Virus record (IMG/VR): IMGVR_UViG_3300043410_000242
Location: 1-31,482 of that record
Reading direction: 5' to 3' (one strand)
DNA: 31,482 bases
Source: a virus
The notes below the pieces were generated by a model, which did not search any database, was not told the origin of the DNA, and saw nothing but the letters and a program-made list of their open reading frames with translations. The translations under genes were made by a program, and so were the position numbers. This document shows positions 1 through 31,482 of this stretch, in pieces; the first letter of the stretch is position 1; every line of letters starts with the position of its first letter.

Positions 1-395
1 TCTTCTTCCATTGTATATGGAACGTGCATCCATATAACAAAACTCATTACACCTGAATGATTATGCATAGGATTAAACTCATGCTTTTGCATAATGTTAA
101 CCCAAGGGCGATCTAACTTTAACAACTTGGCTTCTGTTAATACTTCTAAGTTGTTAGGATAGTTAAACTGATTATTGTATTCCCAAATGCGAGGACTTAC
201 TAAGCGTTCGATATGATCACGCGATTTAGTCAATTCATATTCGTATTGTAAGTTACCGGCTAGGTCATTGTTCATTTTATTAATGCCAGTGTCGTCTGTC
301 ATAATAGCTTGAATCTCTTCCCATATAGGCTGTAACTCTTCGGGGCTGCATTTGTACAATGCGTAGCCTATGTCTTCAAAATGTTGTGTTGCCAT
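1..395 (-). CDS. 2OG-Fe(II) oxygenase-like protein (partial, C-terminus beyond window)
   Basis: The frame is open from an ATG at 395 to the left edge, giving 131 residues beginning MATQHFEDIGYALYK. It is a paralogue of the next gene: both share a GY...LQP(L/I) N-terminal block, a KSRDxI block, NYPN.L.VL and a metal-site block, here MHNHSGVMSFV against IHDHGGVMSFV. The HxH pair followed by a small-residue turn and a beta strand is typical of phage proteins related to the TIGR02466/PF13759 2OG-Fe(II) oxygenase group. The distal His and Arg lie outside the window. Its ATG overlaps the stop codon of the upstream gene (TAATG), so the pair is probably translationally coupled. The substrate is unknown. 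Confidence 0.7.
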   Translation of the reverse strand, partial: MATQHFEDIGYALYKCSPEELQPIWEEIQAIMTDDTGINKMNNDLAGNLQYEYELTKSRDHIERLVSPRIWEYNNQFNYPNNLEVLTEAKLLKLDRPWVNIMQKHEFNPMHNHSGVMSFVIWMHVPYTMEE

Positions 396-1027
396 TATTC
401 TAGTTTCCCTTGGTTGCTACCGTCAAAAAAGAAGTTACCTGCAATGCTTACACGTAACTCGTCGCTAGAATAAAATGGAAATACAGAGTGTTGCATTCTA
501 GCGGGAAATACACAAAGCGTATTTTCCCAAGTTTTATCTACTGGCAACACAATGTTTTGTAATCTACCAATGCTGTTAGTACTGTGCAAACCAAAGCCTC
601 CTGATGTATTATACTGTGGCGGAACATAAGGTCTTGCTTCTGCTTCACTTTGCATTGTGTAAGGAACACGTACCCACATAACAAAGCTCATTACACCACC
701 GTGGTCGTGTATTGGTTCGTATTGGTAACGGCTCATAAAGTTTACCCACAAGTTGTATAACTTTAATGGGCGTGGCTCATTTAATACGTTAAGGCTGTTT
801 GGATAATTGTTTTCTAAATTGTATTGCGCAATATGTTGACCTACAATGTCTGCAATGTAATCGCGACTTTTCTTTAAATCAAACTTATGGTTAACACCGT
901 GTGGTTGGTCACGAGGAACTTGCTGTTCAAACTCTGCAATCTCATCGTATAGTGGTTGTAATAATGCGGGGTCTATTTTAGACAACCAATAACCAATTGG
1001 CTCATTAAAGTATCTAGGCTCTATCAT
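395..1027 (-). CDS. 2OG-Fe(II) oxygenase-like protein
   Basis: Protein of 210 residues counted from the ATG at 1027. A longer reading from a TTG at 1057 is possible but has no better ribosome-binding site and would overlap the upstream gene. Likely iron ligands are H107 and H109 in IHDHGG and H180 in MQHSVFPF; R192 in LRVSIAGNFFF is the likely 2-oxoglutarate-binding arginine. This layout (HxH, then H about 70 residues later, then R-(I/V)-S about 12 further on) is that of small phage 2OG-Fe(II) oxygenases. It is a tandem paralogue of the gene at 1-395 and the second gene of a small minus-strand operon that also contains 1048-1290. Family assignment is from motifs; the substrate (protein, nucleotide or metabolite) cannot be told. 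Confidence 0.68.
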   Translation of the reverse strand: MIEPRYFNEPIGYWLSKIDPALLQPLYDEIAEFEQQVPRDQPHGVNHKFDLKKSRDYIADIVGQHIAQYNLENNYPNSLNVLNEPRPLKLYNLWVNFMSRYQYEPIHDHGGVMSFVMWVRVPYTMQSEAEARPYVPPQYNTSGGFGLHSTNSIGRLQNIVLPVDKTWENTLCVFPARMQHSVFPFYSSDELRVSIAGNFFFDGSNQGKLE

Positions 1028-1047
1028 AGAAGTACTTATCGTATCAT

Positions 1048-1290
1048 CTATGTCCAAGTAAGTAAAAAGAATGTTTTGTGTTTAGCCCATTTAAATGCTA
1101 CACAGGCTTCCCAAGTCTGATGATCTTGTTCTGTTGTCCATGCCCAATGCTTATGATGTTTACCCACGTGATGTTCTAGCCAATATTCCATACAAGCAAT
1201 TTGATCAACCCAATCAATTTGAGGTTGGGGGTCGGGCCATGGAGCACGGGCAATATATTGGAAATCATGATGCTCTGGTAGGTAAAGCAT
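1048..1290 (-). CDS. small Trp/His-rich protein of unknown function
   Basis: An 80-residue protein rich in Trp and His, including EYWLEHHVGKHHKHWAW and ending in FFLLTWT. I do not recognise a family. It is judged real because it fills the space between a late-promoter match at 1312-1319 and the oxygenase pair, lies on the same strand, and has a biased, protein-like composition. A plus-strand frame over the same bases (1095-1292) is less convincing because it would lie between divergent genes with no start signal. No strong Shine-Dalgarno sequence precedes the ATG. The many His residues could bind metal, but there is no known motif. Confidence 0.5.
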   Translation of the reverse strand: MLYLPEHHDFQYIARAPWPDPQPQIDWVDQIACMEYWLEHHVGKHHKHWAWTTEQDHQTWEACVAFKWAKHKTFFLLTWT

Positions 1291-1311
1291 AGGCCGATAA
1301 GTATTGTAAAT

Positions 1312-1319
1312 TATTTATA
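1312..1319 (-). promoter_or_regulatory. T4-type late promoter octamer
   Basis: Exact TATAAATA on the minus strand, the T4 gp55-dependent late promoter core. It lies 21 bases upstream of the ATG at 1290, and the predicted start of transcription about 6 bases downstream would leave a leader of roughly 15 bases. It would drive 1048-1290 and the two oxygenase paralogues to its left. The match is seen directly; promoter activity is inferred. Confidence 0.6.
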
Positions 1320-1327
1320 GGTATACC

Positions 1328-1903
1328 ATGAATCAGCCAATCATAACTCCACTTTTTAGCACTCCTGTTTACAAAAATCATTTTGACTTTGAAGTGCCTG
1401 ACCTAAGCGGTATAGAGTGGGTTGCTAATCAGAAAAATGAAATTTCAGCTGATCAGTTTATTTTACGTAGACCAGAATTTCAAGAAATTAACAAGTTGTG
1501 TTTTGACGCTACTTGCGAATATGTGTACGGCGTACATGCTATTAAAGAAGATTACGAGCTAATGGTTACAAGCTCATGGTTAAATCGTAACTTGCCTGGA
1601 CAAAGCCATCATAGACACTGGCATCCTAACAACTTTGTTAGCGGTGTAATTTACTTAGATTCTGAGCCTAATAGTGGTGGGCAAATTGTGTGGCTTAACG
1701 ATAAAAAGCCCCGTGTAAATCTAGAGCGTAGAGAAACAACTATGTGGAACGCAGATCAGTGGTCAGAAGTACCTGTTACCGGTGATTGCTTTATGTTCCC
1801 TAGCGAAACAGATCACTGGGTTGAAAAGAACACAGGCAATAAACCACGTATTAGTTTAGCATGGAATGTGTTTGTTCGCGGGCAGTACAACGCTGAAATC
1901 TGA
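1328..1903 (+). CDS. 2OG-Fe(II) oxygenase (TIGR02466-like)
   Basis: Protein of 191 residues. It has the clearest family signature of the five oxygenase-like genes here: a start typical of the group (ITPLFSTPVYK), the metal-binding H97-x-H99-P in HRHWHPNNFVSGVIYL, a double-stranded beta-helix with GDCFMFPSETDHWV supplying H163, and R174 in KPRISLAWNVFVRG as probable 2-oxoglutarate ligand. Related phage proteins are common in T4-like phages of aquatic bacteria and are generally uncharacterised. It is the first gene of the plus-strand island and is divergent from 1048-1290. The ATG is preceded by a weak AGG. The substrate is unknown. Confidence 0.78.
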   Translation: MNQPIITPLFSTPVYKNHFDFEVPDLSGIEWVANQKNEISADQFILRRPEFQEINKLCFDATCEYVYGVHAIKEDYELMVTSSWLNRNLPGQSHHRHWHPNNFVSGVIYLDSEPNSGGQIVWLNDKKPRVNLERRETTMWNADQWSEVPVTGDCFMFPSETDHWVEKNTGNKPRISLAWNVFVRGQYNAEI

Positions 1904-1923
1904 AGAAACATTAGATTAAAACT

Positions 1924-1931
1924 GCTAAATA
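1924..1931 (+). promoter_or_regulatory. late-promoter-like site (GCTAAATA)
   Basis: GCTAAATA matches TATAAATA at the last six positions and lies 20 bases upstream of the ATG at 1952, between it and the oxygenase stop. A ribosome-binding site AAGGA follows at 1941-1945. It would drive the two large genes at 1952-5150. Variation at the first bases is tolerated in late promoters of T4 relatives. Activity is inferred. Confidence 0.4.
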
Positions 1932-1951
1932 AACAATAGTAAGGAATATGC

Positions 1952-4021
1952 ATGCCTAGACACGATAATAACGACGAACCGCAACGTAGACGCCAACAAG
2001 ACGGTGAAAATCGTCCTCAACGCCCTACCCAAGAGCGTCCTAATATCCCAGGTTTCAATCCCCAAATGCCGGGTGATGCAAACCTACCTGCAGGTCCAAA
2101 TGATCAACCTAGACGTCCAGAACGTCAGCAAGATCAGCCTAACCGTGCCCCAGAATTAAACCGTGCAGCAGGTGACGAAACTCGCCGTGCAGCAGGTAAC
2201 GCTCACATCCCAGATCATATGCGTGATATGCTTAACCGCTTGAACCGTTTAGATCGTCCAGGCGATATTAGCGATGAAGAAGCACGTAGATTAGCAGGAC
2301 TAGACCAAGACGATGCTGAACCAAGACCGCCAGAACTTAACATTGTTCCAGCAGTTACACGTCATGAAGTAGCACGTATTAGTCAAGACATTCAAGCAGC
2401 AGGGCAAGTATATCCAAAATGGCACGGTATTAAGAATCTACCAGGATTCCAAAATCGTCAAATCCGTGGAATGGGTCAAGACCTATTCTCAATGTTTACA
2501 TCAACACCACATCACGATATTCTTACTATTAGCACAATGGCTAACAGTGAGCGTGAAGTTAAAGCAGTATTAGGTTGGTTAAAATCTAATGCAGAAGAAT
2601 TGCCGGAATTAGACATTGATTACAGTGGCTATGGCATGCCTGGATACACTCCAGAGGTGCGTGAGTACAAAACAGAAAATACACGTTTTCACGTTGTTCA
2701 CGATCAAGCAGGATGGTACATCTATGCTTATCCAGAAGGAACAGCAATCGATCATTCTAAGAGCAATGCTTTAGAATACGACGGAGACGACGAATATGAC
2801 GAACCAACACACGACGAATACGGTGCACCAATTAAGAGATTAAAAGAGGAAACTCAAATGACATTCAACAGTTTAAGCGAACAACTTAGATATCTTACTT
2901 CTAAGCTAGACAATTTACAAGAAAGTGAAGCCCAACTAGATGTGCAATTCATTCTAGACGAAGCTATCGATTATGTACTAAGTGAAGCTAGTACATTAAG
3001 TGGCTTGATCAGTAAGTATCCAGGTGGTAAAGAGATTGCAAGTGCGTTGCACAAGCGTCATGAACTAGCTGCTGGTCACAGAACAAGAGGCGGTGAAAAA
3101 GTTGCTCCTCGTGTACGTTTTGGTGCAGGATCAGAATCAGTTGATCCATATTACGAAGAATTAACTGATGTTAAAAACGTTTCCCAAATGATCAAAGCAT
3201 CATATGACAACTACTTAATTTTAGTTGGTCAACGTGGATGCGCTGCTATTAAAGTTAATACAAAAGATTTCCAAGCTCGTAAACAAGAGTTTGAAAAGAG
3301 ACGTACAAACCAAGGTAAAGAATATAACTCTGCTACAGACACTAAGTTACAATGGACTGTTTTATGGTCTACTGGTGCAGGTGTTGATGAAGAAGTTGCT
3401 AAGTATCGCATGGGCCGTACAGACCGCACAGGCGGTGAAGAAGGTACAACAGGTACACCAAACCTATTAAACGTTTTAGGTGAGCGTATTGGATTTGTTG
3501 GTTATCCAATTAAGATTTTCAAAGCAATTCAAGCAGCAGATCGTGGTGTTAAAACTGCTCGTCAAGCAATGAAACCACAAGATGCTCAAGGCGAAATCAG
3601 CAACGGTCAAATTGCTAAAGTTATTCAGCCAATCATTGGTAACATGGTTAACCGCGCACTTGGTAACATTATGAATAAGGCTAGCAGATTGAGCCAAGCT
3701 GGTAACTTCTCCCAAGCACAAGCACTTGCAAAATCTGGTGAAAGACTACAAAAACTAGCAACAGCAATGGATACATCAAATCCAGACTTTACGTATACTG
3801 ACCCTGACGATTATCAATATAGATACAATCGCGGACCAATGGAAGTTTATTGGAAAGCAGTTGACCGTGCAGTTGGTACAATGACTGCTGGAAAATCTGA
3901 AGAGGAAGCACAACAAGTTAAAAGAGCATTGGTGAATCGCGGAGCACAAAACGTTCCAATATTCAGCGAGTTTATTAACTTAGTAAAAGACAACTTGCTA
4001 GCAGCAGGTACATTGGAGTAA
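1952..4021 (+). CDS. large uncharacterised phage protein with disordered N-terminus, probably virion-associated
   Basis: Protein of 689 residues that I cannot assign to a family. Residues 1-125 are low-complexity and rich in Arg, Pro, Gln, Asn and Asp, clearly disordered. Residues 140-265 look folded (KWHGIKNLPGF..., GWYIYAYPEGTAIDHS). An acidic linker (DGDDEYDEPTHDEYG) follows near 270-290. A helical region starts at M303 and holds several (L/I)xE|(S/A) tripeptides of the prohead-protease type (LQES, LDEA, LSEA). The remainder is charged and mostly helical. Good AAGGA ribosome-binding site at 1941. The next gene starts 2 bases after the stop, so they form a pair. Size, disorder and the candidate late promoter suggest a late, possibly packaged protein; this is inference. 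Confidence 0.8.
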   Translation: MPRHDNNDEPQRRRQQDGENRPQRPTQERPNIPGFNPQMPGDANLPAGPNDQPRRPERQQDQPNRAPELNRAAGDETRRAAGNAHIPDHMRDMLNRLNRLDRPGDISDEEARRLAGLDQDDAEPRPPELNIVPAVTRHEVARISQDIQAAGQVYPKWHGIKNLPGFQNRQIRGMGQDLFSMFTSTPHHDILTISTMANSEREVKAVLGWLKSNAEELPELDIDYSGYGMPGYTPEVREYKTENTRFHVVHDQAGWYIYAYPEGTAIDHSKSNALEYDGDDEYDEPTHDEYGAPIKRLKEETQMTFNSLSEQLRYLTSKLDNLQESEAQLDVQFILDEAIDYVLSEASTLSGLISKYPGGKEIASALHKRHELAAGHRTRGGEKVAPRVRFGAGSESVDPYYEELTDVKNVSQMIKASYDNYLILVGQRGCAAIKVNTKDFQARKQEFEKRRTNQGKEYNSATDTKLQWTVLWSTGAGVDEEVAKYRMGRTDRTGGEEGTTGTPNLLNVLGERIGFVGYPIKIFKAIQAADRGVKTARQAMKPQDAQGEISNGQIAKVIQPIIGNMVNRALGNIMNKASRLSQAGNFSQAQALAKSGERLQKLATAMDTSNPDFTYTDPDDYQYRYNRGPMEVYWKAVDRAVGTMTAGKSEEEAQQVKRALVNRGAQNVPIFSEFINLVKDNLLAAGTLE
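2845..2860 (+). promoter_or_regulatory. candidate internal ribosome-binding site and in-frame start
   Basis: AGAGGA at 2845-2850 is followed after 7 bases by an ATG at 2858 that is in frame with the surrounding gene (residue 303). It would give a 387-residue C-terminal product starting MTFNSLSEQL, exactly where the acidic linker ends and the helical region begins. Spacing and sequence match a good Shine-Dalgarno site better than many gene starts in this window. Use is inferred. Confidence 0.4.
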
Positions 4022-4022
4022 C

Positions 4023-5150
4023 ATGTTTCTTAGAGAATTATTTGAATCGGCAATACTTCTCGAAGCAACTAGGGGCGGACAGCAAGTATTAGCTAACAAG
4101 AACTTAGTTGCAGGCGTTGCTGACCAACTAAAGGACGATATTTCTGTCCCATCTGCACAACGCAATGCGTTTAGAAAAATGTCAGATGAGCAAGTAGCTC
4201 AATGGTTTGTTGACAAGATTGAAGCTGTTGATCGTGCAGGTTACCGCGGTGTTACATTTGCACGTGATGGTCAATTTATTAATTGGTTAGCAGTTAACTA
4301 TTCAAACGGCATGGACATTTGGGAAGACATTGAAGACGTTTACCCAATGGCTATGAGTCAATACGTTGCTCTTAAGAATCGTCGTAGACCAGATGGTCAA
4401 CCGTACTTAGATCCTAAACACAACGATTATCAAAAGTTTAAAGGCGTTAAAGTCTTAGCAAACTACATGATTACACACTACGCAGGTGTGCTTGAACAAA
4501 TTGAACAAGCTGCACAAAGAGCTGCCGCTGATAAGAAGTGGAGAGCAACTGCTCGTAGTATTAAGATTGTTGATAACGAAGATTACGATATTTACATTTT
4601 AAGAAACAGATCAGCTGCTGTATTATTTGGTAAGAGCTGCTTATATTGTACAGCTAACGAAAATAATGCTGAACGCTTTGAAATGTATAGTAAAGAACAA
4701 CCATTGTTTGGTATGGTTCCTAAGAAGCTTCCTAAATTGAAAGATCAGCGTGCTCCTGCAGATGCTGAGCCTAACATTGTACAAAAGTTCCAGTTTGATG
4801 CAAACCCAAGAGGTTACGGAGATGGTGGACACGAGTTTAAAGACTACTTAAATCACAACGTTCCTGTAGCTCGTATTAGAGAAACATTCCCATACTTAAA
4901 GTATGATATCGTTCAAGGTATGAAAGCTCACGCAGAAGAGATTGAAAACAATCCAGAGGAAGTTGATAAGAACGGCGAACCTATTCCACAGAAAGTGTAT
5001 AGCGTAGAATCTGCTATTCGCAAGTTTGTAGATGAGTTTGCACCTTACTTAACTGACAAGAGAAGACCTGCTCCTAAGCCAGAGGGCGAAGAAAATCCAG
5101 AAGCTGTACCACAAGCAGCACCTCCGGATAACCAACTACCACCGGCATAA
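4023..5150 (+). CDS. uncharacterised protein with capsid-targeting-like N-terminus and CTA motif
   Basis: Protein of 375 residues. The start, MFLRELFESAILLEA, resembles the capsid-targeting sequence of T4 internal head proteins and contains LFE|S, a plausible prohead-protease site. Around residues 195-225 the segment FGKSCLYCTANENNAERF, then MYSKEQPLFGMV, resembles a motif of uncharacterised phage proteins of the form G-x-x-T-x-W-C-T-A ... N-x-F-x-x-Y ... G-P-L-(Y/F), with Tyr in place of the Trp. The C-terminal 40 residues are Pro/Glu/Ala-rich. Preceded by GGAG and only 2 bases after the stop of the previous gene; followed at once by a strong terminator. Likely a late protein carried in the head, with unknown activity. 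Confidence 0.8.
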   Translation: MFLRELFESAILLEATRGGQQVLANKNLVAGVADQLKDDISVPSAQRNAFRKMSDEQVAQWFVDKIEAVDRAGYRGVTFARDGQFINWLAVNYSNGMDIWEDIEDVYPMAMSQYVALKNRRRPDGQPYLDPKHNDYQKFKGVKVLANYMITHYAGVLEQIEQAAQRAAADKKWRATARSIKIVDNEDYDIYILRNRSAAVLFGKSCLYCTANENNAERFEMYSKEQPLFGMVPKKLPKLKDQRAPADAEPNIVQKFQFDANPRGYGDGGHEFKDYLNHNVPVARIRETFPYLKYDIVQGMKAHAEEIENNPEEVDKNGEPIPQKVYSVESAIRKFVDEFAPYLTDKRRPAPKPEGEENPEAVPQAAPPDNQLPPA

Positions 5151-5178
5151 AAAAAGCACTCCGAAGAGTGCTTTTTTA
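5149..5178. terminator. bidirectional rho-independent terminator
   Basis: Stem AGCACTC/GAGTGCT with loop CGAA, flanked by A tracts on the left and T tracts on the right, so it works in both directions. It separates the convergent gene at 4023-5150 from the GNAT gene ending at 5176, overlapping the end of the latter. Confidence 0.85.
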
Positions 5179-5619
5179 TTCTTTACTATAATATTGATAG
5201 TTTACACTAGTTTCATTTTGCCTACGGACACTTGCTCCGTTTTTTAAATGGAAACGTTTTGCCATTTCCGTTTGTGGGCTTAATGTTACAATTGCCTTAA
5301 TATCTTTATATTCGTTCAGTAACCAACTCGCTGCTTGCTTTAATAACTCTGCTCCGGCACCAGGCTTATAACTCCAGATTGTGTAGAATACTGCAACATC
5401 TTTAGTTCCTGCTAACTCTAAAAGATCTTGTTCATCTTCTGGAATGTCTTTTAGGAACTGCATACATGTAGCTGCTAATACCTCCTCACCTGCTTTCAAT
5501 AATAAAATTTCAGCAAGATCGTTTACACGCTGTTCTAGAGGGATATGCGGACGGACCGGGTCATCTTTTATCAAGCCAGCTAACGGATCGTTAACGTCTT
5601 TGATGTGATGTAGTTCCAT
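5176..5619 (-). CDS. GNAT-family acetyltransferase-like protein
   Basis: Protein of 147 residues from the ATG at 5619 (MELHHIKD...), which is preceded by GGGGA at 5625-5629; a TTG four codons upstream is an unlikely start because it lies in that ribosome-binding site. The central part has the GNAT layout: a strand (VAVFYTIWSY), the loop and helix expected to bind acetyl-CoA (KPGAGAELLKQAASWLLNE), a strand (IKAIVTLSP), then a helix (EMAKRFHLKNGASVR) with the typical FHxKNGA phrase. The Q/RxxGxG/A site is degenerate (PGAGAELL). Substrate unknown. It is the last gene of the minus-strand replication cluster, with a special hairpin and late-promoter arrangement in its leader (5631-5661). Confidence 0.7.
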   Translation of the reverse strand: MELHHIKDVNDPLAGLIKDDPVRPHIPLEQRVNDLAEILLLKAGEEVLAATCMQFLKDIPEDEQDLLELAGTKDVAVFYTIWSYKPGAGAELLKQAASWLLNEYKDIKAIVTLSPQTEMAKRFHLKNGASVRRQNETSVNYQYYSKE

Positions 5620-5630
5620 TTTATTCCCCA

Positions 5631-5661
5631 AGGTATTATATGCGTATTTATTATAATACCT
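5631..5661 (-). promoter_or_regulatory. hairpin with late-promoter octamer in its loop
   Basis: Arms AGGTATTATA (5631-5640) and TATAATACCT (5652-5661) form a perfect 10-bp inverted repeat with an 11-base loop. On the minus strand AATAAATA (5652-5645), a 7/8 match to the T4 late octamer, overlaps the loop. The ribosome-binding site GGGGA of the GNAT gene begins two bases after the hairpin. Transcripts reading through from gp41 would carry the full hairpin next to the ribosome-binding site; a late transcript starting about 5639 would contain only one arm. Confidence 0.55.
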
Positions 5662-5683
5662 AGAAAAACAGATTGCAACCAGA

Positions 5684-7117
5684 TTACAAGTCGTCTTGAG
5701 GTAAATTATTAAGTAATTGTCTCAACTTTGAGCTTTCAACGTTGGCTTTTACTTTAGGGATGGGTGCTTGACTGTTTGGATTGATTTCGCCAGTTGCTTG
5801 ATCAACTTCGACAGTTTGTCTATTTTTAATGCTAGCCAAAAGACTTGACCCTGCACTTTGACTACCACTGCCATAGCTATCTTCTTCAGCAAGGTCAGTA
5901 ATACGCAATGTATCAACGTTAAACTCTAAGTCAATCTTCATACCAACACCGCTTGAACTACGTGTTTTCATTAGCTGGATTTGATAACGTCCACGCTCAC
6001 GCATAGCCCTTGATGTAAAAATACCAATAACGTTGTCAGCAGTTTGAATCTTAGACAAACCACCTGAAATGTGACTATGATCGAATTCAACTTCTTCAAC
6101 AGCACTACGGTTTAACTGTGACGCAGTAACAAAGATACATTGTTTTTCCATTGCTAAGTTACGTAGTTCTTCGGATACAAACTTATCTTTAATAAACAAG
6201 TCTGCTGGACTAATCTTTTTACTAATAGGCATTAACAAGTCTAAGTAGTCAACTAGCAATACGTCAACTTTACGACCCATTTTAATTTCATATTCTTTTA
6301 AGTAAGCACGAATGTCGTTTGCTGTTTTACCCGATGGCATATACTTAATTTGAAACTGCCCAGATTTTTTACCTAAAATCTTAACTTTCATTTCAACGTC
6401 ATCAATACTCTTAAACACTTCGCGACTTGGGATTCCAGTCATCATAGAGTCAACACGCATACCTACAAGTTCTTCTGAAAGTTCGAATGTTAAGTACACT
6501 ACATTAAGTCCTGCAAGTGCAAAGTTAACACCTAAATTAGCTAAGAACAACGACTTACCGCCACCCGATGCTGCTGCAAAAATGTTAAGTTCACCGCGGT
6601 TCATACCACCAAACAACTTATCATCTAATGACTTCCAACCAGTAGTAACTTGCCCGTTCTTGTCTTTAATCTTCATTAAACGTGCTCTAGGATCTTCAAA
6701 GTAGTCAGTACCCATATCGCGAGTTAGACCAATTTGTACAGCCTTCTTAATCATTTCCTCTACAGGACCATACTCACCTTTTTCAAGCATGTCTGCTGAT
6801 TCTAGAATTGCTCGCTCTAAGCCTTTGTGTCTAGTAAACGTTTCAAAGTCATTCATTAACCAATCAAAATGTTCTTCACGTAAATCGTGACTTACTTTAA
6901 AATCACTACCACATGCTGCATTAATGATCTCTTCAGTTGGCATTACTGAATGTGATTTAACATATTCATTAATAAATTCTGCAGGTGTTTGAAGTTTACG
7001 ATCAAACAATGTATGATCAAAGATGCTTTGACAACGACTAAATGTTGCTGCATCTGCCAGCATCATTTCTAAATATAACTTTTGTATTTCGTATCCGTAA
7101 TCTGTATTCTGCTTCAT
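5684..7117 (-). CDS. 41: replicative DNA helicase gp41 (DnaB-like)
   Basis: Protein of 477 residues, close to the 475 of T4 gp41. It unwinds DNA 5'-3' as a hexameric ring on the lagging strand and works with primase gp61. The N-terminal helical domain spans about residues 1-150. The RecA-like motor follows with Walker A ASGGGKSL (183-190), the glutamate segment VVYLTFELSEE, Walker B LLVDYLDL (287-294), the sensor VTASQLNRS, and arginine-finger-type R residues in the MKTRSSSG region. A 60-residue Ser/Gln/Asn-rich tail follows. Last replisome gene of the cluster; upstream lies the carbamoyltransferase gene with a gap of about 20 bases. Start ATG at 7117 has only a weak AATAAG ahead of it. Confidence 0.95.
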   Translation of the reverse strand: MKQNTDYGYEIQKLYLEMMLADAATFSRCQSIFDHTLFDRKLQTPAEFINEYVKSHSVMPTEEIINAACGSDFKVSHDLREEHFDWLMNDFETFTRHKGLERAILESADMLEKGEYGPVEEMIKKAVQIGLTRDMGTDYFEDPRARLMKIKDKNGQVTTGWKSLDDKLFGGMNRGELNIFAAASGGGKSLFLANLGVNFALAGLNVVYLTFELSEELVGMRVDSMMTGIPSREVFKSIDDVEMKVKILGKKSGQFQIKYMPSGKTANDIRAYLKEYEIKMGRKVDVLLVDYLDLLMPISKKISPADLFIKDKFVSEELRNLAMEKQCIFVTASQLNRSAVEEVEFDHSHISGGLSKIQTADNVIGIFTSRAMRERGRYQIQLMKTRSSSGVGMKIDLEFNVDTLRITDLAEEDSYGSGSQSAGSSLLASIKNRQTVEVDQATGEINPNSQAPIPKVKANVESSKLRQLLNNLPQDDL

Positions 7118-7135
7118 CTTATTATTATATAATTC

Positions 7136-8086
7136 TTAAACGTTAATTGCTATATGTTTGGCTTCGCCGTGTTGCCAATCTATTCTGTATTTCTTATGGT
7201 ATAATACTGAGCCAATTGCACTACTAGGATCACCCGGTTGTGGCAAGCTCCAACGATATTTAAACTTGTCTTCAACTACTGCTTTATTGGTTGCTGAGTT
7301 CATAGCACAACCGCCCATATAAACTAAACAGTCTGCTCCTGTTAAATTTTTAGCTGTCTTCATAACCATGTCTACTTGTTCTGTAAACACAGTTTGTACG
7401 GCAGCGGCAATGTCACATTGGTCCTGCAAGTTATATATTTCGTGTGGCCAATCATTAATGCCGCGGTGCATGTTTTTATGGGCATATACTAGTGTGCCCA
7501 TGTATTCTTTTACATCAAAGTAAACGCGATCTGGATCACCTTGTTCAGCCATTTGCTGTAATAAGTGTTCCTGTTTAATTGGTTCTAGTCCTACTAGTTT
7601 TGTAAATGCACTATAAAATAATCCTAAGCTATGTGGATAACTTTTGTGCCAAACCTTTTTAATTTCACCATGCTTTGCTTCCCATATACTAGCACAGTCA
7701 AACTCGCCTATTGCATCAAGTACCACAATAGCACAATGATTAAAAGGGCTAGTATAATATCCGGCAGCAGCATGGCTACCATGATGAGGAGTATAAATGA
7801 TAGGAGCATAATTTAATCGTTCTCTTTTAATATATCTACTAGGTAATACATCTGCACTCATGTCAAATGCTGTTTTATACTGCCCAGCATATATCTGTCT
7901 AGCCTTCTTAACCCATGGTCGTTCATACCAATATAACTTATCAGGAGAACCCCAATTAAGTGCTTGTCGTATATGCTCACTAGGAATATTATCAGCCGTA
8001 CTGTGTTGGTAAAATTTTAAGTCGCAATTACTAAACACGGCTAGGCTAGACCCGTGATTAAGTGCGTTTATGCCCCACTCGATCAT
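7136..8086 (-). CDS. NodU/TobZ-type carbamoyltransferase, N-terminal domain only
   Basis: Protein of 316 residues. Motifs of the Kae1-like O-carbamoyltransferase domain are in order: WGINALNHGSSLAV at the start, the metal-binding HHGSHAAAGYY (from 101), VVLDAIGEFDCASIW, SLGLFYSAFTKLVGLEP, YMGGCAMNSATN (256-267) and GDPSSAIG (285-292). NodU and TobZ are about 550-600 residues and also carry a YrdC-like domain that makes carbamoyl-adenylate; that domain is absent here, so the enzyme either uses a separate partner or a different donor. In T4-like phages such genes have been linked to modification of nucleotides or DNA, but the acceptor here is unknown. The ATG overlaps the TGA of the 37-aa gene (ATGA). 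Confidence 0.82.
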   Translation of the reverse strand: MIEWGINALNHGSSLAVFSNCDLKFYQHSTADNIPSEHIRQALNWGSPDKLYWYERPWVKKARQIYAGQYKTAFDMSADVLPSRYIKRERLNYAPIIYTPHHGSHAAAGYYTSPFNHCAIVVLDAIGEFDCASIWEAKHGEIKKVWHKSYPHSLGLFYSAFTKLVGLEPIKQEHLLQQMAEQGDPDRVYFDVKEYMGTLVYAHKNMHRGINDWPHEIYNLQDQCDIAAAVQTVFTEQVDMVMKTAKNLTGADCLVYMGGCAMNSATNKAVVEDKFKYRWSLPQPGDPSSAIGSVLYHKKYRIDWQHGEAKHIAINV

Positions 8087-8196
8087 TTGTAGATAAAAGG
8101 ATCTCGTTTGCGCAATTCTTCCATGCGCTTTTTAAATGCTTTGTGTTCTTGCCACATTCGCCAAGGTTTTAAAATAAAATCAATCAGTTTTTTCAT
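8083..8196 (-). CDS. 37-residue basic conserved-looking phage protein
   Basis: A complete small frame starting MKKLIDFILKPWRMWQEH and ending KKRMEELRKRDPFIYK. Its ATG (8196) lies inside the last codons of the primase gene (17-base overlap) and its TGA overlaps the ATG of the carbamoyltransferase gene (ATGA). This chain of overlaps indicates translational coupling and supports it as a real gene. It fills the only unassigned stretch of the cluster. The sequence is strongly amphipathic and positively charged, with a hydrophobic N-terminal helix and a KR-rich second helix. Small proteins with a similar (F/Y)KKRxEELRKRDPF ending occur in other T4-like phages; function unknown. Confidence 0.7.
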   Translation of the reverse strand: MKKLIDFILKPWRMWQEHKAFKKRMEELRKRDPFIYK

Positions 8197-9190
8197 TAGT
8201 ATCCTTAAACCATTTTTTTGCTCTAAGTTGTATTTTAAGACTGTTAGATTCCTTTGAACTAGTAATTAGCCACAAAGTTGCAAGTCGTCCTAATTTACAC
8301 ATTGCGTCGTTTACGTCTTTAACCCCAGGCGGCCAATTAGGCATACTAACTGACCAACCATATTCTATTGCTTGTTCTAGTGTTGCTTTTCCTGCTTCGT
8401 CTCTATCAGGTACTAGAATAATTTCTCTGCCTAGCTGCTTTAACAGCCAGTTTTGACTGTCTTTAATTTCAGCACCTAGTAACGCACATCCGTCAATACT
8501 TAGCGCATCGAATGGGCCTTCACAAACAATTACGAATTCTCTATCTTGTGTTTGTCTATCTAAATTAAACACATAACCTGGTTGCTGCTCACTTAGGTAT
8601 TTAGGTTGTGCATCGTTAATTGCTCTAGCAGTATATCCAACTATTTTATTATCTTTATAAAACGGAATAATAATTCTGTTTTTATACCCTAGCTTACTTG
8701 ACCAGTAATATGGAAACGCATAAGGATTTAAATGTCTAATGTTTTGCAAGTATGTCATTGCATTAATTAGATCTTGATCAGCGTTTTCCCAACCTTGTAA
8801 TTCAACCCACATTCTCCATTCATCTAAAGTCTTTGCACCGTCTGGCAATGCTTTTTCTTCAAACGTAGGGATTATATTTCTTACTTCAGTATTTGTGTTT
8901 TCATCTAACCTAAGTGCTTCAAGTCGTAATTGACTAATAACATCGTCTGGCATATTGAACCAGCGAAGCAATTTATTCATTTTTTGACTAATATGTCTAC
9001 CAGGTTGCCAGCTTGCTTTAAATCCGCAATTGAAGCAATGATAAGATACTGCATCGCCTTGATTAAAAATTAGGCCGCCACGTTGACGCTTGTCGTCACA
9101 ACAAGGTGCGTTAAATGAGATCCAACCGCTAGGAGTTTGTTTCCTTTTAGGAGGTAAGTATGCTCGTATTGTATCTATGATAAGGCTCAT
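8180..9190 (-). CDS. 61: DNA primase gp61
   Basis: Protein of 336 residues (T4 gp61 has 342). It makes the short RNA primers for lagging-strand synthesis in complex with gp41. An N-terminal zinc-binding region contains C30, C31, H51, C52 and C55 (NAPCCDD...YHCFNCGF); the first cysteine pair is adjacent rather than CxxC. The TOPRIM catalytic core is seen as IVCEGPFDALS (E224, D228) and VPDRDEAGKAT (D262, D264). The segment NRIIIPFYKDNKIVGYTAR is typical of the RNA-polymerase basic patch. It follows the structural-type gene at 9203-10288 by 12 bases and overlaps the 37-aa gene downstream. The ATG at 9190 has AAGG very close to it. Confidence 0.92.
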   Translation of the reverse strand: MSLIIDTIRAYLPPKRKQTPSGWISFNAPCCDDKRQRGGLIFNQGDAVSYHCFNCGFKASWQPGRHISQKMNKLLRWFNMPDDVISQLRLEALRLDENTNTEVRNIIPTFEEKALPDGAKTLDEWRMWVELQGWENADQDLINAMTYLQNIRHLNPYAFPYYWSSKLGYKNRIIIPFYKDNKIVGYTARAINDAQPKYLSEQQPGYVFNLDRQTQDREFVIVCEGPFDALSIDGCALLGAEIKDSQNWLLKQLGREIILVPDRDEAGKATLEQAIEYGWSVSMPNWPPGVKDVNDAMCKLGRLATLWLITSSKESNSLKIQLRAKKWFKDTNEKTD

Positions 9191-9202
9191 GCCTTATTAT
9201 AC

Positions 9203-10288
9203 TTAACTTACTTCAACAGAGTCAACTAATCCGGCATTATTTTGGCCAGATACAATAAAGAAGCCTTCGCCGTCACTAGCGGTACCTGTCCAAGATACTG
9301 TAGTAATTGCACTAACGGCATAACTAGATGCACCGCCTTCTAAACCTTCAACTTGAATAACCAAATCATTAAGTCCGTCAACGCCGCCTAATTGGCTACC
9401 TAGCACACGAATGATAGAATGGTATCCATAACCAGTTCCACCGGTGTGTATTCTTACGCTGTAATTGCCGCTGTTCTTAGTAACTTCAAAAGTTGCAGCC
9501 ATACCGTTCATTGTAGGTGTATCGTATGATACTCTAAAGTAAGAGTAATTTCCAACAGGTACAGTTGCAGCAAATGGGATATCACCTGTATATGGTGTAG
9601 AGGTATTAACCCAAGTTCCAAAAGGTCTTGCAGATTTTCTCCATGCTTCTACGTTAATGGTATCGTTTTCTGTAGCTTCTAACCAAACGTTCCCGATAAA
9701 GTTAGTTACGTGAATTGTAAATGATAGGTTTTCAGTTTTAACTGCTTCATAGAACTTTGCAGGTATTGCACTACTATGCCATATTGGATTGCCTTTTAAA
9801 TCAATCTCGGCAGTAAAGTCTTTATATACTGCTGGTTGACGAGTAACTGGCATAGCGTTTGTAATTAATTCAATTGTTCCTGCCATTCCAAATCTAGAAT
9901 CACCATACAACGGAATTCTATTAGTATCTTTAAGTGCAGTTACGCTATATTTTAAAAATTGTTGTTCAAGTCCAGCTAAATCTGCTGCTGGAATTACTAC
10001 TGTTCCAATTCCTTTTAAACTGCCAGGTGTTACAGTATATGGGCTGTTGCCTACTACATTTCCACTAGCATCCATAATGTTTAATTCTATATCTGTAATA
10101 GCTGGGCTTGTTACAAGATCAAGTCTCTTCTCGTCTGCGTTCTTAATGTCGAACTCTAGAACGTTATCTACATTCTGATAAATTTTAACTGTTCTTTGAT
10201 ACACGTTTGTATACTCCACATTGAAGCCCGCCAAATCGGCTAATAGTTGAATCCTATTTGGATATAAATAACTTTGAATTTTTTGCAT
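9203..10288 (-). CDS. probable virion structural protein, beta-rich
   Basis: Protein of 361 residues, predicted almost entirely beta-strand. The N-terminus (MQKIQSYLYPNRIQLLADL, then EYTNVYQRTVKIYQNVDN) followed by Ig-like strands (LEFDIKNADEKRLDL...ITDIELNIMDASGN) resembles conserved structural proteins of T4-like cyanophages. The C-terminal half has Gly-, Thr- and Tyr-rich strands (FRVSYDTPTMNGMAATFEV, GGTGYGYHSIIRVLGSQLGG) reminiscent of tail-fibre or decoration modules. AAAGG precedes the ATG. It is out of place: its neighbours on the same strand are mini-DnaE and primase. A role as fibre, neck or head decoration cannot be distinguished. Confidence 0.6.
   Translation of the reverse strand: MQKIQSYLYPNRIQLLADLAGFNVEYTNVYQRTVKIYQNVDNVLEFDIKNADEKRLDLVTSPAITDIELNIMDASGNVVGNSPYTVTPGSLKGIGTVVIPAADLAGLEQQFLKYSVTALKDTNRIPLYGDSRFGMAGTIELITNAMPVTRQPAVYKDFTAEIDLKGNPIWHSSAIPAKFYEAVKTENLSFTIHVTNFIGNVWLEATENDTINVEAWRKSARPFGTWVNTSTPYTGDIPFAATVPVGNYSYFRVSYDTPTMNGMAATFEVTKNSGNYSVRIHTGGTGYGYHSIIRVLGSQLGGVDGLNDLVIQVEGLEGGASSYAVSAITTVSWTGTASDGEGFFIVSGQNNAGLVDSVEVS
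10263..10270 (+). promoter_or_regulatory. T4-type late promoter octamer for the plus-strand gene
   Basis: Exact TATAAATA on the plus strand, 43 bases upstream of the ATG at 10314. It lies within the first codons of the divergent gene at 9203-10288. Expected transcription start near 10276, leaving a leader of about 38 bases. The plus-strand gene it would drive is isolated among minus-strand genes, which makes a dedicated promoter necessary. Confidence 0.6.
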
Positions 10289-10313
10289 TATGGCAAACCT
10301 TTATTAAGTATTT

Positions 10314-10688
10314 ATGGCAAAATTAAGAGACGATATAGAACAAAATTTACCGTTTATAAGCGTAATTAACTACGGCGGTGAAGAATACATAGGCATTATT
10401 ATTAACCAGGACCAGTTTGTTACTAGTTTCTACGATTTAAACGCTATAAAGACTCCAGAGGAAAAAGCGTTATTTTTAGAAATTGGCGAAACTTGGTGGT
10501 GGGAAAGTAATCGCCAATTTCCAATTAACATTTTCTGCAGAGAACAGATTTTCCCCTATGCATACGCTGTTAAAACGTTTAATAGCAAGGATGTAAGGAT
10601 TGTACTAGGGCCTGTAGTCAACTTGATGAATTTAACGCTTAAACGAGTTAAACGCAAGTCAGTACAGCTGGTTAGGAAAACTCGGTAG
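10314..10688 (+). CDS. conserved phage protein of unknown function
   Basis: Protein of 124 residues. It starts MAKLRDDIEQNLPFISVIN, then YGGEEYIGIIINQDQ, a WWWESNRQFPINIF segment near residue 60, a KTFNSKDVRIVLGP segment and a basic tail (KRVKRKSVQLVRKTR). The pattern of a beta-rich core with a basic C-terminus resembles a conserved small protein of T4-like cyanophages, but no function is known to me. It is the only plus-strand gene between 5150 and the right edge. It has its own exact late-promoter octamer at 10263-10270, no clear Shine-Dalgarno sequence, and its 3' end overlaps the convergent mini-DnaE gene by 17 bases. Confidence 0.75.
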   Translation: MAKLRDDIEQNLPFISVINYGGEEYIGIIINQDQFVTSFYDLNAIKTPEEKALFLEIGETWWWESNRQFPINIFCREQIFPYAYAVKTFNSKDVRIVLGPVVNLMNLTLKRVKRKSVQLVRKTR

Positions 10689-11250
10689 AAATGCCTTCGC
10701 AGATTAAATTCATCTGCACAACTACTACATGTGCGTATGCAATGGCATGCGCTTTCTTAAAGTAGTAATCACCGTTATCTGGCTTTTCCCAAATCTCTTT
10801 CACAATCTCTGGCCAGCTCTTCCCAATAAGATGTTTCTTCGCTGGGCGAATTAAAGCTAGGCACATTGCTAGTTCCGGGATGCATTTTGGTTTCATTTGT
10901 CTCATCAACCATCCATGCCCATTTACGTGGAACAGTAAATCCGCAAACTCGTCTTGTTGTAGTAGATCCCATAGTGGCTCAGTCTCCATTAATTGCTTGA
11001 GATGTTGTCTATCTCTTACACCTTCGTAAACACTTACATTCAAGAAATCTATCTTGAAATAACCTCTATCTTCTGCTTCTTTATAATCTATAGTGCTAAT
11101 GCCAGTGAATGGATTGTATGGCACAGAAGTACAATACACACCAGTATTGTGCTTTTTAAAAGTGCCATTATCTTCAATAGCTGCTGCTACAGTTTCAAAA
11201 CTTTCTAGTGCTTTATTTCTATCAGCAAAGTCAATATCAATATCTGGCAT
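10672..11250 (-). CDS. miniature DnaE-like (DNA polymerase III alpha) protein
   Basis: Protein of 192 residues. It starts MPDIDIDFADRN, matching the DnaE palm motif PD(F/I)D(V/I)DF...R with the two catalytic aspartates (D3, D5). It continues with HNTGVY (like the KHAGGVV region), GYFKIDFLNVSVY (like GLVKFDFLGL, D68 aligned with the third catalytic Asp), LMRQMKPKCIPELAMCLALIRP (like the MKxLI..P..F.D+.A..AL.RPGP region) and YFKKAHAIAYAHVVVVQ (like FNKSHSAAYAL). DnaE proteins exceed 900 residues; the PHP domain, much of the palm and fingers, and the C-terminal domains are missing. The ATG overlaps the upstream stop (TAATG). Known function: none to me. It may be a degenerate relic, a regulator, or a nucleotidyl transferase. 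Confidence 0.7.
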   Translation of the reverse strand: MPDIDIDFADRNKALESFETVAAAIEDNGTFKKHNTGVYCTSVPYNPFTGISTIDYKEAEDRGYFKIDFLNVSVYEGVRDRQHLKQLMETEPLWDLLQQDEFADLLFHVNGHGWLMRQMKPKCIPELAMCLALIRPAKKHLIGKSWPEIVKEIWEKPDNGDYYFKKAHAIAYAHVVVVQMNLICEGISTEFS

Positions 11251-11444
11251 TAGTGTTTTACCTCTGATTCAAATAACATTAAAGGAAGAACATCTGTTAA
11301 ATGATCTGCATACTTGTCTGCTTCTTCAATAGTGTCAAAGCCTTTAATCTTTACATATACTGAATTATCTTCTTCTGATACAAACACTTCCATATCAAGT
11401 TGTAATGCGTCTGGGTTAGAACTTACGTGATTTGTGCTTGTCAT
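11250..11444 (-). CDS. small acidic protein of unknown function
   Basis: Protein of 64 residues, acidic, with the strands VFVSEEDNSVYVKIKGF followed by a helix DTIEEADKYADHLTDVLPLML. This beta-beta-alpha order is consistent with a small folded domain, but I do not recognise a family. The ATG overlaps the end of the zinc-finger gene (11441) and the stop overlaps the start of the mini-DnaE gene, so it is embedded in a coupled series of genes. That context is the main support. Confidence 0.6.
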   Translation of the reverse strand: MTSTNHVSSNPDALQLDMEVFVSEEDNSVYVKIKGFDTIEEADKYADHLTDVLPLMLFESEVKH

Positions 11445-12133
11445 AGCTTTGATTCCTTAACAACTTGTTTTACAAGTTCCACATCTGCTGGAAGTTTTCT
11501 AAATTTACTTAACCAATATGGAACGTCCATAATAGTACTTATTGCAGAAAGTTGTTCATCATTAAACTTACGTAACATATCTTTACCGCTTGGAGAGTTT
11601 AAAAGCACCCATGGACTTATTTTTCCATCTTTAATGTCATACGTTGCACGACTTAGGCTAGCAAATAAGAAATAATGATTCCAGGGAGCATTGTTTGCAT
11701 CACCCCAATCCATCATTGTTTTAATGCTACGTTCTAGTGCAGTTTCTACTGATTCTGTTTTAACAAGATCAACAACATACTTGTCGTATAACTCATCTCT
11801 ACACCAATGATCTAACTTTACCCCAGATGTAATAACATACTGAATAAACCTGTCGGGATACAACGGATTAACGTTACTTACAAAACTACCAAACTTAATA
11901 AAGGCATTGTAGTACGGGCTTTTTGCAAATTCCTCGTATGTTTTATCATGTCTAGAGTTTTGTGTAAACTTAAAGAACTTGTTATAAGTTTCAAACCCTA
12001 ATACTACATGCTTTTCAGTTTTTGCCAATGCTCTACGTTTTTGTTCGCAGACATGCACAAACAAAGTCTTTTCTTTTGTGAATTTATGTCCACAATATTG
12101 ACAAGTAAACGGGCCAGCTTGCAAGTTCATCAT
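11441..12133 (-). CDS. zinc-finger protein of unknown function
   Basis: Protein of 230 residues. An N-terminal zinc-finger-like motif is clear: C11-x2-C14-x12-H27-x-C29 in FTCQYCGHKFTKEKTLFVHVC, followed by a basic helix (EQKRRALAKTEKH). The rest is mostly helical with many aromatic residues (YYNAFIKFGSFV, WGDANNAPWNHYFLF) and is not assigned. Proteins with this start occur beside replication genes in T4-like aquatic phages. The finger suggests nucleic-acid binding, which fits the position between gp62 and the mini-DnaE gene, but is not proof. Overlaps both neighbours by 4 bases. Confidence 0.65.
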   Translation of the reverse strand: MMNLQAGPFTCQYCGHKFTKEKTLFVHVCEQKRRALAKTEKHVVLGFETYNKFFKFTQNSRHDKTYEEFAKSPYYNAFIKFGSFVSNVNPLYPDRFIQYVITSGVKLDHWCRDELYDKYVVDLVKTESVETALERSIKTMMDWGDANNAPWNHYFLFASLSRATYDIKDGKISPWVLLNSPSGKDMLRKFNDEQLSAISTIMDVPYWLSKFRKLPADVELVKQVVKESKL

Positions 12134-12633
12134 TTTACAATCTTTTTAATTTCAGAATCTTCCATACCGTGACTTTTAGCTAGCTCTTTAAACTCTTTGT
12201 CAGTGATTAATTCTGCTAGCAATTCAACATCACGTTCTTTCATTGTAGGATTCCACTTTAATAACATTGGTAATTTTTTATTAGTAGACGATCTTTTCAA
12301 TGGAATCCATTCGTGAAAAAATGTAGTCTTTCCATCATAGTTACACATACATAACAAGAACCAAAGAAGTTTTGCATCTTCTTTTTGCAACAAGTTCCAG
12401 TTTTTATTGTAGTATTCGTTAACTGCTAAAACATAATGTTCTTGCTGTTCTCGTGTAGGCGCTTTACCTCGTCCGCGGTTTGTTCCTACATTACTAATGT
12501 ATCTGTTAAGATTCCACATGTCGCCTTTAATTTCTTTGCGACCTTCGTCTGTAACAGCATCCCATAAATCTTTAAGATTCATGTCAACTGCTGGAATCAT
12601 GTCCTTGAATAAATCAACGTGCTTGTTCGACAT
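12130..12633 (-). CDS. 62: probable sliding-clamp loader small subunit gp62
   Basis: Protein of 167 residues (T4 gp62 has 187). The order of blocks agrees with gp62 of cyanophage-type relatives: HVDLFKDMIPAVDMNLKDLW at the start, MWNLNRYISN (like the MNPYVVNRFLS block), LAVNEYYNKNWNLLQKEDAKLLWFLLCM (like ANEMNQYP..DG.MQYRFLL), a basic K/R segment after HEWIPLKR, and a terminal helix (SEIKKIVK). It would act with gp44 to load the clamp gp45; neither of those genes is in the window. The similarity is at the level of pattern and is weak, so alternatives remain open. It overlaps the oxygenase gene upstream by 20 bases. Confidence 0.5.
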   Translation of the reverse strand: MSNKHVDLFKDMIPAVDMNLKDLWDAVTDEGRKEIKGDMWNLNRYISNVGTNRGRGKAPTREQQEHYVLAVNEYYNKNWNLLQKEDAKLLWFLLCMCNYDGKTTFFHEWIPLKRSSTNKKLPMLLKWNPTMKERDVELLAELITDKEFKELAKSHGMEDSEIKKIVK

Positions 12634-13249
12634 CTGGTTCTAGTCTCGCATCAAATGCTAATACCATTCTAGTTCCTGTGCCATTCCATGGATAAACAGT
12701 ATGCGGAATGTGACTAGGAAACAAAATAATTGTACCAGCTTGTGGTTTATACGTCCATGTATCGTTCATAACAAACTTTGATACATCCCTTGTTTGTGGC
12801 ATTCTAAATGCTACTTGTGCGTCTGTTGGTTGGCTACCTTCAGCTAATTCCGGAACACTAATATACATATTCCCGCTTAGATTGCCGCCTGGGTGACTAT
12901 GCAATTCTTGATACTGCCCTGGGCCTTGCTTAATAGTCCAAATGCTTGTAACAACAGGCTTACAAAGTTTTAAATCTTCTTTGCCACTTTGTTGTGTAAC
13001 AATTTCCATATAGCCCCTACACATTGTTTCTAGATACTTTACTAGCCAAGTAACGTCAATGTTTAATTGGTTAGGGTATACTTGAATTTGTTGACCTCCC
13101 CTAATACTTAAGAAAGGATTTTCAGAATCGTTAAGTTCTGGATGATCATGCAACTGGTTTGTCAAATTAAAAATTTGACTAAATTCAACTGGCGGCACTT
13201 GGTCAATAGCAATAATTGTTGGTTGAAAGTATGCTATGTGTAGTGTCAT
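12614..13249 (-). CDS. 2OG-Fe(II) oxygenase-like protein
   Basis: Protein of 211 residues. Metal-site candidates are H117 and H119 in ELHSHPGGNLSGNMYI, and H183 in ILFPSHIPHTVYPW; R194 in TRMVLAFD is the probable 2-oxoglutarate ligand. The FPS..PH.V.P phrase is shared with the oxygenases at 1328-1903 and 13490-14086. It is one of two oxygenases surrounding a small gene (13246-13503) within an overlapping series, and its 3' end overlaps the gp62 gene by 20 bases. Substrate unknown. Confidence 0.75.
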   Translation of the reverse strand: MTLHIAYFQPTIIAIDQVPPVEFSQIFNLTNQLHDHPELNDSENPFLSIRGGQQIQVYPNQLNIDVTWLVKYLETMCRGYMEIVTQQSGKEDLKLCKPVVTSIWTIKQGPGQYQELHSHPGGNLSGNMYISVPELAEGSQPTDAQVAFRMPQTRDVSKFVMNDTWTYKPQAGTIILFPSHIPHTVYPWNGTGTRMVLAFDARLEPDVEQAR

Positions 13250-13503
13250 ATTAATTTTTCCTCACTGAGTTTATAGATCATTATAGCACGATCCAATGCT
13301 GATTTTAAAGTGGGATTGGTTTCCGACTTCCTCAAAATGTCTTTCCATAACATTTCTTCTTGGTATTGTTTTTCAACTGCTTCTTTTGACAGTGGATATT
13401 CCATTCCTATAATTTTCCTATCAGTAGTTCCGTATTCTCTAGCATATGTTATGCCAGCAGCACGCTCGTAAATATATGTAGCACCAGGTTTAAGAGATCC
13501 CAT
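13246..13503 (-). CDS. conserved small phage protein of unknown function
   Basis: Protein of 85 residues from the ATG at 13503. This start is chosen because GGAGA lies 7 bases ahead of it, while a longer reading from 13533 has no such site. It begins MGSLKPGATYIYERAAGITY with a conserved-looking motif (LKPGATYIYER..G.TYAR) and ends in a helical segment. Similar small proteins occur in T4-like aquatic phages. No function is known to me. It overlaps the oxygenase upstream by 14 bases and the one downstream by 4 bases; sitting between two oxygenases, it may belong to the same function. Confidence 0.7.
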   Translation of the reverse strand: MGSLKPGATYIYERAAGITYAREYGTTDRKIIGMEYPLSKEAVEKQYQEEMLWKDILRKSETNPTLKSALDRAIMIYKLSEEKLI

Positions 13504-14086
13504 TGCTTTTCTCCGCGGTTGTATTGAACGCAACAGATATGCGTTCTACATCTGATGTGTTTGGTCCAACAGCATGTGGCAAATAACTAGGAAACATAAT
13601 AATAGTTCCTTCGATTGGATCTACTTCTTTTGTTTCGCCAGAATATTCGTTACGGTCTGGAGTTACATTAAGTCCTTCCCATAAGTGTATAGGTGCAGGA
13701 TTAGTTAGATATAACTTGCCACTGCCTTTAGGAACTTGAATGTATAAGCATCCAGAAATAACACCACCGTGAATATGTTGTAAATTAAATGCCCCCGGGG
13801 TGTCATTAATGTTAACCCAGGATTCCATAACTTTTAGGTTTCCTGGCAATCCAATTGATTCTGCAGATTCGTTAACAATATTTGTAATAAAATTAAACAG
13901 TTGTGTAAATCTAGGATCTTCATGTAAAAGCGTTCTGCTATGTTTGCCGTTAACATTTGACCTAACTTCGGGTGGATTATCATTTAGATAATCTTTTAAG
14001 TCAGTAATGAGCTTACCCTTTACTTCTTTAAAGTTAGGCAATGCAATATCCCATATAGGAACGGCAAACAAAACATTAGCTATCAT
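13490..14086 (-). CDS. 2OG-Fe(II) oxygenase (TIGR02466-like)
   Basis: Protein of 198 residues. It has the group's typical start (NVLFAVPIWDIALP), a WVNIN strand, H104 and H106 in LQHIHGGVISGCLYIQVP, H171 in IMFPSYLPHAVGP, and R182 in ERISVAFN. The segment between (GSGKLYLTNPAP) matches the strand-and-turn that follows the metal site in related proteins. The family is well supported; the substrate is not known. Overlaps 14083-14589 by 4 bases upstream and 13246-13503 downstream, so it is translated as part of a tightly packed series. Confidence 0.8.
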   Translation of the reverse strand: MIANVLFAVPIWDIALPNFKEVKGKLITDLKDYLNDNPPEVRSNVNGKHSRTLLHEDPRFTQLFNFITNIVNESAESIGLPGNLKVMESWVNINDTPGAFNLQHIHGGVISGCLYIQVPKGSGKLYLTNPAPIHLWEGLNVTPDRNEYSGETKEVDPIEGTIIMFPSYLPHAVGPNTSDVERISVAFNTTAEKSNGIS

Positions 14087-14589
14087 AGTATCTTATCTAA
14101 CTGAATAATTTCATTTTGTCTACTTACTTCTTTAACAAAGTAAGCACACGGTGGTTTCTCTCCAAAACGTGTAGGTACAGATAAAAGCTGTCCGTTTTTC
14201 ATTTTAGGAAAATACCATTTTACATCACTGTAAAAGTTTACAATCTCAATCTTTTTAAACTCAACTCTAAAACTACTAAGTGGGTTAAAGATCAACGCTT
14301 CAAAACCTCTATCATTTAGACTAGTTAACGGCAATATTTCAATGTCATTTGCCGAAGTACTATCGCCTACTGCAATACACCAATCAATTGGCATAGTTAC
14401 TTCGTCTTCTCCAATTCTTAAAACCATTGCCGGAGCATTGAATGACTCTAAGAATATTAATGGCATGAAAAAGAAATCAGGTTCGCTAGGTGTGCTATTA
14501 TCAAGCACAGCAAATCTTGTATTTTCGTCTACTTCGTCTGGTAAATTGTTTAAATCAAAAGTTTTATTGTCTAGTGTTAAAATCTGCAT
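14083..14589 (-). CDS. conserved phage protein of unknown function
   Basis: Protein of 168 residues, beta-rich. Conserved-looking blocks are DFFFMPLIFLESFNAPAMV, MPIDWCIAVGD, LPLTSLNDRGFEALIFNP, VNFYSDVKWYFPKMKNGQL and PPCAYFVKEVSRQNE. Proteins with these blocks occur beside replication genes in T4-like cyanophages; I know of no function. It follows UvsW with only 2 bases between stop and ATG and overlaps the next gene by 4 bases. The highly constrained aromatic segments suggest a ligand-binding or protein-interaction fold, which is inference. Confidence 0.75.
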   Translation of the reverse strand: MQILTLDNKTFDLNNLPDEVDENTRFAVLDNSTPSEPDFFFMPLIFLESFNAPAMVLRIGEDEVTMPIDWCIAVGDSTSANDIEILPLTSLNDRGFEALIFNPLSSFRVEFKKIEIVNFYSDVKWYFPKMKNGQLLSVPTRFGEKPPCAYFVKEVSRQNEIIQLDKIL

Positions 14590-14591
14590 GT

Positions 14592-16061
14592 TTATTTTTG
14601 CCAGTCCACTTTCTCAACCGAGAACGGATACTTGGCTTCCTTGTAAAATTTTTTCCTCGTTGTGAGGTGACGCTTTGCGTATTTACAAGTGGACGTAATG
14701 TCCCAGATTTGGACGAAGTCTTTGTCTTCTGCTTTTCTAATGCCTCGCCCAATACTTTGTATAACCCTTGTAAAGCTCTTTCCGGGCTCAAGAAGAACCA
14801 AATTAAAAATACGAGGAATATTAATACCCACAGCGGCCACACCGTAAGTCGCCACAGTAATCTTGTTATCTGAAATTGCATGTTCCTTGTACTCCTCTTT
14901 TCGTTTAGTTCCCTTAACTTCGCCTGAAATGAATGCTGCGTCTGGTATTAACTCTGTTAAAAATTTGCCTGTGTCGATCCTATTAACTAGGATAAGTGTA
15001 TTGCCTGACTCTGATATGCCTTTGATTAAATTTGCTAGGTATGTCATGCGCTCTTTATTAGTAACTAGGTACTTTAGTTCGTCTGCGTATGACTTAAATT
15101 CTGGTAAATCTATTAGTTGTAGTACTTGAATTTGCAATGAACTTAACACACCAATTTGTTGTAAATCGTATGCTGCAATGCCGCCTACTACTGGCCCAAT
15201 GCTTGCAAAAATTGGTGCTGATTCAAATTCTTCTTTTGGAACTGTGCCTGTTAATCCCCAACGAATTGGAGAATTAGCAAAGTTGTGTGTAAGCAGGTTT
15301 TTAAGAACTTCTGCCTTTGCCATATGTACTTCGTCAACAATAACTGTTTCTACACCATGTAAAAACTCTGCTAATGACAACGCTTCTTCAATGTCCCAGT
15401 TCTTAGATTTCTTATCTAGTACGTTAAGACTTTGCCAAGTACAAATAGTGTGTGTATGACCGATCATCTTACGATCGCCAAAATATACACCAACGTCTAA
15501 CCCCACATTTATAAAGTCTTCTTCTGTTTGAGTAACAAGATCTTTGTTAGGAACAATAGTGACTGTACGTCCATATTTTTCTGCACAGTGAGCAAGTGTA
15601 GCAGTCATAATTGTTTTGCCTGCACCTGTTGCTACTTCTTGTAATGCTTGTGTATTAGTGAAAAATCTGTTTACAACCTCAACTTGGTCATCTCGCAACA
15701 TAATAGGTTGACCAGCAAAGCGATGGCCGTCTGGCCATGTTTTTCCCATATCAGCCCAGTAGCTAGCCTTAACTTCTTCAAATTTAATTTGAACAGGTTT
15801 ACGTAAGTCTTCTACTTCATCTATGTCAATATCCATATTAGAAAGTATCTCAAAACACTTTTCTAACTGGCTTAGATAACCATTGCCACCTAACCCAAAC
15901 ATACTAGTTGTGCCATCCCAACGACCTAACTTAAATGCTGGGCGATAACGTGCAGTAGGATCCTCGTACTTAAATGTATTTGCTAATTTTTTACGAGCGT
16001 CTAACGGTAAACCTTCAAACTTAATGTTAACTTCGTCTCTTATTATTAATTTTATTCCCAT
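14592..16061 (-). CDS. uvsW: recombination helicase UvsW (SF2)
   Basis: Protein of 489 residues (T4 UvsW has 503). It remodels branched DNA, drives branch migration and resolves R-loops, moving the phage from origin- to recombination-dependent replication. Domain order: an N-terminal double-stranded-DNA-binding domain (1-110) with the KLGRWDG phrase; motif I EVATGAGKT (142-150); Ia IVPNKDL; motif II VDEVH (242-246); motif III LTGT; and in the second domain NTLILVNRIDTG and motif VI QSIGRGIRK. Overlaps the 396-aa gene upstream by 10 bases, so both are expressed from the promoter at 17249-17277. Confidence 0.93.
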   Translation of the reverse strand: MGIKLIIRDEVNIKFEGLPLDARKKLANTFKYEDPTARYRPAFKLGRWDGTTSMFGLGGNGYLSQLEKCFEILSNMDIDIDEVEDLRKPVQIKFEEVKASYWADMGKTWPDGHRFAGQPIMLRDDQVEVVNRFFTNTQALQEVATGAGKTIMTATLAHCAEKYGRTVTIVPNKDLVTQTEEDFINVGLDVGVYFGDRKMIGHTHTICTWQSLNVLDKKSKNWDIEEALSLAEFLHGVETVIVDEVHMAKAEVLKNLLTHNFANSPIRWGLTGTVPKEEFESAPIFASIGPVVGGIAAYDLQQIGVLSSLQIQVLQLIDLPEFKSYADELKYLVTNKERMTYLANLIKGISESGNTLILVNRIDTGKFLTELIPDAAFISGEVKGTKRKEEYKEHAISDNKITVATYGVAAVGINIPRIFNLVLLEPGKSFTRVIQSIGRGIRKAEDKDFVQIWDITSTCKYAKRHLTTRKKFYKEAKYPFSVEKVDWQK

Positions 16062-17242
16062 ACTAGCTTAGGCTCATACAATGGTTCTGTCTCTGAGTAA
16101 GAAATTATCAAATCGCAACAGTTTGCATAAACTGCTGTTTTGTTGTGTCTTAAATTATTTCCAATACTAATTACACTCATTGGCTTCCAGTTGTTATTTA
16201 GGAGAAATTTTGGAATTTTTCCACTTTGTACGCCAACAAGTTTTGTAGTCTCAGACAAGTGACAGTTATATTTTTTTTGTGCAATTAGTTGATTAAAATT
16301 TTTGCCTTCTTGATCATTGTTAAGTCTAAAGTAAATTCCTACTTCGTCCTCAAGGTTGTTTTTTTCCAAAAATTCACTGATTTTTGACAATTCTTCGAAG
16401 GAGTTTTTTGACCTGTGTTGGTCAAATACAACTAATGCTGGAAAACGTTTTAATTCTGTAATACTTTGAAAAATATCTTCTAAAGAAAATTTCTTCGAGT
16501 CAACCCATACTTTTGTGGATGACCTAGTGGACATTAAATTTGTCAAATTTTCAGGATTTTTTTCAGGTTTTTTACAAGTATACTGATAACGGACAGACCT
16601 GTCAGCAAGGATGTTTTCATCCACTGTTGTTAGGTCGCCAATATCTTCTTTTAATCTTTTTAATAAAGTTTCATTGGTGATGTCATTAATTAGGAATTGA
16701 TTTTCAACCCCATTTTTATCCCAAGATTTGATGGTTTGATAAAACTCTTTCAGTTTTTCGTCAATATCAAATTTTAATTCAGAGAATGCATCAACTAGTA
16801 CAACAATATTTTTTTCAGTTAACTCAGCATGATAAAGTTTGCTGTTTGTAATTTGCACTAAGCCGCTAACTAGCTTAGTCATTGATGTTAATTTTTTCTT
16901 AATGGCTGAAGAATATGCAAAATCAATGACGATGAACGGTGTTTTATCGTTCACTGACATGATGTACATTTTCTTTGTTGTATCCGCAGGTCTAAATGGT
17001 CTTGACCATAACGGCACTGACAACACATTGTCAAAGTCTGTAACAACTTCTTTTATATGTCTCTTGTTTTCATTGAAAATCTTCAGTAAAAGTTTACCTT
17101 GATTTTCCGTAATGAAGTTAGGGCCTGTTACGCTCTTAGCAATACTAGATAAGATACGCATATCCTTATTTGACACAAATGTACTCAACACATCTGTGTT
17201 ATTTTTTAGGATGTCTGTTAAAAGTTGATCAATTGTTGTCAT
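16052..17242 (-). CDS. uncharacterised 396-residue protein in the uvsY-uvsW interval
   Basis: Protein of 396 residues, lysine- and asparagine-rich, that I do not recognise. Visible segments: a helical N-terminus (MTTIDQLLTDILKNNTDVLS), an alternating strand/helix centre (TPFIVIDFAYSSAIKKKLTS, NIVVLVDAFSEL, FPALVVFDQH), and a conserved-looking C-terminal block (WKPMSVISIGNNLRHNKTAVYANCCDLIISYSETEPL). The alternation suggests a two-domain alpha/beta fold. No Walker A is visible. It is the first gene of an operon with UvsW, immediately after a strong promoter and a terminator; a recombination-related role is suggested by location only. Confidence 0.75.
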   Translation of the reverse strand: MTTIDQLLTDILKNNTDVLSTFVSNKDMRILSSIAKSVTGPNFITENQGKLLLKIFNENKRHIKEVVTDFDNVLSVPLWSRPFRPADTTKKMYIMSVNDKTPFIVIDFAYSSAIKKKLTSMTKLVSGLVQITNSKLYHAELTEKNIVVLVDAFSELKFDIDEKLKEFYQTIKSWDKNGVENQFLINDITNETLLKRLKEDIGDLTTVDENILADRSVRYQYTCKKPEKNPENLTNLMSTRSSTKVWVDSKKFSLEDIFQSITELKRFPALVVFDQHRSKNSFEELSKISEFLEKNNLEDEVGIYFRLNNDQEGKNFNQLIAQKKYNCHLSETTKLVGVQSGKIPKFLLNNNWKPMSVISIGNNLRHNKTAVYANCCDLIISYSETEPLYEPKLVWE

Positions 17243-17248
17243 AAAACT

Positions 17249-17277
17249 ATTTTAAAGCATTAACTTGTTAAAGTCAA
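17249..17277 (-). promoter_or_regulatory. sigma-70-type promoter
   Basis: TTGACT (17277-17272) and TAAAAT (17254-17249) are separated by 17 bases, matching the host sigma-70 consensus at 5/6 and 5/6. It lies between the terminator at 17286-17320 and the ATG at 17242. The expected start of transcription, about 7 bases after the -10 element, is the A of that ATG, so the message could be leaderless. A dyad TTAAC/GTTAA lies in the spacer. This looks like an early promoter for the 396-aa gene and uvsW. Confidence 0.65.
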
Positions 17278-17285
17278 CAGTTTAG

Positions 17286-17320
17286 AAAAAAATAGGCCTC
17301 ATAATTATTTAAGGCCTATT
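17286..17320 (-). terminator. rho-independent terminator after uvsY
   Basis: Perfect 9-bp stem AATAGGCCT/AGGCCTATT with a 12-base loop, followed on the minus strand by a T tract (T7). It ends transcripts of the gp32-uvsX-uvsY run 22 bases after the uvsY stop and isolates the following operon, which has its own promoter. Confidence 0.85.
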
Positions 17321-17342
17321 GTCTGCATTTTGGCAAAATTAG

Positions 17343-17798
17343 TTATAAGGATGCATCTTCCATGCCTGCAACTCTTAATTTAACAATATTTGTTAATTGC
17401 CACTGCTTTTGATCTAATGCTTTAGTAATACCTAACCACTTGTTGCGAAGTAAAGCAAACTCGTTGATAATTTTTTCAAAGTCAACTACGTCTGCTTCGC
17501 CTTCAACAAATTTTTCACAATCTCGACTACTTAGAGCACGTTGATAGTTTTCTAAGTACTTGCGGAAGTGACTACTTTTCAATCTTCTAAGTTCGATATT
17601 AAGATATTCCAAAATTGCTTCAATTTCTTGAAGCTGACTAAATCGTTGTTCCACAATGCCTGGCATTCCTGCCGCGGCACGTTCAATATTTCCCGTTATA
17701 CGGCATTCAATCTTTGCGGCATCTAATTCAGCCTTATAGAATTCCACTGCATCAGGAATATGCGAAATGTCTTTTGAGATCTTAGTATACCAACCCAT
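17343..17798 (-). CDS. uvsY: recombination mediator UvsY
   Basis: Protein of 151 residues (T4 UvsY has 137). UvsY helps UvsX displace gp32 from single-stranded DNA. The match is by length, all-helical composition and position: a start DISHIPDAVEFYKAELDAAK, a long helix around LQEIEAILEYLNIELRRLKSSH, and IVEQRFSQLQEIE. Heptad-like patterns fit the family's hexamer. Located two genes after UvsX and before a terminator. The ATG overlaps the TAA of the preceding small gene (TAATG). Confidence 0.9.
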   Translation of the reverse strand: MGWYTKISKDISHIPDAVEFYKAELDAAKIECRITGNIERAAAGMPGIVEQRFSQLQEIEAILEYLNIELRRLKSSHFRKYLENYQRALSSRDCEKFVEGEADVVDFEKIINEFALLRNKWLGITKALDQKQWQLTNIVKLRVAGMEDASL

Positions 17799-18031
17799 TA
17801 GAAATCCAATTCTTTATAGTCTTCGTCTTCGTCAGATGGTTCATCTAGGTAATATTCAATAGCAGAATCAAGAGTGCTATCAATTCCAGATGCACTTTGC
17901 AATACACGATCACTAACACCATAGTCTGCTAGTAAATCAATGTATCTTTCTGCTGCAACTTCTAATTGTTTCTTATCGATAAAATCGCTAAACAGCACCC
18001 AGATATCGCCAATTTGTGTTTCATTCAACAT
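17798..18031 (-). CDS. small acidic protein between uvsX and uvsY
   Basis: Protein of 77 residues from the ATG at 18031 (MLNETQIGDIW...). An ATG at 18040 is also in frame, but GAGGAG is almost adjacent to it, whereas it is spaced about 10 bases from 18031. Mostly helical and very acidic at the C-terminus (EPSDEDEDYKELDF). Small proteins of this kind sit between uvsX and uvsY in other T4-like phages. The acidic tail could act as a DNA mimic or bind one of the recombination proteins; this is speculative. Start overlaps the end of uvsX. Confidence 0.65.
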   Translation of the reverse strand: MLNETQIGDIWVLFSDFIDKKQLEVAAERYIDLLADYGVSDRVLQSASGIDSTLDSAIEYYLDEPSDEDEDYKELDF

Positions 18032-19085
18032 GTTCTTCATTCTCCTCTGGAACGGTAGTTGTGGTAGTAGGTTTGATATGAAATTTTTCCATTATCATAT
18101 CTAATTTATCATCTTTCCATTCTTTTCGGTAGAATTTGAACTCTTCTCCAGTCTCTGGATCAATCCACTTGAGTCTATTACCTTCTTGTTTTAGCAACCC
18201 TTCTGCTTCAAACAAATCAACTAGACCGCTGTAAGGACTCATACCAGTTTCGTAAGGAATTTTAACTTGAACTGACTCAAATGGTTTTGCGTAACGTGTT
18301 TTCATAATCTTACACGCTGCACGAATACCGTTGACTGTAGTAGTCTTAGCACCATCTTCGTCTTCTTTAAGTTTTAACTTACGCATAGCAACTACAATAC
18401 TAGATGCGTAGATAAAGCCCTGACCGCCTGAGATTTTATCATCTGGGTCAAACATATCTTGGCTAGCGTATGTGTGGTTAGTTGCTACTAGACCAATGTT
18501 TAATGCACCAAACATGTTAACACAGTTACGAACAAGTGCTGTAAGTGCTTTAGGCTTACGGCCCATGTCGCCTTTCAAATCACCTGCTTCAAATTGGTTA
18601 ACATCTGTTGGAGTTAACAACATACCTAGTGAGTCTACAACAAATAAAACCTTTGGACGAGTTTCCTCTGGAATTTCTTTGTATTCTTTAACAAACTCAT
18701 TAATAGTTTTAGCAACATCATCAATCATTGCCATATTAAGTTTTAATAGTTTGTCTTCGCTTGTATCAACACCAAGTGCGTGTAGCCATGCTTCATCAAG
18801 AGCATTTTCACTATCAACTAGTACAACATAAATGCCTTGTGCTTGTGCTTCTTTAACAAGATTACCGGAACAAATATAAGACTTGCCTGCGCCGGATTCG
18901 CCAGCAAAAACTGTAACCTTACCTAGCGGAACGCCTTTCTTAAAGTCGCCGCTAATAAGATAATTTAAGGCATAGTTGCCTGTGCTAATCCAATCTGTTG
19001 GATCGCTAAAACCTACGCTAAGACCGTCGATAGACTTAGTCAAGGTTTTTCTAAATTTTGATAAATCGAATGGCTTTGTTGCCAT
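18021..19085 (-). CDS. uvsX: RecA-like recombinase UvsX
   Basis: Protein of 354 residues from the ATG at 19085, which follows a strong GGAGGA; a longer reading from 19121 would run through the hairpin and is rejected. UvsX forms filaments on single-stranded DNA and carries out strand exchange. Motifs: Walker A AGESGAGKS (61-69), VVLVDSENALDEAWL (Walker-B-like region with the catalytic acidic residue), VLFVVDSLGMLLTP, and loop region SGGQGFIYASSIVVAMRK. The C-terminal tail is Thr- and Glu-rich. It follows gp32 and its hairpin and precedes the small gene and uvsY. Confidence 0.95.
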   Translation of the reverse strand: MATKPFDLSKFRKTLTKSIDGLSVGFSDPTDWISTGNYALNYLISGDFKKGVPLGKVTVFAGESGAGKSYICSGNLVKEAQAQGIYVVLVDSENALDEAWLHALGVDTSEDKLLKLNMAMIDDVAKTINEFVKEYKEIPEETRPKVLFVVDSLGMLLTPTDVNQFEAGDLKGDMGRKPKALTALVRNCVNMFGALNIGLVATNHTYASQDMFDPDDKISGGQGFIYASSIVVAMRKLKLKEDEDGAKTTTVNGIRAACKIMKTRYAKPFESVQVKIPYETGMSPYSGLVDLFEAEGLLKQEGNRLKWIDPETGEEFKFYRKEWKDDKLDMIMEKFHIKPTTTTTVPEENEEHVE

Positions 19086-19106
19086 ATTATTCCTCCTATA
19101 TGATTC

Positions 19107-19133
19107 ATTTAAGGGGGACAAGCCCCCTTAAAT
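19107..19133 (-). repeat. perfect 11-bp inverted repeat between gp32 and uvsX
   Basis: Arms ATTTAAGGGGG (19107-19117) and CCCCCTTAAAT (19123-19133) with a 5-base loop. It starts 2 bases after the gp32 stop codon and ends about 22 bases before the uvsX ATG. On the minus strand there is no T tract after the stem, so it is not a canonical terminator; RNA stabilisation, processing, or gp32/uvsX attenuation are possible. Confidence 0.8.
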
Positions 19134-19134
19134 T

Positions 19135-20124
19135 TTACTTCTGACGATTGCGGATCATTGCCAAGATGTCTTGTGCTCGGCTATCACCACTTGCAGCGTT
19201 AGCTACATTAACACCCTTTGCTGGTGCTACTGGTTCGTCTTCATCCACTGGATCTGCTTGAACAACTGCTTTTGGTGCAGGTGCAGATTGGGTAGGAGTA
19301 GATTGTGCTTTGTTAGGATCACCAGTGTTCTGGCTCATGCCAGCTGGTTTAAAGTATTGACCCCAACGTTCCATATCAAATGGCTTGCCTTCTACTGATG
19401 CCTCAAACATTTCCTTAATAACTTTAAGTTCAACGTCTGTTGGCTTTTTAGGCAAGTATTCTGACAAGTTAAACAAGTCATGTTCTGCAATAGCAGCTTG
19501 CTCTTCGTCACTCAATGGACGAGTACGACGTGACCATGTTGAAGTTGAGTAGTCAGCGTAACCGCCTTTGCTACCTTTCTTCATACGGAAGTCAATGCCG
19601 TTAACGAAGTCAGTTGGCAAGTCTTCCAATTCTGGATCCATAATTGCACCGTGGATCAACTTAAAGATCTGTGGGCCGATAATGAATCTGCGGATTGGGT
19701 TTTCTGGTTTTTCTTCTGACTTTTCACCAAGACCATCGTCAACAACGAAACCTTGGAAAATGTAAGACTTTTTCTTCCAGTACTTACGACCCATATCTTC
19801 AAGAGACTTGTCTTTAAACCAACCACGAACTTCTGTTAGGATTGGGCAAGTTTCGCCATACATTTCCATGCATGGTACTTGAACGATGGTTTCTTTGTTG
19901 TCTGTTTCGCCGTCAATGCCTGCGAAAGGCAATTTGATCATTGCACGCTCGACCCAGAAAAATGTGTTGTTTGGATTTTTGTCAGGTAGAAAGCGAAGTA
20001 CTGATTCGCCACCTTCTTTTAGATTCCAGAACGGATAAATTGATCTATCTCCGCCTGTGCGCTCGCCTGAGCTGCGTGTTTCAGCTGCCTTTAATTTTGC
20101 TCTGATTTCAGCCAATGTTGCCAT
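19135..20124 (-). CDS. 32: single-stranded-DNA-binding protein gp32
   Basis: Protein of 329 residues (T4 gp32 has 301) from the ATG at 20124 with GGAGA ahead. It coats single-stranded DNA in replication, recombination and repair. Matches: N-terminal cooperative domain with LKAAETRSSGER (LAST-like), then PFWNLKEGGESVLRFLPDKN, FFWVERAMIKLPF, QVPCMEMYGETCPI (C85, C93 as zinc-site candidates), KKKSYIFQGFVVDDG and the RRFIIGPQIFKL core. The C-terminal 60 residues are Pro/Ala/Gln-rich with an acidic DEDEP stretch and a final basic helix, comparable with the protein-interaction tail. The leader and hairpins upstream suggest autoregulation. Confidence 0.93.
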   Translation of the reverse strand: MATLAEIRAKLKAAETRSSGERTGGDRSIYPFWNLKEGGESVLRFLPDKNPNNTFFWVERAMIKLPFAGIDGETDNKETIVQVPCMEMYGETCPILTEVRGWFKDKSLEDMGRKYWKKKSYIFQGFVVDDGLGEKSEEKPENPIRRFIIGPQIFKLIHGAIMDPELEDLPTDFVNGIDFRMKKGSKGGYADYSTSTWSRRTRPLSDEEQAAIAEHDLFNLSEYLPKKPTDVELKVIKEMFEASVEGKPFDMERWGQYFKPAGMSQNTGDPNKAQSTPTQSAPAPKAVVQADPVDEDEPVAPAKGVNVANAASGDSRAQDILAMIRNRQK

Positions 20125-20144
20125 AATATATTCTCCTATTTTTA

Positions 20145-20188
20145 GCCTTAAATTTATTTGCCTTAATTTATTGAAGACCTTCTTCAAT
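20145..20188 (-). promoter_or_regulatory. gp32 leader: hairpin and A/U-rich direct repeats
   Basis: Upstream of gp32 a 9-bp stem TATTGAAGA/TCTTCAATA with a 3-base loop (about 20169-20189) is followed on the transcript by two A/T-rich direct repeats (GCCTTAAATTTATT and GCCTTAATTTATT on the plus strand, period 15), then the ribosome-binding site. T4 gp32 represses its own translation by binding a folded element and adjacent unstructured A/U-rich RNA; this layout is similar. Confidence 0.45.
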
Positions 20189-20189
20189 A

Positions 20190-20220
20190 AAAAACGCATA
20201 CTTGTAGTGTATGCGTTTTT
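20190..20220. terminator. bidirectional terminator upstream of gp32
   Basis: Stem AAAAACGCATAC/GTATGCGTTTTT (12 bp) with a 7-base loop and T tract on both strands, separating the 288-aa gene from gp32. A second short hairpin CAAGCAC/GTGCTTG (20232-20249) lies just ahead of it. GATAAATA on the minus strand (20227-20220) is a 7/8 late-octamer match overlapping its edge. Confidence 0.8.
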
Positions 20221-20271
20221 ATTTATCTTTACAAGCACATTGGTGCTTGAAATGTGATATTATTTCACCAA

Positions 20272-21138
20272 TTATCTATAGTGAATCAAACTAACAAGTC
20301 TTTCAACTTCGTCGTATGCAGATTCCTGAACTGGTGCACCTAACTGGGATTGTAACTTAGCAACATAGTCTTTATTAGCTTGGTAAGCCATGTTGTTACT
20401 CTTTGTAAATCTATCGATCTCAGCTTGAATCTTAGCAGCTTTATTAGGATCAGGTGCTGCTGGTGTTGCGCCCTGTGCTGGTGCTGCTGGTTGTGTTTGA
20501 TTTAATGGATTTGCAGCATCTTTGCCTTGAGCAGCAGCAACAGTAGGACCTTTCTTACCATATCCTGGTGCAATGTTAACATTAGCTGCGGCTTGTGCCA
20601 AGTTGTTAGCTGCTTGGTCTGCTTTAGGTAATTGAGGCATAACCTTTTGAGTTTGTGCAGGTGCAATTTGTGTAGTGTACTCTTTACCCTTCCAAGTAAA
20701 CTTAGGTTCGCCTTTCTTTCGTGCATCTGCAAATGCAGAGCCAAATGACATACTATCTCTATTTACAGGTTCTGCAGGAGTTGCACCTTGGCCAGCTGGT
20801 GGAAGCGGTGTAGCTTCAACATTGCCCTGTGCTACAGGTGTTGCGGTTGCTGCTGGGGCAGGACCTCCTGCATCTTGTGTAGCAACATCCATATCTGCAC
20901 CTGTTGCTGGACCTGCTACTGGAGCTTTATCAGGTACTGCTGATCTCATTCTAGCAAGAATAATCGGATCAGTTGGATCTGCACCACCTAGCCATTTTTG
21001 TTGCTCTGGACTTAACTTAGCCCAAGCATCTTGTTTAGTTGTATCTTGCTTAGGTGCCCAAGGATTAACTTGTCCTGTAGCGGGTGCAGCAGCATCTGCT
21101 TCTGCTAAAATATCAATATATGCTCTTAAACTTTTCAT
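20272..21138 (-). CDS. probable internal head protein, Ala/Pro/Gln-rich, capsid-targeting N-terminus
   Basis: Protein of 288 residues. The start MKSLRAYIDILAEADAAAPA has the layout of a T4 capsid-targeting sequence, with LAE|A as plausible prohead-protease site. Most of the chain is low-complexity Ala/Pro/Gln/Gly. A folded island lies near residues 130-165 (MSFGSAFADARKKGEPKFTW then KGKEYTTQIAP); this SFGSAFA.AR...F.WKGK.YTTQ motif recurs in phage head-associated proteins. The C-terminus EVERLVSLIHYR is helical. AGGAGT precedes the ATG, which overlaps the stop of the upstream gene (ATGA). A scaffold-like role is also possible. Confidence 0.75.
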   Translation of the reverse strand: MKSLRAYIDILAEADAAAPATGQVNPWAPKQDTTKQDAWAKLSPEQQKWLGGADPTDPIILARMRSAVPDKAPVAGPATGADMDVATQDAGGPAPAATATPVAQGNVEATPLPPAGQGATPAEPVNRDSMSFGSAFADARKKGEPKFTWKGKEYTTQIAPAQTQKVMPQLPKADQAANNLAQAAANVNIAPGYGKKGPTVAAAQGKDAANPLNQTQPAAPAQGATPAAPDPNKAAKIQAEIDRFTKSNNMAYQANKDYVAKLQSQLGAPVQESAYDEVERLVSLIHYR

Positions 21139-23237
21139 TGTCTAACTCCTGCTAGTCTTAATATATGTTGTTGTTCTTGACCAGCAGCACTTGAGCTTGG
21201 GTCTTTTGAATCAATAAATTTGAATACTTTTGCAACGTCAGATGCAGGGCAATCGCCAAACTCGCCTTCTTCCCATGCTTTCTTCAGTTTGATTTTCATA
21301 CGTGTGCCACCAATAGTGAAGTTACCTTCTTGCAATGCGTGTTCACCGCCGTCTTTGTTATAGAAGCCAGAAATGTATTTTAACATTGCTGGAATACCGC
21401 CTTGGCTTTGTTCTTGTCCTGTTTCGTCACCAAAACCAACTGCGTGTGCATCGCAACCGCATTCATCAATGATTTCAGCAATAGTCTTAACACCGTAACC
21501 AAAATCCAATGCTGTTTCTAATGTTGCGCCTGCTTTTTTAGCAGCTTTTAATGCGTTAATAATACTTTCAGCAACTGGTGCTGGTGCAGCTTCTGGAGCT
21601 GGTTCAATTGGAGGAACAGCGCCTGCTTCTGGTGCTGGTGCAGCTTCTGGGCTTGCTGGAGGAACAGCGCCTGCTTCTGGTGCAGGAGGAGCTTCCGGTG
21701 CAGGGGGAGGAGCCGTTGGCATTTCTTCTGGGCTTGGACCAGCATCGTCGCCTTCGCCTGCAAAATGGATTAATGCCATTGTTTCCGCTGCGTTACCTGG
21801 GAACTTGTCTGCATTAGCGTGTAACCATTGTTGTAACACAGGGCGAACATCTAAATTAGGATCCAAATCTCTAATGCTACTAATAAAGTCTGGGTCATCA
21901 ATTAACCCTTTTAGACTTTCAATTGCGTTAATACCATTTGGACCGCCTGGTAATTCTTTTTGGATAACTTGATTTAGCTTATTAATTGCTCTTAGTTTAG
22001 CTGACTTATTTGGGCTAAACAATTCATCTTTATCTTCGCGAACAATATCTTCTAAGAAAGCTGCGTATGCTTCTTCTGGATCAAAGCCTTCTTTCTTGTG
22101 GCTCTTATAACCCTTGTTCTTCATCCAGTTAGTTAAAGCATAAGGATTGTCAATCTCTTTGTGCTTCTTCATTGCTTTAACTGTGCCTTCCCAGCCCGTA
22201 GGTGCTTTTTCAGCTAACAACTCGTCTGCACTTAATTCAATTACTGGAAGTTCAGATTCCTTTACATATTTTGCAATGTATGGGAATACTGATTTTAAAT
22301 CTTCGTTAAAAGTACGGATAGTCAAACGATCAATAAGGTCGTTTTGAAGTTCTTCTGGAATAATGTATTCTTCTTGTTCTTCAAAAGATTCTGCAAATTC
22401 TTCATAATATGCAGGACGTTGTAACTTAGTAATTGTTTCTTTAATTTGTTCAATACGCTCTAATACACGATCAGTTACGTTGCCCATTGCTTCGCTAACT
22501 TGTGATTGGCGGCTAACATAACCTTTGAACTTGCGTAGTCCAGCAAGTTCTTCACTTAGGCTAATAATATGTTTACCAATTGGATCGTATGGGATTCCAC
22601 CGTGCTTTACGTGTTCTGCTAATGCACGAGCGCCATTTAAGTGTTTAAATGGATACTTAAATCTTTCACCATCAGCATTTTCAATATAAATGCTTTCAAT
22701 GTGCATTGTGCGGCCTGCTGCTATTTCTGGATTTACTGGCTGACTGTGTTTAATTACTAATCTTGCTTCGCCCAAATCCTGGTAACTCATTTTAGCGTTA
22801 CCGTATAGTTTGCTTTCCATTACTGGTTGTGTTGGCATGACTGGTTCTTCCCTGCGTTTCGCTTGAAAATTATAATCTCGTTTATCCAAGTTACTTTTTC
22901 CAATGTTGTCTACTTTAAATTTTATTAATCTATCTCTAGCAAATTTTCTAAAGCTACGGATGAATTTATAAGCACCGTGATGTGTAGTGTTGTTATTGTC
23001 GTCAACTAAGTCGCCGCTAACTTTTACTACAATACCCTTCTTTTCGTCTAAAGTAATAGATATAGTTCCTAAACTTTCTCCGTATTCGACATATTCGAAT
23101 TCAAAGAAACGTGCTCTAGGAATATCTTCTTCTTTATCCAAAGGAGTAGCGTGCTGATCCCCTATTTCAATGTCTTGAAATCGTGTTTGGATCTTTCCGT
23201 ACAGATCTTTAGCAATATTGTCTAAATTAATGTTCAT
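21135..23237 (-). CDS. large uncharacterised virion-type protein with Pro/Ala repeat
   Basis: Protein of 700 residues from the ATG at 23237 (MNINLDN...), which follows the gp17 stop codon. A longer reading from 23288 would overlap the gp17 end by 41 bases. I do not recognise a family. Regions: a folded N-terminus (1-140), a helical centre rich in Glu and Lys with an LGEA protease-like site, and GWEGTVKAMKKHKEIDNPYA then LTNWMKNKGYKSHKK, a motif seen in other T4-like phage head-associated proteins. A 16-residue Pro/Ala/Glu repeat is encoded near 21609-21683. The C-terminal domain (about 120 residues) begins after it and has ECGCDAHAVGFG. Probably late and virion-linked. Confidence 0.75.
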   Translation of the reverse strand: MNINLDNIAKDLYGKIQTRFQDIEIGDQHATPLDKEEDIPRARFFEFEYVEYGESLGTISITLDEKKGIVVKVSGDLVDDNNNTTHHGAYKFIRSFRKFARDRLIKFKVDNIGKSNLDKRDYNFQAKRREEPVMPTQPVMESKLYGNAKMSYQDLGEARLVIKHSQPVNPEIAAGRTMHIESIYIENADGERFKYPFKHLNGARALAEHVKHGGIPYDPIGKHIISLSEELAGLRKFKGYVSRQSQVSEAMGNVTDRVLERIEQIKETITKLQRPAYYEEFAESFEEQEEYIIPEELQNDLIDRLTIRTFNEDLKSVFPYIAKYVKESELPVIELSADELLAEKAPTGWEGTVKAMKKHKEIDNPYALTNWMKNKGYKSHKKEGFDPEEAYAAFLEDIVREDKDELFSPNKSAKLRAINKLNQVIQKELPGGPNGINAIESLKGLIDDPDFISSIRDLDPNLDVRPVLQQWLHANADKFPGNAAETMALIHFAGEGDDAGPSPEEMPTAPPPAPEAPPAPEAGAVPPASPEAAPAPEAGAVPPIEPAPEAAPAPVAESIINALKAAKKAGATLETALDFGYGVKTIAEIIDECGCDAHAVGFGDETGQEQSQGGIPAMLKYISGFYNKDGGEHALQEGNFTIGGTRMKIKLKKAWEEGEFGDCPASDVAKVFKFIDSKDPSSSAAGQEQQHILRLAGVRQ
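21609..21683 (-). repeat. in-frame 48-bp imperfect tandem repeat
   Basis: The same 27 bases occur at 21609-21635 and 21657-21683, a period of 48 bases (16 codons), encoding two copies of a unit resembling APEAGAVPP. It makes a flexible Pro/Ala linker before the C-terminal domain; the copy number may vary between relatives. Confidence 0.75.
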
Positions 23238-23241
23238 GTTA

Positions 23242-23249
23242 TATTTATC
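23242..23249 (-). promoter_or_regulatory. late-promoter-like octamer GATAAATA
   Basis: A 7/8 match to the late octamer overlapping the gp17 stop codon and ending 4 bases before the ATG at 23237. A transcript start about 6 bases downstream would fall at the start codon, i.e. the message would have almost no leader. Other explanations (A/T-rich chance match) are possible. Confidence 0.35.
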
Positions 23250-24843
23250 AAAAGCCCGATGATACAAATATTGGCAGTGGAGCTTCAAATTCTTCGTCCA
23301 TTCCGCCGTCTACACTCATTAGTTCAAATACTTGTGGATCCCATTCTGCTAGTACAACACTCATACGCACAACTAATAGCAATGCTGCTACTAAGTCATC
23401 GTGATGCCCTTCTTTTGCAGTAAAAGTAACACCTTTAGCAATAAATGCTTTTAATTCACTAATAAGCGTTTTACTATAAATCTTCATTTTGTCTTCTTCG
23501 ATTAAGAATTTTAATCTAGAACACGCTGAAATTTTAGAGCCATGTGTAGTGTTAAATCCCTTGCGGAATTTACGAACATGCCCTTTACGTTGTGGTTCGT
23601 TTACAAATAATCCAGGGAATGTTTCTTCACCTAAATCTTGAATAACAACTAATGCAGCTTCGCCTACTGTGTTGTTTTCAACGCTGTAGTAAATGCTGTT
23701 TGAGTTTTCTTGGCCAACTACTTCTTGGATATAACGAAGTACATCGCGGAATATTTTTACTTGCCCTTGTACAGGTGTAATGTTATGTTGCCATTCTGCA
23801 ACTTGAGTCATGCTAGGCAATTCAAACACTTGAATACCTGCAAAGTCACCGCCTGTACCTAAACAAGGATCTAGTGCTGCTAGGTATAATAGACCAGGTT
23901 GAGGTTTTTTAAACCAACGAACTTGCCCCATTTTAAAAATAGGTTCTCTACCTACCATTTCACTTAGTTTAATACTGTTAACTAATGTTTCGTCATAGAT
24001 CAAGAACTCGCAACCGTATTCACGACGGAAACGTTCTTCACCGATGCGGCCCATTTCAGTTTCTTTCCATTTTTCGTCACGGTCTGGATGCTCGTACCAT
24101 TCAGATCTGTAACCGTGGAATCCATTACGTCCAGTACCATCTGTTTTAGAATTACCGTAAGAGTCAAATGTATCTTGAGATTCTTTCCAAATAGTAGCAA
24201 ACGTATCTTCGTCTGAGTTAGGAGTAGATGTAATAATCGCCTTACCACCAGTTGCTAGTGTAGGCGAAATAGAAGTCCAAAACTCTTCAGCAATGTTAGG
24301 CTGTACGAACGCAAACTCGTCACAGTATAGTAATGATATAGACATACCACGACCTGTTGTACCAGTTGTAGTTTGTGATACAATACGTGACCCGTTTTCA
24401 AATTCAATCGAGCCTTTGTTATAACTAACAACACCTGCTCTAATGTAGTCAGGGCAAAGTTCATATCCATAACGGATACGCTGCATAATTTCTTGAGCAC
24501 CTGTATATTTGTGCGCAGCAACTAGAACTGTCTGGTCTGGGTGGAACATAGCATACCACAACAAGTAACCCGCGGCACAAGTAGTCTTCCCAGACTGACG
24601 AGGCATCATGTTAATGTTAAAGCGGAAATCGTGGTATGAATGGAGCAAACGTTCTTGGTATTCAAACGGCTCAAATTTAACCTTACCTCTAGTAGGGTGT
24701 TGAATATGGAAAAAGTTTTTAACAAAGTGCATATACCCTTCGACAGGGTCAGCACACATCAACAAGTCCTGGACTTGGTCTTCTGTAAACTTTTCTTTAG
24801 TATGCGCCTTTTTAACTAAGACGCCTTCGAGTGATTTTGCCAT
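23248..24843 (-). CDS. 17: terminase large subunit gp17
   Basis: Protein of 531 residues, the ATP-driven DNA-packaging motor and headful nuclease (T4 gp17: 610). ATPase domain: adenine-binding FEPFEYQERLL, Walker A PRQSGKTT (81-88), Walker B LLYCDEFAFV (171-180), coupling motif IITSTPNS. The RNase-H-like nuclease domain follows: LAALDPCLGTGGDFAGIQVFE, YSVENNTVGEAAL, and HHDDLVAALLLVVR. The shorter length than T4 comes from reduced termini. It follows a terminator at 24857-24884, with TGTAAATA near the ATG but no obvious Shine-Dalgarno sequence. Confidence 0.96.
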   Translation of the reverse strand: MAKSLEGVLVKKAHTKEKFTEDQVQDLLMCADPVEGYMHFVKNFFHIQHPTRGKVKFEPFEYQERLLHSYHDFRFNINMMPRQSGKTTCAAGYLLWYAMFHPDQTVLVAAHKYTGAQEIMQRIRYGYELCPDYIRAGVVSYNKGSIEFENGSRIVSQTTTGTTGRGMSISLLYCDEFAFVQPNIAEEFWTSISPTLATGGKAIITSTPNSDEDTFATIWKESQDTFDSYGNSKTDGTGRNGFHGYRSEWYEHPDRDEKWKETEMGRIGEERFRREYGCEFLIYDETLVNSIKLSEMVGREPIFKMGQVRWFKKPQPGLLYLAALDPCLGTGGDFAGIQVFELPSMTQVAEWQHNITPVQGQVKIFRDVLRYIQEVVGQENSNSIYYSVENNTVGEAALVVIQDLGEETFPGLFVNEPQRKGHVRKFRKGFNTTHGSKISACSRLKFLIEEDKMKIYSKTLISELKAFIAKGVTFTAKEGHHDDLVAALLLVVRMSVVLAEWDPQVFELMSVDGGMDEEFEAPLPIFVSSGF

Positions 24844-24856
24844 ACTTTATTTACAC

Positions 24857-24884
24857 AAAAAAAGGGGCTATAAAAGCCCCTTTT
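24857..24884 (-). terminator. rho-independent terminator upstream of gp17
   Basis: Stem AAAAGGGGCT/AGCCCCTTTT (10 bp) with a 5-base loop ATAAA and a T tract on the minus strand. It lies between the stop at 24903 and the gp17 ATG at 24843, so gp17 must have its own promoter or depend on read-through. Confidence 0.85.
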
Positions 24885-24902
24885 GAACTGCGAACGAAAC
24901 TG

Positions 24903-25451
24903 TTATTTGCTTTCTTTAATTTCTTGATAGCGTTGTGCTAGCTTTTGAGCTATTGCTTCTTGCATTGGATTTCCACCGCCATTAACTTTAATACGCTCTG
25001 CACCTTTACTTGCTAAGTCGTTACCTGTGCGAGTTATCATGTCAATACCAGCAGTTTCTTCTTCTGGCTCAGTCGTTGCATCGCCAAACCCGCCGTCATC
25101 AACTACTTCATCCATGCCAACGATTACATCCTTATCTTGCCCAGCGTGTTCGATATTTCGTAGGATTTTCATTAAATCAGCAATGCCGCCTGATCCACTA
25201 CCGTTCATTGTAACGTTCATGCTAACATTGTTTTGTTGTTGATTGTGTTGCTCTGGACCCATATCGCCACTGCATTCGCCGGTTAAAAAGTCACCGTCTG
25301 CTTGGTTCATTGGTTGGGCCGGAGCGTCACCGCATTCCTCAACGTCCATTGGGACTTCTGGGCTGCTCGGAGCAGTCATCATACCTTGACCTTGGTCCAT
25401 GTCACCTTCGTCAATTTTTTTAATCTTTGCTAGTAAATCTTGGAAATTCAT
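24903..25451 (-). CDS. probable internal head protein, Met/Gly/Asp-rich
   Basis: Protein of 182 residues. Begins MNFQDLLAKIKKIDEGDMDQ: a short amphipathic helix ending in IDE|G, a prohead-protease-type site. The body is low-complexity, acidic and Met/Gly/Asn-rich, containing cysteines in VEECGDAP and GECSGD. A folded block NVSMNVTMNGSGSGGIADLM then KILRNIE is followed by an acidic region and a C-terminal helix (EAIAQKLAQRYQEIKESK). AAAGGAG precedes the ATG, which overlaps the previous stop (TAATG). Proteins of this design occur between terminase genes of T4-like aquatic phages. A scaffold or core role is inferred. Confidence 0.7.
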   Translation of the reverse strand: MNFQDLLAKIKKIDEGDMDQGQGMMTAPSSPEVPMDVEECGDAPAQPMNQADGDFLTGECSGDMGPEQHNQQQNNVSMNVTMNGSGSGGIADLMKILRNIEHAGQDKDVIVGMDEVVDDGGFGDATTEPEEETAGIDMITRTGNDLASKGAERIKVNGGGNPMQEAIAQKLAQRYQEIKESK

Positions 25452-26077
25452 TATTTTGCTCCTTTGTATGGATCAGCAATCTTAACTTGTTTAGTAAAAA
25501 TATTAGTTGCATTGTTCTTTACTTCCACTTGCTGCCCTGGAGTTTCTTTTACATGCTTTGGTGCTTTCTTTGCTAATATCTTTTCATTAACACCTTTAAC
25601 TTGTGTTAATGATTTCTTTTCTTTGCTTAATTCTTTTAGGAAATTAGAAACTTGTTTATCGCCTACTAGACCTTGATTGTTTTCTTTGTCGTAGGCTTTG
25701 TCTAATACTGCGCCTGATGGTTTTTCATCATTTGCATGGTTTAACAATACTTCTGCTTCTTCTGCTGGATTACGTACAATTACGCAAGACTCTGCTTTCT
25801 TTAATCTGTTTGATACAGCAGCACGCACTTCTCTACTATTTGTAGGATAGTTTAAGCATACTTCGAATGCAGTTACTTTAACGTTCTTTTCTGTTGGGAA
25901 ATCAAAGTGTGATTCTTGAATAGGCATACTTGCACCAGATGAGCAGCTTTCGCAGCCGTATACGCTTAGTGCTTCTTTAATTTTTTCAGCACAATCTTCT
26001 GGGCACTCGTGTGCAATTTTAATTTTAAAATTGTAAGTTTTCTTACTTTCTGTTAGATATTCTTTAAATGATTTCAT
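25451..26077 (-). CDS. probable internal head protein with Cys pairs
   Basis: Protein of 208 residues. N-terminus MKSFKEYLTESKKTYNFKIK matches the capsid-targeting pattern (MK-x-[FY]-x-x-[YF]-[LI]-x-E) with LTE|S as cleavage site. The first domain has C25-x3-C29 and C42-x2-C45 (HECPEDCAEKI, GCESCSS), followed by a beta strand pair (FDFPTEKNVKVTAFEVCLNY) and a helix (SREVRAAVSNRLKK) with VIVRNPAEEAE. The second half is Lys-rich and disordered. A homologous design recurs in T4-like marine phages with unknown function. A late octamer (26097-26104) lies upstream. It may be packaged in the head and injected. Confidence 0.72.
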   Translation of the reverse strand: MKSFKEYLTESKKTYNFKIKIAHECPEDCAEKIKEALSVYGCESCSSGASMPIQESHFDFPTEKNVKVTAFEVCLNYPTNSREVRAAVSNRLKKAESCVIVRNPAEEAEVLLNHANDEKPSGAVLDKAYDKENNQGLVGDKQVSNFLKELSKEKKSLTQVKGVNEKILAKKAPKHVKETPGQQVEVKNNATNIFTKQVKIADPYKGAK

Positions 26078-26096
26078 TGTAATAATCCCAATACTA

Positions 26097-26104
26097 TATT
26101 TATT
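26097..26104 (-). promoter_or_regulatory. late-promoter-like octamer AATAAATA
   Basis: A 7/8 match to the T4 late octamer at the very end of the gp16 gene (spanning its TAA stop), 19 bases from the ATG at 26077. Spacing leaves a leader of about 13 bases. It would drive the two internal-head-protein genes. Confidence 0.45.
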
Positions 26105-26585
26105 TCATTTGCTTTAGTTTTTCAATAAGACTATTACGGTCTGCAATGATTACACCGTCACCGTTTAAGTTGATGCCGTTGTCTTCACTGTTTGAATTCT
26201 TTTGATCTTGTGCTTGTTTCTTAAGCTGTAGCTCAATCATCTTAAGTTTTTTATCAATTTTTGCAGATTTAGCATCAATTGCATTCTTAAGCATTGACCC
26301 TGCTACTTCAAAAATACGGGCAGAGTATCGAGCTTCTACGTTCATCCCTAAATCAATTAAGTCGTCATATGCGTCTGTAGCACGTTGAGCTAGTGCATCA
26401 AACTCTGCATCGCTAGCATCACCTAGTCCTTTGACTGCAGGTAACGCTGCGCTAATCTTGTCAAATTCTGACATATCGCGAAGAAACGGTTGGGCAACTT
26501 CTTGCTTTCGTGATTTCTTTTCGTCTTCTTTAACAATCTTTTTGCTTTCGGGCAAATTGAGTAGTTCTTCAAGTTTTTTAGTCAT
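26100..26585 (-). CDS. 16: terminase small subunit gp16
   Basis: Protein of 161 residues (T4 gp16: 164). It assembles as a ring that regulates gp17 and DNA packaging start. Support comes from position next to gp4 and gp17, length, and layout: a charged N-terminus, a central two-helix block (DAYDDLIDLGMNVEARYSARIFEVAGSML, compared with the T4 helix containing DxR.N......A......A), a Lys-rich coiled-coil (KSAKIDKKLKMIELQLKKQ), and a C-terminal IIADRNSLIEKLKQMK. Sequence identity to T4 looks low. Stop codon overlaps the late-promoter match at 26097. It is separated from gp17 by two extra genes, unlike T4. Confidence 0.75.
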   Translation of the reverse strand: MTKKLEELLNLPESKKIVKEDEKKSRKQEVAQPFLRDMSEFDKISAALPAVKGLGDASDAEFDALAQRATDAYDDLIDLGMNVEARYSARIFEVAGSMLKNAIDAKSAKIDKKLKMIELQLKKQAQDQKNSNSEDNGINLNGDGVIIADRNSLIEKLKQMK

Positions 26586-26593
26586 AACTTTAC

Positions 26594-27031
26594 TTATCCT
26601 GGACTACCGTTATGGAACATGTCATCTTGGTTAATTACGCGAAACTTAATACCTTGCTGTTTGCACCAAGCATTTGCAGCAGTCCATTTTGCCTGGTTTT
26701 TAACATACTGTGCTTGGTTATATTTGTTCTTACCCACACGTTCAAGTAATTGTTGACTAGCTGGTTTAATTTCTATTAACTCAACTAACATGCGACCTTG
26801 CTTATCTACATATTGAATAAAGAAGTCCGGAACGTAAACGGTATTTCTATTTGTAAGCGGATCCCTATACGGAATTTGTACAGCTTCGCTAGCCCATTTT
26901 TGAATGCTTTCGTTCGTGTCGCAAAAGTTCATAAAATGCCACTCCCAGGAACTTCTGTATGTAGGCTGTTTAGTCCCCACATATTTTCCTGGGTTTTTCA
27001 TTGTGAATTTACCTTTTGCAAATTTAACCAT
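26594..27031 (-). CDS. 4: head completion nuclease-like protein gp4
   Basis: Protein of 145 residues (T4 gp4: 150), required to complete DNA-filled heads. Matches: GKFTMKNPGKYVG, YRSSWEWHFMNFCD, KWASEAVQIPYRDPLTNR, and VYVPDFFIQYVDKQG followed by ELIEIKP. The last two carry a PD...ExK arrangement (D69, E87, K89; E30 upstream), typical of restriction-type nucleases of the TnsA group. A basic tail segment (VGKNKYNQAQYVKNQ) follows. The ATG overlaps the preceding stop (TAATG). Confidence 0.9.
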   Translation of the reverse strand: MVKFAKGKFTMKNPGKYVGTKQPTYRSSWEWHFMNFCDTNESIQKWASEAVQIPYRDPLTNRNTVYVPDFFIQYVDKQGRMLVELIEIKPASQQLLERVGKNKYNQAQYVKNQAKWTAANAWCKQQGIKFRVINQDDMFHNGSPG

Positions 27032-27405
27032 TATACTAAGATGTTTCTAGTTTCATAAGTGTCTACTAGTGGTGCAATTCTGTAACCTAGTAAACTTACT
27101 TTTTCTCTGTATGCATTTAAAATTTGTGCAACAACTTGACTTAGTTGAACGTCTGACAACGCTTTTAAAGTGTCGATTAATTCAAACACATTAACGTTGT
27201 CTGCACGAGCTTGATTTAAAAGTACAATGCTAGTACTTCTTGCACTCTCAACATCAAATCCATTTTTTAAGAAAAATCCAACAACTGCGTCTATTTCTGC
27301 AACAGGGAAACTAATCTTTTGTACATAGTACTTGTCAAAAAATTGTTTAACGTCAGTGGAGCTATCTGGTAGCGGTGGTATGAGTTGTGATGGTAAATTA
27401 GACAT
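27031..27405 (-). CDS. conserved phage protein of unknown function, probably morphogenesis
   Basis: Protein of 124 residues, mostly helical. Conserved-looking blocks: DVKQFFDKYYVQKISFP, AEIDAVVGFFLKNGFD, ARSTSIVLLNQARADNVNVFELIDTLK and LSQVVAQILNAYREKVSLLGYR. Proteins with this layout occur in T4-like marine phages next to gp4 or baseplate genes, with no known function to me. It lies between a tube-like gene and gp4, one base from the preceding stop, with GGATAAC ahead of the ATG. Confidence 0.75.
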   Translation of the reverse strand: MSNLPSQLIPPLPDSSTDVKQFFDKYYVQKISFPVAEIDAVVGFFLKNGFDVESARSTSIVLLNQARADNVNVFELIDTLKALSDVQLSQVVAQILNAYREKVSLLGYRIAPLVDTYETRNILV

Positions 27406-27406
27406 G

Positions 27407-28411
27407 TTATCCTTTGATAATATTAATCTGTGTTGCTATAACAACATTGTTATTTCCGCTCACTGAAACTGGGAATGTAATACCTTGCAGTCCGCTTACT
27501 CCTTGAACTGCTGTTCCGCCCACATTTGATACAATACCAGTTTGTAATCCGTTGTTTAAAGATTGGGTATTTTGATACCCGTTAATTGTGCTAGACATGT
27601 TATTTAAAAACTCGCCTGCATTAGCAATGATGTTTGCTTTTGATGTTAATGAAGGATTGATTTTTCCTGGATCAACACCGCCTTGTAATGGACTAGGTGT
27701 TTGATCGTAATGCTCAACACCAAATCCTTCGACAGTATCAGGTGTTACTTGACCTCTGTCATACGATACTGCTTCGTACGCAATTTGAGCAGTATTATCG
27801 TGTACAGCATTCTGAGAATAGTCTAGCTTATTGTGGTTCCATTGTACAATAATAGGATTGTATAATGTGTAGCTAACATATTCGTGTCTAGCCATTTGAT
27901 AAATTTTAATGTAACTAAAGAATGGTGTTGAACTGTTATTGTCTAAACCATATGTGTTGTTAATGTAATTAAAATTCTTTGTTGCAGTTCTATTATACGA
28001 ACCCGCATCTAATGCGCTAGATGGATCGCCATAGTAGTAAGTGTAATAATTTTCCCACAATTGATTAATTAGTCCCATATTATCATCATGGAATGTGATG
28101 TTAATAGGATTATATTTCATTGTAGTTTGAATATTCTTCTTACGGTTATATTGGTTAAGTGTTTCTGTTTGAACAGAAAAATTAGGCAAGTCCACAGCTT
28201 TAACTAACATATTAATTTCGTTTTTATAACGTTGTGCTAAATCCGCAGTTTGCAAAGCCGCTTGGTTAATACCAAATGCAACATGAAATAAAAACTTGTG
28301 TTTAGGTGCAAGTCTAAATTGATCGTCTGTAAACAATCGTGCGGCGTGCTGTTGATCACGCATAACAACGTTGCTGTTTTCTGTTAGAAATTGATTAGGT
28401 GTGAATGCCAT
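27407..28411 (-). CDS. tail tube/baseplate tube-initiator-like protein (gp19/gp54-type fold)
   Basis: Protein of 334 residues. The segment KHKFLFHVAFGIN...LVKAVDLPNFSVQTETLNQYNR and then TTMKYNPINITFHDDNMGLI and YYTYYYGD follows the strand order of T4 tail-tube-type proteins (gp19, and the tube initiators gp48/gp54): a strand, a PNF/V loop, N/R-rich loop, and the ...I.FHDD..... strand. The middle (HEYVSYTLYNPIIVQWNHNKLDYSQN) and C-terminal (VSGLQGITFPVSVSGNNN) parts are longer than a tube protein. It is next to gp19 but separated by a terminator. Best guess baseplate tube initiator or tube variant. The ATG has no Shine-Dalgarno sequence but AATAAATA lies 5 bases ahead. Confidence 0.55.
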   Translation of the reverse strand: MAFTPNQFLTENSNVVMRDQQHAARLFTDDQFRLAPKHKFLFHVAFGINQAALQTADLAQRYKNEINMLVKAVDLPNFSVQTETLNQYNRKKNIQTTMKYNPINITFHDDNMGLINQLWENYYTYYYGDPSSALDAGSYNRTATKNFNYINNTYGLDNNSSTPFFSYIKIYQMARHEYVSYTLYNPIIVQWNHNKLDYSQNAVHDNTAQIAYEAVSYDRGQVTPDTVEGFGVEHYDQTPSPLQGGVDPGKINPSLTSKANIIANAGEFLNNMSSTINGYQNTQSLNNGLQTGIVSNVGGTAVQGVSGLQGITFPVSVSGNNNVVIATQINIIKG

Positions 28412-28416
28412 AATAA

Positions 28417-28424
28417 TATTTATT
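28417..28424 (-). promoter_or_regulatory. late-promoter-like octamer AATAAATA
   Basis: A 7/8 match to the late octamer ending 5 bases before the ATG at 28411, downstream of the gp19 terminator. A start about 6 bases downstream would again lie at the start codon. Confidence 0.4.
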
Positions 28425-28457
28425 TAATTATTATCTACGCATTTAATGGTTAGCTAT

Positions 28458-28480
28458 AAAAAAGCCCACCTTAGTGGGCT
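28458..28480 (-). terminator. rho-independent terminator after gp19
   Basis: Stem AGCCCAC/GTGGGCT with a 4-base loop CTTA, followed on the minus strand by T6. It lies 6 bases after the gp19 stop codon and ends the sheath-tube transcript. Confidence 0.88.
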
Positions 28481-28486
28481 GTTTTA

Positions 28487-29113
28487 TTATGCTCTTGCGC
28501 CAGCGCCAGTAGCTGCTGTACCGTGCGCCCATGATGTAGGAGCAGCGGCACCACCAGTTGTTTGTAAACAGTTATCTGGTTGGATCGTTAAGTCAATAGT
28601 CATAACTTCTTGACCTGCATAGCTTAATGCCTGATAGTTAGCTTGTGTAATATAGCAACCGTAGCATTCCCATGTTTCTAATACAACTGGAGTGTTAGCA
28701 CCGTTACCGCCGTCTAACATTTCAATACGCATTAGGAACTTATAGTCACCACCAGCTGCTGCTGAACTTTGTTCAAAGAAGTCAAATTGCTTTTGCATTT
28801 GTTCGCCAACTAGCTTAGATACTTGTCCAGTTACGTCATCACGTAACTTAACAGTAAATGTTTGCCATGTTGGTTTACCAGCATAGTGAATGACTGAGTT
28901 GTAAACTTCAATCTTTTGATCTGCAAATTGCACGTTTGGACGAGCAGCTTCTGCAACTTGTTTTGTAAGTTCTGTTGTTGGTGTTGATACGCCAAAGTTT
29001 TCAAACATCACACGGAAGCGATATTTTAACTTCGGCATCAACATACCTTGTGAGCTAGCTGATTGATCGCTAGCTAAAGGTACTGTAAATTTTGATAAAC
29101 TTGAAATTGCCAT
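28487..29113 (-). CDS. 19: tail tube protein gp19
   Basis: Protein of 208 residues (T4 gp19: 163). It forms the inner tube of the contractile tail. Evidence: position directly after the sheath gene; strand pattern MPKLKYRFRVMFENFGV, ARPNVQFADQKIEVYNSVIHYAG, WQTFTVKLRDDV, a KFLMRIEMLDG strand, and ETWECYGCYITQANYQALSYAG followed by VMTIDLTIQPDNC. Extra length comes from an N-terminal extension (SLSKFTVPLASDQ) and an Ala/Gly/Thr-rich C-terminus. The ATG is preceded by CGGAG. It ends in a terminator. Confidence 0.9.
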   Translation of the reverse strand: MAISSLSKFTVPLASDQSASSQGMLMPKLKYRFRVMFENFGVSTPTTELTKQVAEAARPNVQFADQKIEVYNSVIHYAGKPTWQTFTVKLRDDVTGQVSKLVGEQMQKQFDFFEQSSAAAGGDYKFLMRIEMLDGGNGANTPVVLETWECYGCYITQANYQALSYAGQEVMTIDLTIQPDNCLQTTGGAAAPTSWAHGTAATGAGARA

Positions 29114-29130
29114 TTGTTATGCTCCGTTAA

Positions 29131-31482
29131 TTATGCGCCACCTAGAGCTTTGATTTCACCAGTGTTCTTTAAGCGTAATGGAATGTAAATGAATTCCACT
29201 GCCTTAACTGGTTCAATCGCTACATCTAGATATAGTTCACTGCGATCAATTCTTGAAGGTGTATTGTTACTTGTGTCGCAAACTACAATGTAGTCATACA
29301 ACGCACGTTGACCTACTAATTCTAACAATAGGCTTTCTGCTGCACCTTTGATTTCATCACGTGTAATCTTGTCGTTTGGTTCAAATACATACGGTTTAGC
29401 CAACTGTGTAAATTGACGGCGTAAGTAAATTACTAAACGTGCTACGTTAATGCGATCTAATGCACTAGCATTCTTAGCACGAGTGTATTGTCCGTAGTTA
29501 ACAAGACCTGTACCTGTAATGAATGTTAATGGGTTAACTTTAATTGCTGCAAGTGTATCACGTTGTCCAGTATTCAATGCAACTGACTGGAATTCTCCGC
29601 TTGTTGGATCAACATAACCAACTGCTGTTGCGTTAGTAATACCACCACGACGTGTACCTGCTGGAGCAAACCATGGGTAACTAACTTGGTCGTTTAACGC
29701 AATAGTGCGTAACATCATGTGGCTTGGAGGAACAACAACGTTATTACCGATGTTATCGCTTGTGTAACCCCATGGATAGAACACACCTAAGTATTCGTCA
29801 AAACTTGCTAAACCTTGATCGTTGTCTTCTAATGCACCTGCTGTATTGTAACCCCAGTTGCTTAATGTTGTAGCATCTGCTTTCAATCTTGCTGGTGTAT
29901 CACCAACTACAAATGCGCTAATACCACGATCATAGTTTAAGCTAATCATTTCGCCGATTAGTTCTGGATAACCAGGTGTTGCTAACAAGTTGAAAATACG
30001 TGATTCTTCATCACGGATTTGTTGGTTGCTATTAACAAGAGCTTGTAGAGCCTGTACAACAACTTTACGTTGTGCATGACGACCAAATGTACCAGCACCG
30101 TTTTCTTGGTTAGCTGCAACGCTTACCCAACGGTCTGCGTTATATTCTAAACCTAAAGAATCCATGTGTTCGTTTTGGTATCTGTGGTTTGTTAAACTTG
30201 TATCAATATAGTTAACAACATATTTCTTAACGTTGAAACCAGAACGACGTAAGTTCCATAGCAACATACCTTTTGGATATAGTGCTGGATCTGGAGCATC
30301 TGGATCTAAGAAATCGCTAGTTAGCAAATCAGCAATAGTTGCTGATGTATCACGTCCATTTGTGCTCCAACGAGCATCGTGGAATAGAATACCTTCTTCT
30401 GTTGTTTGGTCTGAATTGTCAACTAATGCCCACTTCTTAGTTAGATAATTGTATCTACGAACAGTTGGATAGTTTTCTAAATCACTAGTATCGATCCATA
30501 GATCGCCGTTACCTAATGGAGAACCATCGCTTTGTGTTAATGGTTGTGTAGCACTAACAATTGGTCCTGCTGGATCAGTTTCATCACCGCCAACTTGGTT
30601 TTGTGTGTAGTTTGCATAACCAACCCATGTATCGCCGTTATGAACCATAATGTCCACTTCGTCAACAATGCTGTTATACCATAATTGTCCGTCTGCTGGC
30701 TTAGTTGTAGGTGCTGTTGCACTTGCTGGAGCAATAGCTGTTCCTGCTACAACGTCTGTCCATAAACTAGCAACATATAAATCTGCGCCGTTTGTTGGGT
30801 CAGCGTAGAAATGTGATGTTGTAGATGTTGAGAAAATCTTGCTTAGTGGACGACCCCAAACTGAACCGTCTAGTGCTAAGTCAGTAAGTTTAATGTCACC
30901 GCCTAGTACATGGCTAATTTGAATTTCGCCTGCTGTTGTTTTAACTGCAACAATATTGCTTCCTGCTAATGCTGCTGTTAATGCTGCTAACAATGTGTCG
31001 GCATCATTTGCTGAGTGGTTAGCAATAAATTCAACTTCAACCGGATCTGTATAAACAGATGAACCAGCGTCTGTTTCACTAATTGTAAACTTATAGTGAG
31101 CACCGCTGCTATGTCCGCCAGTTGTTGTAAATTGTGTATTAATAACTGCTGACTTGATTACAGTTGCACCAACGCCATTTCTTGCGTAAATCTTAAAGTT
31201 AGCTAATGCAGGTGTACCTTCGTCGTCATTGTATTTTACATACAAGCGACCTAAGCCTAAGTTAATACCACCGCCTGTTGCATCTAAATTTGCTAGTGCA
31301 GTTGCGCTATCTGGATACAATGGAGCTGGTTGTACAGTCCATGCCTTAGTTGCTTCGCTGTATTTTTTAACAATCCAATCTGCACCTAAGTTTGGATTAG
31401 TTGTCTTAACCCATACTGCACCAGTTGCAATACCGTTAGCAGAACTTGGAAAATCTGTTCTCTTAAATGTAGGAACTGATGT
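29131..31482 (-). CDS. 18: tail sheath protein gp18 (partial, N-terminus beyond window)
   Basis: The frame is open across the right edge: 783 residues are visible and the reading continues upstream of 31320 without a stop, so the beginning lies outside. It forms the contractile sheath around the gp19 tube. The C-terminal half is diagnostic: INVARLVIYLRRQFTQLAKPYVFEPND, a KGAAESLLLELVGQRALYDYIVVCD segment, and the final strands LYLDVAIEPVKAVEFIYIPLRLK. Residues from about 540 to the end form the conserved domain; the first half holds variable insertions (Ser/Thr/Ala-rich). Total length is probably above 780, as in marine T4-like phages. Confidence 0.92.
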   Translation of the reverse strand, partial: TSVPTFKRTDFPSSANGIATGAVWVKTTNPNLGADWIVKKYSEATKAWTVQPAPLYPDSATALANLDATGGGINLGLGRLYVKYNDDEGTPALANFKIYARNGVGATVIKSAVINTQFTTTGGHSSGAHYKFTISETDAGSSVYTDPVEVEFIANHSANDADTLLAALTAALAGSNIVAVKTTAGEIQISHVLGGDIKLTDLALDGSVWGRPLSKIFSTSTTSHFYADPTNGADLYVASLWTDVVAGTAIAPASATAPTTKPADGQLWYNSIVDEVDIMVHNGDTWVGYANYTQNQVGGDETDPAGPIVSATQPLTQSDGSPLGNGDLWIDTSDLENYPTVRRYNYLTKKWALVDNSDQTTEEGILFHDARWSTNGRDTSATIADLLTSDFLDPDAPDPALYPKGMLLWNLRRSGFNVKKYVVNYIDTSLTNHRYQNEHMDSLGLEYNADRWVSVAANQENGAGTFGRHAQRKVVVQALQALVNSNQQIRDEESRIFNLLATPGYPELIGEMISLNYDRGISAFVVGDTPARLKADATTLSNWGYNTAGALEDNDQGLASFDEYLGVFYPWGYTSDNIGNNVVVPPSHMMLRTIALNDQVSYPWFAPAGTRRGGITNATAVGYVDPTSGEFQSVALNTGQRDTLAAIKVNPLTFITGTGLVNYGQYTRAKNASALDRINVARLVIYLRRQFTQLAKPYVFEPNDKITRDEIKGAAESLLLELVGQRALYDYIVVCDTSNNTPSRIDRSELYLDVAIEPVKAVEFIYIPLRLKNTGEIKALGGA

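Follow-up and report, generated by a model that had tools for sequence, protein, structure and literature searches.

Putative C-terminal half of a split minimal DNA polymerase III alpha subunit encoded by a viral genome fragment

Introduction

From the sequences of group 2.2 jumbo phages, Iyer et al. (2021; PMC7824862, section 3.4.1, Figure 3b) described a minimal DNA polymerase III alpha that is split in two, and suggest it as a model for an ancestral Pol III. One of its two parts also appears in genome annotations. CBB_328 of Pectobacterium phage CBB was annotated as "DNA polymerase III alpha subunit" and noted as truncated (PMC5259590), and gp316 of phage Atu_ph07 was listed as a predicted alpha subunit (PMC6102473). 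In the passages concerned, both papers notice this part alone and make no link to the other one. No report of a laboratory test of the split mini-polymerase, either for contact between the halves or for enzyme activity, was found in the literature searched.

Here we analyse a 31,482-base viral fragment (the whole stretch is referred to as the window), which encodes one such part. We call this protein the C-half and its partner the N-half. CBB_328 and Atu_ph07 gp316 are N-half partners of the window protein's family: they represent the half with the GS motif, whereas the window protein is the metal-binding half.

Results

The C-half gene and its boundaries

10672..11250, minus strand: C-half of the putative split mini Pol III alpha (192 aa; phrog_11778 match; AlphaFold2 model)

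The open reading frame starts with ATG and its product begins with MPDIDIDF. A sequence-only reading of the window had proposed that this protein is derived from DnaE, and profile searches bear this out. The top family is phrog_11778 "DNA polymerase" (E 5.4e-69), with residues 3-185 of 192 matching profile positions 8-193 of 197. The DnaE family phrog_405 matches as well, at a weaker E of 1e-9, and the Pfam Pol III finger domain does so below threshold only. In a profile search of solved structures, Pol III alpha is the best match in PDB for both halves (hmmsearch E 9e-4 for the C-half). On these comparisons the reading frame is a real gene and its product is certainly, if remotely, related to bacterial Pol III alpha (DnaE).

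Homologues of equally small size are encoded in 63 isolated phage records, jumbo phages almost throughout, including RaK2, 121Q, CBB, Atu_ph07, Phosso, PA5oct/Paride, SCTP-2 and XaC1. More than 550 related stretches are found in IMG/VR, the closest being 86% identical. The length of the homologues ranges from 182 to 216 aa in 139 extracted genes; most of these start with MPDIDIDF and the remainder have a short leader of about 0-16 residues in front of it. Against eight close relatives, dN/dS of the C-half is about 0.07-0.13, and both halves are under purifying selection. Together with the invariant catalytic residues described below, this agrees with the earlier suggestion that the protein is kept for function.

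At 158 homologous loci, the open frame 5' of the C-half start never exceeds 41 codons (median 4), so the protein truly starts at the DxD motif. The same figures, and the lack of an N-half at any of the 158 loci, rule out that the C-half is a piece of a longer reading frame or that a further DnaE part is hidden upstream of it in the window. In Atu_ph07 (NC_042013) the annotated start of gp074 appears to be too late and leaves out the catalytic DxD; MKNIPDIDIDF is the likely start. The Paride C-half (3983-4585 of the extracted stretch L085) has the C-terminus ...EQEPDPFKLFS; this ending, absent from the other members that were read, may be similar to a clamp-binding tail.

Conserved motifs

All four DnaE-type blocks named in the sequence-only reading (HNTGV, FKIDFL, M+.MKP...ALIRP and FKKAHAIAYA) are present in the C-half, along with the N-terminal aspartates:

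11236..11244, minus strand: D3-x-D5, candidate metal ligands at the extreme N-terminus (PDIDIDF motif)
11140..11151, minus strand: H34-x-x-G37 (HNTG; "HAGG" block of DnaE)
11047..11055, minus strand: K66-I-D68 with the third candidate catalytic Asp (K-F/M-D-F-L block of DnaE)
10837..10848, minus strand: R135-P136-A-K138 ("YRPGP" block of DnaE)
10732..10761, minus strand: F164-K-K-A-H168-A-I-A-Y-A ("FNKSHAAAYA" block of DnaE)

In an alignment of 40 diverse homologues, with identity down to 38%, the invariant residues are D3, D5, D7, H34, G37, K66, D68, R135, P136, K138, F164, K165 and H168. The three candidate catalytic aspartates, D3, D5 and D68, whose retention in the window protein had been noted in the sequence-only reading, are thus retained throughout. 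HMMER aligns the D3-x-D5 region with SMPDIDIDF of M. tuberculosis DnaE1, and the K66-I-D68 block ("GyfkiDll") aligns with "GLLKMDFL" of the same protein in the profile search of solved structures.

The N-half and the junction

The N-half (phrog_11127, about 170 aa) is a second short phage protein, which corresponds to the first palm part of DnaE with the GxGRGSS motif and matches PF07733 above the cut-off. In an alignment of N-halves, its invariant residues are G134, G136, R137, G138, S139, S140, V141, S143 and Y144. In phage CBB it is gp328, and its translation ends ...HNIFWGLGRGSSVSSYCLYLIGLHLVDSIKYELDVNEFLKW*, stopping just short of the point where the phrog_11778 proteins start (...LDWREFLR* // MPDIDIDF...). 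The N-half ends in the same way before the C-half start in Phosso, Atu_ph07, Paride, SCTP-2, XacN1 and CM1. IMG/VR contains 243 stretches related to the N-half; a scan that started from the Phosso N-half gave no match. Among 93 extracted N-half genes, all except an outlier in Bacteroides phage BS-TP1 end with ...EFLR/K/E/N or a near variant. In Vibrio phage 2.275.O, the annotated start of the N-half gene NVP2275O_055 appears to be too late, so that its first part is left out.

In cyanobacteria, DnaE is encoded in two parts with intein sequence at the break, which leads to protein splicing. A split intein was considered for the phage halves and ruled out: N-halves end with EFLR/K and C-halves start at DxDID or a short leader before it, which leaves no space for an intein.

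The sequence-only reading had held that all other parts of the polymerase are missing. This is correct for the PHP domain, the thumb, most of the fingers and the clamp-binding, OB and tau-binding regions. It does not hold for the preceding part of the palm, which carries the GS motif and is encoded by this distant second gene, ending at the junction.

Structure comparison

AlphaFold2 models of the C-half and of the N-half from a 270-kb relative have pLDDT of 90.5 and 91.8, respectively. Residues 1-190 of the C-half model align to residues 400-781 of E. coli DnaE, 461-841 of the Taq enzyme and 971-1358 of PolC (Z 9.1-10.2, rmsd 3.5-3.8). The N-half model aligns to residues 271-393, 291-455 and 817-965 of the same proteins (Z about 8-10), with no match for its first 60 residues; the profile search of solved structures places it at about 322-393 of E. 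coli DnaE. The ranges of the two halves adjoin in each reference chain, leaving a gap of about six residues. By the structural alignment with DnaE, D3, D5 and D68 are predicted to cluster.

About 190 residues of the C-half span about 380 residues of DnaE (some 189 matched and 195 skipped), so roughly half of the corresponding DnaE stretch has been deleted. Judging by sequence, the main losses lie between DxD and the HNTG block and, within the fingers, between IRPAK and FKKAH. In DnaE, the segment between DxD and the HNTG-type block is the thumb. Taken together, the comparisons of sequences and of predicted structures identify the two phage proteins as complementary halves of one family-C palm with the catalytic signatures intact.

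Co-occurrence of the halves and other polymerases

Fifteen large genomes (eleven isolated phages and four IMG/VR contigs) each encode exactly one C-half and exactly one N-half. The two genes are never adjacent in them, the distance being 14 to about 220 kb. Both halves are also found in five longer relatives of the window phage, with C-halves 61-74% identical to that of the window. No N-half or family-B polymerase is encoded in the window itself. Since the window is a fragment, the N-half of this phage is not visible. Several long contigs, none of which is a known complete genome, carry one half only; an N-half with no detectable C-half is present on six contigs of 109-213 kb, which are probably fragments too.

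A family-B polymerase, whose presence had been presumed, is encoded in all 14 large related genomes or contigs. PF07733 matches once per genome, over the first part of the profile only (around positions 11-98 of 260), with no second match in any of the 14 tested. As this single match is the N-half, no full-length DnaE is encoded in these 14 large genomes by this search. One scan of bacterial genome contigs for a fused version returned only 13 loci, with no N-half in the stretches around them. Most are on small contigs whose titles name MAGs from scattered phyla, and these are probably phage contigs binned into MAGs.

Genomic neighbourhood

The C-half gene lies among replication genes:

5684..7117, minus strand: DnaB-type replicative helicase, gp41-like (PF03796, E 2e-19), same replication cluster
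8180..9190, minus strand: DnaG-type (Toprim) primase (PF13155, E 1e-7), downstream of the C-half in the same cluster
10314..10688, plus strand: convergent phrog_11637 gene, conserved neighbour of the C-half
14592..16061, minus strand: UvsW-type helicase (PF04851, E 2e-17; PF00271), upstream of the C-half in the same cluster

The order in the window is UvsW, other genes, the C-half, the convergent phrog_11637 gene, a structural protein, primase and DnaB helicase. The arrangement from UvsW to the DnaB helicase around the C-half is common to the window, RaK2, CBB, XaC1 and others and represents a T4-like replication cluster. The N-half is close to the gp44 clamp loader in most of the genomes studied, with only a few genes between the two in CBB, Atu_ph07, Paride, SCTP-2 and XacN1.

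The phrog_11637 gene is present in the window and in seven phage records, and in the window its 3' end overlaps that of the C-half by 17 bases (10672-10688). In nearly all relatives examined it follows the C-half as a convergent gene within an otherwise co-directional cluster, usually with an overlap of about 4-17 bases, and this tail-to-tail position is kept across highly diverged phages.

The remaining genes of the window include:

7136-8086, minus strand: protein with a carbamoyltransferase N-terminal domain (PF02543, E 1e-25)
395-1057, 1328-1903, 12614-13249 and 13490-14086: four confirmed 2OG-Fe(II) oxygenases (PF13759)

The carbamoyltransferase gene lies between the primase and DnaB helicase genes, which are adjacent in RaK2, CBB, Paride and XaC1. 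Reading of the sequence suggests a fifth, partial 2OG-Fe(II) oxygenase at the window edge (3-395).

Discussion

Possible roles of the two halves

The explanation we favour, and hold to be probable, is that T4-like jumbo phages (group 2.2) distribute a minimal family-C core over two genes, one of them encoding the C-half, and that the halves assemble into one, probably distributive, nucleotidyltransferase. As the sequence and structure comparisons show, the N-half contributes the first palm segment and the GxGRGSS nucleotide-binding motif, and the C-half contributes the reduced fingers and all three aspartates, the two of DxD and D68. The two proteins would associate non-covalently, with no intein involved, and rebuild one pol-beta-like active site, and their complex would perform metal-dependent nucleotidyl transfer on DNA. 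Because the thumb, the PHP domain and the clamp- and tau-binding parts are gone and the fingers are shortened, distributive, short synthesis can be expected next to that of the processive family-B polymerase: the putative complex may fill short gaps, act in repair or assist with one strand. It may do so together with the clamp loader of the phage and the primase-helicase. A point against this explanation is that DNA binding is hard to account for once the thumb and a large part of the fingers have been lost. More tentatively, with somewhat less than an even chance, we speculate that this is a thumb-less family-C nucleotidyltransferase with a single active site assembled in trans from the products of two separate genes, and that its activity, be it filling gaps, synthesising a specific strand or adding to ends, is provided in this form by none of the other known phage and cell DNA polymerases.

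The main rival is an altered nucleotidyltransferase role. The complex could have ceased to be a DNA polymerase and become a specialised nucleotidyltransferase whose pol-beta-like site serves, e.g., to extend DNA or RNA ends without a template or to modify a protein with a nucleotide. Such a change would agree with active-site residues staying invariant despite the deletion of the thumb and a large part of the fingers, and with the family-B polymerase already present in these phages. However, the fingers-block residues R135-P136-x-K138 and F164-K165-x-x-H168 are invariant too and the genes are located among replication genes, and we regard this role as unlikely. It is less likely still that the protein has no catalytic activity and serves the phage replisome in a structural or regulatory role, or that it is a decoy binding host Pol III partners. 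Without a thumb and clamp or tau regions processive synthesis is indeed improbable, but a dead scaffold needs neither the three catalytic aspartates nor the GS motif, which are invariant across phages down to 38% identity, and the DnaE domains that bind host partners are the very parts that were lost by the phage protein. The sequence-only reading implied a C-half that works by itself as a miniature enzyme, and the protein does have all three aspartates and a confident fold of its own. Yet an exactly complementary N-half is encoded in every large genome examined, and a C-half on its own lacks the GS-motif side of the nucleotide pocket, which makes this version very improbable.

If the split core proposed here is active, it would be a very small family-C core with the catalytic centre divided exactly between the nucleotide-binding and the metal-binding motifs. 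It would then reveal the minimal needs of a Pol III-type site, and the reason for which phages that encode a family-B replicase retain a second polymerase.

Comparison with known systems

The split phage form resembles bacterial DnaE (E. coli, Taq, M. tuberculosis) in the order of motifs (GxGRGSxxxS, PDIDIDF, HxxG, KxDFL, RPxx, FxKxHAxxYA) and in the fold of the palm and part of the fingers. Unlike bacterial DnaE, it lacks the PHP, thumb, beta-binding, OB and tau-binding parts and amounts to about 360 aa in two chains, compared with about 1,100 in one.

In phage BS-TP1 (PQ571274), DnaE is also encoded by two genes with the break at the same junction (FERFL // PDVDNDF). Unlike the mini-polymerase halves, it is nearly full-length and includes a PHP domain; it constitutes an independent case. 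The two pieces (read from 2825-4558 of the extracted stretch L099 and from the stretch L260) are separated by a gene for a Dda-like helicase. Extra intein-like sequence was noticed by eye at the break on both pieces; Pfam reported no intein in the first one. The independent split at the same junction offers an origin competing with the ancestral Pol III idea, namely breakage at an intein site.

Since Iyer et al. (2021; PMC7824862) have reported the split arrangement, the window C-half adds to an already described system. It belongs to the same system as their split Pol III alpha, with no difference in kind, and its nearest named relatives are the C-halves of Atu_ph07 and Phosso (about 53% identical). 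To that system the window adds a metagenomic clade, the exact junction between the halves and counts over many genomes.
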